A stretch of DNA of 64,000 nucleotides from a virus, in IMG/VR virus record IMGVR_UViG_3300024351_000023, positions 1-64,000 of that record; one strand, 5' to 3'. The first letter of the stretch is position 1, and each line of letters starts with the position of its first letter. The notes under the pieces were generated by a model. It was given only the letters and a program-made list of their open reading frames with translations. It did not search any database and was not told where the DNA came from. Shown here in pieces: positions 1 to 64,000 of the stretch. The position numbers and the translations under genes were made by a program.

Positions 1-858
1 ATTTACTTGAGGAACCTCAATATAAACATTTTCATATCCATCGTTACCCACAAGGTCACGAATCTTATCTTCCAAAGACTCTGCAGTGCGAACTTCAGGT
101 TCTTCTTTTTCCCCAGAAGATTTTACGGGAGTTTCATCACCTTGAGCAGTGCCACCATAGGACTCTGAAGACTCTTTTTCAGAGGAGTTATCACTCTCAC
201 CTTCTTGCTCAGAAGAGGAGTCATTAGTCTCCACAAAATCACTTGCAGGAGACTGTGAATTTCCTTGAGTTTCGTGAGAATCAAAGTCAGCAACCTTCTG
301 CTGTTGTTCCTTTTCTTTTTTACAATAATTATAAAGTTCTTCAGCAGCAATCAGTGTATCTGCAAAACTTTCACAAGCATCAATGATATTAATGATTTCT
401 TTTTCCTCTGGAGTAAAATCAAGAGTCAAAAAGTTGCCAACTTTAAAATAAAGGTTAGCGCGGTCAGCAAGATTAAAAGTAGAAATATCTTCTTCTTTGA
501 GTTGAAAGAAATCTTCTTCGTTCAGTTCCTTATATCCATTAAAGAAAGTCTTAGCAAGACCAGCATACTTACGCTTCATCAGTTTTTCAATGCGAGCATC
601 CTCAACCACATTCACAAACTGCTGAGGAACTTTTGCAGTTTCGCTCCAATCCTCATCAGGAGTAAAGAGTGCGTGACCCACCTCATGACCAACCAGAAGG
701 TCATATACAAGGTTACTTGCCTTTTCCCACAAAGGCAGAGTCAGAACACGAGTATGAACATTGAAACAAGCAGTAGGAACCTTCTTGTGTTCCACCACAA
801 GGTCTTCAGTAGCAAGAAGTTTGGCAAGTTGAGATTTGATTTCGTGAGAGACTGCCAT
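1..858 (-). CDS. Putative zinc metallopeptidase-like protein, 3' end cut by window
   Basis: The frame runs open from an ATG at 858 to the window edge (286 codons), so the C-terminus is missing. Residues 57-63 read GHEVGHA, an HExxH zinc-binding motif (H58, E59, H62), followed about 25 residues later by NVVEDARIEKLM, which could supply a further ligand. Residues about 180-255 form an acidic Ser/Glu-rich linker before a new folded segment. Proteins with this layout occur in T4-like cyanophages next to gp46 and often carry a VWA-type C-terminal half; that half would lie outside the window. Substrate unknown; a role in particle maturation or host takeover is only a guess. I see no Shine-Dalgarno sequence. 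Confidence 0.75.
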   Translation of the reverse strand, partial: MAVSHEIKSQLAKLLATEDLVVEHKKVPTACFNVHTRVLTLPLWEKASNLVYDLLVGHEVGHALFTPDEDWSETAKVPQQFVNVVEDARIEKLMKRKYAGLAKTFFNGYKELNEEDFFQLKEEDISTFNLADRANLYFKVGNFLTLDFTPEEKEIINIIDACESFADTLIAAEELYNYCKKEKEQQQKVADFDSHETQGNSQSPASDFVETNDSSSEQEGESDNSSEKESSESYGGTAQGDETPVKSSGEKEEPEVRTAESLEDKIRDLVGNDGYENVYIEVPQVN

Positions 859-1027
859 GAGGTTTGTTTCGTATGAGACCATCATAAAACGAAAGGTCGC
901 CTTTTGGGCGACCCATGTGACGCTTTTTGAACTGGGCGAGTCGTGCTTTTGCTTGCCTCAGTGCTTGCGGTTTAAGTTTTCGTTTCTGTTCTTTCTTTGA
1001 ATGGTGTTTCCAGTTTGGGACTTGCAT
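806..1027 (-). CDS. Small basic conserved cyanophage protein
   Basis: This 73-codon frame begins at an ATG 15 bases after the gp46 stop and overlaps the start of the metallopeptidase-like gene by 53 bases. The first 50 residues are strongly basic and look helical (many Lys/Arg, with the tract GRPKGDLSFYDGL), and fill the space between gp46 and the next gene. I recall similar short basic proteins at this locus in other cyanophages. The overlapping C-terminal tail looks less natural, so the end of the protein or a frame error there is uncertain. No function can be assigned; nucleic-acid binding would fit the charge. Confidence 0.55.
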   Translation of the reverse strand: MQVPNWKHHSKKEQKRKLKPQALRQAKARLAQFKKRHMGRPKGDLSFYDGLIRNKPHGSLSRNQISTCQTSCY

Positions 1028-1041
1028 TGTTATTAAGTGGA

Positions 1042-2754
1042 TCAGACCACCATATGCGAAAAACCTTTTACTTTTTCAAACTTTATGACACTTTCAAATC
1101 TGTCCTCAAGACCTGTCTTATGAGAGATAACAAAAATGTTTGCGTCTTTAATTACATAACGAATGATTTTAAGAAACTCTTCGGTTCCAGTGGAATCCAA
1201 AGAACTATCAAAAATTTCATCAAGAATCATTAGATTAGTATTCACCGAGTTCTTCATTCTTGCAACTTCTCTCCAAGTAAAAAGAAGTGCTAGGTCGATT
1301 CTTTGTTTTTCTCCTTCACTAAAAGAAGCATAGGAGAAATCTTCGTGAATGGGTGACTGGACGGTTTCGTTAAACTCCTCATCAAGAGTAAAGTTAATAT
1401 AGAAGTCCATCATTTGCAGATAACGATTGACCTGCTGATTGATGAGTGGCAAATACTTCTTAATAATTTTGGATTTTACTCCACCGTCTTTGAGCAAACT
1501 ATACGAAAAATCGTAATAGTTGATTGTGTCTTTTTTAGAAGCGAGTTCGTCGTATGTAATTTTTAAGTTGTCTTTGAAGGATTCTAACTTCTCATGTTCA
1601 GAATTTCGGTTTGCAAGGTTCTCGGTAAGAACTTGAATTTCTTTTTCAAGATTTCGGATTTGTCTTTGTAATCCGTTAATCTTAATATTGTTTTGAGAAA
1701 TGCCATTCGTTAATTTTGAAATCTCCTTCGACAGAGTATTGAATTGACGCTCTCGCTCTTCTTCCTCTTTAATTGCCTCCTCTAGTTCTTTATAACCAGA
1801 TTGCAACTCTTTTGCTTTATTTTGAGCGTCGTTAATTCTATTTATTCTGAAGATCTCTTCGATAGACTGTGTGCAGGTGGGGCATACCGTATTCTCTGTA
1901 AAGAACTTATGCTCTTTAGTAATGGTAGATACTTTTTGAGAAATCTTACCCTTTAAGTTTCCAAGTTTGCGTAGTTTTTCTGCATATCCAACCAACTTAT
2001 CTTGCTCTCGAATATACTCATAAAGAGGTTCTTCTAAAGTACTATTCTCATTCATATATTGTTGGATTTCTTTATCCAAATCGGAAATTTTCCGATTACT
2101 ATTATCAATACTTTCTTTTCCGCGATTCTCAAGTTCTTCAATGAACTCCTGTTGCATTTTGACTTTATCAAGAAGAGATTCTTTCTTCAGTTCATAAACT
2201 TTGATTTCTTCTTTTGTTTGACGAATCTTTTCTTTGATAACCATATTCATTGAAGAAAAAATCTTGATATCAAGCAAATCCTCAATGACTTCTCTACGAT
2301 GTGCAGCAGAGAGTTGCATAAAAGGAACAAAAGTACTAGAACCCAGAATTACAATCTGAGTGAAGGACTTGTAGTTCATTTTAAGAACATTTTGCTCCAA
2401 CCACTTCTGCTGATCTAAAGCAGCGGCAGATTGATCCAAAGAAGTATCATTTCTCCAAATCTCAAAAAGTGCAGGTTTAATTCCCCTTACAACTTTCCAA
2501 TCAGCATTTCCAATCGAAAACTCTACTTCAACTCTACAGTCCTTTTCATTTACAGAGTTAATAAGTTGAGGTTTATTAATCTTACGAAATGGTTTTCCAA
2601 ACAAAGCAAATGTAAGTGCATCCAGAACAGTACTTTTTCCTGCTCCATTTGTACCGACAATGAGATTAGTTTTATTTTTTGTAAAATCAACTTCAGTGTA
2701 CTGATTGCCAGTGCTTAAAAAGTTTTTCCAACGAATAGTTTTAAATAAAATCAT
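1042..2754 (-). CDS. 46: gp46 recombination endonuclease subunit (Rad50/SbcC-like ATPase)
   Basis: ATPase half of the gp46/gp47 complex, which resects double-strand ends for recombination-dependent replication and helps degrade host DNA. The 570 residues show the SMC/Rad50 plan: Walker A GTNGAGKST at residues 34-42, a long coiled coil from about 170 to 420, a zinc hook CPTC near its middle, the signature SFSEGEKQR, and Walker B/D-loop LMILDEIFDSSLDSTG near the C-terminus. Length matches T4 gp46 (about 560 aa). The start overlaps the upstream DUF3110-type gene by 14 bases. It is the last large gene of the gp55-gp47-DUF3110-gp46 run. Confidence 0.97.
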   Translation of the reverse strand: MILFKTIRWKNFLSTGNQYTEVDFTKNKTNLIVGTNGAGKSTVLDALTFALFGKPFRKINKPQLINSVNEKDCRVEVEFSIGNADWKVVRGIKPALFEIWRNDTSLDQSAAALDQQKWLEQNVLKMNYKSFTQIVILGSSTFVPFMQLSAAHRREVIEDLLDIKIFSSMNMVIKEKIRQTKEEIKVYELKKESLLDKVKMQQEFIEELENRGKESIDNSNRKISDLDKEIQQYMNENSTLEEPLYEYIREQDKLVGYAEKLRKLGNLKGKISQKVSTITKEHKFFTENTVCPTCTQSIEEIFRINRINDAQNKAKELQSGYKELEEAIKEEEERERQFNTLSKEISKLTNGISQNNIKINGLQRQIRNLEKEIQVLTENLANRNSEHEKLESFKDNLKITYDELASKKDTINYYDFSYSLLKDGGVKSKIIKKYLPLINQQVNRYLQMMDFYINFTLDEEFNETVQSPIHEDFSYASFSEGEKQRIDLALLFTWREVARMKNSVNTNLMILDEIFDSSLDSTGTEEFLKIIRYVIKDANIFVISHKTGLEDRFESVIKFEKVKGFSHMVV

Positions 2755-3013
2755 GATCAGTGTTTGGAGGAATTACAATGTCATTTGGAGTAATCACTGC
2801 ATATTGATACCCATGCAGTTCACAAGTTTTTATCATTACTTCATCTTCAATTTCAATTACATGCATTTCTGGATATCCTTCTTCTTCTAACATCATAGCA
2901 TACCGAACAGCATCATCCTCTTCCTGAAAAAGATACAAAATATGTTCTCCCTCATCATCAATTACGGAATATGCTCCTTCAGTTTCTCTGCCATTGATTG
3001 TTAGAATAAACAT
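2741..3013 (-). CDS. DUF3110-like small protein between gp47 and gp46
   Basis: A 90-aa acidic protein whose N-terminus (MFILTINGRETEG) and segment EEDDAVRYAMMLEEEGYP match my memory of DUF3110, a family of small cyanobacterial proteins also found in cyanophages. It begins directly after the gp47 stop and overlaps gp46 by 14 bases, so the three are probably made from one message by coupled translation. Its sandwiching between two subunits of one nuclease is typical of cyanophages and absent in T4. Function unknown; modulation of the gp46/47 complex is an inference from position only. Confidence 0.85.
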   Translation of the reverse strand: MFILTINGRETEGAYSVIDDEGEHILYLFQEEDDAVRYAMMLEEEGYPEMHVIEIEDEVMIKTCELHGYQYAVITPNDIVIPPNTDHDFI

Positions 3014-4054
3014 TTAAACTAATTCACATGCCTCTTGATAAATTTCTTGCATCATTTTTTGAATGACTGATTTATCAAGACTAATTTCTGCCTCCTCAAT
3101 ATATCTATTCAGGATAGAAATAGTGTCTTCGCTTTCAAATGCTTCAAACTCTTCATGTTCTTGAATGTCAAAATTCTCAATGATTTTGAGTTCTGCAATG
3201 TTGGAAGAATAAAGTTTATCAATAAACTTTTCAAACTTTTTAGTGTCAGACTTTTTACGAACAACAACCTTTACGATCTTGTTTTCGTACTCACGAGTAT
3301 CAAATGTTTGATAGTTAGTGTCCTCATAATAAATGTTATGGAACATCTTATAAGGATTGTTTACATGCTCGTGAGTTATCGTTTCAGTATCAAAAATAGT
3401 GAATCCACGAGTATCACCAACATCAGTCCAGTAGATCTCATAGGGATTTCCTAAGTAAAAGACCGTTCCATCATTCGATCTAGTGTGATAGTGTCCCGAG
3501 TAGACTCTAGTGAACTTATCAAATAGTTTGCCCTCCAGACCGTGCTCCATGACGATTTGCTTATTAACTCTAAATCCCTGGAGTTCAAGGTGCCCCATCG
3601 CGCACGGGCAAGTTGTCTTTTTAATAAGTTTGAGAGTACTTTCCTCATTTTCTTGATTAATCCAGGGTATAAAAAGTGTTCGGAGATTATCGAGAATAAC
3701 TTCAGTTGGTTCCGAATATACCGTCACATTATCATACTCACGCAAAAGTAAATCAACTGCATTTACATTATTAGTGTTCTTATAATAAGCCGTATGATTT
3801 CCTACAATTGTATGGACCCTTACACCCATTTCTTGAAGACGGTCATAGTAATTATTTTTTGCCCAAGATAAAGCAGAGAAATCAATTCCCTTACGACTAT
3901 CAAAAGTATCTCCCATATCTACAACAGTAGTAATCCCTTGCTCTTCGAGTGTAGGGAAAAATACATTGTCGTAGAAATTTAGAAAATAATCATGAAAGAG
4001 TTTGGAATTCTTTCTCGCACCAAAATGTTGGTCTGTAATAATTGCTACTTTCAT
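3014..4054 (-). CDS. 47: gp47 recombination endonuclease subunit (Mre11/SbcD-like)
   Basis: Calcineurin-type phosphoesterase, the nuclease partner of gp46. Metal-binding motifs appear in order: TDQH (D8, H10), VVDMGDTFDSRKG, VGNHTAYY, a GHLE motif and GHYHTRS. The 346-residue length matches T4 gp47 (about 339). The ATG follows the gp55 stop without a gap, and the stop touches the DUF3110-like start, so gp55, gp47 and gp46 form one transcript. The complex processes DNA ends for the UvsY-assisted strand exchange encoded nearby. Confidence 0.97.
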   Translation of the reverse strand: MKVAIITDQHFGARKNSKLFHDYFLNFYDNVFFPTLEEQGITTVVDMGDTFDSRKGIDFSALSWAKNNYYDRLQEMGVRVHTIVGNHTAYYKNTNNVNAVDLLLREYDNVTVYSEPTEVILDNLRTLFIPWINQENEESTLKLIKKTTCPCAMGHLELQGFRVNKQIVMEHGLEGKLFDKFTRVYSGHYHTRSNDGTVFYLGNPYEIYWTDVGDTRGFTIFDTETITHEHVNNPYKMFHNIYYEDTNYQTFDTREYENKIVKVVVRKKSDTKKFEKFIDKLYSSNIAELKIIENFDIQEHEEFEAFESEDTISILNRYIEEAEISLDKSVIQKMMQEIYQEACELV

Positions 4055-4576
4055 TCAATACCGCAGTTTGCTGTGAACTCCGTCCTTGATAGAATTATAA
4101 TCGGAATAGTTCCCGCCGTCAATAGTGTTGTCGTCTGTGAAGACTTCCGAAAATCCAGACCTTTCAAGGATTTTATTTTTGATTTCCAATTGACGCTTTT
4201 CTCTTTGGATGCGACGAAGGAAAGCGTAGTGAATGATTTGAGTGAAGTATGCGAAAGGATTTTGTGACTTCTCCGGATTGAAATTGTGAATGTACTGAAC
4301 ACAATTTTCAATACCATCAGAAATCATATCTTCCTTGAACATGTAGTTCACGAAGTTTGGTTTAAAGGAAAGGTGATTCGCAATCTTTAAGAAACACTCT
4401 CCAATGTAGCGGGGAATAGGAGGTTTTGTATCCCAAGTCTTTGCACGGTCTTCTTTCGTTAATTCTCTGCCAAACTTTTTAATAAAAGTTATTTCAACAT
4501 CTTCACGATATTTGATGATAGCAGCAAGGAACTCTTTATTATTGACATAATGCTCTGACCTTTTTCTTTTGGCCAT
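4055..4576 (-). CDS. 55: gp55 sigma factor for late transcription
   Basis: Phage sigma factor that binds host RNA polymerase and recognises the short -10-only late promoters (ATAAATA-type) found throughout the structural module. Residues near the start (HYVNNKEFLAAI) align with the T4 gp55 N-terminus (YNYVNNKELLQAI), and EDMISDGIENC, HNFNPEKSQNPFAYFTQ and FLRRIQREKR match the sigma region 2-like core. I prefer the ATG at 4576 because the distance to YVNN then equals that in T4; an in-frame ATG at 4594 would add six residues. It is preceded by its own strong sigma70-type promoter, so it can be made before late transcription. Confidence 0.93.
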   Translation of the reverse strand: MAKRKRSEHYVNNKEFLAAIIKYREDVEITFIKKFGRELTKEDRAKTWDTKPPIPRYIGECFLKIANHLSFKPNFVNYMFKEDMISDGIENCVQYIHNFNPEKSQNPFAYFTQIIHYAFLRRIQREKRQLEIKNKILERSGFSEVFTDDNTIDGGNYSDYNSIKDGVHSKLRY

Positions 4577-4619
4577 GACTGCTGTGGTAATCATAAGTTT
4601 TTATCATTATTATGTATAG

Positions 4620-4648
4620 ATTATACCACTTATACAAATGCTTGACAA
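4620..4648 (-). promoter_or_regulatory. sigma70-type promoter for gp55
   Basis: On the minus strand TTGTCA (4648-4643), a 17-base spacer and a perfect TATAAT (4625-4620). The predicted transcription start near 4613 gives a short leader before the gp55 ATGs. This is the best host-type promoter in the left third of the window and sits in the only sizeable gap (4595-4699) of the replication/recombination block. Confidence 0.85.
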
Positions 4649-4699
4649 GGTATTCAAAAGTTGATACAATTACCTTTGTGGAGGTTGATAAGATAAGCT

Positions 4700-5092
4700 T
4701 TAACTATTTTTATAGAGTTTCTCTAATATCTCTTTAGCATCATTGACATTAGAGATATAACCCATTTTACGACTGATTTTTGATTGATTTATACTTTTTT
4801 TATCAGATTGTCGTACATAATTTTGATACATCATTATTATTTTTATATCTGAAGATTCGGAAAGAGTTAATACATCTTCAAGATTTATTAAAAACATATC
4901 TTCCTTTGTTGTTTTTAACCAAGGTTCTATTTTATATCCAACAACTCCCATTCTAGTAGTAACTTCGCTTAAAACAATGGGATTTGAAATAATCAATATT
5001 GTTCGATCTTCTTCTTCAGAGGCAGCAACTTTAGCAAATATTTCTTCCCCTGTTTTTAATTTTATTGTTGCATAAAAATCGTCTTCTATCAT
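4700..5092 (-). CDS. Conserved cyanophage protein with LSm-like N-terminus
   Basis: 130 residues, start overlapping the uvsW stop by 4 bases (ATGA), so translation is probably coupled to uvsW. The first 60 residues (FYATIKLKTGEEIFAKV, then ILIISNPIVLSEV) read like the beta-strand pattern of LSm/Hfq-fold proteins: short strands, a Gly-Glu turn and a second strand set. The rest is polar and ends in a helix. I recall homologues beside uvsW in other cyanophages without assigned function. If the LSm reading holds it could bind RNA, but no catalytic motif is visible. Confidence 0.8.
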   Translation of the reverse strand: MIEDDFYATIKLKTGEEIFAKVAASEEEDRTILIISNPIVLSEVTTRMGVVGYKIEPWLKTTKEDMFLINLEDVLTLSESSDIKIIMMYQNYVRQSDKKSINQSKISRKMGYISNVNDAKEILEKLYKNS

Positions 5093-6558
5093 TTTTTTAA
5101 ATTAATTGTAATTATATCGTAATTAAAATTCTCTTCATTATAGATCTTAATTCTTTCAATGAGATGATTTAGAGTATAATTTTTTCTTGCGTTATATGTA
5201 CAGTCATCAGCGATATCATAAAGTGTTGCTTTTACTTTGTCTTTTCCTTTTCTAAGAACTCGTCCAATGCTTTGAAGATTACGAATTCTTGATTTGCTTG
5301 GTGAGGCAAAAATAACATTATGTAAATTTTTGATGTTGATTCCGGTAGAAAAAGTTCCATAAGATGCAACAATAATTGCATTATTTTCTCTTTCTGTAAT
5401 TTCTCTAACCAATTCTCTTTCTTCAGCGTCAACTCCACCATGAATAAAAAATACTTTACGATCATTTCGCTTATTAGTATTTATCTTTTCAAATAAGATA
5501 GCTCCATGCGCTTCTACTCTTGAAAATAAAATAAGGGTATTTCCTTTTAAATCTAATGCAAGATTTGTAATAAATTTATTTCTTTGTTCATGAGAAATTA
5601 AATATTGAATCTCATCTTCATAAGTTTCAAATTTTTGTGGATTATGTTTTAAAACAATACACTGAATATCTAATTGTGATAAATGACCTTGCCTCATCAA
5701 TTCATCTGTTTTGGTAACTTTATAAGATGGACCAAATAACCCCTCTAAAACCCATTTATGTGTTTGTGTTCCATCAAGAGTTCCAGTAAAACCAAAACGA
5801 TATTTTGCATGATGAAGTTTGGTCATAATTTCTATCAAGGATTTGCTCTTGAAAAGATGAGCTTCATCGCCTATAATTACATTATATTCTTCAAAAAAAG
5901 ATCTCTCTAGTTTATAAACAGACTGCCAAGTTGTGATCGTTACAGAATATTCATTTGTTTTTTCTTTACCCGAATAAATACGGTGACAATATGAATCAGC
6001 ATCCCAACCATAGTCTTGGAAATCCTTGTACATCTGCTCTACCAAAGATGTCGTTGGAACAACTAGAAGAATTTTTTGTCCTTTATCTACATAATACCTT
6101 ACGAGGGAATAAATCATCAAGGATTTTCCTGAGGCTGTGGGTGATATCAATAATTTTCGGTTATGTCGTAGAGCATCGTATACTCCCTCTACTTGATACT
6201 CCCGTGGAGAATGAGCACAAATAGATTTCATATAGTCTTTTACACCTTCATATGAAATATTTTGATTTATTTCGAAAGGTTGTCCGTAAAATTTGTTATC
6301 TTCAAACTTATAAGAATATCCGTATTGATTGCAAAAATTTACAATTTTATCTAAGAGACCAACATATATTTGTTTCGATCTCATATCATATAAATGAATT
6401 TCTCCATTCCAATTTCTACCTCTATACTGAGGCATAAATTTTGCATTAGGAACCTCAAACTTAAAGTGATCTCTAAGTTCATACTCAATATGAGGTTCTG
6501 TATTGATTTTTAAAAATACTTCGTTTGATTTAGAAATAATAAGATCGGTTGTGTTCAC
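5089..6558 (-). CDS. uvsW: UvsW DNA/RNA helicase
   Basis: Superfamily 2 helicase that in T4 unwinds R-loops and branched DNA, shutting down origin-primed replication and promoting recombination-dependent replication. Seen: Walker A PTASGKS at residues 140-146, DEAH box in IIGDEAHLFKSKS near 230, FGFTGTLDG (motif III), and QSIGRVLRKGKD (motif VI) near 435. The 489-residue length is close to T4 UvsW (about 500). The start codon is GTG; an in-frame stop lies just upstream and no ATG occurs in the first 40 codons. A late promoter core lies 22 bases upstream, and T4 uvsW is likewise late. Confidence 0.97.
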   Translation of the reverse strand: MNTTDLIISKSNEVFLKINTEPHIEYELRDHFKFEVPNAKFMPQYRGRNWNGEIHLYDMRSKQIYVGLLDKIVNFCNQYGYSYKFEDNKFYGQPFEINQNISYEGVKDYMKSICAHSPREYQVEGVYDALRHNRKLLISPTASGKSLMIYSLVRYYVDKGQKILLVVPTTSLVEQMYKDFQDYGWDADSYCHRIYSGKEKTNEYSVTITTWQSVYKLERSFFEEYNVIIGDEAHLFKSKSLIEIMTKLHHAKYRFGFTGTLDGTQTHKWVLEGLFGPSYKVTKTDELMRQGHLSQLDIQCIVLKHNPQKFETYEDEIQYLISHEQRNKFITNLALDLKGNTLILFSRVEAHGAILFEKINTNKRNDRKVFFIHGGVDAEERELVREITERENNAIIVASYGTFSTGINIKNLHNVIFASPSKSRIRNLQSIGRVLRKGKDKVKATLYDIADDCTYNARKNYTLNHLIERIKIYNEENFNYDIITINLKK

Positions 6559-6579
6559 GATGATTCATTCATCTGTGAA

Positions 6580-6586
6580 TATTTAT
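6580..6586 (-). promoter_or_regulatory. T4-type late promoter core upstream of uvsW
   Basis: ATAAATA on the minus strand within AAATAAATATTC, directly after the uvsY stop and about 22 bases before the uvsW GTG. It matches the -10-only element read by gp55-loaded polymerase. The placement agrees with late expression of T4 uvsW. Confidence 0.6.
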
Positions 6587-7024
6587 TTACCCTAGTCCAG
6601 CGTTAAATCTCATAAATTCAATTGCATTCTTGATTTGATATGTTCTATTTTGAATCATTTTTAAAATGCTTTCAATATAAACAAGCATAGTGTCATAATA
6701 ATCTATTTTCAAACAAACAGTTGACAATTTTTCATCGGCATCCAAATATTTTTGCATAGTGTCTTTATCCCTGATTTTTTTGGGAAATGGATTTTCCACA
6801 TAAACATCAGGATCTGCCTTCCCAGAATAGTATTCATATCTTTCATGTCTAATATTTCTTTTTTGTTGTTCTGCTTTTTTTCTCAACAAAAAAATGGTAT
6901 TGTATAGATCAAAATATTTTGCGTGAAGGATGGGAATATTTGTAGATTCCGTATGAAGATTATCCATGTCAATTTTGGAGTCCTGCTCCCACATTTTTTG
7001 AATAGTATCAAGATCAAAACTCAT
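6587..7024 (-). CDS. uvsY: UvsY recombination mediator
   Basis: Loads the UvsX recombinase onto gp32-coated single-stranded DNA. The 145 residues match T4 UvsY (137 aa) at several points: RHERYEYYSGKADPD against the T4 LDYYSGRGDGD, KYLDADEKLSTVCLKIDYYDTML against the T4 LSADKDVLKVDTSLQYW, and the C-terminal TYQIKNAIEFMRFNAG. Start overlaps the gp3-like stop by 4 bases (ATGA). UvsX itself is not in the window. Confidence 0.95.
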   Translation of the reverse strand: MSFDLDTIQKMWEQDSKIDMDNLHTESTNIPILHAKYFDLYNTIFLLRKKAEQQKRNIRHERYEYYSGKADPDVYVENPFPKKIRDKDTMQKYLDADEKLSTVCLKIDYYDTMLVYIESILKMIQNRTYQIKNAIEFMRFNAGLG

Positions 7025-7581
7025 AAAGGATCGCCATTCAAATCTGTAATATTAAACATAGTATACTTGAAAGATACTTCTGCTGTAAAGTATTGAATGT
7101 CTGTTTCTGTAGCATCAAATTGTAATGTAGTCAAATTATAAGGAAACAAGTCTCTAAATTTTATTTTAAAGTTTGCATTTTGGCTGCTTGTTAAAACAGT
7201 TAAAGTTCCATCCGAATACAGATTCATCAATCCTTTTCTTGGTTGATTCATATTTGGATTTGAAGTTTGTAATTCGTATATTTCTTCCAAGGATTCGGGA
7301 AATCCAAGACCACGAATCCAGTTTGAAATTTCAGTGTAATTCGTCAAATCCTCATCAACTAAAAACCTAAGAGTGAAATCTTCAAACTCTATCTTTTCCC
7401 CAGGTTGAGGTATGTCTCTCAAATATGATGGTTGATTGGCAATTCCTAAAGTTAATCCAGGTATATTTGCAGAATTACTAAAAAAGGCAACTTTAGGTGC
7501 TCTATTTAAAATAAATTTAAATCCAACAGGTGCTAGAAAATTTCTATTCTGTATTTGATTCTTAAATGAGTTGGTCGTCAT
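7021..7581 (-). CDS. 3: Tail completion/sheath stabiliser protein gp3-like (tail-tube fold)
   Basis: 186 residues with tail-tube family features: PVGFKFILNRAPKVAFFSN near the start, IPGLTLG, then FEDFTLRFLVDEDLTNYTEI and WIRGLGFPESLEE. The same pattern (NFxxPxxF, DEDL, W-helix) is seen in the tube protein gp19. In cyanophages the gene between gp23 and uvsY is, as I recall, gp3, which caps the tail tube. Naming it gp3 rather than another tube-like protein rests on that memory and on position. A CTAAATA element lies just upstream and a strong terminator separates it from gp23. Confidence 0.7.
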   Translation of the reverse strand: MTTNSFKNQIQNRNFLAPVGFKFILNRAPKVAFFSNSANIPGLTLGIANQPSYLRDIPQPGEKIEFEDFTLRFLVDEDLTNYTEISNWIRGLGFPESLEEIYELQTSNPNMNQPRKGLMNLYSDGTLTVLTSSQNANFKIKFRDLFPYNLTTLQFDATETDIQYFTAEVSFKYTMFNITDLNGDPL

Positions 7582-7590
7582 TTTTTTAAA

Positions 7591-7597
7591 TATTTAG
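7591..7597 (-). promoter_or_regulatory. Late-promoter-like element upstream of gp3-like gene
   Basis: CTAAATA on the minus strand (within TATCTAAATATTT), 10 bases before the gp3-like ATG and immediately after the gp23 terminator. It is a one-base variant of the ATAAATA core. The position suggests re-initiation for gp3-uvsY after most gp23 transcripts stop. Confidence 0.5.
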
Positions 7598-7598
7598 A

Positions 7599-7626
7599 TA
7601 AAAAAAGAGACCCTTTTGGGGTCTCT
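7599..7626 (-). terminator. Rho-independent terminator after gp23
   Basis: On the minus strand a perfect 8-bp stem AGAGACCC/GGGTCTCT with a 5-base loop, followed by seven T residues. It sits 23 bases after the gp23 stop. A strong terminator here would make the abundant capsid mRNA a discrete message, as in other T4-like phages. Confidence 0.92.
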
Positions 7627-7648
7627 CGATAATCTTATGTGATATTGA

Positions 7649-9079
7649 TCACATGAGGTTCTTAACAGCAACTCTTCTGTAGTAGCGGTTCTGGTTGGTC
7701 TGAAGACGACCGAGACCCTGATTGGTTCCTTCTGCAAATGGGTTAGCAACAAGACCATAACGGGTCTTAAAGCCAATCTTAGGCTGGAAGGAGTTCTCAC
7801 CAACGGCACGAACCATTTGGAGAGGAACATAAGGACAATAGAAGAGTCCAGCGTCATAAGGGGAAGCACCCTTATAACCAACAACATAATACTGGTTACC
7901 TGGTGAGGTGTTACCCGCAGTGAGGTTAGCAGAATATGGGTCAATGTAGACGCGGAATTTGCCCATTAGAGTACCAGCAAAAGTATTGCCGGTGTCATCA
8001 ACAGACAGATTAGCGTTAAGTGCAGGGGTGTAGTCTAGAACACCAGCCATGGTTAGTGCTGAAGCAACATCAGCAGAACACATGATGATGTTACCCTTTC
8101 CGCGACGAGTTCTTTGTGCGATTGCGTTAGCATCACGCTCGATTTGGAATAGGAGACCCTTGAACTTCTCAACTGACCAACGACCGTTGGAGTCAACATC
8201 GAGGTCGAAGATACCAGCTGTTGCAGTGTTTTGAACAGCACCCTGTTCAGCAACCTTATAGATGGTTCTGATAACTTCGCGGTTGATTTCAGCAAGAATC
8301 TCAGTTGAGAGAATGTTTGCTAATTCCGCTTCAGCATTCAGACCATGGATTGCCTTGAGGTCTTGAGCGAGTTCTAATGAGTACTCAGCTTTCAGAGCGC
8401 GTGACTTTGCAGTAACAGTGACTTTCTCGATTGAGAATGCCATCTGGTTGAATGCATCACCAGCTGTACCATCAAGGTTTTCTGCGTCGCCAGTAACCAT
8501 ACCCTGACCTACATTGTAGGCGGTTGAGGTTGCGCTACCAACTGGGTTTAGAACTGATGGGTTGCTTCCTGCTTGTGCAGTAGTACCCATACCAACGCCA
8601 ACTTCAGTAAATCCTGCAGCCTCATCAAAACCTGCGTCTTGACCGGAGAATGCAGTATCTACTTCATTGAAGAAGGTTTCAGTTCCGCTTTGGTTGGTAT
8701 AGCGGGAACGCATTGCGAAGATAAGTCCAGTAGGACCACTCATTGGTTGAACGCCAGCCAGGTCATAAGCGACCAGGTTGGGCATTGAACGACGAATGAG
8801 TGAAATCAGAACTGGATCAAAACCTGCAGTAGGACCACCAGCAGCGGAACCGCCACCGAAAGCACCACTAGCACCAGCAGCATTACCGCTGTTGGTTGGT
8901 GACTCCATGAGCATACTCATGGAACCGTTGTCGAAAGCAGATTGCTCTCTTAAAAATTTTTCTTGGTTTTCGAGCAGGACAGCGGTTACAGCTCTACGAT
9001 GAGAATCTTTGATAGGGTCGATACCCTGATAATCTAGTAGAGGTGCCCACTTTTCCTGCAGATGCTCAGAATGGAACAT
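7649..9079 (-). CDS. 23: gp23 major capsid protein
   Basis: Forms the hexamers of the head. Segments I recognise include EKWAPLLDYQGIDPIKD at the N-terminus, FDPVLISLIRRSMPNLVAYD and PTGLIFAMRSRYTNQ, all hallmarks of T4-like gp23; 476 residues versus 521 in T4. The N-terminal about 60 residues form the scaffold-binding propeptide; LME at residues 57-59 followed by Ser fits the gp21 protease rule (cleavage after I/LxE), predicting a mature N-terminus at S60. The AAGG-type ribosome site is 10 bases before the ATG. The gene looks less AT-rich than its neighbours, as expected for the most highly expressed protein. Flanked by gp22 and a strong terminator. Confidence 0.98.
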   Translation of the reverse strand: MFHSEHLQEKWAPLLDYQGIDPIKDSHRRAVTAVLLENQEKFLREQSAFDNGSMSMLMESPTNSGNAAGASGAFGGGSAAGGPTAGFDPVLISLIRRSMPNLVAYDLAGVQPMSGPTGLIFAMRSRYTNQSGTETFFNEVDTAFSGQDAGFDEAAGFTEVGVGMGTTAQAGSNPSVLNPVGSATSTAYNVGQGMVTGDAENLDGTAGDAFNQMAFSIEKVTVTAKSRALKAEYSLELAQDLKAIHGLNAEAELANILSTEILAEINREVIRTIYKVAEQGAVQNTATAGIFDLDVDSNGRWSVEKFKGLLFQIERDANAIAQRTRRGKGNIIMCSADVASALTMAGVLDYTPALNANLSVDDTGNTFAGTLMGKFRVYIDPYSANLTAGNTSPGNQYYVVGYKGASPYDAGLFYCPYVPLQMVRAVGENSFQPKIGFKTRYGLVANPFAEGTNQGLGRLQTNQNRYYRRVAVKNLM

Positions 9080-9131
9080 TTGCGTTTACCTTTTTTACTA
9101 AAGTGATTTTTGGGTTTGATTAATATTAAGT

Positions 9132-10286
9132 TCAGTTTTTGGCGACTGCCTGAAGAGTTCTTAGGTAGGTAGCCATTTGACCGGAAATTACTTCAGGTGC
9201 TGGATCCATACCATCCGACAAAGTTTCAGTTCTGGCCTGTGGAGAAACTACTCTTGAAGGAAAATATGATTCCTTCAAAGTCTCCAGCTTTTCACGATAT
9301 TTTGCTTCACTTTCAAACTCAACACTTTCGGCAAGTGAAGCGAGCTTGTCTTTCTGAGTGTCTGCTAGACCTTCAGCGACTTCTTCAAAGATTCCATCAG
9401 CAACCGACTCTGCGAGACGCTTGTTAAGTGAAATGTTCTTCTCAATTTGCTCGTTGAGTTTTGTCTCCATTTCATCAAGTTTTTCTACCATGCTTTCAAG
9501 CACATTATATTTATCTTCAGGGATTGATACATAATGTTCTTCAAAAAGACCCTTCATTCCTGCAAGGAATGATTCGGTCATTTCGGTCTTAAGACCGCTT
9601 TCAACTGCAAGAATATTTTCTTGCATCCACTCTTCAGATACATACTCAAGGTATGCATCTACGCGCTCCGAAAGTTCAGTTTTAATTTCTTGAACTTCTT
9701 CTGCAAGAGCAGCAACATACTGCTCTTCAAGTGCTTCTTTAATATCAGAAACTTTGGAACGAAGAGCAGCTTCAAAAATGGTTCTTGCTTTTTCTTGGAA
9801 CTCTTCGGAGAGTTCTTCGCCAGCAAGCAGAGCATTAACATCTTCTTCGATGCTAAACTCTTCTTCCATTTCTTCTTCTTCTTCTCCTTCCTCTTCTTCC
9901 TTCTTTTTGCCTTTCTTACCGCCTTCTTCTTCCTCTTCTCCTTCCTCTTCTTCCTTAGCGGCTTCTAGGAGCTCTTCATCTTCATCATACTCAAGTTCTT
10001 CATCTTCCTTAACACCTTTCATTGCTTCCGCAGGTTTAGCACCTTTGTTGACAACATCCTTAACTTGCTTAAGGGTTCCTCCAGGTGTTTTAAGTTTTGC
10101 AGAATCATCATCTGGACGGTAGTTGGAAGGATCTGGACCTCCAAGATCTTCCCATCCGCCCGTTTGTCCATCAGGAATATTGCCTGATAGGTTTGGCATT
10201 GCTTCTCCAGCCTTTGCATTTGCATTAACGGCGGTTTTGGATTGCTTAGTGCCTACTTCCATTTCTTGTAAATCTCCACGAGACAT
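9132..10286 (-). CDS. 22: gp22 major prohead scaffold protein
   Basis: Assembles the inner core on which gp23 polymerises and is digested by gp21 during maturation. The 384 residues are highly acidic and mostly helical: a Gly/Pro-rich N-terminal segment, a Glu/Lys low-complexity stretch at about 95-145, then heptad-rich helices (for example ALEEQYVAALAEEVQEIK). It is clearly longer than T4 gp22 (269 aa), mainly through the N-terminal 150 residues. Position between gp21 and gp23 is diagnostic. A late promoter core lies 36 bases upstream. Confidence 0.95.
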   Translation of the reverse strand: MSRGDLQEMEVGTKQSKTAVNANAKAGEAMPNLSGNIPDGQTGGWEDLGGPDPSNYRPDDDSAKLKTPGGTLKQVKDVVNKGAKPAEAMKGVKEDEELEYDEDEELLEAAKEEEEGEEEEEGGKKGKKKEEEEGEEEEEMEEEFSIEEDVNALLAGEELSEEFQEKARTIFEAALRSKVSDIKEALEEQYVAALAEEVQEIKTELSERVDAYLEYVSEEWMQENILAVESGLKTEMTESFLAGMKGLFEEHYVSIPEDKYNVLESMVEKLDEMETKLNEQIEKNISLNKRLAESVADGIFEEVAEGLADTQKDKLASLAESVEFESEAKYREKLETLKESYFPSRVVSPQARTETLSDGMDPAPEVISGQMATYLRTLQAVAKN

Positions 10287-10321
10287 TTGAACTCTCCGAT
10301 TAACCTTAGTAATTTAATCTA

Positions 10322-10328
10322 TATTTAT
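10322..10328 (-). promoter_or_regulatory. Late promoter core upstream of gp22
   Basis: ATAAATA in the context AATAAATATAG on the minus strand, in the 57-base gap between gp21 and gp22. Probably drives gp22-gp23. Confidence 0.7.
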
Positions 10329-10343
10329 TTATAAATTAATAAA

Positions 10344-10997
10344 TTACAATGAATTTAAAAACTCATTGAATAATTTAATTTTATGTTCTTCTAGTATTCT
10401 TTGATCAACTAGAGCATTAATTTTTCTTTTGGTATTCTCTGCTAATTTCTCTCGCAAAATACCACCATCCCAAATCCACTCTTTACCTTCCATAATTCCC
10501 TGAACAAAAGCGTCAGGTGCAGAAGGATCTGCAACAATATCTGCTGCAGTTGCAAGCATAAAATCTTCACCAACTTCTTTAAATCCTTTAGTATTTTCTC
10601 TTAAAGAACCAATTCCACGAGATGAAACACCAAGAGTCACTCCATCTTTGAGAAGTGATTCGGCAATTTTACCCATTGGAGTGGATAAAATTTGTGCCTT
10701 ACCAATAAAGTTATTACCACTTTGCTTGAGTTCTGTAATTTTATGAGAAACTCTATCAAGATTTACAGTAGGTCCATCTGGATGACCTAATTCGCCAAGT
10801 GCTCTACCTTTTTGAACATAATTTTCATTATAACGGTTAACTTCTCTTTCCATAATTTGGAAAGGATACATTCTACCATTACGATTAACACATTCACTTT
10901 GGAGGAAAACTCCCTGAATATAAAGTTGTTTTTTACCACCTACAGTTTCGGTGATAACTTCTACTTTTTCTACTTCTTCTCTGATAAGTTTCATCAT
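10344..10997 (-). CDS. 21: gp21 prohead core protein and maturation protease
   Basis: Serine protease of the T4 prohead type, which cuts gp22, gp23 and internal proteins after I/LxE sites. Likely catalytic residues are H72 in GELGHPDGP and S125 or S126 in GVSSRG, both in the standard contexts of the family; 217 residues matches T4 gp21 (212). The first two codons are both ATG, and the first overlaps the upstream stop as ATGA, so synthesis is probably coupled to the 183-aa structural protein. Confidence 0.96.
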   Translation of the reverse strand: MMKLIREEVEKVEVITETVGGKKQLYIQGVFLQSECVNRNGRMYPFQIMEREVNRYNENYVQKGRALGELGHPDGPTVNLDRVSHKITELKQSGNNFIGKAQILSTPMGKIAESLLKDGVTLGVSSRGIGSLRENTKGFKEVGEDFMLATAADIVADPSAPDAFVQGIMEGKEWIWDGGILREKLAENTKRKINALVDQRILEEHKIKLFNEFLNSL

Positions 10998-11545
10998 GCT
11001 TGTCCTGAGATTTGTACTTGTTGGTAATAAAGAGTTCCTGAACCGACACCATATGCAGAAACTTTATTTGAAATCGAAACACTAGCATCTGTTGGGGCAA
11101 ATGCAGTTAAAATTCCACTAGAGTTATTATCTACGGTCATTCTTGTTTGATAATAACCATTTATACCGGCACTCGTATCAACTGACAAAACTTGTTTATG
11201 AGTGAAATCATAATATGACTGACCACCAACTGTTAAAGATACATAATCACCAACCCCAAATGGAACTTGAGTTCCTTCTGGAACAATAATAGTTGTTGTT
11301 GTACCTGTAGTAACTCCAACAACTTTATTTGATGCTTTAGTCAATGCAAGAGTTTCTGATCCACCAGAAGAAATATAATAATCAGTGGAAGTTGCTGAAG
11401 GATTTCCTCCCACAGAAATATGAGCTGCTCCTCCAACAGCAACCACTCTCAAAACACTTGATTGTACTGAAAATGCAGATGATGTTGTTGCAGCACCTGC
11501 AGTAAATGTAAATGAGGAACCTGCCCCAACTGGTCTGTGAGCCAT
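10994..11545 (-). CDS. Putative virion structural protein, 183 aa
   Basis: Small, Gly/Ser/Thr-rich, predicted all-beta protein (MAHRPVGAGSSFTFTAG, then alternating Val/Thr strands). It overlaps gp21 by 4 bases. Genes in this slot between gp20 and gp21 in cyanophages are virion components; T4 has none here. A head decoration or neck-associated role is possible but cannot be read from the sequence. No signal peptide, cysteine motif or catalytic signature is visible. Confidence 0.7.
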   Translation of the reverse strand: MAHRPVGAGSSFTFTAGAATTSSAFSVQSSVLRVVAVGGAAHISVGGNPSATSTDYYISSGGSETLALTKASNKVVGVTTGTTTTIIVPEGTQVPFGVGDYVSLTVGGQSYYDFTHKQVLSVDTSAGINGYYQTRMTVDNNSSGILTAFAPTDASVSISNKVSAYGVGSGTLYYQQVQISGQA

Positions 11546-11569
11546 TATTTTTAATAATACACTTTTAGT

Positions 11570-11576
11570 TATTTAT
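11570..11576 (-). promoter_or_regulatory. Late promoter core upstream of the 183-aa gene
   Basis: ATAAATA on the minus strand in the context AATAATAAATAACT, in the 38-base gap after the 441-aa gene. It would serve the 183-aa gene and gp21. Confidence 0.65.
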
Positions 11577-11583
11577 TATTTAA

Positions 11584-12909
11584 TCAAGTTAAGTCATAAA
11601 AACTCAAAGCACCAATACAATTTCCACTTCCAGAAATTGCTCTAACTGCTAATGTAAATGTGTCACTAACTTTTGCTTGAGTTCTTCCAAGTTGTAAATC
11701 CCAATTATATTCTGTATTTTCGTTTAAAGCAGTTGATGCTTTATTTGCAGATGAAATATATTCTGCTCTAACAACTGTTCCACCAGACATAGAAGTTGCA
11801 GTTGTATTTTGCTCCACATTTGGAGATGAAGAATTTACCCAACTTCCGCCACTGAGAGTTGCATTTTTAATGAGAGCGACTTCATAATAAACTGATGTTG
11901 CACTATCTGGAAGTGCATTAATTTGATTCGGAAGAATAACTGCATCTTCTCTTCCTGCTTTGAGACGAATACTTACAAGAGGAATAAAAGTTGTAGATGC
12001 TACTGAAACTAGTGCATCTTGTCTTGCTACATCTGATGCAACCCTTTTTTCATAACCACCATTAGATTGAATAGAAACGCATATCTGTTTCATTGTTGAT
12101 GTAGATGTTGTGACTCCAGTGTTTAATATTTCATATCTAACTGGAAGTGTAGCAGTTGTCATATATGTACTATTAATTGTATTTGCATGATTAAAGATAT
12201 GAGTAATATGAAAATTACCATCCTTATTTACAAATCCGCAACGAACTGCACCAACACCTAACCACTCATATTCGGTGAACATAATTTGTGCCATTGATAA
12301 ATCCAATCTATGTCCACTTGAATTTTTAGATGTTGTTCCCACTCCAACACCATCATAAGTATCAATATTCCATTCGGATTGTGGAACTTTAATTTCTGTG
12401 CTAATACCAGATCTTTCAGTTCTCATTACCCAGTATACTGTGGTAATTCCAGTAGAATCAGTTGCTTGTTCTAAAACTACGCCATTTGTTGATGATGCAT
12501 AACCAACTCTTTGAGTAAGATTTGCTTTTGGTGATGCCATTACAAATGTTTGAAAAACTTGTAATGCTTTACCAGGTTGATATGAAAATACTCTTTTACT
12601 TTCTCTTACAATAGAACAACCTGCAGTAGTACCAATTCCTAATGTTGCAGTACTTTGATGTGTTATAATTCCAACAGTAGATCCTGCTCCAAGAATTACA
12701 TCATCAAAATCACCATCTTGAGAATATCTATGAGTTGAGTCAAAAAGAGTAAATGGTTGTGATACTTTTAATCTACCAAAAAGATCTCCTGAAAATCCTT
12801 GACCTAATGGATCAAAAATATTTCCAAATTTATCTGCTTGTAAAAAAACCTCAAAAAGACTTCTTTCTTGGTTCAAATAATCTTGAGTATTCTTATTCCA
12901 CTGAGCCAT
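11584..12909 (-). CDS. Putative virion structural protein, 441 aa
   Basis: Begins MAQWNKNTQDYLNQ and continues as a beta-rich, Thr/Ser/Gly-rich protein with segments such as DLFGRLKVSQPFTLFDS and TEYEWLGVGAVRCGF. I recall homologues in cyanophages between gp20 and gp21 annotated as structural proteins, but no function. It follows the putative internal head protein gene by 3 bases, so it belongs to the gp20-gp21 late operon. A head- or neck-fibre or decoration role is only inferred from location and composition. Confidence 0.75.
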   Translation of the reverse strand: MAQWNKNTQDYLNQERSLFEVFLQADKFGNIFDPLGQGFSGDLFGRLKVSQPFTLFDSTHRYSQDGDFDDVILGAGSTVGIITHQSTATLGIGTTAGCSIVRESKRVFSYQPGKALQVFQTFVMASPKANLTQRVGYASSTNGVVLEQATDSTGITTVYWVMRTERSGISTEIKVPQSEWNIDTYDGVGVGTTSKNSSGHRLDLSMAQIMFTEYEWLGVGAVRCGFVNKDGNFHITHIFNHANTINSTYMTTATLPVRYEILNTGVTTSTSTMKQICVSIQSNGGYEKRVASDVARQDALVSVASTTFIPLVSIRLKAGREDAVILPNQINALPDSATSVYYEVALIKNATLSGGSWVNSSSPNVEQNTTATSMSGGTVVRAEYISSANKASTALNENTEYNWDLQLGRTQAKVSDTFTLAVRAISGSGNCIGALSFYDLT

Positions 12910-12912
12910 TTA

Positions 12913-13233
12913 TCAATCAATCCATTCTAATTTTGATGGGTGGTATCTGCTTGCTTTTTTAATATTGCAGTTCTTTTCTGCAATTGGATAAATCTGGTGA
13001 ACAATTGCACCTGGATATTCTGCTTGCAATTCTTCACCTAAAGATTGTTTTGATGGAATACCAGTTCTGCTGGTCAATTCCATCCTATAAAGACTTCCAT
13101 TCCATACTACATCTGCAACATATCCTTCACCAACTGATTGTTGTTCTGGTTGAGAAGAATTGATGTAAAGATTTCCGTTAAAATCTCCGGAAATATTTAC
13201 TGATTCTGAGATGAATTGTTGAAATGATTTCAT
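12913..13233 (-). CDS. Putative internal head protein with capsid-targeting N-terminus
   Basis: 106 residues starting MKSFQQFISESV, close to the capsid-targeting sequence of T4 internal proteins (MKTYQEFIAEA). ISE at residues 8-10 would be a gp21 cleavage site, so the peptide is probably removed in the prohead and the rest is packaged with DNA. Residues about 39-85 (VVWNGSLYRMEL, GIPSKQSLGEELQAEYPGA) form a small domain also present in the 662-aa protein at 19734. The start overlaps the 58-aa core-protein stop (ATGA), placing it in the prohead-core operon. Confidence 0.75.
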   Translation of the reverse strand: MKSFQQFISESVNISGDFNGNLYINSSQPEQQSVGEGYVADVVWNGSLYRMELTSRTGIPSKQSLGEELQAEYPGAIVHQIYPIAEKNCNIKKASRYHPSKLEWID

Positions 13234-13406
13234 TGTTCCTCTTCTACTTCTCCAGAAAACATTGAAACTGCAACAGAAGGTCGGAAAGAATCTATTTTTT
13301 CTGCTGATTTTGTGAATAAAAGTTCTTTAATTTTGTCGCTAATCTGAGAAGGTGATTCGTCAGAGACAATCATATCCATAAGATCATCCATTTTTAATAA
13401 ACTCAT
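13230..13406 (-). CDS. Small prohead core protein, gp67-like
   Basis: A 58-aa frame from the ATG at 13406, reading MSLLKMDDLMDMIVSDES and containing IDSFRPSVAVSMFSGE. Short helical proteins ending in this kind of Arg-x-x-VAxxMF segment lie beside the portal gene in many T4-like phages, where T4 has gp67 and gp68. It follows gp20 by about 20 bases, is preceded by a late promoter core that abuts the gp20 stop, and overlaps the next gene by 4 bases. The match to gp67 is by position and character, not identity. Confidence 0.75.
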   Translation of the reverse strand: MSLLKMDDLMDMIVSDESPSQISDKIKELLFTKSAEKIDSFRPSVAVSMFSGEVEEEQ

Positions 13407-13419
13407 AAGTAATCTCTAG

Positions 13420-13426
13420 TATTTAT
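13420..13426 (-). promoter_or_regulatory. Late promoter core between gp20 and prohead core genes
   Basis: ATAAATA on the minus strand (TTTAATAAATACTAG), touching the gp20 stop codon and 14 bases before the 58-aa gene. Likely late start for the core-protein operon. Confidence 0.65.
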
Positions 13427-15120
13427 TAAATTTCTCCACCCTTAGGCATTTCTGCAATTTTACCACTTGCTTCGGTGGCAGCACCTTGAGCATCTAAATT
13501 TGGTTCCATCACTGGTTGTCCCAAATTCATTCCTGCAGGTTGTTGTCCAGGTTCTAATGGCATACCTGTCATTGGATCTATTGGTGCATTTGGATCTGGA
13601 ATAATACCATCTTTAATTTCTTTTTTCATAATTTTATCCTGCTCAAGAATTTCTTCATCAGTTTGACGAAGAATCTTTCTTCTCAAATAATCTTGAGAAA
13701 AATACTTTCCAACATAAGGTTCTGCAATCTGAACCATATTCAATCTTTCATTGAGTAACTCAGCATCCTTGAGTTCAGCAAAGTGATTATCATATAAGAA
13801 GTCATATTGAATATGCTCACTCATAATTTCCCAGTCTTCTGGAGTGATAATATTTTTGAGAATCAATTGCGTTCTCAACATATCATGGAACATGTATGAG
13901 AATCTTTTTCTCAAACGAGCAACAAACTTGCTAAACTTAACTTCATCTCTCAGAATTTCTGATGACCGACCAAGATTAAATCCACCTTCTCCATCCATTC
14001 TTGATGGTGGGACATTTAGTGAACGATAAAGTTTCTTCTTAAAATATTCAATATCTGTAATCTCTCCAAGGTTTTGACCACCAGGAAGTGTAGAGATTTC
14101 AGTTCCTCTACCACCTTCTCTTCTTGGGAGCCAGAAGTCCTCAAGCATTGCCATGAATTTTTTATCATCGCGAATTTCTCCGGTGCTTGCATCATATACC
14201 AGTTTATTGCGATAACGCATCATAACATCACGAAGATATTGTTCCGCCTTAACCTTTGGTAGATTACCTACATCAATATAAAAAATTCTTCTTTCTGGCG
14301 CACGAGACAGACGATAAATTACCAGTGAGTCTTCAATCATTCGCAGTTGATTGAGGGACTTGATTGCTTTATGAAGATATGAAAGTGTTGATCCCTTATT
14401 CCTATCTACAAGACCTGAGGTGCAATATGTGATAGAATCCTTTGACATTTTAATTCCAGTATTTCCACCTAAAGAAGATGGATTTGTGGTTGGATATGTC
14501 ATCTTTGGATTATAGATGAAATATTCCTCAATTTCAGGAAACTCATAATCCATTGGATTATCAGCATTTATATTAGACAGTCTATATCTGTTGTTATCTT
14601 TCTCATTCTTTTTATGTTGTCTCACATAACGCATTTTAATTGCGTCTATGTAACGAAGTTCTTGAATTCCTTCTTGTGGATTCTTTAGATCAATTACTTT
14701 GTGATAAAATAACCTTCCATCAATATACCAATTCCTATAAATTTCGTGAGATTTTTTATCAAAATCTAAAAGTGATAAAATATGTTTGAATTCTTGTCGT
14801 ATTTTATTCTTAATACCATCACTAGCGTTCAGATTTGAAAGTTCAATTTCTACTGGACTGTCATTTGTATCCGACACTATGGCTTCATTTACAATATCTT
14901 CAATGGCACTATCACACTCTGGATGAAGTGCCATTTCACGATATCTTTTAATTAAATCAAATTCAGTTCTATAAACACCTTCAATATCTACATATGAACC
15001 AAAAAAACCACTACTCAAGTAGTGGTCTGACCCATCCTCATTATTTGGAGGAACGGGAGAGACCGTACTTGGAGATAGTGGTTCATTATCCTCAATAGAG
15101 AATCCAAATAATTTTGACAT
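13426..15120 (-). CDS. 20: gp20 portal vertex protein
   Basis: Dodecameric portal through which DNA is packaged and to which the neck attaches. The 564 residues (T4 gp20: 524) contain typical portal stretches such as YREMALHPECDSAIEDIVNEAIV, RAPERRIFYIDVGNLPK, MLEDFWLPRREGGRGTEI and FNLGRSSEILRDEVKF. A Pro/Met-rich tail ends the protein. It lies between gp19 and the core genes as in T4. Late promoter core 24 bases upstream; no obvious Shine-Dalgarno. Confidence 0.98.
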   Translation of the reverse strand: MSKLFGFSIEDNEPLSPSTVSPVPPNNEDGSDHYLSSGFFGSYVDIEGVYRTEFDLIKRYREMALHPECDSAIEDIVNEAIVSDTNDSPVEIELSNLNASDGIKNKIRQEFKHILSLLDFDKKSHEIYRNWYIDGRLFYHKVIDLKNPQEGIQELRYIDAIKMRYVRQHKKNEKDNNRYRLSNINADNPMDYEFPEIEEYFIYNPKMTYPTTNPSSLGGNTGIKMSKDSITYCTSGLVDRNKGSTLSYLHKAIKSLNQLRMIEDSLVIYRLSRAPERRIFYIDVGNLPKVKAEQYLRDVMMRYRNKLVYDASTGEIRDDKKFMAMLEDFWLPRREGGRGTEISTLPGGQNLGEITDIEYFKKKLYRSLNVPPSRMDGEGGFNLGRSSEILRDEVKFSKFVARLRKRFSYMFHDMLRTQLILKNIITPEDWEIMSEHIQYDFLYDNHFAELKDAELLNERLNMVQIAEPYVGKYFSQDYLRRKILRQTDEEILEQDKIMKKEIKDGIIPDPNAPIDPMTGMPLEPGQQPAGMNLGQPVMEPNLDAQGAATEASGKIAEMPKGGEI

Positions 15121-15144
15121 GATTTATTGAAATTGGTTTCTGAC

Positions 15145-15151
15145 TATTTAT
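15145..15151 (-). promoter_or_regulatory. Late promoter core upstream of gp20
   Basis: ATAAATA within CTGATAAATAGTC on the minus strand, touching the TGA stop of gp19 and 24 bases before the gp20 ATG. Confidence 0.65.
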
Positions 15152-15801
15152 CAGCTAATTTGAACACCAGTTGCATCATTTCTAGCTGGACCTTTTCCTG
15201 CACTCCAGTATTGAACTTGGAACTCTACAGTATATTCTTCAATTGCATCTGAAGAATCATATGAAAGATCAATTGCAGAAATTGCAGTTGGGAAAATTCC
15301 ATCAAATTTGTAAGTTCTTAATGGAGTAACATCAACAGAAGGTTGTGCAGCACCACCATTATTTGTGGTAGAAAATCTTCCCTTATCATATCCTCTGCCA
15401 AGTTGGTGTACAAAGGCATCGGTCATATAGGAACTTGGATTAGTAGCACCGCTATTATTATCAAGTTTGCTGATATTATTCATCCACAATTCAAAAGCAC
15501 TTCTTAATTGGAAATCTTCATCATTGATGATAGTGACTGTCCAAACATCGAAGGTTCTATCACCCGCAACTTTCAAAATTCTACCTCTAAAAGGTACATC
15601 AATTGAAGCAATATTTGAAGCAGGAAGAGCAGCTGCTTTACATAGAAACTTAAATGTTTCTATTTGATTGCTACTACCAGTTTTCCAAAAATTTGTTAAT
15701 GGAGCTGGGAAAGATGGTATTTCAACTTCAAATAGATTAGGTCTTGCGCCACCTCCAGCAAGTCTTTCTTTAAAACCTGTGATTGTTCTGAGAGTAGACA
15801 T
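15151..15801 (-). CDS. 19: gp19 tail tube protein
   Basis: Hexamers of this protein stack into the inner tail tube. Seen: GARPNLFEVEIPSFPAP near the N-terminus, ASIDVPFRGRILKVAGDRTF, WTVTIINDEDF and YTVEFQVQYW, the standard tube-protein pattern. The 216-residue length is slightly above T4 gp19 (163), mostly by loop insertions. It has one of the clearest ribosome sites in the window (AGGAGGAAC, six bases before ATG). It follows gp18 by 34 bases and is probably co-transcribed with it. Confidence 0.97.
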   Translation of the reverse strand: MSTLRTITGFKERLAGGGARPNLFEVEIPSFPAPLTNFWKTGSSNQIETFKFLCKAAALPASNIASIDVPFRGRILKVAGDRTFDVWTVTIINDEDFQLRSAFELWMNNISKLDNNSGATNPSSYMTDAFVHQLGRGYDKGRFSTTNNGGAAQPSVDVTPLRTYKFDGIFPTAISAIDLSYDSSDAIEEYTVEFQVQYWSAGKGPARNDATGVQIS

Positions 15802-15835
15802 TTTTTAGTTCCTCCTTTTGATTAATTTAAATTAA

Positions 15836-18019
15836 TTAAACTCTACCAGCAACTTCTTCAAAACTTACGCCTGTGCGCGTCGCTACAAATGTTAGAGTAA
15901 CATAGTTAATTGATTTTGATGGTTTGAGGAAGATGTCTGCCCTAAACTCATTGTTGTCAATGACATCTGGAGTGTTGTTTGTTTCGTCGCAAATCACTAA
16001 GAAGTCGTAAATACCTCTCTTTGCTTGTACATCGCGAAGATATGGTTCAACAATATTTACAAAGTTTGCCCTTGTAACTTGATCGTTGATTTCAAATAGT
16101 TGTGCTTGAGAAGCTTTTTCTAGAGATTGTTCAATGGTTAGGAACAATCTTCTAACATTAATTCTATCAAATGCTGAGGCATATGCTAGAGCAGTTTTAT
16201 CGCCAAAGAGGTAAATGCCGATACCAGGTTGACTGATAATTGAGTTAACTCTGGAAGTGTAAAGCAGATCTCTTTGTGGTTTATTTGGATTATATGCAAG
16301 TTTAATTGCATTATTTAATACACCTCTTTGCTGACCAGCTGGTGAATACCATGGGAAGGAATTGATATTCGTTCTCATCATTAGACCAGCAATGTCTGCA
16401 TTGCATGGTACATATCGGAAAAGGTTATTAAACCTATCATAAGTGTACTTATATCCACTATCAAATACTGCATAAGATGAAGAGGAAAGTGCGCTGAAGA
16501 ATCTAACTATGTTTGTTGTTTGTGTAGTAGTATTTGATAAATTAACTACGCCATCTCTGTGAGGAGAAATTACAGCAATACAATCTTTTCTACCTTCAGC
16601 AATTGATATTAACTTATTAGCTTTTGCTTGAGACTCGGATTCATTTGTAAGTCCAGGACCGTTGATCAGAAAATCAACCTGAACATCATCTTTGTTGGCA
16701 AAAAGATCATATGCAGTAGAAATATTTGATAAAGTCGCTTGCATACCACCAGTAGAAGAATAATCAACACCACCAACAAGAGTGTAGGTTACATTTCCAA
16801 TTGCACTATAAACTATGTTTTGTGCATCTTGTCCCCAAAGACCTTGTGATGTTGTATATGGGGTGTAACCCGAAGAGAATCCAGTTGCTTTTGGAGAGGT
16901 TCCATGATAAGAATCCGCACCATTAGATGGATTATATCCAGCATAAATGTAGGATGAGAAATTTGATAAGAAATTTTTATACCAAATTTTCTGGGGGGAG
17001 TTTACGGAAGATACCGAATCTGCCGCTTTTGAAAGACTTAAATGCTTTTCAAGAACATTTCCCTGAACTCCAGTAATTGCGCCAGTATCATCAACGATTG
17101 CGATATGCATCGCATCATTCTTACCATTTCTCTGAATTGAATAATTATTTGAAATTGGCTTTGGAGCTATGGACTTCCAGTAAATTATAGAGTTTGTTAA
17201 ACCAAGAGTTTGCTGATCATACCAATCTAATGCAGTAGCAACTGTAGATGTACCAGCAGTGGAACCTGAATTATTGACAAAAGTGAGAGTGTCTGATGCT
17301 TGGAAAGAATCTATTTCACTTCCTTGAGCATATGTTGTTGCAGTCTCCGTATTAGCGGCGGATACTCTGGATAGAATCTTTACATCTATACTACTGTTAC
17401 CATTTGTTGCATCAGTAGTTACTCCAGTAATAATACCTTTTAAGTAACCATTAAATACGGATGTTGAACCTGCTCCAGCAAGAACTGCATTGCTAATTGG
17501 GGTTGTTATACCATATCCAACAATTGCTCCAATTGAACCTGGATTAGTTGATGCAATGGTAATTCTCTGATCTGCTAGATCGTCAATTAAACAAACTTTT
17601 AATTTGTTTCCCCATGATCCTGGGTTTTTTGCGGAAAATGTGAAATTTGTTGCTGTTGCCCAGTTAGCATTATAATCTTCATAATTTTTAATCTTTGCCG
17701 AAGAAGTAGAAGCTGCGCCAACTCCAGCATTTGCATTATTTAAAGTAGCACCATCTGTTCTCACAACTTTCAAGATACCACCGTATGAAAGATAAGATGA
17801 AGCACTCATCCAATATTCATATTGAGCATCAGTTGAAATTGGTTTGCCGAAAGTACTAATTAACTCCTGTTCGGTATTAATATCAATTGCTTGCTCAACT
17901 GGTCCGATTGCAAAGGGTCCAGCAATTGCACCAATATTATCTAATACATTTTCAGCTCTCCCGACTGTTAAATCAACTTCCCTAGTAATTACACCGGGAG
18001 ACAATTGAGGAGTCGCCAT
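15836..18019 (-). CDS. 18: gp18 contractile tail sheath protein
   Basis: Forms the sheath that contracts around the gp19 tube at infection. The 727 residues (T4: 659) start MATPQLSPGVITREVDLT and contain the conserved C-terminal sheath region: AYNPNKPQRDLLYTSRVN, FGDKTALAYASAFDRINVRRLF, QAQLFEINDQVTR and VICDETNNTPDVID. A GGAG ribosome site precedes the ATG, and a late promoter core lies 34 bases upstream. Order gp17-gp18-gp19-gp20 is as in T4. Confidence 0.98.
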   Translation of the reverse strand: MATPQLSPGVITREVDLTVGRAENVLDNIGAIAGPFAIGPVEQAIDINTEQELISTFGKPISTDAQYEYWMSASSYLSYGGILKVVRTDGATLNNANAGVGAASTSSAKIKNYEDYNANWATATNFTFSAKNPGSWGNKLKVCLIDDLADQRITIASTNPGSIGAIVGYGITTPISNAVLAGAGSTSVFNGYLKGIITGVTTDATNGNSSIDVKILSRVSAANTETATTYAQGSEIDSFQASDTLTFVNNSGSTAGTSTVATALDWYDQQTLGLTNSIIYWKSIAPKPISNNYSIQRNGKNDAMHIAIVDDTGAITGVQGNVLEKHLSLSKAADSVSSVNSPQKIWYKNFLSNFSSYIYAGYNPSNGADSYHGTSPKATGFSSGYTPYTTSQGLWGQDAQNIVYSAIGNVTYTLVGGVDYSSTGGMQATLSNISTAYDLFANKDDVQVDFLINGPGLTNESESQAKANKLISIAEGRKDCIAVISPHRDGVVNLSNTTTQTTNIVRFFSALSSSSYAVFDSGYKYTYDRFNNLFRYVPCNADIAGLMMRTNINSFPWYSPAGQQRGVLNNAIKLAYNPNKPQRDLLYTSRVNSIISQPGIGIYLFGDKTALAYASAFDRINVRRLFLTIEQSLEKASQAQLFEINDQVTRANFVNIVEPYLRDVQAKRGIYDFLVICDETNNTPDVIDNNEFRADIFLKPSKSINYVTLTFVATRTGVSFEEVAGRV

Positions 18020-18052
18020 GTTTTTCTCCGTAATCTCAGTTTATCTAAAAAA

Positions 18053-18059
18053 TATTTAT
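18053..18059 (-). promoter_or_regulatory. Late promoter core upstream of gp18
   Basis: ATAAATA on the minus strand (TTAATAAATATTT) in the 52-base gap between gp17 and gp18. Confidence 0.7.
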
Positions 18060-18071
18060 TAAAAAATTGAT

Positions 18072-19718
18072 TTACATATACTCCCACATGTAAGATCTAT
18101 CCCCATATTCATCTACGAACCATCGATCGCCATCCGAGTCAACAAAACTTTCATTATCTAGACCATCAGATATAAACCCAAAAGGCGACATATCCTGTTC
18201 AATTTGATTTTTTTGTTCTTCATATAGTCTTTTTCTTACATCTTGATCCGTAAGTTCTTTAAAATAGTCTTGAGCAACCAACCAGGCATAAATGACCAAA
18301 CACATTGCAAGGTCATCATTGCATCCTTCTTCTGCTTCAAATGAATTATGTTTTTGAATAAAAGTGGTTAGCTCACTAATTATTTCATAGTCATTTAAAT
18401 ATAATTTATTTTCTTCAATCATAGTCTTTAAATTAAGACATCCAACTTTTTTTACAGTTTTAGACATCTTAACGCCTAGTTGAGTTTTCTTTCCAGAAAA
18501 ACCTTGCCCTACAATTTGACCCGCTCTACCTCTCATAGAGCACATAAGCAAATTATTATATTCTAAATCGTATTGAAGAATACTTGCAACTTGATCTCCA
18601 ACATCATTTACTTCACATAAAATATATGCACTATTATATGCCACTGCTGTTTCCTGAATGATGCTTGGGAAGAGCATTGGTTTTATTTCATTGTTTCTAT
18701 ATTTTGCAACAACTTTATGTGGAAATTGTGTTATATCAACTACGGTGAAGGCAGAATAATCATTTCCAACACCTCTAGCAACATCAACAGTAATTAAATA
18801 ATCATGATTTTCTTCTGGATCAACATAAACATCCAACCCAGCACTACGTGTTTTGGGATGATCATAAACTAAAGATCTCAGTTTGCTTGGTGCAATAAGA
18901 GTATCAACAGACCCTAAAAATTCACATTCAAACTCAACTTTGAATTGTTGTTCACTTGTATTTGCAATAGTCTGGGCTTTCCATGCTTCGTCTCTACCTG
19001 GAACTTCCGACCAATGAACATCAGTGAAAACATATTCATTTTTACCTTTCTCTGCATCGTGCCACATTCGGTAGAAATGATTCATACCATGTGGAGTAGA
19101 AACTATAATAACTTTAGTTTGTTTACCAGAAGTAATTGTTGGATATACCGAGGCAAAGAATGAGTCTGCAATATGATTTGGAACGAACGCAAATTCGTCC
19201 AAGAATAGAATGTTAAATGACATTCCTCGAACAGCAGAAGCTGATGTAGATGCTGCTAAAATCTTGGAACCATTCTCAAGTTCTAGAGAACCTTTATTCC
19301 AAGATATAATTCCTTGCTGCATCCACTTGGGTAAGTTTTCATAAGCGGTCTGTAACCTATCTAGGAGCTCCCTGGCAGTCGCTGCTTTGTTTGCAAGGAT
19401 ACCTATGTTAACATTGTCGTTAAACACCGCATAGTGGAGCAGGAAAGACACTACGGTAGTTGACTTACCTGTTTGCCTAGGCATCTTACAGATATTAAAT
19501 CTGTGGTTATGGAAATTATTAATTAATTTCTCTTGGAAGTGATATGGTTTAAAAGTTTGTAAACCATGATCCAAGGTCACAATTTTTACATAATTATTTG
19601 CAAAATAAACTGGGTCATCCTTACACTTAACAAATTCAAGAATTTGTTCTTGGGTAAATTCAATTGGCGTATTTGCTTTTTTTAGAAGCGGATTACCAAG
19701 ATAAACATCATTTGACAT
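18072..19718 (-). CDS. 17: gp17 large terminase (packaging ATPase and nuclease)
   Basis: Motor that cuts concatemeric DNA and pumps it through the gp20 portal. Walker A RQTGKST at residues 81-87, Walker B ILFLDEFAF near 175, and the RNase H-like nuclease domain from about 300, with TVDVARGVGNDYSAFTVVD (catalytic Asp) and EVNDVGDQVASIL. The 548-residue length is slightly shorter than T4 gp17 (610). It follows the 662-aa mosaic protein by 15 bases, so the terminase pair is separated by that inserted gene. Confidence 0.98.
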   Translation of the reverse strand: MSNDVYLGNPLLKKANTPIEFTQEQILEFVKCKDDPVYFANNYVKIVTLDHGLQTFKPYHFQEKLINNFHNHRFNICKMPRQTGKSTTVVSFLLHYAVFNDNVNIGILANKAATARELLDRLQTAYENLPKWMQQGIISWNKGSLELENGSKILAASTSASAVRGMSFNILFLDEFAFVPNHIADSFFASVYPTITSGKQTKVIIVSTPHGMNHFYRMWHDAEKGKNEYVFTDVHWSEVPGRDEAWKAQTIANTSEQQFKVEFECEFLGSVDTLIAPSKLRSLVYDHPKTRSAGLDVYVDPEENHDYLITVDVARGVGNDYSAFTVVDITQFPHKVVAKYRNNEIKPMLFPSIIQETAVAYNSAYILCEVNDVGDQVASILQYDLEYNNLLMCSMRGRAGQIVGQGFSGKKTQLGVKMSKTVKKVGCLNLKTMIEENKLYLNDYEIISELTTFIQKHNSFEAEEGCNDDLAMCLVIYAWLVAQDYFKELTDQDVRKRLYEEQKNQIEQDMSPFGFISDGLDNESFVDSDGDRWFVDEYGDRSYMWEYM

Positions 19719-19733
19719 AATAAACTCTACTTA

Positions 19734-21722
19734 TTAGTTACAATTCCAACGACGAAGTGCTTTATTGATCCTTGAATCTGGATCCCTTGCGGTTTCTGCT
19801 GAGGTTAATCTTTTTTTCATTCCAGACATACGACTGCAAAAATTTTTTCTCCTCTGCGCTCTTTTTCCTGTTGGATTTTTTTCAGTTACTGCAGTTTGAA
19901 GTTTTGAACCTGGATTCTCACGACGATAAGCATTTACTGCTTTTTGACTAAGACCATCAGTTTTATCTTTACGATTTACTGATTGCCAATCTTCATCAAT
20001 TTCAACTTCTTCTCCCATAGTTTTTACATAATTTTTACTTGGACCTGGTTTTGCTGCACTGCCTCCCTGAGGTCCAAATGCTTGAATTAATGGTTGTCCT
20101 GGTTGAATCTCGGAAACTGAATGGTAAACAACCATTGATCCCGGATAAACTTTTTGAAGTTCGCTATTAATTTCTTTTCTTGAAGGAATTTTTACCTGGG
20201 GGAAAAACATCTTCATTGCATAATATTTACCTCTCCAAGAAAGAGTGACTGCAATCACATTGCCAGTTTGCGCCTGAAGTCTTGTTGCTTCATCTATTTC
20301 TATTTGAGTCTTAAAACCTTTAATTGGTTCTGGTTGAATTAAATCAACAACTTCCGCAAAAGTATTCCCTTCAGCATCCTCTATGGTTACATCTTCCGCC
20401 TTTACGCAGTTTGGATAACGCTTTCCAAACATTGTTTTCATACCTTTCTTTTTATAACCAGGCCAACATTTTTCTACCACAAATTCATTTGTAATTTTAT
20501 CAACTAAGGTTTGTTCTTTAATTTTTGGAAGTTCTGGAGTTGGACCCAATTTTTTAGAAGCAACTTCCTTTTCTCCTCCAACACCGCTTTTTGCTAAAGA
20601 CCTTATTTTTTCTCTTTTTCTTGCAGTTTTATGTGATGACGGATCAATGGTAAATCCAAAAGATTCTTCCATTTCTCCACTTGCAACATAATCTGCTGCA
20701 GTATCAATATAATCTGCTGCTTTGGTAATCTTTGATTGAACCCATGCTTCTAAAGATCCTTCACCTTTACCTACCTTCTTTTCAAGTCTTTTAGCAGCAT
20801 CAATAATATTTTTAAGTTCAGATCTAGCCATTGAATATTCTTGATCTTTTACAGAAACCTTATCCCATGCTTTTTCGCCATAAGAACATTCAGATCTTGT
20901 TTCTCTTTTATCACATAAAGGACAATATCTTTCTTCTTCATGTGCAGTTTCTTCTGATTTAGTCCCCCAATTTGCAGCACCAACTTTACGGCATTTTACT
21001 AATGCTCCAGATGCATATGCACTAGGCCAAACATCATATCTAGATTTTACTTTATGATAACAAGCGTCCTTTTTTCCACTACCTTTTCCTTTTTTATCAG
21101 ATTCTTCATTCATTTTTTTCTTCCTTCCTTGACAATGAGCTCTCTGAGAAAATCCTTTAGGGTTGTCACAATCTATAGATTTTTTATATTTATCGGACCA
21201 ATCTTCTTTAACAGATTTTTCTGGTTTATCTGTAGAAACATATGTTGGTTTTGCAGCTCCTGTTTTTTGCTGCTGACCTGGATCTGCTGCTTTTTTTCTT
21301 CTTGCTGCAGAAAGTCTTTGTGCTTTAGTCATACTTGCTCTTTTTGATGAAGAAACACATTTTGGTGTTCCCTCACCTGGTTCATCGCTTGCACAAGTTC
21401 CACCAGTTACAACATTTACCCATCCAGATTTTCCATCCTTTGATTTGGATTTGCCAAACCAATCGCGAAGACCTTCTTCAGTAACATCTTTAAATTTTTT
21501 GTGGTGCTTTTTAGCATCTGCTTCCATTTTTTTCAAACGAGTATAATAATCTGGAATTTCGTCGAGATGTTGTAAAGCAATATCACGGGCAAGATCGTGG
21601 TCTTTAGTATGCTCATGCTCAATTGGTTCTCCCATATCAAGTTGTCTTTGTATAAAAGAAACATCAAGACGATGTTTCTTTGCAATTTGCTCAACTGTTT
21701 TATGGGACTTAAATTTAGACAT
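19734..21722 (-). CDS. Mosaic protein of small Cys-rich and basic modules between gp16 and gp17
   Basis: 662 residues, very Lys-rich, made of short modules joined by linkers. In order: DUF5661-like helices (6-70, EHEHTKDHDLARDIALQHL), a DWFGKSKSKDGKSGW segment (86-110), KSIDCDNPKGFSQRAHC (182-200), DACYHKVKSRYDVWPSAYAS (218-248), RYCPLCDKRETRSEC (264-285), CWPGYKKKGMK...PNC (420-445), a domain shared with the 106-aa head protein (490-540), and a C-terminal RRKNFCSRMSGMKKR...WNC module (630-662). I have seen several of these modules in unrelated phage and giant-virus proteins, without function. Paired cysteines suggest metal sites. Late promoter upstream; probably a virion or packaging-associated protein. 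Confidence 0.8.
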   Translation of the reverse strand: MSKFKSHKTVEQIAKKHRLDVSFIQRQLDMGEPIEHEHTKDHDLARDIALQHLDEIPDYYTRLKKMEADAKKHHKKFKDVTEEGLRDWFGKSKSKDGKSGWVNVVTGGTCASDEPGEGTPKCVSSSKRASMTKAQRLSAARRKKAADPGQQQKTGAAKPTYVSTDKPEKSVKEDWSDKYKKSIDCDNPKGFSQRAHCQGRKKKMNEESDKKGKGSGKKDACYHKVKSRYDVWPSAYASGALVKCRKVGAANWGTKSEETAHEEERYCPLCDKRETRSECSYGEKAWDKVSVKDQEYSMARSELKNIIDAAKRLEKKVGKGEGSLEAWVQSKITKAADYIDTAADYVASGEMEESFGFTIDPSSHKTARKREKIRSLAKSGVGGEKEVASKKLGPTPELPKIKEQTLVDKITNEFVVEKCWPGYKKKGMKTMFGKRYPNCVKAEDVTIEDAEGNTFAEVVDLIQPEPIKGFKTQIEIDEATRLQAQTGNVIAVTLSWRGKYYAMKMFFPQVKIPSRKEINSELQKVYPGSMVVYHSVSEIQPGQPLIQAFGPQGGSAAKPGPSKNYVKTMGEEVEIDEDWQSVNRKDKTDGLSQKAVNAYRRENPGSKLQTAVTEKNPTGKRAQRRKNFCSRMSGMKKRLTSAETARDPDSRINKALRRWNCN

Positions 21723-21741
21723 CGACCGATAGTATTTTTTC

Positions 21742-21748
21742 TATTTAT
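21742..21748 (-). promoter_or_regulatory. Late promoter core inside the gp16 stop region
   Basis: ATAAATA on the minus strand (CCAATAAATAG); the TAA of the motif is the gp16 stop codon. It lies 20 bases before the 662-aa gene and would drive it and gp17. Confidence 0.65.
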
Positions 21749-22179
21749 TGGTCTAGAGACCCTTCAGAACTTTGTTGTTTTAATAACTTTGCTAATTCTG
21801 CAGTAGAACCGACAAAAAGTGCATTATTTACTGTAGTTGGACCTTTTGGTTTGTCTTCTTCAATATCTTTTATCTTCTTTTGCAAGTCCATTAATTTGTC
21901 TGTTGCATCAGCAACATTTTTAATTAACTGTCCCGCAACTTCATATGCTCTAGGCATTTCACTTTCTTGAGCTAATTCTAAAATACCATTAATTGCTTCT
22001 TGACCTTTCTCAATCAATGAATACAAGTTACCTCTAGTGTATTCATAATCTTTTTTTATGTCGTTATTTGCATTATTAATGGTTTCTATTTTTTCTTCAA
22101 CTACTTCTGGATTTTTTACTATCTCAGTAGAAACATTAAAAGTTTCATTTAAGTCTTTAAATTTTTTTGTCATTTTCAT
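21745..22179 (-). CDS. 16: gp16 small terminase subunit
   Basis: Regulates gp17 and recognises DNA for packaging. The 144 residues are mainly helical: acidic N-terminus (FKDLNETFNVSTE), DYEYTRGNLYSLIEKGQEAI, a central coiled-coil pair and the C-terminal NNALFVGSTAELAKLL segment, the pattern of cyanophage gp16. T4 gp16 is 164 aa. Start ATG overlaps the gp15 stop (ATGA); another ATG lies two codons later. Confidence 0.9.
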   Translation of the reverse strand: MKMTKKFKDLNETFNVSTEIVKNPEVVEEKIETINNANNDIKKDYEYTRGNLYSLIEKGQEAINGILELAQESEMPRAYEVAGQLIKNVADATDKLMDLQKKIKDIEEDKPKGPTTVNNALFVGSTAELAKLLKQQSSEGSLDQ

Positions 22180-23177
22180 GATATTGTACCACTAAATCCA
22201 AAATCATCTCCCACTTGTATTAGAGCGTCATCAGCATCTGTTATCTTTTTAACTGGAGAACCTAAAACATGAGCAGATGCAACAGTTTTATCAGCACCTC
22301 TTACAACGGTTAAAACATTACCAGTTTTTGATTTCACTAACATTTCTTCCTCATCAATGTAGATGTAAGTATTACTACTAATATTTGATGAGTCATTAAC
22401 CGAAATTGATGTATCTGTTGCGGATACATCAACAGATAAATTAGTAGTTATTTGGCCAGTATAATTTTTAGTTGCTCTAGGTTCAACACTGTAAACAATT
22501 TCTCTTGTTGGAGTTTTTGTAGTATCTCCAGAAATAAGTCCAATAGAAACTCTTCTGATAACATCCGAAGAAGCAGAAGAAATAGGACCAAAAAGATATG
22601 TTTTTGCAGTAAATCTCAAAGTATAAATTAATGATCTTCTAGTAGAAAAGTCACCCTCATAATCATCGGACATTGAAATACTATTCAATACAACGGGAAT
22701 ATCTCTTTTTTCCCCAATTTGTTCTACTAAGTCAATTGTCATCGTATAAGCTGGTTGAAAATATGGTAAAATTTGCTCAATAATTTGAAGCATATCATCA
22801 TTCAACTTAGTGAATATACTAACTTCAAAATCTAAATTATATGGAACTGGTAAATATGACTTTTTTTGTTGGGTTTTATCGGTTACTGAAGTTGTTAAAA
22901 ATGTTTGAGTAGTTGTCGCTTTTCTTGATGAATCGTATGACAATCCAACCAATTCAAATGACATTCTAGGTAAACTTATTTGAATTGGTTTATTGAGGTC
23001 TGGTGATTGCTCAATTCTTGCTAAAAATTTCTGTGTTGGTCCATATGCCAAAGGAACTTTAATAACACTAACCGTGTTATCATTGTTATTTGTGTGTTTG
23101 ATAGAAATATTGTTAAAAAGAGACCCAAAGGAAACTACAGTTCTTCTTAATATTTCGTGATAAAAATACTCAAACAT
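22176..23177 (-). CDS. 15: gp15 tail terminator/sheath stabiliser with extra C-terminal domain
   Basis: Hexameric cap on the tail that joins the head. Residues 1-30 (MFEYFYHEILRRTVVSFGSL) and the core DDMLQIIEQILPYFQPAYTM and RRSLIYTLRFTAKTYLFGP align clearly with T4 gp15 (MFGYFYNSSFRRYATLMGDL; DDMFQIVEQILPYFQPHFN). Residues about 240-320 are extra relative to T4 and form a small beta domain (IYIDEEEMLVKSKTG, VVRGADKTVASAH) that recurs in two other large proteins here. Overlaps gp16 by 4 bases. Confidence 0.97.
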   Translation of the reverse strand: MFEYFYHEILRRTVVSFGSLFNNISIKHTNNNDNTVSVIKVPLAYGPTQKFLARIEQSPDLNKPIQISLPRMSFELVGLSYDSSRKATTTQTFLTTSVTDKTQQKKSYLPVPYNLDFEVSIFTKLNDDMLQIIEQILPYFQPAYTMTIDLVEQIGEKRDIPVVLNSISMSDDYEGDFSTRRSLIYTLRFTAKTYLFGPISSASSDVIRRVSIGLISGDTTKTPTREIVYSVEPRATKNYTGQITTNLSVDVSATDTSISVNDSSNISSNTYIYIDEEEMLVKSKTGNVLTVVRGADKTVASAHVLGSPVKKITDADDALIQVGDDFGFSGTIS

Positions 23178-23223
23178 TTTAAAAAAATCTATTTGGTAAA
23201 TTCAATTTAGATATGAATTTAAT

Positions 23224-23230
23224 TATTTAT
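23224..23230 (-). promoter_or_regulatory. Late promoter core overlapping the gp14 stop
   Basis: ATAAATA on the minus strand (TCCATAAATAATT); its TAA is the gp14 stop codon. It lies about 47 bases before gp15. Confidence 0.6.
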
Positions 23231-24603
23231 GGATTTCCGAATGGATTACTTTCAGTAAAGTCTATTATTAAATCAGATTCACCTTCTATCTCTTCATTTT
23301 GAGCATATGGATCTGTTTTATTATAAGAATCTTCAATTCTTAATTGATAAGAAGCTCCACTTTTTGCGCCAACTATTCTTTCTCCTGTTTTGAAGGTTCC
23401 AGATATTTTATGTACTTTTAATTCTTTAGTGACTGCGTTCCAAGAATTTACTTTTGCTGTTGTATTAGTAATAGATCCAGTTACCAATTCATTAAAAATA
23501 TAAGTTCCGATTCCGGAAGTTGGTGAAGATTCGATAGTTATTGTTGGATTTGATGTATAACCTATTCCAGCATCTATGAGTCTTATCTGAGTTATTGATC
23601 CACTTGAGTTTATTACTGCATAACCTTTGGCAGTTGTTCCTATACCAGGACCACTAAAGGTGACTGATGGTGAAGTAGTGTATCCAGACCCACCACTTGT
23701 TACTGTAACTACTCCAACTATACCATTACCAATGACTGCTGTTGCTGCTGCTCCCGCACCGCCACCTCCGACAAACACAACACTTGGTGCCACTGTGTAA
23801 CCAGCTCCAGAATTGCTAAGTTGAACTCCTTGAACTTTTAAGGAACTAGTTCCATTACAATCTATTAATCCACCAATCATTGTTGCAATACCAACTGCCG
23901 TAGTTCCTCCTGATGGCGCTGATGATATTGCAACTTTTGGTACGGATGTATAACCATTACCTCTATTTGTAATTCTTACAAATCTAATTCCACCATTTAC
24001 TATAGTAGCAGCTGCTGTTGCAGTTGATGCAGATCCAACCAAAGTTAGTGTTTGAATGTATCCTTGATCTTGTATATTATCGTCTATTTGTTCTATAGTA
24101 GTATCAACAACTTCATCTTCATATCTAAACAATTCACATCTTAATTCGTATACATAATTTTTTTGAAGTTGATAGAATGGTTGTTCATGTTCAACATATT
24201 TAATTTCGAATAATCTATCCCCTAACGGAAAATAAATCAAATCTCCTTCTTTTGGTCTGGTTGATAATTTTACATCTGTCATATTTTTTATGAGAGGAGA
24301 TATGTAATTCTCAAATCTCTCTTTAGAAATAATCAAATTTAAATCATCTAATTCTTGAATTCCAAATTTTGATAGTATAGTTCCTGCGCCACTATACCCT
24401 TCATAGCTATTAAGATATGCCTCTAAAGGAAAAGCATTTTGAAATTTTGATTCTATAACTTCCTTTATTATTGTTTTTTCTGTGATATATGCTCTTGGTA
24501 AATAATAAATTTCAACACCATACATCCTTAATTGTTCATTTATTAGATCTTGGATAAGATCTTGCTCTGTTCTAGATCCTTGAAGAAAAAATGGATTGAG
24601 CAT
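23227..24603 (-). CDS. 14: gp14 neck protein with inserted GYT repeats
   Basis: Neck protein that closes the filled head together with gp13. The N-terminal 170 residues (QDLINEQLRMYGVEIYYLPR, FPLEAYLNSYEGYSGAG, RPKEGDLIYFPLGDRLFEI) and the C-terminal SYQLRIEDSYNKTDPYAQNEEIE form the gp14 body. Between them, about 195-375, sits an insertion of four repeats of the form GxGYTxxPxVxI (GNGYTSVPKVAIS, GAGYTVAPSVVF, GSGYTTSPSVTF, GIGYTSNPTITI). This makes it 458 residues against 256 in T4. The repeats look like beta-sandwich decorations also used by neighbouring proteins. Confidence 0.93.
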   Translation of the reverse strand: MLNPFFLQGSRTEQDLIQDLINEQLRMYGVEIYYLPRAYITEKTIIKEVIESKFQNAFPLEAYLNSYEGYSGAGTILSKFGIQELDDLNLIISKERFENYISPLIKNMTDVKLSTRPKEGDLIYFPLGDRLFEIKYVEHEQPFYQLQKNYVYELRCELFRYEDEVVDTTIEQIDDNIQDQGYIQTLTLVGSASTATAAATIVNGGIRFVRITNRGNGYTSVPKVAISSAPSGGTTAVGIATMIGGLIDCNGTSSLKVQGVQLSNSGAGYTVAPSVVFVGGGGAGAAATAVIGNGIVGVVTVTSGGSGYTTSPSVTFSGPGIGTTAKGYAVINSSGSITQIRLIDAGIGYTSNPTITIESSPTSGIGTYIFNELVTGSITNTTAKVNSWNAVTKELKVHKISGTFKTGERIVGAKSGASYQLRIEDSYNKTDPYAQNEEIEGESDLIIDFTESNPFGNP

Positions 24604-24606
24604 ATC

Positions 24607-25455
24607 TTATCCTATCATATCTAATGGTGGAAGTTCATAAGTGTTAGACATTTTTTCCATTAAAATGTCAATTTCTCTTTGAGCGTCATCGTACATTTGT
24701 CTGCCATTTAATTCAACTCCACCTGGAAGTTTGACTCCAGTAAATTTCATCATATTTTGTCCCCACTGTCTCTTGATTAATGATGTTAAATATGGTTTCA
24801 CAAAAGAATCATTCCAAACTCTACTGTAATCATTTGGATCTAAAACTGAATAGCAATCAATGACAATGTATTGATTATTAGTTACAGTTGACCAATCAAT
24901 ATCTAAATATAATCTATCTTGTCTTTTGTTAAATCTAATTTGTTTTTGTGTATTGAGAAGAAAATCTAAATCTTCAAGGTAAGTTTTTACCATTGCATAA
25001 GATAATAGTTCTGTGCTACCCCAATAGTAAATATCATTTAAAAATAATTGATACTTTACGCTAAACATATTATGGGTAATAGTGTTAGCACTATCAAAAA
25101 GAAATATTTTATTTACACCTAATACTGATGGTGGAATTTGGAGATAATTACTATTTTCTTCATATGTAAAAGTCGTTGTTACCCCAACTATAGTTGTTGT
25201 AACACTTGTTGATGCTATTCCTACTGCAGGTCCGGTTCCACCTCTTGCTCGGCCCCTATTAATATCATTTTGATTTATCTTGTACTTATAAAATGTAGGA
25301 TATACACCATCAAAATGTCTTTCTTGAAAAAACTGAATGGCGTCATCTACTAGATCATCAATTTGCTCATCCGCAACATTAATTTCTAAAACTGGTGCCC
25401 CCAGTTTTCTTTTACAATAATCTATTAGTTCTTGTCTAGTAGATGGTTGCGACAT
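24607..25455 (-). CDS. 13: gp13 neck protein
   Basis: Head-completion protein that binds the portal after packaging. Residues 1-50 (STRQELIDYCKRKLGAPVLE, DEQIDDLVDDAIQFFQERHF) and 180-282 (YIVIDCYSVLDPNDYSRVW, LPGGVELNGRQMYDDAQREI) are typical of the family; 282 residues against 309 in T4. A short Gly/Thr-rich insertion lies near residue 75. The gp14 ATG follows its stop by three bases, and a late promoter core lies about 20 bases upstream of its own ATG. Confidence 0.95.
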   Translation of the reverse strand: MSQPSTRQELIDYCKRKLGAPVLEINVADEQIDDLVDDAIQFFQERHFDGVYPTFYKYKINQNDINRGRARGGTGPAVGIASTSVTTTIVGVTTTFTYEENSNYLQIPPSVLGVNKIFLFDSANTITHNMFSVKYQLFLNDIYYWGSTELLSYAMVKTYLEDLDFLLNTQKQIRFNKRQDRLYLDIDWSTVTNNQYIVIDCYSVLDPNDYSRVWNDSFVKPYLTSLIKRQWGQNMMKFTGVKLPGGVELNGRQMYDDAQREIDILMEKMSNTYELPPLDMIG

Positions 25456-25473
25456 TTATCTTCTCTTTTAAAA

Positions 25474-25480
25474 TATTTAT
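25474..25480 (-). promoter_or_regulatory. Late promoter core upstream of gp13
   Basis: ATAAATA on the minus strand (AATCATAAATATTT) containing the TAA stop of the 59-aa gene, about 20 bases before gp13. Likely late start of gp13-gp14. Confidence 0.65.
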
Positions 25481-25656
25481 GATTTAGATATTAAAAGTTG
25501 AGATACAACCTCTTGTTGCTTTAAATATAACTTATAATAACATTTAGCAATATTTTTTGCATCTTCAATATTAGATATACTATCTATTTCTGAAGCAACT
25601 TTAAAGTATTCAAAACTTTTGCTTAAATTTTCAAGTTCTATACTATCTGGATTCAT
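25477..25656 (-). CDS. Small helical protein upstream of gp13, 59 aa
   Basis: A 59-residue frame from the ATG at 25656, containing FEYFKVASEIDSI and EDAKNIAKCYYKLYLKQQEV; it is predicted to be two amphipathic helices. It overlaps the upstream 75-aa gene by 14 bases. I recall small helical proteins at this location in cyanophages, but no function. No catalytic or metal motif. The intact frame and tight packing in the operon support it as real. Confidence 0.7.
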   Translation of the reverse strand: MNPDSIELENLSKSFEYFKVASEIDSISNIEDAKNIAKCYYKLYLKQQEVVSQLLISKS

Positions 25657-25870
25657 TTAACAAACTCCTTAGTAAACTTTTTATTTCATCAAGATCACTT
25701 TTCATATTAGCAACATTTTCTTCAAGGGATTGTATTTTTAGATTCTCTTTTTCTTTTAATTTCTTTTGCAAAATATACGCATTGTAATCTGACATACTAG
25801 TATTAACTACCGCTTGAGTTTTATCGTCTCTTATTAAATTTGAATGGCCTGTAATTTTTGAATGACTCAT
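25643..25870 (-). CDS. Conserved small coiled-coil protein, 75 aa
   Basis: N-terminus HSKITGHSNLIRDDKTQAVVNT is a motif I recognise from many T4-like cyanophages and pelagic phages, always followed by a short coiled coil (here IQSLEENVANMKSDLDEIKS). Starts 6 bases after the 833-aa structural gene. Probably a virion or assembly component given the operon; the specific role is unknown. Confidence 0.8.
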   Translation of the reverse strand: MSHSKITGHSNLIRDDKTQAVVNTSMSDYNAYILQKKLKEKENLKIQSLEENVANMKSDLDEIKSLLRSLLNESR

Positions 25871-25876
25871 AGTTTA

Positions 25877-28378
25877 TCATGCTAAAGCAATAACTCTTAA
25901 ATCTTTAACTCTAGGTGGATATGCTTGATTTGTTGAAGTTCCAACAAATTTAATACCAAAATATCTAAATGGTGGAAGATTATCAATTGTGAATTCATAC
26001 TCCCTAAAGTCTAAAATATCACCATCAAATCCAATGACATCTGTTTTTGATACCATTTTATCTGGAGATCCATCATTGTTTGCTAAATTAATAATTTCTC
26101 CAGTTGAAGTTAAGTTTTTATATCCTGGGAATGGATAATAAATCATCTCCGAGTTTGGATCATCTGTAATTGAATAAAAACATCTGATATCATTTTGGGT
26201 ATTAATATAAGCATTCATATAAACTTTAATAGATGATGCCGGAGTCTCTAGTGATATTGGTTTAGTTGCATAAACAAATGATGATGGATCTCCTTCTAAA
26301 GTTGATGTTCTATTGTCAGTTATATAGTTTGATATTGGATTATTTACTCTGTTTGAAATAAACATCACAGCAACTCTATCCAAATCAATCACTGGAGAAA
26401 TATATGCATTTGTTGTGGATAGATTTAAGTTAAGAGTGAATGATTTGTTTGCTGGTAAATTTGTAAGTTTTGAAGATTCATTTACTTTTGAAGAAACGAC
26501 TCTTGGGGTTGAAAAATAATTAGTCGCATTCAAGTTAATTTGCTCAAAACCTTGATCTATGAATGAAATTTCATTTCCACCTATGCTACTTCCTGAAACT
26601 GATCTGATTGATGCATTGACATTAGTTCCTCTTAATGTCATAGTTTGAACTATTGGTTTTGCAAGTTCAAAAGGAATATTTTGTGTGGCGTTTATAGAAC
26701 TTCCGCCAGTTGATTTAGTTTCATTTAAAAATAGTTTTGGATGTCCCGTGGATGTAGATCTATTCGTCATTGTAGAATTTTGATCGGACATATCAAGTTT
26801 TATATGATAGTAATCCAAATCAAGTGGATTAGAAACAGTGGCGTTCGATAAATCATGAGTTTTGTTAATTCTTCTTAAAGAAACTCCAGACAACTCATAC
26901 TTATAAATTAAACTCCCTGCATCATGAATAAATGATTTAGTTTGATCAACACCCCTTGTAATTCCTGTTAATTTTGGTGGAGATGTTGTCGAATTTACGC
27001 CTGTATAAGAAATAATTTCATCTTCAATTTTAATATATCCTGGATTCGTAGCTCCTACCGATACATTTTCAAAAGTTTGAAAGTTTGCGATTGTTACACT
27101 TTCTACTTGAATATCATCATTTGATGTTGCTGAATAATTTGCAAATAATTTAGTTGGTTTTAAGTCTGATACTACATTTGAAACGGCAACCAAATTATTT
27201 GCAGAGTTCATTCCATGATTCTTATGATTAACTTTTAAATGTAGTCCATCAGATAAAGTTATTATACCATCTGTGGGTATAGTAACATTTCCACCAGTTC
27301 CATTTAAATCAGTAGTAATTCCTAAATTATTAATAAATCTAATAGTTTTTCCTATTCCGGTTAAATATTCTCCTTGCACTTGATCTATTATTAATTCATT
27401 TACGCCAGAAATTTGAGATACCGACAATCTTAAATTTCTACCTAAGTTTTTAGATCCAATAGTAGTAATACCAAGAACATCTCCAACAGAATAACCAGTT
27501 CCTCCATTTGAAATTGTTGCTGCGACAGCAACACCATTGGATATTGTTATATCTGCTGCGGCATCTCTTCCAGAACCTGTTATACTATTCAATGAAACAT
27601 TTGTAAAAAGATAACTGCCTGATGATGGAGTATAACCTATACCAGAATTAATAATTCCTAAAGTGCTAAATGCAGAACCAGCTGATCCAACAAAATTGCC
27701 AGTTGCATTGCTATTTTGTTGAATTATCGTATTACCTGGAGATGGTAGTTTTGAATCTGCAATAGTTGTTCCTATACCTACTTTAATTTTTTTAGATGCA
27801 ATTTCTAAAGAATCCTTGACTAAAGTTGCAACCTGACCATTTCCAACACTTAGATCTGGATTATAGAAATTTATATTTCCACTTCCAACGAAATTTGCTC
27901 TGTATAATTTAAACTTTAAATCTTCCAATTGGCTTGGAGTCCAAGTAGATCCATTTTGCGATTTAAATAAAGATCCACTCAGAGGTTGCTTCGAAACTAG
28001 TACTTGTTGATCTTCTGTAAGATTTGAAGTACTAACTTCAACTTCTGATAATCTAGCAATCCATACATTATATACACTAGAATTTGAAAGTATGGCTAAA
28101 GCATGAAATTGTTTTCCCGCCAAATAAATTGGCGAATCAAATGTAACTCTAGTTGGAACTGATGCGTCCGCAGAAATGTTTACATTTTTTGGATCAATAA
28201 CAACCTCTCCAAATGGATAAACTTCATTTGTAGGTACACCCAACTGCATTGGTCTCAATTGAACTGTAACTGGAAGTTCCGCATCTCTGGAGTAAAAATA
28301 TAAATCAACAGAAGTTACAAAAATACCGCTGTCAGGTTCTACATAAAAAGATTGTGCTAAAGGATCTATTATTTTCAT
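25877..28378 (-). CDS. Large virion structural protein, 833 aa (baseplate/fibre type)
   Basis: Starts MKIIDPLAQSFYVEPDSGIF and continues SVDLYFYSRDAELPVTVQLR; I recall this segment as the C-terminal part of DUF4815 structural proteins in other cyanophages. Internally it has GYT-type repeats (NSGIGYTPSSGSYLF, GGTGYSVGDVLGI near 240-310) and a copy of the IEDEIISY...ITRGVDQ module near 450-490. The C-terminal 200 residues form a further conserved domain (DFREYEFTIDNLPPFRYFGIK). No enzymatic motif. Together with the next gene upstream it may represent a split form of one larger baseplate or fibre protein. Confidence 0.8.
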   Translation of the reverse strand: MKIIDPLAQSFYVEPDSGIFVTSVDLYFYSRDAELPVTVQLRPMQLGVPTNEVYPFGEVVIDPKNVNISADASVPTRVTFDSPIYLAGKQFHALAILSNSSVYNVWIARLSEVEVSTSNLTEDQQVLVSKQPLSGSLFKSQNGSTWTPSQLEDLKFKLYRANFVGSGNINFYNPDLSVGNGQVATLVKDSLEIASKKIKVGIGTTIADSKLPSPGNTIIQQNSNATGNFVGSAGSAFSTLGIINSGIGYTPSSGSYLFTNVSLNSITGSGRDAAADITISNGVAVAATISNGGTGYSVGDVLGITTIGSKNLGRNLRLSVSQISGVNELIIDQVQGEYLTGIGKTIRFINNLGITTDLNGTGGNVTIPTDGIITLSDGLHLKVNHKNHGMNSANNLVAVSNVVSDLKPTKLFANYSATSNDDIQVESVTIANFQTFENVSVGATNPGYIKIEDEIISYTGVNSTTSPPKLTGITRGVDQTKSFIHDAGSLIYKYELSGVSLRRINKTHDLSNATVSNPLDLDYYHIKLDMSDQNSTMTNRSTSTGHPKLFLNETKSTGGSSINATQNIPFELAKPIVQTMTLRGTNVNASIRSVSGSSIGGNEISFIDQGFEQINLNATNYFSTPRVVSSKVNESSKLTNLPANKSFTLNLNLSTTNAYISPVIDLDRVAVMFISNRVNNPISNYITDNRTSTLEGDPSSFVYATKPISLETPASSIKVYMNAYINTQNDIRCFYSITDDPNSEMIYYPFPGYKNLTSTGEIINLANNDGSPDKMVSKTDVIGFDGDILDFREYEFTIDNLPPFRYFGIKFVGTSTNQAYPPRVKDLRVIALA

Positions 28379-28417
28379 TTTAATTGTTAATTGTTGGACG
28401 ATAACTCCACTATGATA

Positions 28418-28424
28418 TATTTAT
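28418..28424 (-). promoter_or_regulatory. Late promoter core upstream of the 833-aa gene
   Basis: ATAAATA on the minus strand (GAAATAAATATATC) in the 62-base gap between the two large structural genes. Its presence argues that the gap is a genuine gene boundary rather than a frameshift. Confidence 0.7.
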
Positions 28425-28440
28425 TTCTCATTTTACTTAG

Positions 28441-31400
28441 TTATTTTTTACCTTTTTTCTTATTATTTACTGGTGAAACTGTGATTGCGTTTGGTATTAC
28501 AGTGGTAAGACCGTTTGGACCTGTTACTCTTACATCTCTTACAAAATCTTTTTGTATTTGCTTAGCTGGTTGTCCTAATGATGGACTATTTTGTGTTGTA
28601 GGAATCATGCCTTTTGCTTGATTACTTTCTTTTAGTTGAGTAGATAATGCTGCATAATTTTTATCGGTTGGAGTAACTTTTGCACCTTGTGCATTAAACG
28701 CTTGTTCTGCTTTATTGGCACCAATTTTCTTCTTGAGTTCTCCATAAGTAACTTCTTTACCATTATATTTAATTGTTGTTAGAGGAACCGAATAATATGG
28801 TTGATTGCTACCTTGAAGTTTCTTACCAAAAAGACCTGCTACAAATTTATCCCCACCAATACCACGCTGACCATATACTAATCCACCTGCATTTACATTT
28901 AAGAATTTGATACCAGCAGTTGATTTTGGTTCAACAGGTTTCACTGGACCTGGATCTGTCGTTGGTCCTGGAATATCATCGAGTGGTGGTGGTTGTGTCG
29001 TTGGTCCTGGATCAGGTGTCCACGATGGAGTGGGTTGATTATCAATTGGCGATGGGAACACCGGTGTTGGTGTTGGTTGTGGTTGTGGTTGAGGTTCTGG
29101 TTGTGGTTGTGGTTGTGGTTCTGGTAAAGTATTTCCAACAATAGTTGTTGCGACCACTGCAACCGGTCCAGTAGAAACCTCAGATCTACTTTCTATTATG
29201 GTTTGAGTTTCAGTTCTAGCAGTTCTGACAGATAATATATTTTCTTGTACCCTATTAATTTTACCTTCAGAATAAAATCTTTCTTCCGCACTTGTAATTG
29301 TAGAATCAATTAAAGAATTAGTTGAGCTACTTGTTATTCTGAAAAGTTTTGTGCCTGTTTGGAAACTTGGATTTCCGAAAACATTTGGATTTGGGATAAA
29401 GAAAGATCCTATTATTACACCATTGACATCAGTAATTAATCTAATATTCGTTATTACTGCTTCTGCGCCACTTGTATTTCCTCTAAGTCTCATTCCAGTT
29501 TGAATAAATCCAAAGAAATCGCCAAGAGCTTGTTGTGAAAGACTAAAGGTATCAATATTTAAAATCGTTGAAGTTGATGAATAATTTGTTGGAATGTCTT
29601 GTACTGAGTTATATGGATCTTTTGTAAAGATTTCTGTTGGTGAATTGTAAGGTCCATATTTATGATTTGAATTTGCCACTCTAAAAGTAATCTTTGGTGT
29701 AGAAGATTGAACTCCTAAAATCTCAGCTCCATCACTAACAACACCCTGTACAGTTTCACCCACTTGGAATGTTCCTGAAACCATGCTAATTTCTAATAGT
29801 TTTGGAACTATAAATTTATTAACATCAAGACCACTAAAGAATGTGTAAACTCTTGTTAGTGGTTTTAATCTCTTGGCAACAAATTCAATATTCCTAGACC
29901 TCATGAAAGGACTTATATCAGAACTTAGAACAGTATCACCTAAAGAAACATACTTAGTATCTTCTTTAGTAATTTTTCTAATACCACTTCTTGTACTTGT
30001 GCCAGTTTTAGTTATTGTCTCTAAATCTTCTTTAATGATGTAATATCCAACATTAACTGTTCTTGAATCTTTTGCTGTAGTTGAACCTGTCCAGACAGTT
30101 TCCCAAGATCCCCAAGTTACTGGTCCAAATCCAGTTTGTTTATCTAATTCTGAAGCAGTAATTTGAGATTCTGACTGAATATAATTTGTTGCCACTTCTG
30201 TTGAATTTGCAACAAGTCTTACGACATCAACCCAAACATCTGAAGATGGGGCAAGATTGATTGTTCCGCCATAATAACCAACTCTGTATGGAGCAACACT
30301 TTCTACTCTAGTTGCATATGGTTGATTTATTTCTTCCACTTCCAAATAATCTAAGGTAATTATATCATTTGTTTTTTTGATGTTAGTTCCTATTAAGTCT
30401 GTAACATACCTAGAATCTACTTGAGAATTTGAAGTTACACCTAATCCAATAAGAGAATTTGACCCTAAAACTAAATCAACTAATGTATTATATGGTGAAG
30501 GTCTTAGTTCCGAGTTAGCAACATCAATACTGTTCTTTACTATTGTTACTTTTTTCTGTGAAGATGTTGTAGAAAAGTCATCAACAAAAAATCCAGATTT
30601 AAAACGATTTAAACCATTGACATCTCTAATAAAAAGATTTGAAGTATCTGTTTCTAATAAAGAAAGTGAAGTATAATACTCTAAATTTTTAATTCTATTC
30701 TCAAGAGAATAGATATCTTTCATTCTATATCTCTTGTGTTCGGCAAGATTTAGACTTGCATCGTTTATGTCGCACAAATATGCTGGTAATGTAATAGTTG
30801 CTATATCTAAAGCATCTTCAATTCCAATTGGTGGTTGTGGATTATCTGCAGGTTCCCCTTTATTTAACTGGAATATTCCATCTTTAGTTAAATAAATTTT
30901 ATCTACTCTTGGTAAATAATAAGAATAATTTAATAAAATAGATTCATCGGAAGCCAAAACATTAGATGCAGAATTTCCACTAGAAGTAAAACTTCTAGAT
31001 CTAAATTCAAATGGAGATAATGAAGATGTTGTAACTGTAAATTCAGAAACTCTTGGTCTAATATCTAAAATATCACTATTCCTAATACCATTGACGGAAG
31101 GTATGTCACAATAATCAAATTGGTTATAAGAATTTGCAGTTGTTATATTGCCATCATCAGAAGACAAAAAACTTGCAGACTCAAATACAATTTTTAATTT
31201 TCTAATTGGTTCTTTTGCTGCAGATTTTCTAGTTATTCTAGAATAATCATATATCGTGTTTCTTTGACCATTATCAAAAATATAATTTGTGGTGACATTA
31301 TTATCACCTGCATCAGAAGAAGTTATAACTGCTGTTATTCCGGATTCTTTGAAAGTGATTGTTTCGTCAATTCTGAATCTATTAGAATTTCTAGAGATAT

Positions 31401-34095
31401 ATGATATTTTTATTGAATTTAATTTTTCTGCATAAACACCAACAGCACCACTTATAGATCCAACAAATTCTTCTCCAATTAATAAATCATCTGTCTTATT
31501 AGTTGGGCCCTCGATAGTTGTTAATGTTAAATTTGGTAGTTCTGGTTCTGAAGTATCATTAGATTCGTATATTCCGTATAATTTAGTTACATCAGGTTCT
31601 AATAAACAAATATCCTCATCCTGAACTCTTGTTCCATATGGATAAGTTCCATATGTTAAACCATCATTGTTTGTAGTTGCTCCAACTCCAGAATATTGAT
31701 ATTTTGACTTGTCTACAATAATTGTTTTAATTCTATTTTTATTTTTAACTTTCGATTTAATATCAATTTTTCTTAAAGTACCTATTAGTCTTCCGGTGCC
31801 AGAACTTGTTTGGAGCCCATTTATTGTCAATTCTCTTCCACCATTACCAAAGACAAGTTTATCTGAGCTTAAACTTTCAGTTAATCCAGAATCTGTAATT
31901 AAAACATATCTTTCTTCATCAAATGGTAAGAAAGTTTCATCTGATTCTGCAGATACTGTGTTTGTTGAATTTGATGTAATTGTCACATTATATTGATTTC
32001 TCACCGTCAATGAAGATTCGGTTAAATCTACGGAAGCAACATTTCTATTTGGTAATGTTGTATATAAATTATTATCTAAAGAAGATTGGAAATTAGAATA
32101 TAATATTCTAAAATCACTTGGATTTATATCTGAAGTCGGTAAACCACCATCACAGACTCCACTGACAGTAGTAACGCCAGATATTGTAATAGAACTTTGA
32201 GATACTGAATTAATTTTTGCAAAAGTATTTACAGAAAGTCCTGGATTTGAAAAAGCTACAATGTTTCCTACTGTAGCAATTCCAGTAAAAATATAATTAG
32301 ATGATGTTACCGTGCTTATTCCACCACCAGTAGCAGTAATTTTAACTTGACCAACATCTGAGATTGTAGATAATTTTATATCAGATGTGAATGTAGATCC
32401 GCTTCCAACAATACCATAAAGGGATTTAACATCATTTGTTGAATATGCCGTGATTGCTGTAGAAACTCTAGTATTTTCTATACCATCAAAAATTAATCTT
32501 TCACCAATTACAAAAGTACCTTTTGTATTATATGCGGTGATAATTCCCGAATTAGATGCGTCATATCTTAAAAATCCAACAGCACCACTAGACTTACCCT
32601 TAATATAAGTGGGTGTAGTTAAACTAATAGGTTCATTTAATGAAATTTCTGTATAAGTTTGTATATCATACAAAGAAATATCCCATTCATTAGAATCTGG
32701 TTGAGAAGTATTATATGATCCAGATTCTAATGCAAAATCATAAACTCTTGCAAGACCTATTTCTTTTCCCGAAGAGTTGGTTTGATTTGTCCCTACTCTA
32801 GAATCTCTTAAACTTACAGTATAAGATGTTGATATTCCTAGAGATGGTGATCCATAGACTCTATTTAAAGTATATGTTGGACCTGTTACATAATTTACGC
32901 TTTGATTTTGTAATAGTTTTGTTGTTCTTGGTTTTTCAAAATCCAAATATGTTGTTCCTACAACATCTATCTCATATCCACTCACAAATGCTTTAAGTGG
33001 AGAAATTATATAAGTACCTAAATCATCAGAAGCTTTGTTATTATTATATGTTACTTGATTATCTTTAAATACGCCACCATTTCCCTTTAAATCATCTAAA
33101 GTTTCTTTAACGGAGAGAGATGGGGATTTTACATAATAATTTCCAGATTCATCATAAGTTCTTCTTGCAAATTCTTTTTCAAGAATATTATAATCTGGAT
33201 TATTAATTTGTTTTTGTATTATACCATTTCTAACTTCTAAAAGTTGAACAAAGTTTGGAGTAGCTTCTGGATTTTCTACATTTAAAGGAATTTTTGAAAG
33301 TATTGCTTGAATTGATAATCGATCTGCTCCAGGTGCAGCGTAATTTGAAAATCCTTGGGCATTATCATTTAAATCAATATCATCATCGGGAGTTATAATA
33401 CTCTCAAATATTTCTAGTCCAACTCTATAGCTTGGATAATTTGAATATTGATCTAATAAAATAGTTTGATCATCTACAGTAACAAAATGACCTCTAAGGT
33501 AGTAAACACCTTCGGAAATATTTACTGCTGATCCTATTGAGTTTGGATTTGATAAAATTGTAGCGGCAAATCCTTCATTTTGTTGAATTATTACATTTTT
33601 ATCTCCAAAAATAGTGCTTTGCTCTGATATCCCATCTTCCACCAGCAAAACTTCATTCGAACCAAATCCTTGATAACTATTTGATAGTAGATCTGAATTT
33701 AAAAAATTAACATATAAAGTGTTATTATTTCTTTCCGAATTAGAAAAATCTAAAACACCAACAACTACAGCTCTAACTCCACTATTTACGCCACGAATTG
33801 TCTTCCCTATCAAATAAGGAAGATATTCTATTACATTAATACCAAGATAACTTTCTTGAATTTCTACTGCATAATAGTTGTCAATATAATTAATATTTCC
33901 GGGAATTACAATAGATCCTTCTTTGAAAAAATGATTTCCAAATTTTTCAATTTGATTTTGTAATAATGATTGAAGAGTGGTTAATTCTCTAGCTTGAACT
34001 GGATAACCGGGTTTAAATAAAACTTTATAATATTGACTTTCTGGGTCAAAGTCATCAAAATATGGAGAAACATTAAGGTTGGTTTGCTGTGGCAT
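28441..34095 (-). CDS. DUF4815 virion structural protein, 1,884 aa
   Basis: The N-terminus (NVSPYFDDFDPESQYYKVLF, GYPVQARELTTLQSLLQNQI, NHFFKEGSIVIPGNINY) is the DUF4815 signature of cyanophage structural proteins, thought to belong to the baseplate or fibre apparatus. Long beta-rich regions follow. Residues about 1650-1725 are a Pro/Gln linker (PQPQPQPEP repeats, then PTPSWTPDPGPTTQP), after which a 150-residue basic C-terminal domain ends in KKKGKK. Linker plus terminal domain suggests a flexible exposed tip. It follows gp8 by 6 bases and is clearly part of the baseplate operon. Confidence 0.88.
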   Translation of the reverse strand: MPQQTNLNVSPYFDDFDPESQYYKVLFKPGYPVQARELTTLQSLLQNQIEKFGNHFFKEGSIVIPGNINYIDNYYAVEIQESYLGINVIEYLPYLIGKTIRGVNSGVRAVVVGVLDFSNSERNNNTLYVNFLNSDLLSNSYQGFGSNEVLLVEDGISEQSTIFGDKNVIIQQNEGFAATILSNPNSIGSAVNISEGVYYLRGHFVTVDDQTILLDQYSNYPSYRVGLEIFESIITPDDDIDLNDNAQGFSNYAAPGADRLSIQAILSKIPLNVENPEATPNFVQLLEVRNGIIQKQINNPDYNILEKEFARRTYDESGNYYVKSPSLSVKETLDDLKGNGGVFKDNQVTYNNNKASDDLGTYIISPLKAFVSGYEIDVVGTTYLDFEKPRTTKLLQNQSVNYVTGPTYTLNRVYGSPSLGISTSYTVSLRDSRVGTNQTNSSGKEIGLARVYDFALESGSYNTSQPDSNEWDISLYDIQTYTEISLNEPISLTTPTYIKGKSSGAVGFLRYDASNSGIITAYNTKGTFVIGERLIFDGIENTRVSTAITAYSTNDVKSLYGIVGSGSTFTSDIKLSTISDVGQVKITATGGGISTVTSSNYIFTGIATVGNIVAFSNPGLSVNTFAKINSVSQSSITISGVTTVSGVCDGGLPTSDINPSDFRILYSNFQSSLDNNLYTTLPNRNVASVDLTESSLTVRNQYNVTITSNSTNTVSAESDETFLPFDEERYVLITDSGLTESLSSDKLVFGNGGRELTINGLQTSSGTGRLIGTLRKIDIKSKVKNKNRIKTIIVDKSKYQYSGVGATTNNDGLTYGTYPYGTRVQDEDICLLEPDVTKLYGIYESNDTSEPELPNLTLTTIEGPTNKTDDLLIGEEFVGSISGAVGVYAEKLNSIKISYISRNSNRFRIDETITFKESGITAVITSSDAGDNNVTTNYIFDNGQRNTIYDYSRITRKSAAKEPIRKLKIVFESASFLSSDDGNITTANSYNQFDYCDIPSVNGIRNSDILDIRPRVSEFTVTTSSLSPFEFRSRSFTSSGNSASNVLASDESILLNYSYYLPRVDKIYLTKDGIFQLNKGEPADNPQPPIGIEDALDIATITLPAYLCDINDASLNLAEHKRYRMKDIYSLENRIKNLEYYTSLSLLETDTSNLFIRDVNGLNRFKSGFFVDDFSTTSSQKKVTIVKNSIDVANSELRPSPYNTLVDLVLGSNSLIGLGVTSNSQVDSRYVTDLIGTNIKKTNDIITLDYLEVEEINQPYATRVESVAPYRVGYYGGTINLAPSSDVWVDVVRLVANSTEVATNYIQSESQITASELDKQTGFGPVTWGSWETVWTGSTTAKDSRTVNVGYYIIKEDLETITKTGTSTRSGIRKITKEDTKYVSLGDTVLSSDISPFMRSRNIEFVAKRLKPLTRVYTFFSGLDVNKFIVPKLLEISMVSGTFQVGETVQGVVSDGAEILGVQSSTPKITFRVANSNHKYGPYNSPTEIFTKDPYNSVQDIPTNYSSTSTILNIDTFSLSQQALGDFFGFIQTGMRLRGNTSGAEAVITNIRLITDVNGVIIGSFFIPNPNVFGNPSFQTGTKLFRITSSSTNSLIDSTITSAEERFYSEGKINRVQENILSVRTARTETQTIIESRSEVSTGPVAVVATTIVGNTLPEPQPQPQPEPQPQPQPTPTPVFPSPIDNQPTPSWTPDPGPTTQPPPLDDIPGPTTDPGPVKPVEPKSTAGIKFLNVNAGGLVYGQRGIGGDKFVAGLFGKKLQGSNQPYYSVPLTTIKYNGKEVTYGELKKKIGANKAEQAFNAQGAKVTPTDKNYAALSTQLKESNQAKGMIPTTQNSPSLGQPAKQIQKDFVRDVRVTGPNGLTTVIPNAITVSPVNNKKKGKK

Positions 34096-34101
34096 GATTC
34101 T

Positions 34102-35658
34102 TTAGAATTGCAAAATGACTTTGATATCTTCTTTTTGATTTGATGACCTAGTTATAGAAGGTCTGTTATCAACATATATAATGTTTCCAGAATATTTTTT
34201 TACTTCTGGATCAGAAACACCATTAATAAATGTTTGACCGACATAATACTTTCTATTATTTATTGTAGTAGATACACCAGTAAATGAAGTATCAATTCCT
34301 AATCCACTTATACCTGAGGAATTAATGGTCAAAGATCCACCTGTGCTTGGAGATGATGTAAACCTATGCATTTTAAATCCATAAATTGAATTTGGGTTTT
34401 TTGTACCATCACTATTAAATCCAACTAAAGTTCTATCCTGCCAATATTTTAAAACACCAGTATTTTTATCATAAGAAACAACTCTACCTACAGCTGTAGA
34501 TCCTATTCCTATTGTTTGAGTGATAACGCTATCGTAAATAAAATTCGCAGTACTATAAGCGATTCCAACAAGTTTTAATGCAGATAAAGCACTAGATTTG
34601 TCTTTATTTAAAATTTGATTTGATCCAAACGCTAACGGATTTTCTACTATTCCAACCCTTGCAATTTGATTACCAACAATAAAATCTGGATTTTCTAAAT
34701 CATTTTCTATTCTAGAATATACTAAAACTCTATACGCACCCAATTCTCTATAAATGTCGTATCCATGGCCATTTTGGGGAGGAATAATGACATCAAAAAC
34801 TGGAGGTGTTGATCCAGCGGGAACTCCTCCGGCAGATAAATTTACAGTTCCATATGAGTATCCAGAACCGCCATTTGTAATAATAGCGGATTGTACTCTA
34901 GAGTCGCTATTAATCACTATGGTACATTCTGCTCCAGTTCCATCTCCATTTATAGGAACCCTAGTGTATGTTCTTCCTGCAGTACCAATTCCAGTTCCTC
35001 TATTAGTAACTGTTACAATTTTAATTTGACCGCTCACTTCCGCGTTATTTCTAACTGCAGAATAATCGCTGTTTGTCTCCCAATCAGAGGGAACTGGAAT
35101 AAAATTAGTAGATTCAAACTTCACTAATTCATTCGGTTTAATAGTATATAAGTATTTCCAGATGTAACCATCTTCACTATCGCCAGCAGATCTTGGCTCT
35201 AAATCAGTAAAAGTTGGTTCGTCTAAAGAAGGTTTTCCTTTTGGATTTTCTGGGTCAACACCATTATAAAGACATATATAAACTCTATAATCACTATTAA
35301 CTACATAAAAATTTGATGCATATAAACTAGTTGCATTTGAAGGTACTGATAAATTTGTTCTACTAATATCATGTCTATACATATCATAGACAGTTCCAGA
35401 ACTCCAAGTAATTTTTCTTATTACCTGTCTGACATCACCCGGCAAAATCTTTTTTAATGCAATTATAGTGTCCCAATAATCATTTTCCTGATCAAAATTA
35501 TCTTTTGGCGATGGTGGAACAGAGTCCCAATTAGAATCATAATTTGTTGCATTCGGTAAACCTACAAAAGTATAATAACCGTTTGCAGAAGAAGTTGCTG
35601 CCGCAACAAAGTTTTTTGCGTTTAATATTCTAATTTGATCAGTTATAATTGCAGACAT
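34102..35658 (-). CDS. 8: gp8 baseplate wedge protein with insertion
   Basis: Wedge component of the baseplate. The C-terminus SGNIIYVDNRPSITRSSNQK matches T4 gp8 (SGEMIYMENRPPIIMAMDQ), and the N-terminal half shows the gp8 elements YWDTIIALKKILPGDVRQVI, YRVYICLYNG and DSEDGYIWKYLYTI. The 518 residues exceed T4 gp8 (334), largely through an insertion at about 210-290 with the NGGSGYSYGTVNL-type repeat and another near 370-440. A double late promoter core precedes it. Confidence 0.95.
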   Translation of the reverse strand: MSAIITDQIRILNAKNFVAAATSSANGYYTFVGLPNATNYDSNWDSVPPSPKDNFDQENDYWDTIIALKKILPGDVRQVIRKITWSSGTVYDMYRHDISRTNLSVPSNATSLYASNFYVVNSDYRVYICLYNGVDPENPKGKPSLDEPTFTDLEPRSAGDSEDGYIWKYLYTIKPNELVKFESTNFIPVPSDWETNSDYSAVRNNAEVSGQIKIVTVTNRGTGIGTAGRTYTRVPINGDGTGAECTIVINSDSRVQSAIITNGGSGYSYGTVNLSAGGVPAGSTPPVFDVIIPPQNGHGYDIYRELGAYRVLVYSRIENDLENPDFIVGNQIARVGIVENPLAFGSNQILNKDKSSALSALKLVGIAYSTANFIYDSVITQTIGIGSTAVGRVVSYDKNTGVLKYWQDRTLVGFNSDGTKNPNSIYGFKMHRFTSSPSTGGSLTINSSGISGLGIDTSFTGVSTTINNRKYYVGQTFINGVSDPEVKKYSGNIIYVDNRPSITRSSNQKEDIKVILQF

Positions 35659-35671
35659 TTTGCCGTTTTTT

Positions 35672-35682
35672 TATTTATTTAT
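35672..35682 (-). promoter_or_regulatory. Tandem late promoter cores upstream of gp8
   Basis: Two overlapping ATAAATA motifs on the minus strand (CATAAATAAATAA) in the 29-base gap between the giant gene and gp8. Confidence 0.7.
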
Positions 35683-35687
35683 GAATA

Positions 35688-38600
35688 TTATTGTAAAGTA
35701 GTTGAATAACCAACATATCTCAAAGGATTAATTCTTTGGATAACCGCAGATGTTGACAAACCTGATATTCCATTATTTGTGTATGAAGTAAAAGATTTTG
35801 GTCTCTTTCTAACAGTGGTATTTATTTTACCCCAACTATATTCGCCATAGAAAGCACTATATCCCATTCCAGATAATCCATTATAACCTAAGACACTTAC
35901 AATCACTCTTGACACATTTGTTACTCCAATTCCAGGAACACTTGTCTGTGCTATGGAAACTGATGCAACTTTGTAAACATTGTCCAAACAAGATGTCCCA
36001 ACTCCAACTATTGAAGAGGATGAATCTAGAGATGTTATTCCATAACCAATGTTAGAATTAAAAATAGTAAAGTAATAGTCTGTTTTAATTCCACTTATTC
36101 CTGTAGTAGCTACTCCAACATTAATATTTGTGTTTCGTAAGTAGGACTCTGTTGGTACAAATAAATCAAATATAATTCCAGTTGAAGCTATTCCAACAGA
36201 TGTTGTCTGAACACCAACAATAATTCCAAAATCACCTTCATAAGTAACATCTTCAATTTTTTCTGTTTTGGGTGATGGATAAGAAATTAAAACATAAGGT
36301 GGTTTCGATTGAGTATATCCAGATCCTGGGTTTGTAATTGTGAATGAAGTTACAATCCCCGATGATATTGATGATGTCACTAAACAAGTGCTTCCAATTC
36401 CAGTAGGAGATGAAATAGTAACAGATGGTGATGTGGTAAATCCAAGTCCGCCATTTGTTAACGAAATAGCAGATATTGTTCCTGCAATAGAAACTACTGC
36501 CGTAGCAGATGCTCCAACTAAACTATCTTGAGATGTTATTAATATTTTTGTTTTATATGGAACCGTTGCATTTTCTCTTAGGTCATCGAAGAAAATCTTT
36601 GCATTTTGTACAAAAATCTCTGTCGAACCTACACTAACATTCTGTATAATATTAGTGGTTGGTTGAATTAATGACTCATATAAAATTCTATCTTTGCCAA
36701 CTTCTTTTCCATTGACAATCTTATCTTCGGTTTGTTTACACCAAACTACAGGTCTTACTAAATTTTCATCTAAAGATAGTCCAACATCTGAATATGGATT
36801 AGTCTCAACGCTATCTGACGAAACAATATCAGTTACTAATCTTTCATTCTCTTTCAATGAAATAGAATCGCCGTTTATCCTCAGATTATCTCCAACTTTT
36901 ACAGATTCTAGAATATCTGCAAAAACAACATCAACTTGACTGGTTCCTTTGTAGAATATAATCTTACAAGAATCACCTTCTTTTGGTGCTTCCGTAAATG
37001 TAATTATACTTCCGCCATTAAATATGTAACCAGATCCTGGAACTTGTAAAATATCATTAATAAAAACTAATAATGTTGACTGTACATCAATACTCGATCC
37101 GCTTAAAGATCTAATGGCTGTTTGAATTCCATCTATTTTAATTGGGAAATTTCTTCTTCTGCCATTAAATAAATTTTCTACCTTATCAATAACTTGAAAA
37201 TCTCCAATTGACCATCCAGAGAACTGGTCAGAAAATACCTGATCAATAGTAATCTCAAAATTTCTAAATGGTTTTGTTGGATCTGTAGGAATTCCTACCA
37301 ATCCACCAACAGGAACCGTTAATAATTCTGACACTTTATATGCATAACCAAGATTTTTAATTTCAAAATTAACCACACTGGATCCTTGACCAACTATTAT
37401 GTCTATGGTTGCCTGTGTTCCAACACCAGAATATCCACCTGAATATACTAAAGGAATATCTGAATAATTTAATGGACTTTCAAAAACAACAGTTGGTGGA
37501 TTTGATGTTGTATAACCAGATCCGGGATTAGTTATGATAACATTATTTGATATATGACCTGACAAAATTGTAGCAAAACCAACAAATTGATAATTAAGGA
37601 GTCCAGTACTTGAAGTTTTAACTCCAACATCAACCAGACCAACCATTGGAGAATTTAGAGATATTAATGCGGTTGCATCTTTACTAATTATTTGACTTGT
37701 TGTACTTGCCGCACCAATTGTAATATAAGTAGACCCAACAGAAACAATTGGCACATTAACTAAAACAGATCCTATTCCAATAGTATTTGCTGATGAGAAT
37801 AAAAGTTTTCCAAATACACCATCAATATTATCGATAGGTATAATTGTCTGACCTGATCCGACCGTAGTTGAAACCTTAGTTATAATTTCATATTTTAGTG
37901 AAGATCTATATCCAGATCCAGTATTTCCAATGCTGATTGATGAAATAGTTCCGGCAGAAGAAACTATCGAAGTTCCACCTGCAGAAACTAAAGGTTGGTA
38001 ACCAAATCCTTGTGTAGAACCTACAGAAATTATAATACCACCTCTAGGTATACTAGAAGTATTAATATCATATGCAGTAGAAGATATATTTCCAGTAAAA
38101 CCAATTGTTGTTATACCAGAGTTTTCTTCCAATTTATAATCACCAAAAATATTAATGGATCCAAGTCTTTGTGGTTCCTGGAATACATTATTGATTAAAA
38201 TAACCGCAGATGATCCAGATGTTGATAAACCGGAAACATTTGACCCAGAAGATTTTAGAGTAAACTGAGTAGAAACTCCACTAAACTGTTCATCTAAACT
38301 ATCAAAAACATAGTTAGTTTTATATGTGTCTTCGTTTGAATTTTCTATACCAGATCTTAAGAAAACTCTTCCACTAAAAGTTGATCTTGTAGTAATACCT
38401 GTAAAATCTCTGGCATCTGGTCTATTTGTTATTGTTCCAATCGGAGAATTTCCGTAAGGTGCGTCAATAAAATGAATTGTATTATCTACAATATTATAAT
38501 TGCCCATGATCTTAGTTACAAGAGACCCATTAGAGTGATCGTCTGGATTTGTTCCCATCCAACCACGAGAAACTAAAAGTACATTTGTGCTACCAAAACC

Positions 38601-41600
38601 TACTGAATTTACTTTTACAATCTCGTCATCAATCTTTAATAAATCTCCTCCAAATATAGAACTTATACCGGAAAGTGAGATTGTTTCTTCATTTAATTGA
38701 GAAAGATTAGATAATGTAGTAGTTGTTGAAGTCGAAACAATTGGAGATTGAATAAAATTATCAATACTTATTAAACATTTACTGTTTTGCTTTGTTGAGG
38801 TAAATGTATGTGTTGTGCCAATACCTACAGAAGTTAAAATTAAAGGTTCTGGTATTGGTTTTAGGGCATTTTCTGCAGATGCGGACAATCTTATACTCAA
38901 GTCATTAACTTTTATTGCATATACTGTTGAAGGAACTTTATCAGTGGTTCCAATGCCAGCAATAGTTGTAGTAGCAATACCAATTTTTTCTCCACCACCA
39001 GAATTATATACCAATTCTTCTCCAGTAACGAAGAAGTGTTTTGGTAATCTGATCGTATTATTTTCAATATTAACTATTGATGTGTCTGAAGAATCTATTC
39101 TTCTTTGGAAAATTGGAGTTTCTTTATGTTTTAAGTCAAATGATTTTTTAACACTGTTAAATGTTCCTTCATAGCTAGAGAATCTGGAAAGAATATTTGC
39201 ATTATTAAAATTATAAAATTCAAAAGAATTTGAGGTATCAACAACACGCATTGCATGTTGATAAACTCTAACATCGACCGATATGTTAGGATCTGCGGTA
39301 AAATAAAGATTTGTCCCAGTTGACCCAATTCCTGCTCCTATTGTCCCAATACCGGATCCAGAAACTGTTTCAATTGTACCATATTCAAGCAAATAAGTTT
39401 CACCTCCATCATCTACTAATACAACCTCAGATGCTTTATATCTGTTGTTTGTAGTATCCTCAGCAACTATAAAATAGTAAGCGCCAGAATGATTTGTATC
39501 GTAGGTTGATATTTTTGTTTCTGTGGGACTTGCTGAAGATAAAATAGAAGTATAAGTGGACTTTAATTCACCTGTATTGAATGTGAGATTTCCAGAAGTT
39601 ACTGCAGATGAAGTGCTTCCAATAGAAATTCCTAAAGTATTTGCAAAATATGTAGTGCCAACACCAACATTAGGGGTAAAGTCCAGATTTATAACAGATC
39701 CGGAAATATATGCAGAATAAGTTCCTATTGAATCTAAACCACTGTACGCAAGTCTATTTGCATTAGAAAGTCTTCCATATTCGGTAATATTTACATTAGT
39801 ACCATCATGAATAAGAGTTAATTCGCTAAATTCAAAGTAAGTTCCATCAGATGCGGTCAATTCAACTAAAACTTTTGAAGATCTATAAGAAGATCCAATT
39901 CCAACAATTGTAGTTGTTGTACTTGGTGGTATTACTGCCCTTGAAGATTCTAATGTTGCGATATTTCCTAAAGATGTATTTCCAACACTTGAAACAGAAT
40001 CAGAAATACTGTAAGACATAACACTAATATCATAATCATTTATAGTGTAATTAATTGGATAAAATCTCAATATTCCCTGAGAACCTAAAATAGAAAAATC
40101 GAAGGATCCTAAATCGTAATTAGATGAAACTTTTCCATACTGAAGCATATATGATTCCAGTTCATCTTGCACTAGAGAGACCAAACATATTTGTCGGAGT
40201 CCGCTAAATTTTTTATCTCTAACATATGTTACATATTTTTTGGCTCTTATAGTTGATAGGACAAAAGACTCTATGTTCGAATAAGTATCTGTTTTTGGAA
40301 TATTGCTAAATTGATCGCTAAAATCATCGACTAGTAATACTCTATTTCCTATAGACTGAAGTTCATCCTGTAAAGAAATTGAACTGAATGCAATTTCTTT
40401 TGAGAAATAATTCGAATCAATAGTTATAACTCTTTCCTTCACTAAATCGTAATCATTTATGCAATTTAAGTCAACTTCGGAAACTAAGTCTGCAATACCG
40501 ATAAAATTGCCTTGATCTTGAACTGTTGATATTCCAGTAAATCCGGAATCAACAGATTCTGCGACAAGATCTCCAAATTTTTTGAATCCAGATGTATGAT
40601 TTAAGTTTCCAATAGATTTATTCCAAGTTTCATAATCTACCTTTGATTTTATAGCATAAGAGAAGTATTGATAATAATTATTATCTGGAGTAACTTGAAA
40701 TTGGTTATTCAAAAATCCAACTTCATCTTCCCATCCTTGATTTACAACTGAAGATCCATCAACAGAATAAATTGCAATAAGATCTTCTATTTTCGTTATT
40801 ATACCTTTAGTGTTGGAAGTTTCTCCTCTGATAAAGACTCCTGTATTAAAATAATCTTTACTTGTTATTTTCAACTGCTCAGAATATTGATTCCAATTCA
40901 AAACATTGCCATAAGAAGAATCGCTAGTAACTTTTTCTCCTTTAATAAACTTTCCTTTTTCTAAAACAGGATCAAATATTGGGAAGTATTTACTTGGTAC
41001 AATTATTGCTGCAGAATTTTCTTCATCAAAAGTCCCCGGATTTTCATTTACCCCCAAATAATTAGATAAGTTATATACAACAGTTGCGCCAGATCCACCA
41101 TACTGTGGATTAACTGATGTCAATGTAAATAATTCATAATTGTAGTTTTTAGAGTTATATCCTCTGAATGAGGTTGAACCCGAACTAATAATATTTGCAC
41201 TTTCAACTAAAATTTTATCACCTATTGAAAGAGGAAATTCTTGACCATAACTAAAATTAACAGCCAATTCAACAGTAACATCTTTTGTTGTACTGTTAAA
41301 TGTTATGTTATTAACTGGAATTCCATTGGAATTATTGACTGGTAAGATTTTTGGAGTTGCATCGTAAATACCATCAGTATTTTTTAAAATATTTACTTTT
41401 TTATTAAGGATATCATATTCTAAATCAATATCCGTAACTACTTTATTAGTATAAGAGTCTATAACGACTAACTTTGGTGAAAGTGTGTAATTAATACCAA
41501 CTGAAGATACGCCAACTGACTTAAAAGTTGATGATGGATTGATGGTTAAAATTTGAGGAAGTTTTGCAGAAGGTCTTAATGTTGTATCTGCAGAATATTC

Positions 41601-44600
41601 AAACCCAATATCATCAATTTCTATTTTTTTAATAGAACCTATATCTGTACTAGATATATTAAATATTGCACCTCTTCCAGTGTTACTAATAACACTGGTT
41701 ATTCCTGGAACAGAGGAATAATTTCTGCCGCCAGATCTTAATTCAAGATCTTCAATGCAACCTGTTACATTTTTTGAATTAGTATAATATTCAAAAAATC
41801 CATCAGATTCTGTGTAAGATAAACTTTCTGGATATGTTAAAATATTAAATTTAAATGTTGTCTGACCAACACCTAAGATTGTATGATATCCCGAATAACC
41901 GCTATTTGTTAAAGAAAGTTTGTTATTATTTCGGACTTCATCATCAGTGATTATTTCTTTCTTTATTGAACTATTGCTAAGTAAGTCAATAGGAACCAAA
42001 GAATAATACAAATCAAAATTTAAATTATTGGTCGTTAAAGTGACTATAGCATTTGATCCAATTTTGCCTGATTTTACAATTTCAAATTGAGAAGAATCCG
42101 TTGTTTTTTTGAATTCTTCACTAAAACTAGGATCAAAATATAATTTAAAGTCAAAAGCTGGGTAAGAATTTTGATCCTTAATATATGATAAGGAACTATC
42201 AGAAAGATCAAATCTAACAACTTGATTGGGTATTACATTTAGTTCTGGATTGACTAAAGAAATTGTACCAAAAGAAGCACTCGTAAAATCTATAATCTCT
42301 GGAATAGTTTTAGTAGAGTTATAGTATGATGAAGATAATTTAATCCTATCCTTATCAAACCTTACGATATAATATATTTGATTGTCTAAAAGTCCACCAA
42401 TTGGAGTATTGGAAGAATAAATTATTTTTTGTCCAGTATAATACCCGTGATTTGGGATATTAATTGTATTATTTGTGATGTTTACTTTTGATGAAATAAA
42501 TGATACCGGATTAATTACTAATCTTCTATGTTTATCGTTATATTTTACTGTAATAGTAGTAGTAATACCAGGTAAAGAATTCATGTAAATTACTTCACCA
42601 TTACTTAACCCATGAGACGATGCCGTAGAGACTGTAATAGTATTTTTTACAATTTCTCCACTTAAGACATTATCATAATTAGTTTTAAAACTATGATTTA
42701 CTCCAGAACCAATATTAATAAAATATAATAATGATGCAGATATGCTACTATCTATTCCGACGAAAGAACCAGTAGAACCTAGACCTACTCTATAAGTGGA
42801 TATTCCTACCAAATCATTCGAAATTTTAGTTGCATATAACACCTGATTGTCTGCTAATTGGAAATTAACAGAACCATCATCAGAAACATAAAAAGGCGAT
42901 CCACCATTACTAGAATATATTAATTCAGTTCCAGTATCTAAAGAATGATTAGGCAAATACATTGTTTTGGTTGGAACAAAGATATTTGTAATCCCAGCTC
43001 CAGGATTTGAGAAATATATTGTAGAACCAATACTAGCTCCAGAAGAAGAACCTATAGATAAAGACTCTTTAGGATCAAAGTAAATAGTCTTATTTAAATT
43101 ATAATTTTGATTCTGACCGTTAATAGAATTTACAACAAATTTTCTAGTTTGCTCATAAAGAACAGATGTTGCCGTGTGAGATGCTCCAACTGTAGAATCA
43201 TATTCTCTAATCACTTTGATTCTTGACGATAATTTATCGATAGATAAAATTCTTACTTTTTCATCATCAATTTTATAAATGTCATTTTCCCTAATATTTG
43301 GGAAATTCAACGATCCATTTACCTCAAAATAGGTTACTATTCCAGTAGCAGAAGAAGATCCTACAGATTTAGATAAAATTAAAGTATCAGATCTAATTCC
43401 AACTTCAAAAAGACTGTCAAAATCTTTTGAAGAAGTGCTCAATCCTGATATAGAAATTATATCTTTGTTAAAAAGACTATGTGGCAGTGTGCAGAATCCA
43501 ATGAATTTACCTGTAGAGTCGTATGGATAAAATTCTACTGATTGCGAAGAAGTTGAAGCAAAACTAATATTTTTAATTGATTTTCCTTTTACATATGAAA
43601 CATGCGCATATGCATCAGATCCCCCAGAATTAAAATTATTAAATCTTACGAGATCTCCAACTTTATATCCAGATCCTCCTGTTACAATTCCTATATTTGA
43701 TATTCTTCCACTAGTGGAAGATTTTACTATTGAAACTGGTTCTTTAACTTTAATTGGGTTGAAAACAAAATCGTAGTTTGAAGTATTGCTAGTAAATTTA
43801 TAAGGTGTAGTATTTCTTAATAACTGCTCAGAAACAAAGTCAAAAGTATTTTGACTTATACTCCTATCATAATTGAATTGGATTGAATCTGATTTAAAAG
43901 TATTTCCAATTAAATATGGAAAGACTGGTTTTTTATAGTTCTTGAAAACTCCATCAGTCTCTGTTGGTCCATTATTAATAGTTGCGAAATATGCATAAAC
44001 TCCATTTGGATATTCTGGAGTAATACAAAATCTTCCATTATGTCTATCCAAATCACCCGAACCATTGAATTGATAATCTTCGACAAAAAAACCTTCAGAA
44101 TAAATTCTATTTCCTGAAGATATTGGATTTGGTCTGTCACTTGATGGTTGATAAACATATCCAGATACCATCTCTCTAATATTTCCACTACCAGAAGGAT
44201 TATCATATCCATATGGTCCATAAATTGGATTTCCGTCATATGCCCATCCAATAATAGGAGAGTGTACATATGATGTTACTTCTCTACTATTTGATAATTT
44301 CAAATCTGCAACATAAGTTTTTTTACCATTTACATAATCAATACCAAAAACACTTCTCCTCAATTTTCTTGGTGCATATAAATGACAATATTGGGATCCG
44401 TTTATTGTATATGAAGATACATCAATAATTCCATCGTCATCTAAAACTTTTTTAGATTCCAAATACTGCTGAACTTTGTTAATAGTCCAAGATTTTATTT
44501 TGGTCTCACATTTAAAGTTTTGACCAGATGGAACAACATTTACATAAGTGCTTGATGTAGTAAATCCAGATCCTCCATTTACTACTTTTACTTCTACTAT

Positions 44601-47600
44601 TTTGCCATTATTAATTACTGGAGTTAAAACTGCTCCTGTTCCAATACCCAAAATATTAATATTTGGTGGTGCAGTGTAACTATTTCCCTGATTTAAAACT
44701 AAAATTTCAGTTATTCTACCATTATTAATTATCGGAGAAAACTGAGCTCCAGAACCAATACCTAGCGTTATTCTGGGTTGTCTTTCATAGTTAATGATTT
44801 CCGAAGATCCATACCCAACTCCAGGATTTTTAACAAAAAGATTTGTGATACTTCCTCTAAAAATAGGTTGCAATTTAGCATTAAAATTTTGTCCCGTTAA
44901 TGTAGAGACTCCTATTTTGCCAGTTATTTGTACATTAATTTCTGGGTAGTTGAAACTATGTGTCGAAGAACCAGAAGAGACGAAATTAATATATTGATTT
45001 GTTCTATAATAAAAATCTTTATTAGTAGTGGCAATTCCCACTAAAGAAAGTCTAAATTCATCTTTATTCAATTTAGTAATATAATATGAATTGTTATCAG
45101 ACAAACCCCCAACAGGTGTTTCAGAAGAATTGTAAACTACAATTTCTCCACTTTCATATCCATGATCAAATATTTTAATAGTGTTTGATGAGGTATTAAT
45201 GCCAGATGATGAACAAAAAGTTTGTTTATTTGTATACCCAAATCCAGAATCTATTACATTAATACTGGATATTTTTCTTTTTGTAAGAACAGATTCAAAG
45301 GCATGAATTCCTGAACCATGAGATGTTAAATCTATAGTGTTTATTCCGGAAACAGCATCATTAAAAGTCTTATGAAGCTTTATATTGTATGCATCTTGAA
45401 CTGAAGCATAATATTGAGCATTAGTTGATAGACCACCGACAGCAGTAGAACCATATGTCAAATACACAATATTTTCATAATCTCTAAATTTGTGGTAGCT
45501 AGAGAATCCAATTGTATTGTTTGCAAGATTTACTAATCCCGAAGAACTATCTGAAATAAAAGAAACATTGTGTTTAAACGGGGTTAAATTTGGTTTGGCG
45601 TAAGCACCATAACCATTTCCTCCGGTTATTGTTATCACAGGTTCTTCAACATAATCAAATCCACCATCTAGAACATCAATTCTTTCTAAAGAACCATTTA
45701 CATGAGTAATTAAAGATGCGCCTATACCCAAAGAATCTTCTACAACTGCGATAGGCGGATTAATAACATCAAAGTTTTCTCCACCCGTTATTACATTAAT
45801 TGATTGAATACCTCCATAATAAACTTTATCGTCAGATTTATAGTTATATGCCTCTACACCATTGACAAAAACTCCAATGGGACCAACTGGAGTTTCTTCA
45901 TTTCTACCACTAGTAGAAGATTGTGTTATATTTTTTACATAATTTTGTGGTGATAACGAAGCATTTTCAAATTTTAATTTTCTAAAAATATTATCTGTGA
46001 CAGTACCAGAAACTGTTACAAACTTATTTTTAAATAAATCCGATTTGCTATTAGATAATTTTATTTTTGTATTGTCTATTCTTTTAACATAATATACTTT
46101 TCCCAAAATATCCAAAGAATTTACAACACTTTCATCATTTTTGATGTAAATAATTGCATCGCCAGTATAAAGACCATGTAAATTATTTGGATTACCTGAA
46201 CTTAAATCTAAAGTTTCTTGATTGAAAGATCCCGAAAAAATAATATCCGTATTTTTTATTTGAATATCTTCATTTAAATAATCTGGAATAGAATTTGCTG
46301 CGACATAAATGTTATTTTCATCTTTAATGTAAACATTTTGAATATTTGCAGTACTATCATTTATAAATTTAAAGTTGGAAAATCTTGGTTTTTTTAATTT
46401 TCTTTGAATGGTATATCTTAAATTTAAATTTTCAACTTTTGGTCCTTCAATAGATATACTCTTTTCGTTATCTATACCAACTACATTATATAAAAGTTTA
46501 ATTCCACCTGAAGATAGTAAATCTGCAGAGTCTCCTAGGGAAAAATTATGATCATCATAAGTTGTAATGTTATAAGAAAATGTATTTTGAGTTATATTGG
46601 ATGCAGTTGGTCCCTTTATTTCTTTTACATCGTAACTGTTAACTACATTAAATTTCCAAGTGTTCGGTAAAACACCCTTTGCTTCATATCCTAAAGTAAT
46701 TGTTTTTATTGGATCACCTTTAGTCATTGAAGAGTTAAGTATACTGTAGGATAAATCTGACAAAACTCCAGTAATTCTGACTTGTATAATCGAATTATCT
46801 GATGCATATGCATATGCATATTGATTTAATTTTATATCTGTACCTTCAGGAACAATAATATCCGATAGAGGAGTTATAAAAAATTGGTTTATATTTTTAT
46901 ATGAATATTTTGTTTTATAATCCACTCCATTTACATTAAATATTAGCTCTCCATAACTTGGAAATCCCAAAGTAGAATCTACATCTATAAAATACTGATT
47001 CTGTTTTATTTCTGAAACATTTTTTGTTGATGGATGAATATAGAAATTACCATAAATCGAACCCTGAACATTGATGTCTTTATTGTAATCAGAATCAATA
47101 CTCAAAACATAGTATGTTTTATTTTGTCTTACTATTTTTTCAACTTTTGAAACGCTACCGTAAGCTTTACCGTGAAAATCATTCTCGTCCTGATAGAGAG
47201 TTCTATTCTCCAAATCAATTGGATTTCCTAGAATAGATTCTACTACTATCTGCTTAGAAACTCTATATTTTGAATCTGAAGGTTTTAGAAGAAAATCTCT
47301 TGGTTTTACTACGCTTACATCTTCGCCAAATAGAGCTTTGAATATTAATTTATAGGAATCATCAGTTCCTTTTGATTTGTAAAAATCTTTTGCCTGCAGT
47401 AAAAAATTTTTTTCGTTTAAACCGTCAGCAAAAGTTCTATTTTCAAATCCAGGAAGCAACTGTTTTTTTATTTTAAATAAAAATTCTTTTAAAAATAAAG
47501 AACTTAAATTTAAAACTTTTGTGTTAGTAGTATGTGTTGAAATACTTGATGTGGAGAATACTAACTGATCTGGATTATTGCTTGAATGGTAAGATGTTAT

Positions 47601-48170
47601 ACCACTAAATCCTCTAGTACAATTATTAAATGTTGTGCTTGTCTTATCCGAATATAATATGATCTCAGAATCTATTTGAATTATGCCATTTTTTTCTGGA
47701 AATCCATAAGTTGATTCTACTGTTACTGTTAAATCGGTAAAATCAACATCACTTTTTAAAAATGTCGTTGATTTAGATTCTGAAGAAAATTCTAAGATAT
47801 CTCCTGGAACAGCAGGTAACACAAAAGATACTGATAATCCATCAGTTGCAAAATAATCAATGTCTTTTTGTAACTTCAGACCATTTTTATAAACAATAAG
47901 ATCTTCTGGAGAATAACCAGTAGAAATTACAAAATAATTTTCTGGAGACTGTGGTTTTATTGTTACGACACGGTTAAATAAACTATCATACAGTTTGTCA
48001 ATTTTTAAATACTGATCAATGTTTTGGAGAATATCTAAAGTTCCTCCCTGAGACTCAACTGAGTTATAATATTCTTTTAAAAACTCACTGACAAGAGGAT
48101 ATTCCTCTTGCACAAAGTCTGGAAGTTGATTCTGTACGATTGAACTGATTTTAACTCGTGTATCTTTCAT
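35688..48170 (-). CDS. Giant 4,160-aa repeat protein in the gp7 (baseplate wedge) position
   Basis: At 12.5 kb this is a fifth of the window. It sits exactly where T4 has gp7, between gp6 and gp8. The N-terminal about 100 residues (VQNQLPDFVQEEYPLVSEFL, KEYYNSVESQGGTLDILQNI) look like a conserved attachment domain. The rest is beta-repeat: six or more copies of a unit of the form NTIxxxxHxxxTGExVxYxS...GGLxxNxxYYVxxxDxxxIxLS (about 660, 890, 1000, 1740, 1900, 3040), at least a dozen GxGYTxxPxV repeats, three IDDEI/RG modules (about 165, 1630, 3180) and one YHYH-type domain (about 1290-1400; AYDGNPIYGPYGYD). Likely a wedge protein that also forms long side fibres. No late promoter separates it from gp6. 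Confidence 0.88.
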   Translation of the reverse strand: MKDTRVKISSIVQNQLPDFVQEEYPLVSEFLKEYYNSVESQGGTLDILQNIDQYLKIDKLYDSLFNRVVTIKPQSPENYFVISTGYSPEDLIVYKNGLKLQKDIDYFATDGLSVSFVLPAVPGDILEFSSESKSTTFLKSDVDFTDLTVTVESTYGFPEKNGIIQIDSEIILYSDKTSTTFNNCTRGFSGITSYHSSNNPDQLVFSTSSISTHTTNTKVLNLSSLFLKEFLFKIKKQLLPGFENRTFADGLNEKNFLLQAKDFYKSKGTDDSYKLIFKALFGEDVSVVKPRDFLLKPSDSKYRVSKQIVVESILGNPIDLENRTLYQDENDFHGKAYGSVSKVEKIVRQNKTYYVLSIDSDYNKDINVQGSIYGNFYIHPSTKNVSEIKQNQYFIDVDSTLGFPSYGELIFNVNGVDYKTKYSYKNINQFFITPLSDIIVPEGTDIKLNQYAYAYASDNSIIQVRITGVLSDLSYSILNSSMTKGDPIKTITLGYEAKGVLPNTWKFNVVNSYDVKEIKGPTASNITQNTFSYNITTYDDHNFSLGDSADLLSSGGIKLLYNVVGIDNEKSISIEGPKVENLNLRYTIQRKLKKPRFSNFKFINDSTANIQNVYIKDENNIYVAANSIPDYLNEDIQIKNTDIIFSGSFNQETLDLSSGNPNNLHGLYTGDAIIYIKNDESVVNSLDILGKVYYVKRIDNTKIKLSNSKSDLFKNKFVTVSGTVTDNIFRKLKFENASLSPQNYVKNITQSSTSGRNEETPVGPIGVFVNGVEAYNYKSDDKVYYGGIQSINVITGGENFDVINPPIAVVEDSLGIGASLITHVNGSLERIDVLDGGFDYVEEPVITITGGNGYGAYAKPNLTPFKHNVSFISDSSSGLVNLANNTIGFSSYHKFRDYENIVYLTYGSTAVGGLSTNAQYYASVQDAYNIKLHKTFNDAVSGINTIDLTSHGSGIHAFESVLTKRKISSINVIDSGFGYTNKQTFCSSSGINTSSNTIKIFDHGYESGEIVVYNSSETPVGGLSDNNSYYITKLNKDEFRLSLVGIATTNKDFYYRTNQYINFVSSGSSTHSFNYPEINVQITGKIGVSTLTGQNFNAKLQPIFRGSITNLFVKNPGVGYGSSEIINYERQPRITLGIGSGAQFSPIINNGRITEILVLNQGNSYTAPPNINILGIGTGAVLTPVINNGKIVEVKVVNGGSGFTTSSTYVNVVPSGQNFKCETKIKSWTINKVQQYLESKKVLDDDGIIDVSSYTINGSQYCHLYAPRKLRRSVFGIDYVNGKKTYVADLKLSNSREVTSYVHSPIIGWAYDGNPIYGPYGYDNPSGSGNIREMVSGYVYQPSSDRPNPISSGNRIYSEGFFVEDYQFNGSGDLDRHNGRFCITPEYPNGVYAYFATINNGPTETDGVFKNYKKPVFPYLIGNTFKSDSIQFNYDRSISQNTFDFVSEQLLRNTTPYKFTSNTSNYDFVFNPIKVKEPVSIVKSSTSGRISNIGIVTGGSGYKVGDLVRFNNFNSGGSDAYAHVSYVKGKSIKNISFASTSSQSVEFYPYDSTGKFIGFCTLPHSLFNKDIISISGLSTSSKDFDSLFEVGIRSDTLILSKSVGSSSATGIVTYFEVNGSLNFPNIRENDIYKIDDEKVRILSIDKLSSRIKVIREYDSTVGASHTATSVLYEQTRKFVVNSINGQNQNYNLNKTIYFDPKESLSIGSSSGASIGSTIYFSNPGAGITNIFVPTKTMYLPNHSLDTGTELIYSSNGGSPFYVSDDGSVNFQLADNQVLYATKISNDLVGISTYRVGLGSTGSFVGIDSSISASLLYFINIGSGVNHSFKTNYDNVLSGEIVKNTITVSTASSHGLSNGEVIYMNSLPGITTTITVKYNDKHRRLVINPVSFISSKVNITNNTINIPNHGYYTGQKIIYSSNTPIGGLLDNQIYYIVRFDKDRIKLSSSYYNSTKTIPEIIDFTSASFGTISLVNPELNVIPNQVVRFDLSDSSLSYIKDQNSYPAFDFKLYFDPSFSEEFKKTTDSSQFEIVKSGKIGSNAIVTLTTNNLNFDLYYSLVPIDLLSNSSIKKEIITDDEVRNNNKLSLTNSGYSGYHTILGVGQTTFKFNILTYPESLSYTESDGFFEYYTNSKNVTGCIEDLELRSGGRNYSSVPGITSVISNTGRGAIFNISSTDIGSIKKIEIDDIGFEYSADTTLRPSAKLPQILTINPSSTFKSVGVSSVGINYTLSPKLVVIDSYTNKVVTDIDLEYDILNKKVNILKNTDGIYDATPKILPVNNSNGIPVNNITFNSTTKDVTVELAVNFSYGQEFPLSIGDKILVESANIISSGSTSFRGYNSKNYNYELFTLTSVNPQYGGSGATVVYNLSNYLGVNENPGTFDEENSAAIIVPSKYFPIFDPVLEKGKFIKGEKVTSDSSYGNVLNWNQYSEQLKITSKDYFNTGVFIRGETSNTKGIITKIEDLIAIYSVDGSSVVNQGWEDEVGFLNNQFQVTPDNNYYQYFSYAIKSKVDYETWNKSIGNLNHTSGFKKFGDLVAESVDSGFTGISTVQDQGNFIGIADLVSEVDLNCINDYDLVKERVITIDSNYFSKEIAFSSISLQDELQSIGNRVLLVDDFSDQFSNIPKTDTYSNIESFVLSTIRAKKYVTYVRDKKFSGLRQICLVSLVQDELESYMLQYGKVSSNYDLGSFDFSILGSQGILRFYPINYTINDYDISVMSYSISDSVSSVGNTSLGNIATLESSRAVIPPSTTTTIVGIGSSYRSSKVLVELTASDGTYFEFSELTLIHDGTNVNITEYGRLSNANRLAYSGLDSIGTYSAYISGSVINLDFTPNVGVGTTYFANTLGISIGSTSSAVTSGNLTFNTGELKSTYTSILSSASPTETKISTYDTNHSGAYYFIVAEDTTNNRYKASEVVLVDDGGETYLLEYGTIETVSGSGIGTIGAGIGSTGTNLYFTADPNISVDVRVYQHAMRVVDTSNSFEFYNFNNANILSRFSSYEGTFNSVKKSFDLKHKETPIFQRRIDSSDTSIVNIENNTIRLPKHFFVTGEELVYNSGGGEKIGIATTTIAGIGTTDKVPSTVYAIKVNDLSIRLSASAENALKPIPEPLILTSVGIGTTHTFTSTKQNSKCLISIDNFIQSPIVSTSTTTTLSNLSQLNEETISLSGISSIFGGDLLKIDDEIVKVNSVGFGSTNVLLVSRGWMGTNPDDHSNGSLVTKIMGNYNIVDNTIHFIDAPYGNSPIGTITNRPDARDFTGITTRSTFSGRVFLRSGIENSNEDTYKTNYVFDSLDEQFSGVSTQFTLKSSGSNVSGLSTSGSSAVILINNVFQEPQRLGSINIFGDYKLEENSGITTIGFTGNISSTAYDINTSSIPRGGIIISVGSTQGFGYQPLVSAGGTSIVSSAGTISSISIGNTGSGYRSSLKYEIITKVSTTVGSGQTIIPIDNIDGVFGKLLFSSANTIGIGSVLVNVPIVSVGSTYITIGAASTTSQIISKDATALISLNSPMVGLVDVGVKTSSTGLLNYQFVGFATILSGHISNNVIITNPGSGYTTSNPPTVVFESPLNYSDIPLVYSGGYSGVGTQATIDIIVGQGSSVVNFEIKNLGYAYKVSELLTVPVGGLVGIPTDPTKPFRNFEITIDQVFSDQFSGWSIGDFQVIDKVENLFNGRRRNFPIKIDGIQTAIRSLSGSSIDVQSTLLVFINDILQVPGSGYIFNGGSIITFTEAPKEGDSCKIIFYKGTSQVDVVFADILESVKVGDNLRINGDSISLKENERLVTDIVSSDSVETNPYSDVGLSLDENLVRPVVWCKQTEDKIVNGKEVGKDRILYESLIQPTTNIIQNVSVGSTEIFVQNAKIFFDDLRENATVPYKTKILITSQDSLVGASATAVVSIAGTISAISLTNGGLGFTTSPSVTISSPTGIGSTCLVTSSISSGIVTSFTITNPGSGYTQSKPPYVLISYPSPKTEKIEDVTYEGDFGIIVGVQTTSVGIASTGIIFDLFVPTESYLRNTNINVGVATTGISGIKTDYYFTIFNSNIGYGITSLDSSSSIVGVGTSCLDNVYKVASVSIAQTSVPGIGVTNVSRVIVSVLGYNGLSGMGYSAFYGEYSWGKINTTVRKRPKSFTSYTNNGISGLSTSAVIQRINPLRYVGYSTTLQ

Positions 48171-48171
48171 G

Positions 48172-50085
48172 TTATTCTCTTATAATTACTCCGTTACTGT
48201 AACTTGTAGTTTTTGTATAAGATGATCCTGATGGATCATCTCCAGAAGAAATTCTATCTGGCAAAGTTTGTATTGACACATTATCAATACTTAGATTTAA
48301 ATATAAATCCTGTAAACCTATAACATCGTTTGATTCTGGTATTGCAGATATTTCTATTACAGGTTCACCTCCACTTTCTTTAGATGTTCCGACAATGTTA
48401 ATAGCATTTAAGTAAATTTCTCCCTTTACATAATCAATTGAACCTGCATTTGAATTTACTATTCTATAAGATTGAGCAGAGTCTAGATAAAATAAGAAAA
48501 TAGTTCCAGTTAAACCGTTTGATAAGGGTGAATCACTTAAATAGACCGTCTGAGCAATACCAGGAACGGTAAATCCAGAAGATTTAATGTTAAATCCATT
48601 AAGATTTTTTATATGAAATTGGTTACCAAAACATATTTCATAAGTCGCTAAACTATTTAACACAGATTTTAAATCACGCCTCATTTCAACTTTTGTTATA
48701 TTTGAAGTAATAGATTCGTGACTATCATCAATTAATTTTAAAAATTTGCTATATTTGAATCTAGCTCCATATCGATTTAATTCAGTTGATTTTGCATATT
48801 TGTTTATATTTTGATAAACTACATTATTGATATACTCCGAAGATGGTGCGATGTTATTGTCGTAATAAATTGTTGAATTAATCTCAAGTATAAGATATTT
48901 TAAGTCTTTTATTTCTGGAATTATTCCAGCCACAGAATATTTTTTAAGTTTCTGTTTGATATTGTCTTTTACACCATTTGGAACAAAAAATCCATTTTGA
49001 GGTTTAATTGTAATAAAAACTTTTCCATATTCTGGTGGATTTAAATCTTCCCCACCATATACAGAAATAGATTCTGCTTCAGGATAAATTTGTGAGACTA
49101 TTGCTTCATAATCATTTGCTGTGACTGCCCTATTCTGCGATGCATAAACCCTTGGGGCATATTTTTTGATAGAATCAATAGACTCTATCTCTTTACCACC
49201 ACTTCCAGCGGTATTAGTGCTTATCAATGATATTTCGCTTAAAACAATAAATCCATTATTGTCTACAATATTTCCACTAAAAACAAAAGATGATACTCCA
49301 TTTGCAGACTCACCTTTAGTCACAACATATGAAATATCAACAATGTTTCCGCTGATCAATTTTCTACCAAAAATTCCATCACCAAATAAAAGTTCATATC
49401 TTTGATCTTCTATTTCTTGAATAAAAAAGACTCTAGAATCTGCATTGATATTTAAAATATTATCTGATTGAATATATTTTTTTCTTGGACCGAGTTCGCC
49501 GTCACGAACCTCAACTCTAATTAAGGAAGAATCGATATCAGAATTGTTTAAAATATACTTTTGATTTGGATTTAATGAGTCAACAGTATATTTTTCTGTG
49601 ATATATGTACCTTCATATATGCTTATGTTACTAAATTCTGCAATTCCATTTATAACAGGAACTGTTATGTCATCAGGAATTGAAAAAACATAATTTTCTG
49701 ATCCAAAAGATGACACCGAAGTAGCGACAATTCCTTTTTTCAGTGTCAATGCAACAGGTTTTTGTGGAGAAGAACTAGTTGAGGTATCGACAAAGAAAGA
49801 AATATTAGCTCTTGATGCTATTTTAGATCTGGGGATATATCCAATGCTTCTTGCAATTGATACCACATTTTCTCTAAGAGTGGCACTATCAATAAAAACC
49901 TCATTGCTAACCATGTTAGCATTATATGAGGAAATATATGTATTATATGCAAGTATATCTAAGATTACTGATAGATTCGATCCTTCAAAATCGTAATCAG
50001 TAAAATTTGAATTCGATCTAAGGTAATCCTTAATCGAAGTCTTAATTTGATCAAAATCTAGATTGGTAAAGTTAACTAGTGCCAT
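48172..50085 (-). CDS. 6: gp6 baseplate wedge protein
   Basis: Central ring protein of the contractile baseplate (related to gpJ of P2-type tails). Seen: NLDFDQIKTSIKDYLRSNSN, DYDFEGSNLSVILDILAYNT, NMVSNEVFIDSATLRENVVS and YAPRVYASQNRAVTANDYEA, all recognisable gp6 motifs; 637 residues against 660 in T4. It follows gp25 by 3 bases and precedes the giant protein by 1 base, so the three are surely one operon. Confidence 0.97.
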   Translation of the reverse strand: MALVNFTNLDFDQIKTSIKDYLRSNSNFTDYDFEGSNLSVILDILAYNTYISSYNANMVSNEVFIDSATLRENVVSIARSIGYIPRSKIASRANISFFVDTSTSSSPQKPVALTLKKGIVATSVSSFGSENYVFSIPDDITVPVINGIAEFSNISIYEGTYITEKYTVDSLNPNQKYILNNSDIDSSLIRVEVRDGELGPRKKYIQSDNILNINADSRVFFIQEIEDQRYELLFGDGIFGRKLISGNIVDISYVVTKGESANGVSSFVFSGNIVDNNGFIVLSEISLISTNTAGSGGKEIESIDSIKKYAPRVYASQNRAVTANDYEAIVSQIYPEAESISVYGGEDLNPPEYGKVFITIKPQNGFFVPNGVKDNIKQKLKKYSVAGIIPEIKDLKYLILEINSTIYYDNNIAPSSEYINNVVYQNINKYAKSTELNRYGARFKYSKFLKLIDDSHESITSNITKVEMRRDLKSVLNSLATYEICFGNQFHIKNLNGFNIKSSGFTVPGIAQTVYLSDSPLSNGLTGTIFLFYLDSAQSYRIVNSNAGSIDYVKGEIYLNAINIVGTSKESGGEPVIEISAIPESNDVIGLQDLYLNLSIDNVSIQTLPDRISSGDDPSGSSYTKTTSYSNGVIIRE

Positions 50086-50088
50086 TTA

Positions 50089-50490
50089 TTATCGTGTTGG
50101 TTGTAATGCAAATGATAACTGTTGAGGAGATACATCAATACCAACTATGTAATATTTAATAGTTACATTAAATTCATAATTATCATAATTTGGAGCAACA
50201 TTAACCTCTATTAAATTTACTCTGGGTTCATAATTTCGAATTGAAGATTCAATTTGATCTTTTACTATAGAAGCACTGATATCATCAATGTTTTCAAATA
50301 GAGACTGATTTACATTAGAACCTAAATTTGGTTCAAAAAATCTTTCTCCAGGTTGAGTTGCTATTAGATTACGAACAGATCGAGCAATAGCATTTTCATT
50401 TTTAATCGCAATTAAATCGTAGTTCAGGGGATTAACCTGAAAGGATAAACTAATATCTTTAAATGATTTGCTTATCCTTTCAGAAGGCAT
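50089..50490 (-). CDS. 25: gp25 baseplate wedge protein
   Basis: 133 residues (T4: 132) of the gp25/lysozyme-like baseplate family: DLIAIKNENAIARSVRNLI, TQPGERFFEPNLGSNVNQSL and VNPLNYDL at the expected places. It joins the wedge to the sheath. First gene of the long baseplate operon and preceded by a late promoter core. Confidence 0.96.
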   Translation of the reverse strand: MPSERISKSFKDISLSFQVNPLNYDLIAIKNENAIARSVRNLIATQPGERFFEPNLGSNVNQSLFENIDDISASIVKDQIESSIRNYEPRVNLIEVNVAPNYDNYEFNVTIKYYIVGIDVSPQQLSFALQPTR

Positions 50491-50512
50491 GAAAAAAGTA
50501 ATAATTCTATCT

Positions 50513-50519
50513 TATTTAT
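50513..50519 (-). promoter_or_regulatory. Late promoter core upstream of gp25
   Basis: ATAAATA on the minus strand (AGTGATAAATAAG), touching the TGA stop of the 84-aa gene. Likely start of the gp25-gp6-giant protein transcript. Confidence 0.7.
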
Positions 50520-50773
50520 CACTGATTTTTGGTTTCATAAAGGGGTTCTGTGCCATATTCCCAGTCATCGTAGTCAGAATCATTGCGAATTTTTGAGTGA
50601 ATTTCATTTTGGTGGTAAAAATCATGCTTTTTGGGTGTCAGATCATCACTTGCGATTTCACGAAGCATTTTTTGCTTAGTAATTTTAGTTTCCCACCCAT
50701 ATTCACTTGACAAATACTCTGTTCCCCACTCATTTTTCATGAAATTTTGGTCTTTATCGACTTTTTTGGTCAT
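50519..50773 (-). CDS. Hypothetical protein, 84 aa
   Basis: Acidic, aromatic-rich small protein (KNEWGTEYLSSEYGWETK, DSDYDDWEYGTEPLYETK) with a DxYDDWEYG-type tail. I do not recognise it. The two similar YGWE/WEYGTE elements suggest a short internal repeat. It lies between the small-gene group and gp25; a 7-bp hairpin sits just upstream, next to its AGGAG ribosome site. Confidence 0.7.
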   Translation of the reverse strand: MTKKVDKDQNFMKNEWGTEYLSSEYGWETKITKQKMLREIASDDLTPKKHDFYHQNEIHSKIRNDSDYDDWEYGTEPLYETKNQ

Positions 50774-50783
50774 TTTTTTGCTC

Positions 50784-50801
50784 CTGATTTGTTAAAATCA
50801 G
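50784..50801 (-). other. Hairpin abutting the ribosome site of the 84-aa gene
   Basis: On the minus strand CTGATTT/AAATCAG pairs around a 4-base loop; the last base of the 3' arm is followed at once by GAG, so the AGGAG ribosome site overlaps the foot of the stem. It could tune translation. No T-run follows, so it is not a typical terminator. Confidence 0.45.
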
Positions 50802-50818
50802 AACTTTTTACGGGGTTG

Positions 50819-51022
50819 CTATCCCGAATTGTTATTATGTCGATGTAAAGTATAATTTTTTTGAATTCTAATATCGGAATTCTTAAAGGTCCAACATTCC
50901 CCACTACTATCTAGAAAAACAACCCACTCAAGATCATGTTCTTGAGATCGATCAATTACAAAAAAAGCCCAACCTTTACCCTTTGGAGTAAAGACTGGGA
51001 TTTGAGGGTTAAGTTGAATCAC
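50819..51022 (-). CDS. Conserved small cyanophage protein, 67 aa (GTG start)
   Basis: Reads (M)IQLNPQIPVFTPKGKGWAFF, then VIDRSQEHDLEWVVFLDSSG and KNSDIRIQKN, a beta-rich small protein that I recall from many cyanophages without function. The start is GTG, overlapping the TGA of the upstream 46-aa gene (GTGA), a typical coupling arrangement, and no better ATG exists. Confidence 0.8.
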   Translation of the reverse strand: MIQLNPQIPVFTPKGKGWAFFVIDRSQEHDLEWVVFLDSSGECWTFKNSDIRIQKNYTLHRHNNNSG

Positions 51023-51159
51023 CTACCTTGACCGCGATACTTTTTCTTTCGTCCGTTACGAGAGGTTGCACTCAATAGTGTGCGAGGAGAACGCCCTTGA
51101 CGGGTTTTCTTTGGTGCTCCTGGTTCAAAAATAGTCTTATTAGATCCACCCTTTGCCAT
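51019..51159 (-). CDS. Small very basic protein, 46 aa
   Basis: Begins MAKGGSNKTIFEPGAPKKTR and ends GRKKKYRGQGR. About a third of the residues are Lys or Arg. Similar short basic proteins with the PGAPKKTRQG-type start are common in cyanophages. A GGAGG ribosome site precedes the ATG. Nucleic-acid or ribosome binding is plausible from charge only. It overlaps the next gene by 4 bases. Confidence 0.78.
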   Translation of the reverse strand: MAKGGSNKTIFEPGAPKKTRQGRSPRTLLSATSRNGRKKKYRGQGR

Positions 51160-51312
51160 TTAGATTTCCTCCATTTCAATTAAATTAGGATCAATATCTT
51201 CTCCAGAGAAATAATCCTCAGAGAGATCTTGTAGAATCTCACTACACTCTTCCATAGTGAGATTCATGTAAATTTTACGCCCTTTATATAAAAGATTGTA
51301 GTGTTTTTCCAT
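51160..51312 (-). CDS. Small acidic protein, 50 aa
   Basis: Frame from the ATG at 51312: MEKHYNLLYKGRKIYMNLTM, then EECSEILQDLSEDYFSGEDI. The YKGRxIYxxLTxEE pattern is one I know from several cyanophages; function unknown. Its ATG overlaps the stop of the glycosyltransferase-like gene (TAATG) and its stop abuts the next ATG. Confidence 0.78.
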   Translation of the reverse strand: MEKHYNLLYKGRKIYMNLTMEECSEILQDLSEDYFSGEDIDPNLIEMEEI

Positions 51313-52079
51313 TAGATTACGCGAGTTTTTTCATGACCTACTCTAATCCGAGGATCGCACCAGATTTCAAAGCCTTCTTCTTTTGCATCAAGACAGAAAG
51401 AAACATCCTCTCCACACATATCCTGAACTTTACCAGACTCAAAGACTTGCATCTTCGGAGCAAACCAAGGATACTCAAGATTCTCAAAGACACCCTTCTT
51501 AATCAGAACCCAACCAAATCCAGTGTAATCAACAGTAAATGGTTTCCGACGCTTTGAGATAGACTCAACGGTTTCATGATTCATTACTCCACCGTTCTTA
51601 CGGAAATCATCCTCTTCCAACCAGTGTGCGACAGAGGTTGTGTGACCATCCTCAGTTGCATACCATCCTGCAACAATTTCCTTCTCTTCACCTTCCTCAT
51701 TGAGAGCAAGATCACAGAGTTGCCAGAATTTGTTAGTGTCAAAAACAATATCACTATCAATCCAAAGTTGATAATCATATTGTAGTTTTCCATCCCAAGG
51801 AATTTGCTTCGGACCTCTGAGAACATTTGCACCGAGTACTTTACAGCGAGCAAAGTTTACCATCGATGAGTAATCCTGAGAAATCTGAATACTCATTCCA
51901 TTCTGAACCATGTCAAAACAAAGTTGTACAAATGCTTTCAGAAAAATAAAAGAACATCCTCGACCAGGGAGACAAAAAACAATTGACTTCCCTTTCATTC
52001 TCTCTTTAATTGCATCAATATCCCATTCTTGTTCTTTGGGTTTTGGTGCATTTGCTTTAACTGTGAATCCTTTTGCCAT
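51312..52079 (-). CDS. Glycosyltransferase-like protein (GT-A fold)
   Basis: 255 residues with a DxD-type metal/nucleotide-sugar motif WIDSDIVFD (D108-D110), preceded by a strand-helix pattern IVFCLPGRGCS and followed by VAGWYATEDG, VDYTGFGWVLIKKG and GEDVSFCLDAKEEGFEIWCD (the usual late-domain acidic motif). This family is widespread in cyanophages; the acceptor (DNA base, virion or host surface) is unknown. A sigma70-type promoter lies 24 bases upstream, suggesting early expression, which would fit DNA or host modification better than virion decoration. Confidence 0.8.
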   Translation of the reverse strand: MAKGFTVKANAPKPKEQEWDIDAIKERMKGKSIVFCLPGRGCSFIFLKAFVQLCFDMVQNGMSIQISQDYSSMVNFARCKVLGANVLRGPKQIPWDGKLQYDYQLWIDSDIVFDTNKFWQLCDLALNEEGEEKEIVAGWYATEDGHTTSVAHWLEEDDFRKNGGVMNHETVESISKRRKPFTVDYTGFGWVLIKKGVFENLEYPWFAPKMQVFESGKVQDMCGEDVSFCLDAKEEGFEIWCDPRIRVGHEKTRVI

Positions 52080-52102
52080 AAGTAAAAATAACCTTCAGAT
52101 CA

Positions 52103-52132
52103 ATTTTATCAGTCTATATATGCTTTTGTCAA
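52103..52132 (-). promoter_or_regulatory. sigma70-type promoter for the glycosyltransferase-like gene
   Basis: Minus strand: perfect TTGACA (52132-52127), 18-base spacer, TAAAAT (52108-52103), 24 bases before the ATG at 52079. The -35 overlaps the stop codon of the upstream 64-aa gene. Confidence 0.75.
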
Positions 52133-52323
52133 TGCGAAGAATTCAATAATACTTCCTTATTCAAACAAAGTTCTTCATAACTTAAATCATCCTTTGTAAG
52201 GTCCAAATCAAGAAGATCAACCATTCTGTGCATCATTTCCCAGGTCTCAGAAAACTTATTCTCTGATAAACTGTGATAGACGCACCGACCCTTTGCGTAT
52301 ATGTGATAAACCTTTTCAGTCAT
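52129..52323 (-). CDS. Conserved small cyanophage protein, 64 aa
   Basis: Reads MTEKVYHIYAKGRCVYHSLS, then FSETWEMMHRMVDLLD and KDDLSYEELCLNKEV. I recall proteins with the YHIYxKxxC start and DLSYEEL element from cyanophages and pelagic phages; function unknown. Weak GGA ribosome site. It is followed at once by the promoter of the glycosyltransferase-like gene. Confidence 0.78.
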   Translation of the reverse strand: MTEKVYHIYAKGRCVYHSLSENKFSETWEMMHRMVDLLDLDLTKDDLSYEELCLNKEVLLNSSH

Positions 52324-52355
52324 AAAAATATTTCCGGAATTTTTTCAGTCTCTTT

Positions 52356-52499
52356 TTAGTTTGTAGCCGCATTATATATCAGAACTATCAAAAATCCAAC
52401 GGGGAGGAATACAATTTTTCCCATTGTCTTTGGATATCTGATCATCCACCCCGCAAGAATAACTCTCCAGAAATTCCAGTATGGCGTAGATCTTCTCAT
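52356..52499 (-). CDS. Small membrane protein, 47 aa
   Basis: Start chosen at the ATG at 52499 (MRRSTPYWNFWRVILAGWM), which overlaps the stop of the preceding 38-aa gene (ATGA); a longer in-frame extension to 52541 only reads that gene in another frame. Residues 30-45 (IVFLPVGFLIVLIYNA) form one transmembrane segment, with a first amphipathic or membrane-touching helix at 8-22. Similar tiny membrane proteins ending IYNAATN occur in cyanophages; role unknown. Confidence 0.72.
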   Translation of the reverse strand: MRRSTPYWNFWRVILAGWMIRYPKTMGKIVFLPVGFLIVLIYNAATN

Positions 52500-52612
52500 T
52501 TTTTCTTTTTGCGTTTTCTCGAAGCATTCTTTTGGGCACAAGTTCTTCCCGCACCTTTTGCTTTGTTCTTATTAGGGCGACTTTTACCGTTCTTATGAAT
52601 CCATCCAAACAT
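52496..52612 (-). CDS. Tiny basic protein, 38 aa
   Basis: Frame from the ATG at 52612: MFGWIHKNGKSRPNKNKAKG, ending ASRKRKKKK. It has a strong CGGAGGT ribosome site eight bases upstream and overlaps the membrane-protein gene by 4 bases, which is why I accept it despite its size. Half the residues are basic. No known function. A competing 98-aa frame (52372-52668) lacks such a ribosome site and overlaps both genes. Confidence 0.65.
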   Translation of the reverse strand: MFGWIHKNGKSRPNKNKAKGAGRTCAQKNASRKRKKKK

Positions 52613-52703
52613 TTGAAATACCTCCGGAAAATTTTTATGCGTTTGATACTTATAGGTCGATTTGTCACCTCTGTAGGTTAGGGTAGTTTGCTTTTTTTAA
52701 TAA

Positions 52704-52724
52704 GGGGGGGGGGGCGCAACGCCC
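52704..52724. repeat. Run of 11 G with adjoining GC hairpin
   Basis: Plus strand: eleven consecutive G (52704-52714), then a hairpin GGGCG-CAA-CGCCC (52712-52724). In a roughly one-third GC genome this is a striking island. The rest of the 52613-52819 gap is AT-rich and holds no convincing gene. On the transcribed strand it lies in the leader of the 38-aa gene and would read as a C-run. Confidence 0.8.
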
Positions 52725-52819
52725 GCTTATAATAATAACAAACAACATAAAATCGCTGCTAATTCACTATACTGTCAAATCACGAATGTCGATATAAAGA
52801 ATTAACAACTCACAAAGTA

Positions 52820-52848
52820 ATTATAATACCTAACTGTTTAACAAACAA
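52820..52848 (-). promoter_or_regulatory. Candidate sigma70-type promoter upstream of the 38-aa gene operon
   Basis: Minus strand TTGTTT (52848-52843), 17-base spacer, perfect TATAAT (52825-52820). It follows the terminator of the next operon and would give a leader of about 200 bases containing the C-run and hairpin. The -35 matches consensus at only four or so positions. Confidence 0.5.
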
Positions 52849-52859
52849 AATACTTAAGA

Positions 52860-52888
52860 ACGGGGAGAAAGAATAACTAACTCCCCGT
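52860..52888 (-). terminator. Hairpin terminator after the 46-aa gene
   Basis: Minus strand stem ACGGGGAG/CTCCCCGT (8 bp) with a 13-base loop, 12 bases after the stop at 52901. The following sequence is T-rich but broken (TCTTAAGTATTTTG), so it is a moderate rather than ideal intrinsic terminator. Confidence 0.6.
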
Positions 52889-52900
52889 CCCAGTTTACTA

Positions 52901-53041
52901 TCAGAACTCGATGGTATCTGCAGTGGGTTCGTTCACACTCTCCCCTGCAATCTCTTCACTCACGATAACATCCAGAATGGACAGAATCTCATCACCAGTG
53001 TTACCTTGAGCAAGCAGAGAGAACATCATCGACTTAGACAT
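52901..53041 (-). CDS. Small conserved protein, 46 aa (FSLLAQGNTGDEIL type)
   Basis: Frame from the ATG at 53041: MSKSMMFSLLAQGNTGDEIL, then SILDVIVSEEIAGE. Tiny proteins with the FSLLAQGNxGDxIL motif occur in cyanophages and cyanobacteria as I remember them; function unknown. It sits immediately upstream of a terminator. The start context is TGATTATG, the same as several other genes in this array. Confidence 0.72.
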   Translation of the reverse strand: MSKSMMFSLLAQGNTGDEILSILDVIVSEEIAGESVNEPTADTIEF

Positions 53042-53116
53042 AATCACCAAGAAAGAATAAAGAACTGTTGTGGTGTTAGTTTATAGTCATAACCCAGGAC
53101 TGTTTGTGATACTAAC

Positions 53117-53308
53117 TCAGCGAACTTGTGTCACAAAGTTAGTGCCACTGCTACGGTTAGTTCTACAACGATTCCCCTTGGTTTGTGTCATCACTAGGTG
53201 AGACTTACGGGGTTTCACTGTTGCTAACCGTGTCACCTTAACCTTACCTTGAACCTCAGCAATCACGAGATCCAGTGTAGACAACGAAGCAAACTCAGAG
53301 ACGGTCAT
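53117..53308 (-). CDS. Hypothetical small basic protein, 63 aa
   Basis: From the ATG at 53308: MTVSEFASLSTLDLVIAEVQ, followed by a basic tail rich in Lys, Arg and Thr. The first 20 residues resemble in pattern the neighbouring 46-aa protein; the tail does not. A GTG two codons upstream could also start it. No homologue recognised. The frame fills the space between two better-supported genes, and the start context TGATTATG is shared with neighbours. Confidence 0.5.
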   Translation of the reverse strand: MTVSEFASLSTLDLVIAEVQGKVKVTRLATVKPRKSHLVMTQTKGNRCRTNRSSGTNFVTQVR

Positions 53309-53343
53309 AATCACGAAGAAGTGTGTTGGTGAGTGATAACAAT

Positions 53344-53661
53344 TCAGTTAAGAATCATACCCTCAGTGAACGGAACTGTTTGGACAGTATCATTCACAAA
53401 CCACTCGAAGTCTTTCTGATAAACACGAGCACCATTTCCATGCTCTTGGAGAATAGCATTGAGACGCGACTTGGTGGTGTTTGTATAATACCCACAAGTG
53501 TAAAGTTCAATGAATGTATCACCAATAGTGGCAATGTGATTCCCGTGCAGATACACATAAGACGCATCTCTTTCGGGAGAATAAGTAACAGAAGTGTTGC
53601 TATTCTTCCAGTCGATGCACTTATTGATAGCGGTATTCATCTGCTTTTCGATGATACGCAT
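53344..53661 (-). CDS. Conserved phage protein, 105 aa (YLHGN/TTKSRLNAIL family)
   Basis: I start it at the ATG at 53661 (MRIIEKQMNTAINKCIDWKN); the frame is open further upstream but into the promoter repeat. Key segments NTSVTYSPERDASYVYLHGN and TNTTKSRLNAILQEHGNG define a small family I recall from cyanophages and other aquatic viruses. They suggest a compact beta-alpha fold; function unknown. Copy A of the repeated promoter element lies about 50 bases upstream. Confidence 0.75.
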   Translation of the reverse strand: MRIIEKQMNTAINKCIDWKNSNTSVTYSPERDASYVYLHGNHIATIGDTFIELYTCGYYTNTTKSRLNAILQEHGNGARVYQKDFEWFVNDTVQTVPFTEGMILN

Positions 53662-53707
53662 TGCAGGAAAGTGTCGGTGGGTTTGTGTGGTTGATCTCTC
53701 TTCCACC

Positions 53708-53754
53708 CTTATAGAATACACGATTTTGGATCCTGTGCTCTTTTATTGTGCCAC
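53708..53754 (-). promoter_or_regulatory. Repeated promoter-like element, copy A
   Basis: Minus strand GTGGCACA (53754-53747), exactly 28 bases, then TATTCT (53718-53713). In this copy the dyad after the -10 is broken (TTCTATAAGG) and the downstream leader differs from copies B-E. It precedes the 105-aa gene. Confidence 0.65.
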
Positions 53755-53792
53755 TTTAACTTGTGTCACATGGTATAAACAATCGGAGCAAC

Positions 53793-53966
53793 TCACCATC
53801 TGTCAGGTACACTTAGGTCTTCAACATAAGCATCACACTTCTCTGCAGGTTCCAACTTGAATAACTTCTCCCAATCAATCTGATGTGGGTCGAAGTCACC
53901 GAACACTGATAGATCCAGAGTGATCCTATAACGCTGCTTCTGTGCTTGACTGTATGCTACTGACAT
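53793..53966 (-). CDS. Conserved small protein, 57 aa (FNPHQIDWEKLFKLEP type)
   Basis: From the ATG at 53966: MSVAYSQAQKQRYRITLDLS, then DFDPHQIDWEKLFKLEPAEK and YVEDLSVPDRW. I recall this as a highly conserved cyanophage microprotein; its function is not known to me. It has its own strong sigma70 promoter, with a GGAGCG ribosome site, and is the only gene of its transcript before the repeated element A. Confidence 0.8.
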   Translation of the reverse strand: MSVAYSQAQKQRYRITLDLSVFGDFDPHQIDWEKLFKLEPAEKCDAYVEDLSVPDRW

Positions 53967-53994
53967 AAGTGCGCTCCGTTGGTGTATGTGAAAC

Positions 53995-54023
53995 ACTATA
54001 AGATGCCTGTGAGAACTTGTCAA
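53995..54023 (-). promoter_or_regulatory. Strong sigma70-type promoter for the 57-aa gene
   Basis: Minus strand: perfect TTGACA (54023-54018), 17-base spacer, TATAGT (54000-53995). It also has an ATAAATA late-type core just upstream (54041-54035). It diverges from the plus-strand promoter at 54098-54126. Confidence 0.85.
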
Positions 54024-54030
54024 GTCCTGT

Positions 54031-54095
54031 GGGGTATTTATGAGCGAGTGGTGGATTTATGTGGGGGATGTGTGGGGATTTTGTGACGCTGGGGG
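54031..54095 (+). other. G-rich stretch between divergent promoters
   Basis: The plus strand has four runs of four or five G (near 54031, 54063, 54073, 54091) within about 65 bases and very few C. It separates the two divergent promoters. It could form a G-quadruplex or favour R-loop formation; that is inference. Confidence 0.6.
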
Positions 54096-54097
54096 TA

Positions 54098-54126
54098 TTG
54101 ACATTTGTGCGGAGTGCTGATATAAT
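54098..54126 (+). promoter_or_regulatory. Perfect consensus sigma70 promoter on the plus strand
   Basis: TTGACA (54098-54103), 17-base spacer, TATAAT (54121-54126), matching the bacterial consensus at all twelve positions. It points away from every annotated gene, toward the 33-bp repeats and AT-rich DNA. No convincing plus-strand gene follows, so the product would be a non-coding RNA or an origin primer. Confidence 0.9.
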
Positions 54127-54150
54127 GCACGGTAAGATCACAAGGTCTGA

Positions 54151-54236
54151 GCACATTTATAAGCACATAAGTACAAGACCTCAGCACATTTATAAGCACA
54201 TAAGTACAAGACCTCAGCACATTTATAAGCACATAA
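54151..54236 (+). repeat. 33-bp tandem repeat, 2.6 copies
   Basis: Units begin at 54151, 54184 and 54217. Each starts GCACATTTATAAGCACATAA and ends in GTACAAGACCTCA; the third is truncated. Within a unit GCACAT occurs twice (GCACATtTATAAGCACATAA). The copies are identical where they overlap. Frames across the repeat on either strand are open only because 33 is a multiple of three. The unit lies directly downstream of the plus-strand promoter. Confidence 0.95.
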
Positions 54237-54239
54237 ATG

Positions 54240-54380
54240 GGTCTTAATTGATACTAATTCTTATCATTATCACCTTTTAATAACAATAATTATCAGAGAA
54301 TAAAAACACGCATATACATTTAAAAATACATTTTTAATTGATTTTATATCATTTTATCGTTATATTGTATTAAAAAGCAT
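54240..54380. other. AT-rich gene-free segment
   Basis: About 140 bases, more than 75% A+T by eye, between the repeat array and a minus-strand terminator. No frame of interest on either strand. It has the character of an easily melted DNA-unwinding element. Confidence 0.6.
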
Positions 54381-54408
54381 AAAAAAGAGAGGGATTTGTT
54401 CCCTCTCT
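54381..54408 (-). terminator. Strong terminator of the 55819-54414 operon
   Basis: Minus strand stem AGAGAGGGA/TCCCTCTCT (9 bp) with a 5-base loop and a run of T residues, six bases after the stop of the 58-aa gene. Read from the plus strand the stem is the same but lacks a T-run. Confidence 0.93.
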
Positions 54409-54413
54409 GAGCA

Positions 54414-54590
54414 TTATTCAATCACTGGTACTTTCACCTCTTGTTTGTACTTATCAGCATAGAATCCTGCTAACTCTACTGATGACATTGGCACTGGAGT
54501 TTGATTGTATTTGTATAAACGATGTCTGTCATAAGTGAACCATTCATACTCTTTTGTTTGTAGATTAGATGCAACGCAGTGTGAGATCAT
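54414..54590 (-). CDS. Small conserved protein, 58 aa
   Basis: From the ATG at 54590: MISHCVASNLQTKEYEWFTY, then DRHRLYKYNQTPVPMSSVEL and AGFYADKYKQEVKVPV. I recall similar YEWFxYDRHRLYKYN proteins from cyanophages; function unknown. Last gene of its operon, 4 bases after the 108-aa gene and directly before a strong terminator. Confidence 0.75.
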   Translation of the reverse strand: MISHCVASNLQTKEYEWFTYDRHRLYKYNQTPVPMSSVELAGFYADKYKQEVKVPVIE

Positions 54591-54594
54591 TACA

Positions 54595-54921
54595 TCAAAC
54601 TCCTAGAAGTTCTCGTTGTTCTGGTGTAAGACTTTCAATCAATTCTTTACGCTTTTGTGATTTGATTTCTTTCTGTTTCTGCTCTTCAAGTTTTTCATCT
54701 AAAATGTTATTCATTGTGTAAAACTCATAATCACCTTTATCCCAAGTAGATTCACCTTCGTTGGTGATGAAAACAGTTTTATTGCTCCATTCGTTACTAT
54801 CGTACCAATCATCGCGCAGAGTGATTGTATAACCTTCATCTGTTTGAGTATAGGTTACATCAACAATAGAAAGTTTTTCTGCTTTACAGAGAAAGTCCAG
54901 CAGTTCAGTTGTAGTAATCAT
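54595..54921 (-). CDS. Hypothetical protein, 108 aa
   Basis: Soluble, mixed protein: N-terminal helix (TTELLDFLCKAEKLSI), a beta segment (YTITLRDDWYDSNEWSNKTV) and a charged C-terminal helix (EEQKQKEIKSQKRKELIESL, TPEQRELLG). Not recognised beyond belonging to the cyanophage small-gene set. Starts 5 bases after the membrane-protein stop. Confidence 0.75.
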   Translation of the reverse strand: MITTTELLDFLCKAEKLSIVDVTYTQTDEGYTITLRDDWYDSNEWSNKTVFITNEGESTWDKGDYEFYTMNNILDEKLEEQKQKEIKSQKRKELIESLTPEQRELLGV

Positions 54922-54926
54922 TTCAG

Positions 54927-55139
54927 TTACCTAAGATCAAAATTGTTAAACTGTTCACTCACATAATCCCACGAAAACATTGGTCCTTTGACAATAAGAT
55001 AACTGATGCCCATACATGCTACATAAGCACCACCAAATACAAATGCAAGTAACATAAAAGGAAGTGCAAATAGATTCTTCAGCATCACATACCAAGGCAA
55101 CAGATTGTTGTTTGGTGTTTGAGGAAACTTCCAGTTCAT
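54927..55139 (-). CDS. Small membrane protein, 70 aa
   Basis: One long hydrophobic region at about 23-50 (LFALPFMLLAFVFGGAYVAC, then MGISYLIV), sufficient for one long or two short transmembrane helices, with polar ends. Overlaps the upstream 57-aa gene by 4 bases. Function unknown; early membrane proteins of T4-like phages often act on host membrane processes. Confidence 0.72.
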   Translation of the reverse strand: MNWKFPQTPNNNLLPWYVMLKNLFALPFMLLAFVFGGAYVACMGISYLIVKGPMFSWDYVSEQFNNFDLR

Positions 55140-55309
55140 TGGTTTTCAGGATAAAGAATGTCTAGCATTTGTTGATAATACTCATCTGCTTCAACCTCAC
55201 ATTGATGAGATTCAGTTGCATCTTCAATCTCATATTGTTTTAGGTTGAGAGTGTGAATCACTGTAGAGAGAAGTTCAGTCAGAGCATCAACTTTGTCTGC
55301 ATCAGTCAT
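55136..55309 (-). CDS. Hypothetical acidic protein, 57 aa
   Basis: I start at the ATG at 55309 (MTDADKVDALTELLSTVIHT), because it overlaps the previous stop (ATGA); upstream codons only repeat the previous gene in another frame. Helical and acidic, with AEVxADEYYQQMLDIL-like C-terminus (seen: EVEADEYYQQMLDILYPEN). Function unknown. Confidence 0.68.
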   Translation of the reverse strand: MTDADKVDALTELLSTVIHTLNLKQYEIEDATESHQCEVEADEYYQQMLDILYPENQ

Positions 55310-55437
55310 TGCATTAAGTGCGCAGGTGATCCACAAGAAAGATAAAACTCAATCATCCTTTGTGCTTCATCAAGTGTAGAGAATGATTGTATTCTCCACT
55401 CTTGTTGATATGGTGTGAAGTAGCGAATCGTGAACAT
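55306..55437 (-). CDS. Hypothetical protein, 43 aa
   Basis: From the ATG at 55437: MFTIRYFTPYQQEWRIQSFS, then TLDEAQRMIEFYLSCGSPAH. The pattern (beta strand, TLDEAQRM helix) resembles small proteins I know from cyanophages and cyanobacteria. A TTG further upstream could extend it to 60 residues but the extension is hydrophobic and unlike the family. Confidence 0.66.
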   Translation of the reverse strand: MFTIRYFTPYQQEWRIQSFSTLDEAQRMIEFYLSCGSPAHLMQ

Positions 55438-55492
55438 CTCAGTGATGAAAGTAGAAACGAAGTACAACTGAAATGAATACAGTTTCAATCAT

Positions 55493-55819
55493 TTACATCA
55501 ACGAAAATGCTTCAGTTTGAGATACACTACCTTCTGGCAGTTTTGTAGTTTCAGCACAGAAAACTGCATCAGCAAAAGTATTAAACTTTCCGAAGTTTAC
55601 TTGATTACCAACCCAGCAACCTTTGTATTCATAAACCATTGCTTGCACAATAAACTCATCACCTTTTGTTTGCTGATTCACAGAATGACGAATCTCAATG
55701 TTGTTTCCTTCCTGAGAATAAGTGTCGAAACTATTACTCTTAAAGCGACGATTCCAGGTAGGAAAACTTACAGAAACATCAATGTTCTCAGCAAAGAGAT
55801 TTGCGAAGTGAGCAGTCAT
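55493..55819 (-). CDS. Hypothetical protein, 108 aa, first gene under repeat element B
   Basis: Reads MTAHFANLFAENIDVSVSFP, then TWNRRFKSNSFDTYSQEGNN and a beta-rich core ending KLPEGSVSQTEAFSLM. Not recognised. It starts right after the conserved leader (AAGGGATTTCACTCAATG), whose AAGGGA is the probable ribosome site. Heads the operon 55819-54414. Confidence 0.75.
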   Translation of the reverse strand: MTAHFANLFAENIDVSVSFPTWNRRFKSNSFDTYSQEGNNIEIRHSVNQQTKGDEFIVQAMVYEYKGCWVGNQVNFGKFNTFADAVFCAETTKLPEGSVSQTEAFSLM

Positions 55820-55886
55820 TGAGTGAAATCCCTTGAACTTCTATAGAATACACGATTTTGGACACTGGAGAGATTTATTGTGCCAC
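55820..55886 (-). promoter_or_regulatory. Repeated promoter-like element, copy B
   Basis: Minus strand GTGGCACA (55886-55879), 28 bases, TATTCT (55850-55845) flowing into the perfect dyad TTCTATAGAA (55848-55839), then the shared leader GTTCAAGGGATTTCAC to the ATG. The TAA stop of the upstream 58-aa gene lies inside the element. Confidence 0.8.
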
Positions 55887-56051
55887 CTCTACAAGTGTCC
55901 TATCAATATATTTTTGATTGAGAATACTCAGGTAATCAAAAGGCCAAAGAACAGGATTTTCCAGAAAAAACTCATCATCAGCATCAGTCAGTTGTGGATA
56001 CTTTTCCCGACACATTTGCAGGATTTCTTCATCAGTGGGAAACTTGTTCAT
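55875..56051 (-). CDS. Hypothetical protein, 58 aa
   Basis: From the ATG at 56051: MNKFPTDEEILQMCREKYPQ, then DDEFFLENPVLWPFDYLSIL. Acidic and helical. It is the last gene of the 57271-55875 operon; its stop codon is embedded in promoter element B of the next operon. Junction with the gene before it is TGA-TT-ATG. Function unknown. Confidence 0.68.
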   Translation of the reverse strand: MNKFPTDEEILQMCREKYPQLTDADDEFFLENPVLWPFDYLSILNQKYIDRTLVEVAQ

Positions 56052-56053
56052 AA

Positions 56054-56209
56054 TCAGCAGTTGCGAAGTTTCAATTCCTCAATGAGAAGATTCATATACT
56101 CTTCTGCTTCTGGTGTCTTTAACAGTGCTGTATCTGCAATCTCAAAGGATAAATCAGAATCAGCAAGTTCTTGCAGTTCTTCTACAGAATAGAAACCATA
56201 ATCAGTCAT
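56054..56209 (-). CDS. Hypothetical acidic protein, 51 aa
   Basis: I start at the ATG at 56209 (MTDYGFYSVEELQELADSDL), four bases after the previous stop. Helical, acidic, with PEAEEYMNLLIEELKLR at the end. Function unknown. Confidence 0.68.
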   Translation of the reverse strand: MTDYGFYSVEELQELADSDLSFEIADTALLKTPEAEEYMNLLIEELKLRNC

Positions 56210-56213
56210 TGAA

Positions 56214-56459
56214 TTAACCTCCACCGTATTCATAAGCAACAACACCAGCAGGATGATTCACACCTTCGATGACTTTAATTGGTGCAGAATTAAACTCTTT
56301 TTGCATATCTTCATTCTTTACTTTTGCATAATCACTTTCACCAGATTCACCAAACTGCTCCATAAAGATCTGCTCACAATGAGGCAATGATTCAGCAGCG
56401 ATTACACACATTCCAGGAGTGTAATCATACAGCACTTCGTTGAGAATGTAGAGGTTCAT
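56214..56459 (-). CDS. Hypothetical protein, 81 aa
   Basis: Start at the ATG at 56459 (MNLYILNEVLYDYTPGMCVI), four bases after the preceding stop; ATGs further upstream would overlap that gene. Contains AAESLPHCEQIFMEQFGESG and PAGVVAYEYGGG. I recall YDYTxGMxVxxAxS proteins from cyanophages and cyanobacteria, function unknown. Confidence 0.72.
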   Translation of the reverse strand: MNLYILNEVLYDYTPGMCVIAAESLPHCEQIFMEQFGESGESDYAKVKNEDMQKEFNSAPIKVIEGVNHPAGVVAYEYGGG

Positions 56460-56463
56460 TGTT

Positions 56464-56661
56464 TTAGTTGCGGTCATAAACAAGATTCTCAAGTTCAGTA
56501 AGAAGTTCGGGCGTGAAGTTTTCTACAATGAGAACTGGTTCTTCATCCTCATTGCAATCATAATACAATTCACATTCATACTGATAAGCAAGGTCATCAT
56601 CCAACAACATCAGATTCTCAAGTTGTTGTTCAATACTGCGAATCAGTTGTTCTTGTGTCAT
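56464..56661 (-). CDS. Hypothetical acidic protein, 65 aa
   Basis: Reads MTQEQLIRSIEQQLENLMLL, then DDDLAYQYECELYYDCNEDE and a C-terminal helix. Strongly acidic. Overlaps the membrane-protein gene upstream by 4 bases (ATGA). Function unknown. Confidence 0.7.
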   Translation of the reverse strand: MTQEQLIRSIEQQLENLMLLDDDLAYQYECELYYDCNEDEEPVLIVENFTPELLTELENLVYDRN

Positions 56662-56843
56662 TTTGCGGGATAAAGACAGGAACTAAGATGACCGGGGCGA
56701 ACAAGAACTTGCCCACCTTTTGCTGCACATTGTGCTTCAATCTTTGGATTGGTAAAAGCAAGAAGAATTGCAGCAAATGCAAGAAATACTACACCAATCC
56801 CAAGATAAACAAACACCTCAAACCAAGTTTCGTTGTTGTTCAA
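56658..56843 (-). CDS. Small membrane protein, 61 aa (TTG start)
   Basis: Residues 8-30 (FEVFVYLGIGVVFLAFAAIL) form a clear transmembrane helix; the outer half carries two cysteines (AQCAAKGGQ, SSCLYPAK) that could be disulfide-bonded. The start is TTG overlapping the upstream TGA (TTGA), since no ATG is available. Function unknown. Confidence 0.68.
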   Translation of the reverse strand: MNNNETWFEVFVYLGIGVVFLAFAAILLAFTNPKIEAQCAAKGGQVLVRPGHLSSCLYPAK

Positions 56844-57028
56844 AACTCAACCTCCCAATCAGAATCGTTGTTGAGATTAACCCAGAAAAAGTTCTTTCCA
56901 TTCAGTGAACGCAAAAATACACGATCACCTTTGTTTTGTTCAACAATACACTCTGATTCTGATTGCATCAAGTTACAAAATCTGTTCTTTGCTTTCTTAG
57001 ATTTTGGAGAGACAAATGCAGTGTTCAT
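56840..57028 (-). CDS. Hypothetical protein, 62 aa
   Basis: Basic N-terminus (MNTAFVSPKSKKAKNRFCNL) and a small beta core (CIVEQNKGDRVFLRSLNGKN, FFWVNLNNDSDW), reminiscent of an SH3-like barrel. Seen by me before in cyanophages; function unknown. Follows the 79-aa gene by 3 bases. Confidence 0.7.
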   Translation of the reverse strand: MNTAFVSPKSKKAKNRFCNLMQSESECIVEQNKGDRVFLRSLNGKNFFWVNLNNDSDWEVEF

Positions 57029-57031
57029 TGT

Positions 57032-57271
57032 TCAAAAGTGCGATTCGGACCAATCAAGTTTGTCACTGTACTTTGCAATACCATCGTAACAACGACCTGC
57101 CATCAGATCGTCACCGTCAGCGACATAACCTTTGAGAAACTCAAAGCAATACTTGATACGCAGTTCAGGTGCAACTGCATCAAGTTGTTGTTGCTTACGC
57201 TGCTGATAGTTTGCATTGTAAGCAAACATTTCACGATCTTCGATGCTGATGGGATGAAACTTGCGATCCAT
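57032..57271 (-). CDS. Hypothetical protein, 79 aa, first gene under repeat element C
   Basis: Reads MDRKFHPISIEDREMFAYNA, then QQRKQQQLDAVAPELRIKYC and YVADGDDLMAGRCYDGIAKY. Helical, soluble; not recognised. Starts after the conserved leader of element C and heads the seven-gene operon 57271-55875. Confidence 0.75.
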   Translation of the reverse strand: MDRKFHPISIEDREMFAYNANYQQRKQQQLDAVAPELRIKYCFEFLKGYVADGDDLMAGRCYDGIAKYSDKLDWSESHF

Positions 57272-57338
57272 TGGGTGAAATCCCTTGAACTTCTATAGAA
57301 TACACCAATCTGGGCGCTGTGCTCATACCTTGTGACAG
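57272..57338 (-). promoter_or_regulatory. Repeated promoter-like element, copy C
   Basis: Minus strand CTGTCACA (57338-57331), 28 bases, TATTCT (57302-57297), dyad TTCTATAGAA (57300-57291) and leader GTTCAAGGGATTTCACCC before the ATG at 57271. Confidence 0.78.
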
Positions 57339-57342
57339 TTCC

Positions 57343-57600
57343 TCAACCGTCCGCATTTACTACATTTTCAATCATTTCATTCACATAATCTTCATCATAA
57401 AACTGTGAAATCTCTTCTACCAATTCATCTGGAGTAGAACAACTTTCACGCAGATTCATTTCAATTTGTTCTGATACAAATTGCACCAAACTGTCTAGAT
57501 CCATTCCATCAACCAACTGCTCAACATAGTTGGCAAGCAGTTTATCGTACTGATCTTGAGTAAGTTCCATTTTGTTTGTGAAGTTAGGAAGGGAAATCAT
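57343..57600 (-). CDS. Hypothetical acidic protein, 85 aa
   Basis: From the ATG at 57600 that overlaps the preceding stop (ATGA): MISLPNFTNKMELTQDQYDK, then LVQFVSEQIEMNLRESCSTP. All-helical and acidic. An internal ATG at 57570 is an alternative. Last gene of the element D operon. Function unknown. Confidence 0.72.
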   Translation of the reverse strand: MISLPNFTNKMELTQDQYDKLLANYVEQLVDGMDLDSLVQFVSEQIEMNLRESCSTPDELVEEISQFYDEDYVNEMIENVVNADG

Positions 57601-57812
57601 TTTTTGAGAAAGTTTTTGATGAAACTAAGAATTAGAATCACACCAAACACCTGCCAATAGGTGACAGTCAAACCAATCAGAAAATGGATAATTGCATATA
57701 GCACACCTGCGAAGATTGCAGTGGCAATGAGACTACCAATCAGTTCTCCAATCAATCCACTAATCTCAACTAAAATCTCTTTGATTTGTTGCTTTTCAGA
57801 AGAAATAGTCAT
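57597..57812 (-). CDS. Small membrane protein, 71 aa
   Basis: Short charged N-terminus, then two hydrophobic segments (about 17-42, LIGELIGSLIATAIFAGVLY; and 46-66, LTVTYWQVFGVILILSFIKN), giving two transmembrane helices with a lysine-rich tail. Junction TGA-TT-ATG with the gene before. Function unknown. Confidence 0.73.
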   Translation of the reverse strand: MTISSEKQQIKEILVEISGLIGELIGSLIATAIFAGVLYAIIHFLIGLTVTYWQVFGVILILSFIKNFLKK

Positions 57813-57814
57813 AA

Positions 57815-58039
57815 TCAGTTCTTGAAGTAAAAACCTGCAGTTTTGTTCATTGCAATCAATTTATCTTGAATCTCTTGCAACTCTGGTTCATAACAACCTT
57901 CATATAAATCATCACTATCAACTTCTGCAGTTTCCTCCAGATAGAGTGTTCCACCTTCAAGAAGTGGAGTGTAATACATTGCACCTTCTGCATCAATAGA
58001 ATATGCACAACCGTGACCTTCGGGAATGTATAGAATCAT
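57815..58039 (-). CDS. Hypothetical acidic protein, 74 aa
   Basis: Reads MILYIPEGHGCAYSIDAEGA, then MYYTPLLEGGTLYLEETAEV and a C-terminal helix. The beta-rich N-terminal half is a pattern I know from cyanophages; function unknown. Starts 3 bases after the previous stop. Confidence 0.73.
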   Translation of the reverse strand: MILYIPEGHGCAYSIDAEGAMYYTPLLEGGTLYLEETAEVDSDDLYEGCYEPELQEIQDKLIAMNKTAGFYFKN

Positions 58040-58042
58040 TGT

Positions 58043-58249
58043 TCAGTGAGTGTTGAGAATGTGACGGTAATCAATAGACTTAATGCACCAACCAGTCCAA
58101 GATGTAATCTCTTCGACTAGATCTTCTTCATCATCTGCTTCTACAATCTGACCGATTGTTTCTTCAGTGATTGCGTTCATCTCTTCTGCAGAGATTTCAT
58201 CTTCAGCACCAGTGAAATCAAACTCAATGTCAGTAACTTGGAATTGCAT
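58043..58249 (-). CDS. Hypothetical protein, 68 aa (ITSWTGWCIKSIDY type)
   Basis: The ATG at 58249 overlaps the previous stop (TAATG) and gives MQFQVTDIEFDFTGAEDEIS. The C-terminal EEITSWTGWCIKSIDYRHIL is a motif I have seen in small cyanobacterial and cyanophage proteins. Very acidic middle section. Function unknown. Confidence 0.75.
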   Translation of the reverse strand: MQFQVTDIEFDFTGAEDEISAEEMNAITEETIGQIVEADDEEDLVEEITSWTGWCIKSIDYRHILNTH

Positions 58250-58383
58250 TACTTGCAATAGTTAGGGTCAATTTGACAGAAACGATCTGCTTGTTGTTCT
58301 TGATACTCATTCACAGTAGCGTGAGCAGCAAGACCAACACGAAGACCAAGCGCGAGAGTAGCAATCAAAAAAGCAATTCGCAT
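58249..58383 (-). CDS. Small exported or membrane-anchored protein, 44 aa
   Basis: From the ATG at 58383: MRIAFLIATLALGLRVGLAA, a signal-peptide-like or membrane segment ending in AAHA, followed by a short tail with two cysteines (FCQIDPNYCK). Overlaps both neighbours by one base (TGATG and TAATG). Possibly periplasmic with a disulfide; function unknown. Confidence 0.65.
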   Translation of the reverse strand: MRIAFLIATLALGLRVGLAAHATVNEYQEQQADRFCQIDPNYCK

Positions 58384-58529
58384 CAGACTTCATCCCTCAT
58401 TTGACCAACTTTGTCATAAAGTTGCTCAATATCCACATCCAGATGTTCACTCAATTCTATCCAATCGTGAAACTCAATCAATGCAAGAATTGCATCCAAT
58501 TCTTCAAAAGTGAGAGTGGTTTTAGTCAT
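58383..58529 (-). CDS. Hypothetical acidic helical protein, 48 aa
   Basis: From the ATG at 58529: MTKTTLTFEELDAILALIEF, then IELSEHLDVDIEQLYDKVGQ. Acidic two-helix protein, similar in style to small phage regulators, but no function recognised. TGATG overlaps at both ends give strong translational coupling. Confidence 0.7.
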   Translation of the reverse strand: MTKTTLTFEELDAILALIEFHDWIELSEHLDVDIEQLYDKVGQMRDEV

Positions 58530-58777
58530 CAAACTGCACCTTGCATAAAGTTGTACTCTTGAACCAGACCAATGTTGTCACCAGTGATGACATAATCCAT
58601 TGCGATTCTCTCATCAATCTCGCGGATTGCATCTTTCTTGGTGATGCACTTCTGAGAGATTGTATCAATACCCTTCCAAGAAAGAATCTTGAGAGTGTGA
58701 GTAGAACAATCCTCAATGGGATAGAATCCCACGAGCATTGTGCCGTCTTTTGATTGAAGTGTGGGAAACTCGGTCAT
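58529..58777 (-). CDS. Hypothetical protein, 82 aa, first gene under repeat element D
   Basis: Reads MTEFPTLQSKDGTMLVGFYP, then KILSWKGIDTISQKCITKKD and a C-terminal beta segment. Not recognised. Heads the operon 58777-57343 and starts after the conserved leader of element D. Confidence 0.74.
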   Translation of the reverse strand: MTEFPTLQSKDGTMLVGFYPIEDCSTHTLKILSWKGIDTISQKCITKKDAIREIDERIAMDYVITGDNIGLVQEYNFMQGAV

Positions 58778-58843
58778 GGGTGAAATCCCTTGAACTTCTT
58801 AAGAATACACGATTTTGGGTCAGGAAACCAGAGCGTGTGCCAG
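58778..58843 (-). promoter_or_regulatory. Repeated promoter-like element, copy D
   Basis: Minus strand CTGGCACA (58843-58836), 28 bases, TATTCT (58807-58802), dyad TTCTTAAGAA (58805-58796) and leader GTTCAAGGGATTTCACCC before the ATG at 58777. Confidence 0.78.
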
Positions 58844-58875
58844 AAATCGAACTGGCACACCTCTCTTAGTTTATA

Positions 58876-59319
58876 TCAACGAGCGTACAAATATCCTCCC
58901 GACCAATCGCAATTCTCAAGCACATATTCACGATCAGTAATCAATCGCAAATCATAGCGAACACCTTTAGCAGGAGACTTCCAACTGGCAGACTTATAAA
59001 CTTCTCCCGTTTGCTTATCAATGAAGCAATGAACACTGCGGGAACCGCCACCATTAACCAAAATCACTTTGTGATACTTTTTACCAGTTTCTACCTGATA
59101 ATCAATGTCGCACTCTCCAGACTTGAGTTCATCAATCTTGCGCTGATGATACTCTTGGGTATCAGCATCATTCGCGAACTTTTGATGACCGCGAATAGAA
59201 TACTCAACATAATTCTGTTTGAGTGCTTCAATCAGCATTTGAGTGTACTTAACAACATTCTCAGCAATTTGTTGCTTTGCTTGTTGTTGAGCAGGAAAAT
59301 CAACGAAAGCAGTTGTCAT
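58876..59319 (-). CDS. Conserved cyanophage protein, 147 aa, under repeat element E
   Basis: N-terminal helix (AQQQAKQQIAENVVKYTQML), then YHQRKIDELKSGECDIDYQV and a beta-rich C-terminal half (YHKVILVNGGGSRSVHCFID, KSASWKSPAKGVRYDL) that looks like a small all-beta domain. I recall homologues in cyanophages with the SASWKxPAKGVRYxLL segment; function unknown. Single-gene transcript between elements E and D. Confidence 0.78.
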   Translation of the reverse strand: MTTAFVDFPAQQQAKQQIAENVVKYTQMLIEALKQNYVEYSIRGHQKFANDADTQEYHQRKIDELKSGECDIDYQVETGKKYHKVILVNGGGSRSVHCFIDKQTGEVYKSASWKSPAKGVRYDLRLITDREYVLENCDWSGGYLYAR

Positions 59320-59386
59320 TGGGTGAAATCCCTTGAACTTCTTAAGAATACATCATTTTGAGCACTGTGCTCATTTACTGTGCCAC
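59320..59386 (-). promoter_or_regulatory. Repeated promoter-like element, copy E
   Basis: Minus strand GTGGCACA (59386-59379), 28 bases, TATTCT (59350-59345), dyad TTCTTAAGAA (59348-59339) and leader GTTCAAGGGATTTCACCC before the ATG at 59319. Confidence 0.8.
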
Positions 59387-59397
59387 TTTCATAAGTG

Positions 59398-59652
59398 TCA
59401 CCATTTGTTTTGTTGAATGAGGATCTTTTTGATTTCTTGATAAATGAACTGACGAAGTTTAGGTTCGGTAGTGTTATCAAAAGCATAATACAGTCGATTC
59501 AGATACTCATTCTGTGTTGCACCAATGTTACCATCACCACCGATGTCATTGAGTGATGAACCTGCAACAACTTTCGATTTTCCAAAGTTACCTGAGACAC
59601 GCCCAGTTGTTCTCAGTTTAGGGCGAATCTTTGAGAGGTTAGAGTAAGTCAT
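59398..59652 (-). CDS. Hypothetical basic protein, 84 aa
   Basis: Reads MTYSNLSKIRPKLRTTGRVS, with a Gly-rich middle (GSSLNDIGGDGNIGATQNEY) and a C-terminal helix (RQFIYQEIKKILIQQNKW). Last gene of the eight-gene operon 60965-59398; overlaps the previous gene by 4 bases. Function unknown. Confidence 0.72.
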   Translation of the reverse strand: MTYSNLSKIRPKLRTTGRVSGNFGKSKVVAGSSLNDIGGDGNIGATQNEYLNRLYYAFDNTTEPKLRQFIYQEIKKILIQQNKW

Positions 59653-59822
59653 TCATCCTCTTCATAAGGGAACATTTCATCATACTCTTCATCTGTGAGA
59701 GTAAGATACTGAACATTAGCATTTTTGTGCTCTTCAGCATACACTAACTGATAATGTGCAAAAGAACTAGGATCGGAACTAGCAAACTCTACCAGACCAT
59801 CAATCAAACAAAGGTAATTCAT
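59649..59822 (-). CDS. Hypothetical acidic protein, 57 aa
   Basis: From the ATG at 59822: MNYLCLIDGLVEFASSDPSS, then FAHYQLVYAEEHKNANVQYL and an acidic tail DEMFPYEEDE. Overlaps both neighbours by 4 bases (ATGA). Function unknown. Confidence 0.7.
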   Translation of the reverse strand: MNYLCLIDGLVEFASSDPSSFAHYQLVYAEEHKNANVQYLTLTDEEYDEMFPYEEDE

Positions 59823-59962
59823 TTGAAACTCACATTTACACCAATTACTTTTGCTTTTGGATTTCGTGCAGTAGCAGTTTCTCTTGCATCTTTAGGAGAG
59901 TTAGCATACACCTCTTCCTTAAAGACTTTGCCACCAACATACAGATCAACAATGTACTTCAT
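59819..59962 (-). CDS. Conserved small protein, 47 aa (KYIVDLYVGGKVF type)
   Basis: From the ATG at 59962: MKYIVDLYVGGKVFKEEVYA, then SPKDARETATARNPKAKVIG. A compact beta-alpha-beta microprotein of a kind I recall from cyanophages and cyanobacteria. Overlaps both neighbours by 4 bases. Function unknown. Confidence 0.78.
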   Translation of the reverse strand: MKYIVDLYVGGKVFKEEVYANSPKDARETATARNPKAKVIGVNVSFK

Positions 59963-60153
59963 AGTGTTTGCCAGTGTTGTGCTTCTTTGATGTTAGAATT
60001 GAAAAACTTTTGAATGATAGAATCAATCACAGGATACCATTCTTCGTTTGCACTAGGATACCCACATTCTCGTGCTTGATTGAGAAACTTAAGGATGCAA
60101 GTTTCCTCATTAGGAGTAAAATTAACGCGATTGAAAGTGTAACCGTCAGTCAT
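59959..60153 (-). CDS. Hypothetical protein, 64 aa
   Basis: The ATG at 60153 shares one base with the preceding TGA (TGATG) and gives MTDGYTFNRVNFTPNEETCI. Helical core LKFLNQARECGYPSANEEWY. Not recognised. Overlaps the 47-aa gene by 4 bases. Confidence 0.7.
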   Translation of the reverse strand: MTDGYTFNRVNFTPNEETCILKFLNQARECGYPSANEEWYPVIDSIIQKFFNSNIKEAQHWQTL

Positions 60154-60311
60154 CAATCATCTCCAAAGTTGTTGACAAGAAAATCCTCAAGTTCGCAAAG
60201 TTCCACCTCATCTAAGGAGTCAATGTAGTTACGCAAAGTATCTTCTAAGACACCATTATTCTTTTTGCAAGTTTCATACAGAAACTCAAAAAGTTGCGTT
60301 TTGTTAGTCAT
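60153..60311 (-). CDS. Hypothetical acidic protein, 52 aa
   Basis: From the ATG at 60311: MTNKTQLFEFLYETCKKNNG, then VLEDTLRNYIDSLDEVELCE. Helical, acidic, ends in NNFGDD. Junction TGA-TT-ATG with the 89-aa gene, one-base overlap with the next. Function unknown. Confidence 0.7.
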   Translation of the reverse strand: MTNKTQLFEFLYETCKKNNGVLEDTLRNYIDSLDEVELCELEDFLVNNFGDD

Positions 60312-60313
60312 AA

Positions 60314-60583
60314 TCAGTTTGCGTAGATTGCCAGACCCTTACGGTCACGGATTGAATCATCAATCACCTCACCAATCTGTTCGTAAATGTAGTCGGAACC
60401 ACCTACATCAGCGAGCACATCTTGAGTGAAAAGAGAAGAAAAATACTTCTCTTGATTGTCCTCACCATCAAACTCAACAACATCGTGTTGAGTGAATACA
60501 AACGCAGCACAGGGAGCGTTCTCACCTTGACTCTCAATCATTTGGTTGATAGAGTCACGAAGTTCAGAAAGAGTGCGATACAT
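60314..60583 (-). CDS. Conserved small protein, 89 aa (CAAFVFTQHDV type)
   Basis: From the ATG at 60583: MYRTLSELRDSINQMIESQG, then ENAPCAAFVFTQHDVVEFDG and a C-terminal VLADVGGSDYIYEQIGEVID. I recall this family from cyanophages and other T4-like phages of cyanobacteria; function unknown. The upstream two codons begin with TTG and would overlap the previous gene. Confidence 0.76.
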   Translation of the reverse strand: MYRTLSELRDSINQMIESQGENAPCAAFVFTQHDVVEFDGEDNQEKYFSSLFTQDVLADVGGSDYIYEQIGEVIDDSIRDRKGLAIYAN

Positions 60584-60585
60584 AA

Positions 60586-60753
60586 TCAAACAGGGGTAAC
60601 TTCAACAGAGCGGATAAGATTTGTGCGATCTCGTGCTAGGTAATCGTCTGCAATCTTGCCACAAGATGAACGAGACTTAATGAATGTTTCTTCATAATAA
60701 GTCTCTGCACTGTTGGGGACTTTATACTCAATCAAGAGTCGATAGTTGTTCAT
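60586..60753 (-). CDS. Hypothetical protein, 55 aa
   Basis: Start at the ATG at 60753 (MNNYRLLIEYKVPNSAETYY), three bases after the preceding stop in the TGA-TT-ATG arrangement. Then EETFIKSRSSCGKIADDYLA; a small beta-alpha protein. Function unknown. Confidence 0.7.
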   Translation of the reverse strand: MNNYRLLIEYKVPNSAETYYEETFIKSRSSCGKIADDYLARDRTNLIRSVEVTPV

Positions 60754-60755
60754 AA

Positions 60756-60965
60756 TCAGCAAGCAGTGGGAAGAATAGAGAAAGTGCCACACCAACGACA
60801 AACCCAATCAAGGGTATCATTGTAGCAGCGAGGATTGCTCACCACCATGCTGCTGTTTCTTTCGGGATTGTATGCAACAGCAACATAAAGGTTCTTACCA
60901 ACCTCCTGAATCCACATTTGATTCACTTTACCTTCCTTCCAGTTGGTAGTGTAGTGAAATACCAT
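60756..60965 (-). CDS. Hypothetical protein, 69 aa, first gene of an eight-gene run
   Basis: Start at the ATG at 60965 (MVFHYTTNWKEGKVNQMWIQ); a TTG 24 bases upstream is the only longer option. Then NLYVAVAYNPERNSSMVVSN and DWVCRWCGTFSILPTAC with three cysteines that could bind metal. No copy of the repeated promoter element precedes it; the 76-base gap upstream contains only a weak GC-rich hairpin. Function unknown. Confidence 0.7.
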   Translation of the reverse strand: MVFHYTTNWKEGKVNQMWIQEVGKNLYVAVAYNPERNSSMVVSNPRCYNDTLDWVCRWCGTFSILPTAC

Positions 60966-61041
60966 CGGTTGCGTGGTTTGATTCAACAAAGTCAGTATAA
61001 GCGCATCAGAGGCGATTCTGGTGCGCCTGGTGGACAGTTAA

Positions 61042-61392
61042 TCAGGTGTCACTGTCGGCGCCGCGAGCAAGTTTATTTGCTCTTTTCTGCTGCGAACGAT
61101 AATGTGTTGTCATAGCATCAGATCTTGCTTGTGCAGTATCACGATCTGCTACTGTTTTTGTAGTTTTGCGAATCTTATTTGCTCTTTGACGATCTTTAGC
61201 ACTTTGAGACTGACTTAGGCGCTCTGCTTTATTCAGTGCCTTTTCTTCACCAGTTTTCTTAGGATACTTGAAATTGCCAGCATCACGAGCGAATGGAACT
61301 TTTGCTTCACAAATGCTCATAAACTCCTCAAAAGTTCTTGGTTTTGGGATGGGTTTGCCAGTGATTCCTACTTCTGTTTGATCCTTTGACAT
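61042..61392 (-). CDS. Putative basic internal head protein, 116 aa
   Basis: From the ATG at 61392: MSKDQTEVGITGKPIPKPRT. Residues 20-33 (TFEEFMSICEAKVP) resemble capsid-targeting sequences (TYQEFIAEA) and contain ICE followed by Ala, a fitting gp21 cleavage site. The remainder is highly basic and helical (KALNKAERLSQSQSAKDRQR, ANKIRKTTKTVADRD), suited to DNA binding inside the head. It is the only gene in the small-gene region with an ATAAATA late promoter core. The packaging role is inferred from these three signs. Confidence 0.72.
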   Translation of the reverse strand: MSKDQTEVGITGKPIPKPRTFEEFMSICEAKVPFARDAGNFKYPKKTGEEKALNKAERLSQSQSAKDRQRANKIRKTTKTVADRDTAQARSDAMTTHYRSQQKRANKLARGADSDT

Positions 61393-61412
61393 CTTAACAA
61401 ACACTTTTTAGG

Positions 61413-61419
61413 TATTTAT
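61413..61419 (-). promoter_or_regulatory. Late promoter core upstream of the 116-aa gene
   Basis: ATAAATA on the minus strand (CTTAATAAATACC), touching the stop of the ligase-like gene and 20 bases before the ATG. Isolated among non-late genes, it supports a virion role for the 116-aa protein. Confidence 0.65.
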
Positions 61420-62315
61420 TAAGTCCATTGCTTAGGAAGAGCAAAGTTTTGATGAGAAAACTCATCACGATTTACAATCTTGTAACTTCCAAACTCATTG
61501 TGCATGACATAACCTTCATGATCACTGATTCCACCATCAATTTCACATCGAATGTCAGTGTCACATTCAATGTAAAAGAACATGTCCATTTTGATAGACT
61601 CAATCAACTTCCACAAACGAAGCAGGTTGATGTCAACATCATAATTTTCTGCAATTTCATGCTCATCCACCTCACTACCCTCGCGGATGTAGGAATTGAT
61701 GACTTTTTTGAGTTCTTTTGCTTGTTTATCATTCACAAAGGTGCAAAGAGTGCTCATTTGTTTAGCAAACTTGCAGAAGTCTTCGATGTCTTCGCGATAA
61801 GGACAAATAGATGCTTCTGGTTGCACCCATTTCACATCCAGAGTATCAGCAAACTGTTTGCTGATAGGATATGCAACAGCATTGCGAAGATCATCTTCAC
61901 AATCATACTCAGTGTGAGGGGCAATGATTACACTTTGCTCAATCACCTCAGGGAACTTGTAAGTGATCGTGTTGGGGCAATAAGTATCACTCCCAGCAAA
62001 ACCAATAAAATCACCTTGATAGATATGACTTGTGCGAGGTAGACTATCAAAGCAAGCATGAAGAATAGTCGCAACTTTACCTTCATGGTTTTGATCAATT
62101 TCTTCATGAGAATGATTGATTTTAATTTTTACTTTGTTGAACACAGATTTGGTGCCAACAAAAAACTTACCGTTAGCAGGATTGCGACCCCACACAATAG
62201 CAGGAGCGCCATCAATCTTGACACTGACATGAGAATCGGCAGTGAACCAATCAAGAACTGAAAGATCACCAGTCAAGATGGTATCTTCAGGATGTTCGAT
62301 GTGCTTGTTTTGCAT
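61419..62315 (-). CDS. RNA-ligase-like nucleotidyltransferase, 298 aa
   Basis: Starts at the ATG at 62315 (MQNKHIEHPEDTILTGDLSV). It carries a nucleotidyltransferase set: motif I VKIDGAP with candidate AMP-accepting K33, an internal YQGDFIG, motif IV HEGYVMH (E267) and motif V YKIVN (K279). EGYV followed about 12 residues later by K-I-V is the arrangement in T4 RNA ligase 1 (EGYV...KIK). Related proteins are annotated as hypothetical in many cyanophages. Ligase, capping or decoy nucleotidylation are all possible; RNA repair is the most natural guess. A terminator lies 27 bases upstream of the ATG, so its promoter is unclear. Confidence 0.75.
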   Translation of the reverse strand: MQNKHIEHPEDTILTGDLSVLDWFTADSHVSVKIDGAPAIVWGRNPANGKFFVGTKSVFNKVKIKINHSHEEIDQNHEGKVATILHACFDSLPRTSHIYQGDFIGFAGSDTYCPNTITYKFPEVIEQSVIIAPHTEYDCEDDLRNAVAYPISKQFADTLDVKWVQPEASICPYREDIEDFCKFAKQMSTLCTFVNDKQAKELKKVINSYIREGSEVDEHEIAENYDVDINLLRLWKLIESIKMDMFFYIECDTDIRCEIDGGISDHEGYVMHNEFGSYKIVNRDEFSHQNFALPKQWT

Positions 62316-62341
62316 TGGTGTTTGAGTCACAGGTTGATCAT

Positions 62342-62372
62342 AAAACAAAAACAGGAACCTTGTGGGTTCCTG
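62342..62372 (-). terminator. Terminator between the 68-aa gene and the ligase-like gene
   Basis: Minus strand stem CAGGAACC/GGTTCCTG (8 bp) with a 5-base loop followed by TTTTTGTTTT. It lies 13 bases after the stop at 62385. Confidence 0.88.
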
Positions 62373-62384
62373 CGTGACAGTTGT

Positions 62385-62591
62385 TTAATTGTCCTCTTTC
62401 ATCTTATCTTGAGCAGATTTGCTGATTTTGCACACCAAATCATTATCGTAAAAGTATTTTACCCTTTCACGGCGAGCAGCAATCAACATGTTGTACTCTT
62501 CTTGTTGCTGTTTCGTAAAAATAAAATCTTGACGACGCCAAGCATCTTTCAGTTCTTGAAGATGTGGCAGAACATTTACAGTATCAGTCAT
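62385..62591 (-). CDS. Conserved small protein, 68 aa
   Basis: From the ATG at 62591: MTDTVNVLPHLQELKDAWRR, then QDFIFTKQQQEEYNMLIAAR and RERVKYFYDNDLV. Helical; I recall KQDFIFTKxQQEEY proteins from cyanophages. Junction TGA-TT-ATG with the preceding 46-aa gene; followed by a terminator. Function unknown. Confidence 0.76.
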   Translation of the reverse strand: MTDTVNVLPHLQELKDAWRRQDFIFTKQQQEEYNMLIAARRERVKYFYDNDLVCKISKSAQDKMKEDN

Positions 62592-62593
62592 AA

Positions 62594-62734
62594 TCAATAA
62601 TCGTAGTTGGAGTTTAGAAAAGAATTGAAAGACTTTTCCTCATCTTCGACTTCATCAAAGAGTCCATCATAAGATGCTTCTGCAAAGTCGAAACCATCAG
62701 ATTCTTCAATTTGGAAATCATCAAAGGTGTTCAT
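62594..62734 (-). CDS. Hypothetical very acidic protein, 46 aa
   Basis: From the ATG at 62734: MNTFDDFQIEESDGFDFAEA, then SYDGLFDEVEDEEKSFNSFL. About a third Asp/Glu. The first residues faintly recall a capsid-targeting peptide (xTFxxFxxEE), but no late promoter is present and the charge is unlike internal proteins. A DNA-mimic role would also fit the acidity; neither can be shown here. An AAGGAG ribosome site precedes the ATG. Confidence 0.66.
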   Translation of the reverse strand: MNTFDDFQIEESDGFDFAEASYDGLFDEVEDEEKSFNSFLNSNYDY

Positions 62735-62761
62735 GAAGTGCTCCTTGACTGAACAAATGTA

Positions 62762-62803
62762 ATTTAACTGATCTTGGTGTGGAAATCAAGTGTCTTGTGA
62801 CAG
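62762..62803 (-). promoter_or_regulatory. Possible divergent sixth copy of the repeated promoter element
   Basis: Minus strand CTGTCACA (62803-62796), exactly 28 bases, then TTAAAT (62767-62762), upstream of the 46-aa gene. The upstream box equals that of copy C and the spacing is conserved, but the -10, dyad and leader are not. A 7-bp hairpin (GACAGTT/AACTGTC, 62799-62816) overlaps its start and follows the stop of the Mom-like gene. Confidence 0.4.
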
Positions 62804-62816
62804 TTTGAGAACTGTC

Positions 62817-63395
62817 TCAAAGTTTCTTATAAAGTATGATTTTCTTGTTTTCTCCAGTAGGTTTAACAAACTTTTGCTTTAATTGTTCTCCACTATCCCA
62901 TTTCATTGAAGATGATTTGTGGGCAGGAAGTCCTGCGGTTTCACCTATAACTTCCCAATTATCTGCTTTATAAACTGCACCAGTGTTTCCACCTGCAACA
63001 AATGTGAGCAAATGCGATAGATCATCACCATATTTTTCTTTCCATACTTCTTGGCAAGAATTGCGAACAAGTTTCAAAATCTGTGTGCCTGCATTGGGTA
63101 TCTTTCTCTTTAGGCAAAATCTCCAATTATTTGCGAAGTTGTTAAAAACCTTTCGATATTCATCTTTACTGAGATTTACCTTTTTCAACAAATCTTTCGG
63201 TGGTGGATATACTGAAGAACCAAGTCCAATCATGCCAATACACTCAGGAAGTAAACCCTCCTGAGTATAATAAATCAACCAATCAATCCGTCTACCTACA
63301 GATGCTGCAGATGCGACATAACTGTGATAGTTCTCGATGATATTTTTTACTTCTTGCTTTTGTGCTTTTGTTGTAACTAACTCAATAGAAAACAT
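62817..63395 (-). CDS. Mom/DruA (DUF4338)-like GNAT-fold protein, possible DNA-modifying enzyme
   Basis: 192 residues. Pattern elements: NIIENYHSYVASAASVGRRI near the start, CIGMIGLGSS, NNWRFCLKRKIPNAGTQILK in the middle, and TGAVYKADNWEVIGETAGLP near 145-165. This succession, particularly Y(K/R)AxNWxxxGET, is shared by DruA/DUF4338 proteins and by Mom-type adenine-modifying proteins, which have an acetyltransferase (GNAT)-like fold. Assignment rests on memory of these patterns. Its ATG overlaps the stop of the upstream nuclease-like gene (TAATG), so both are made together. A role in altering DNA bases, hence anti-restriction or self-marking, is inferred. Confidence 0.65.
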   Translation of the reverse strand: MFSIELVTTKAQKQEVKNIIENYHSYVASAASVGRRIDWLIYYTQEGLLPECIGMIGLGSSVYPPPKDLLKKVNLSKDEYRKVFNNFANNWRFCLKRKIPNAGTQILKLVRNSCQEVWKEKYGDDLSHLLTFVAGGNTGAVYKADNWEVIGETAGLPAHKSSSMKWDSGEQLKQKFVKPTGENKKIILYKKL

Positions 63396-64000
63396 TAGAA
63401 AGTTTTGTAAATATGAAACATCAATCCATGATAACCAGAGGTATATTTTTTACCCGAACCTTTCATTTGAAGATGAAACATTTTATTGCCATTTGAGTCA
63501 ATAAAATGTAGTGTGGTCTCATTCAATACCCATTGTCCATTATACACCAGTTGCTCAAGATCTTCAACAGAGTACACTTGAGTATTAGTAGTAGGTTTAT
63601 CAAACCAAATCAAATAATCAACTGGAGTGTCGCTCATGCCGCGGCGGACAATCACATCGAAGATTTCAAGTTTGTGTTGATTGAACCATTCAATCGCCCA
63701 ATCATTGTATCCATCATCAATTTGACTTTTAGTGAGTCGATGTTGACGACTTTGACCTTTGCTTACATCTTTTCCAGGAATACCAAAGAAAGAATCAAAC
63801 CACAGACGGAGATCTCCAGCAATGTTAAAAAACTCACACCACCTTTCAGTAGAAGTTAGGTGACATTGAGTGTGATTCTTACTGACAGATTTGAGACTGT
63901 AAGAAACACCAGTTTCGTTGTTAATGATGTCTTGCTTTGTCTTGGGTTTTCCATCAACAACATGACCAGCAGTTTTAGTATTCAACCAATCACAAATGCG
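63395..64000 (-). CDS. Putative PD-(D/E)xK-type nuclease, N-terminus beyond window
   Basis: The frame enters from the window edge in phase (…RICDWLNTKTAG…) and ends at 63395, giving at least 201 codons; the start is not in the window. QDIINNETGVSYSLKSVSKN has the spacing of an acidic residue followed by a strand ending x-x-K, as in PD-(D/E)xK nucleases. VDYLIWFDKP and the C-terminal LHFIDSNGNKMFHLQMKGSG with YHGLMFHIY resemble the last strands of type II restriction enzymes. I cannot name a family. One-base overlap with the Mom-like gene suggests a functional pair. Confidence 0.6.
   Translation of the reverse strand, partial: RICDWLNTKTAGHVVDGKPKTKQDIINNETGVSYSLKSVSKNHTQCHLTSTERWCEFFNIAGDLRLWFDSFFGIPGKDVSKGQSRQHRLTKSQIDDGYNDWAIEWFNQHKLEIFDVIVRRGMSDTPVDYLIWFDKPTTNTQVYSVEDLEQLVYNGQWVLNETTLHFIDSNGNKMFHLQMKGSGKKYTSGYHGLMFHIYKTF

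Follow-up and report, generated by a model that had tools for sequence, protein, structure and literature searches.

We describe a conserved non-coding element of T4-like cyanophages, and comparison among relatives indicates that the locus carrying it in the window (the whole stretch of 64,000 nucleotides analyzed here) is probably a phage replication origin, one copy of an origin element found throughout the family Kyanoviridae. The element has a conserved order of parts, namely a promoter (in the clade of the window), a start box with the first transcribed unit, a module and an AT-rich core, which in sequence terms reads [TTGACA...] - box GCTWAGATNACAA - GCACATTTA - exchangeable module - AT-rich ATACATTTTTAAT core. 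How replication begins in these very abundant phages is an open question, on which the review PMC2984593 gives only the predicted theta origin of Syn9; the element is mapped here in named cultured phages (Syn9, S-PM2, S-SM2, S-RIM8 and S-RSM4), and the origin assignment is thus directly testable.

Organization of the locus in the window

The window derives from a 77-kb IMG/VR virus record that is nearest to the T4-like cyanophages of the Kyanoviridae. Among its ORFs of at least 150 aa, 27 are on the minus strand and 1 is on the plus strand, so that the remark in a first-pass annotation, made from the sequence alone, that every gene lies on the minus strand is nearly true. The locus comprises the following features:

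53793-53966, minus strand: conserved 57-aa gene (PHROG 12516), which points away from the element; a neighbor, not a part of the element in all phages
53995-54023, minus strand: divergent sigma70 promoter (11/12), serving the 57-aa gene; a 10-12/12 minus-strand match lies upstream in 70/70 relatives
54035-54041, minus strand: T4/cyanophage late promoter ATAAATA (TATTTAT on the plus strand), within the G-rich stretch
54029-54096, plus strand: G-rich spacer separating the divergent promoters, seen in the sequence
54098-54126, plus strand: consensus sigma70 promoter TTGACA-17-TATAAT, reading into the element; 9-12/12 in 58/58 unique relatives
54132-54143, plus strand: conserved box GTAAGATCACAA (GCTWAGAYNACWA) where transcription is predicted to start, the part most widely shared between clades
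54140-54238, plus strand: three head-to-tail copies of the 33-nt unit ACAAGGTCTGAGCACATTTATAAGCACATAAGT, copies 2 and 3 being 88-91% identical to the first
54248-54295, plus strand: exchangeable module of type B, TTGATACTAATTCTTATCATTATCACC...TTAATAACAATAATTATCA, in the slot of the DnaA boxes in other phages
54312-54346, plus strand: conserved AT-rich core ATATACATTTAAAAATACATTTTTAATTGATTTT, candidate DNA-unwinding element
54386-54408, minus strand: intrinsic terminator belonging to the opposing minus-strand operon; the element ends here

The perfect plus-strand promoter with a 17-base spacer that had been pointed out in the first-pass annotation was confirmed; it has an extended TG and is the sole 12/12 sigma70 match on both strands of the 64 kb (spacers of 16-18), against a mean of 0.15 expected from dinucleotide shuffles of the window. 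The second strong promoter, diverging on the minus strand at 54023-53995, holds up with an 11/12 match, and the 2.6 exact copies of a 33-bp unit were recovered by Tandem Repeats Finder (54150-54236, period 33, 100% match). As described, about 140 bases of AT-rich DNA then lead to the opposing terminator (54408-54386, minus strand); A+T is 81% at 54241-54380, a value equalled by only 0.03% of the 140-nt stretches of the window.

The ATAAATA at 54041-54035 (minus strand), inside the G-rich stretch, is a late promoter of the T4 type; the cyanophage late promoter motif is NATAAATA (PMC2984593), and the motif is present upstream in 70/70 relatives, at a typical distance of 61-63 nt from the plus-strand -35. 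The G-rich stretch itself contains at least four runs of three or more Gs in only 31/70 relatives, and DNA folding of this stretch yielded nothing. A small plus-strand ORF at 54059-54247 was rejected as a gene on inspection, given that its start codon is upstream of the predicted transcript and that the length of this region varies among relatives.

Conservation of the element among relatives

The 57-aa neighbor protein was chosen as the anchor for the comparison, being independent of the DNA motifs. The best 80 of 438 IMG/VR relatives identified through this protein were kept, and further loci were obtained by a second scan with the Bellamy protein and from GenBank phages, for a comparison set of about 290 IMG/VR and GenBank loci. 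The 70 non-redundant protein-anchored loci were additionally selected for the start box and for a promoter matching at 8/12 positions or more, and promoter conservation is better judged from the first set (best 80 of 438), which has 58 unique intergenic regions. In all 58 of these, the plus-strand promoter matches the consensus at 9-12 of 12 positions, and nearly all continue with AAGATCACAAG...GCACATTTA or a sequence very similar to it. Downstream of the start, the first unit is present in varying copy number; a variable module and an AT core similar in sequence to ATACATTTTTAATTGATTTT follow, and the opposing operon usually terminates after these. The AT core belongs to the most AT-rich 0.5% of 80-nt stretches in 6/7 complete genomes; it has the A+T content and the conservation expected of an unwinding element, a role for which it is a candidate.

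The exact 33-bp unit was found in only five IMG/VR records, in which the element sequence is identical to that of the window, and the copy number of the first transcribed unit differs between relatives. By this comparison, the repeat arose locally, through duplication of the conserved transcribed unit. The suggestion that it provides iterons accordingly fails, conserved direct repeats of the kind that define an iteron origin being absent: it is a lineage-specific tandem duplication rather than a conserved initiator array. Aligning the intergenic region of relatives, which had been proposed as a check, thus showed conservation of the promoter within the clade of the window and not of the exact repeat.

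The element was not recognized in S-CAM7, S-CAM9, S-B05 and RN05-S, and P-TIM68 contains a pair of DnaA boxes with only a fragment of the remainder; both observations count against the origin reading. In S-B05 and P-TIM68, the 57-aa gene has another location and is not accompanied by the element. Because it is found without the element in several phages, the 57-aa protein is not favored as the initiator.

Distribution across the Kyanoviridae

The non-coding element was identified in at least 16 named cyanophages across the family and is present in the clade of the window, Bellamy, S-SM2, S-BM3, S-8S55, Syn9, S-PM2, S-RIM8 and others. Its neighbors vary (S-8S55, S-SCSM2R, S-BM3, Syn9, S-PM2, S-RIM32, S-RIM8 and others), and it mostly occupies unannotated gaps. 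The S-PM2 query matched 72 records, 68 of them named Synechococcus, Cyanophage or Prochlorococcus phages, and the Syn9 query matched 195, including 176 so named; the two sets overlap in part, and the matches outside named cyanophages are probably due to chance. Eight matches were inspected (S-RIM32, S-RIM44, S-CAM1, S-RSM4, S-CAM4, Syn19, S-RIM8 and S-SSM4), all of which have the start box followed by AT-rich DNA; seven lie in an unannotated gap, the element of Syn19 being overlapped by a short annotated ORF, and six contain DnaA boxes. In most records that have a start box AGATNACNA...CATTWA, it lies at the element and has few matches elsewhere; the reversed pattern, used as a control, seldom occurs.

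In the S-PM2/Syn9 clade, the consensus promoter is not recognizable, and the spacer after TTGAC[AT] is shortened. The box GCTWAGAYNACWA (54132-54143 in the window), the most conserved sequence of the element, coincides in one clade with the predicted start of transcription and, in the other, lies at the would-be -10 relative to a -35-like TTGAC. The Syn9 element lies at about 52.57-52.60 kb, that of S-PM2 at about 19.25 kb and that of S-SM2 at about 58.1 kb. In the S-PM2/Syn9 clade, short genes and tRNA features have been annotated across the element (Syn9 gp86 and gp87, 52477-52797; S-PM2, 19177-19333), and these annotations may be spurious.

DnaA boxes and exchangeable modules

The sequence TTTTCCACA is the DnaA-box consensus of cyanobacteria (PMC3480399, PMC4674748). 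In about a third of the protein-anchored relatives, the module consists of 1-4 copies of this box, in both orientations. At least one exact box is present within 280 nt after the start box in 25/70 loci and at least two in 20/70, amounting to 50 boxes in 70 x 280 nt vs 2 in the remaining 313 kb of these loci; in the larger set, which was partly selected for boxes, there are 119 vs 0.7 in shuffles. In the complete or long records, there is a single cluster of boxes, within or adjacent to the element, and it accounts for 4 of the 6 boxes of the genome in G001, 2 of 3 in S-SM2 and 2 of 4 (a pair) in Syn9; S-PM2 has 3 boxes in 34 bp and S-BM3 2 in 33 bp (TTWTCCACA). Clusters of 3/3 and 3/4 boxes also occur in G007 and G006, respectively; the surrounding element was inspected in the five genomes listed before these. 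No such cluster was found anywhere in the available sequence of phages with other modules (G000, G003, G004, G005, G012, Bellamy and SynMITS9220M01). One 284-kb record (G002, IMGVR_UViG_3300027541_000009) carries two elements with DnaA-box clusters, at 28.5-30.3 kb, where the boxes are upstream of the promoter, and at 239.0-239.2 kb, and is either a chimeric assembly or a phage with two origins.

A cluster of DnaA boxes adjoining AT-rich DNA, as in oriC, is thus seen in relatives and not in the copy in the window, where the only TTTTCCACA is at position 6792; this absence counts against the origin interpretation. The window and its close relatives have other modules in its place (TGATACTAATTC...TATCATTATCA, or TTATTGAGAAT repeats). 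Among the 70 loci, type A (DnaA) was assigned to 24, type B (TGATACKAATTC...TATCATTATCA) to the window and 10 others, and type C (TTATTGAGAAT, in an inverted arrangement) to 15, with mixed signatures (AC, BC) in 2 and none of the three types in 18, some of which share another repeat-like sequence. Module types differ even between phages with a 95% identical neighbor protein, and one swap recurs in the second clade (S-PM2/Syn9), where S-RSM4 carries type C, TTATTGAGAA, exactly at the slot of the DnaA boxes of its relatives, so that A and C look functionally equivalent. In DSL-LC03, the AT core is flanked by type C on one side and by DnaA boxes on the other. Most simply, the different modules would serve a common function through different binding proteins. 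The module at 54248-54295 is the probable initiator site of the window. No convincing candidate was found for a phage gene that tracks module type A, B or C, which counts against an origin and leaves host proteins, or a phage protein shared by all, as the potential binders.

Two further sequences in the module slot were noted. TTGGGTAGTATCCA occurs there in both Bellamy and S-CAM4, which belong to different element clades, and is a possible fifth module type. Within module C (L078 and relatives), TTATTGAGAATGATTATCAATAA is similar in sequence to a Fur-type 7-1-7 box; the 19-nt core of this module is frequent in genomes of Firmicutes, Shewanella and SAR11, and no cyanobacterium appears among the titles of the 80 listed matches.

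Alternative explanations

The initial proposal of an origin composed of a promoter and AT-rich unwinding DNA is, apart from the role given to the 33-bp repeat, the reading best supported by the comparison, with DnaA boxes at the same place in relatives and conservation of the AT core and the transcribed start. The main alternative had been a regulatory RNA. In this reading, a small RNA would be made from 54133 on, its repeats would bind, for example, an mRNA or a protein of host or phage, and the AT-rich tail would end it. The strong, conserved promoter faces no gene in the window, the first ~30 transcribed nucleotides are conserved, and non-coding RNAs such as CfrI exist in cyanophages (PMC9964418); nevertheless, the case for an RNA was weakened by the comparison and we consider it unlikely. 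Neither a conserved structure nor a known family was detected: Rfam returned no family above the gathering score, with two sub-threshold chance matches, and the suggested folding of the transcript gave z = -1.25 for the window and a mean z of -1.16 on this strand vs -1.47 on the opposite strand in 70 relatives, with no strand-specific signal. Furthermore, the transcribed region varies in length, repeat number and middle part, no terminator was detected on the plus strand, and an RNA leaves the DnaA boxes unexplained.

In a second explanation, the locus is a decoy that titrates host DnaA and other host DNA-binding proteins, slowing host replication or altering host regulation, and does not start phage replication. 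Clusters of binding sites can indeed serve titration or regulation, which counts against an origin, and both the exact host-type boxes and their swap for other modules resembling protein sites, such as the Fur-like one with its 19-nt core in many bacterial genomes, would suit a decoy. Titration is nonetheless quite unlikely, as 2-4 boxes are few, and they are strictly co-located with a very AT-rich core and a promoter, in one copy per genome. That the conserved early promoter is instead an expression platform for exchangeable plus-strand cargo genes, inserted into the AT-rich DNA, appears very unlikely: a GIY-YIG-like gene follows directly on the plus strand in 5/49 relatives, and a 2OG-Fe(II) oxygenase gene does so in S-8S55, but 43/49 relatives have no downstream ORF of at least 90 aa, though the element is conserved, and homing endonucleases would be expected to insert here in any case. 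The GIY-YIG-like endonuclease genes (L018, L051, L057, L061 and L071; Pfam GIY-YIG confirmed for the L018 protein) place a homing endonuclease at a probable origin. A packaging or recombination hot spot could account for a portable, mostly single-copy, non-coding element, and yet is highly improbable, since it leaves the DnaA boxes unexplained and T4-like phages package headfuls, with no strong fixed site.

Proposed mechanism and implications

If the element is an origin, host DnaA would bind the module in the DnaA-type phages and help melt the AT-rich core, and another protein would act likewise at the TGATACTAATTC...TATCATTATCA sites of the window. Plus-strand transcription through the core would aid opening by forming an R-loop, by analogy with T4 oriF and oriG, where the R-loop also supplies the leading-strand primer, as it possibly does here. 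The gp41/gp61 primosome of the phage would then load at the opened core, with a later switch to recombination-dependent replication, as in T4. As the S-PM2/Syn9 clade lacks the consensus promoter, transcription may have an auxiliary rather than a central role and may not be required everywhere. GC skew, raw and detrended, follows the coding strand in 7 complete genomes and gave no clear signal.

The element also suggests that T4-like cyanophages depend on the host initiator DnaA, a dependence that the review of T4 replication (PMC3016281) does not mention. More broadly, we give roughly even chances to a scheme in which these phages have one family-wide origin whose plug-in module brings in DNA-binding proteins of the host (DnaA in many lineages, others elsewhere), so that lineages exchanging modules would switch initiators, unlike T4 with its several origins that have no motif in common.

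Comparison with known replication origins

T4 oriF and oriG consist of a promoter and a downstream AT-rich unwinding element (PMC3016281), and the present element, in a phage of the T4 supergroup, likewise has a promoter that reads into AT-rich DNA; the promoter is directly upstream in the window and in 58/58 unique relatives, and not in the S-PM2/Syn9 clade. The T4 origins, however, share no sequence motif, and oriF and oriG use middle (MotA) promoters (PMC3016281), whereas here the sequence is conserved across the family and many members have DnaA boxes. Cyanomyoviruses lack motA (PMC2984593), and the promoter in the window is not of the MotA-dependent middle type, having a consensus sigma70 -35. 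T4 oriE, with an early promoter and direct repeats (PMC3016281), resembles the locus in its early-type promoter and evenly spaced short direct repeats, but the 33-bp repeat of the window is lineage-specific and not the conserved part. With cyanobacterial oriC, the element shares, in many relatives, clustered TTTTCCACA boxes beside AT-rich DNA; it differs in having only 1-4 boxes and no adjoining dnaN, in the other module of the window, and in belonging to a lytic phage with its own replisome. Finally, a single origin is also what has been predicted for the T4-like cyanophage Syn9, in the form of a theta origin (Weigele 2007, cited in PMC2984593).
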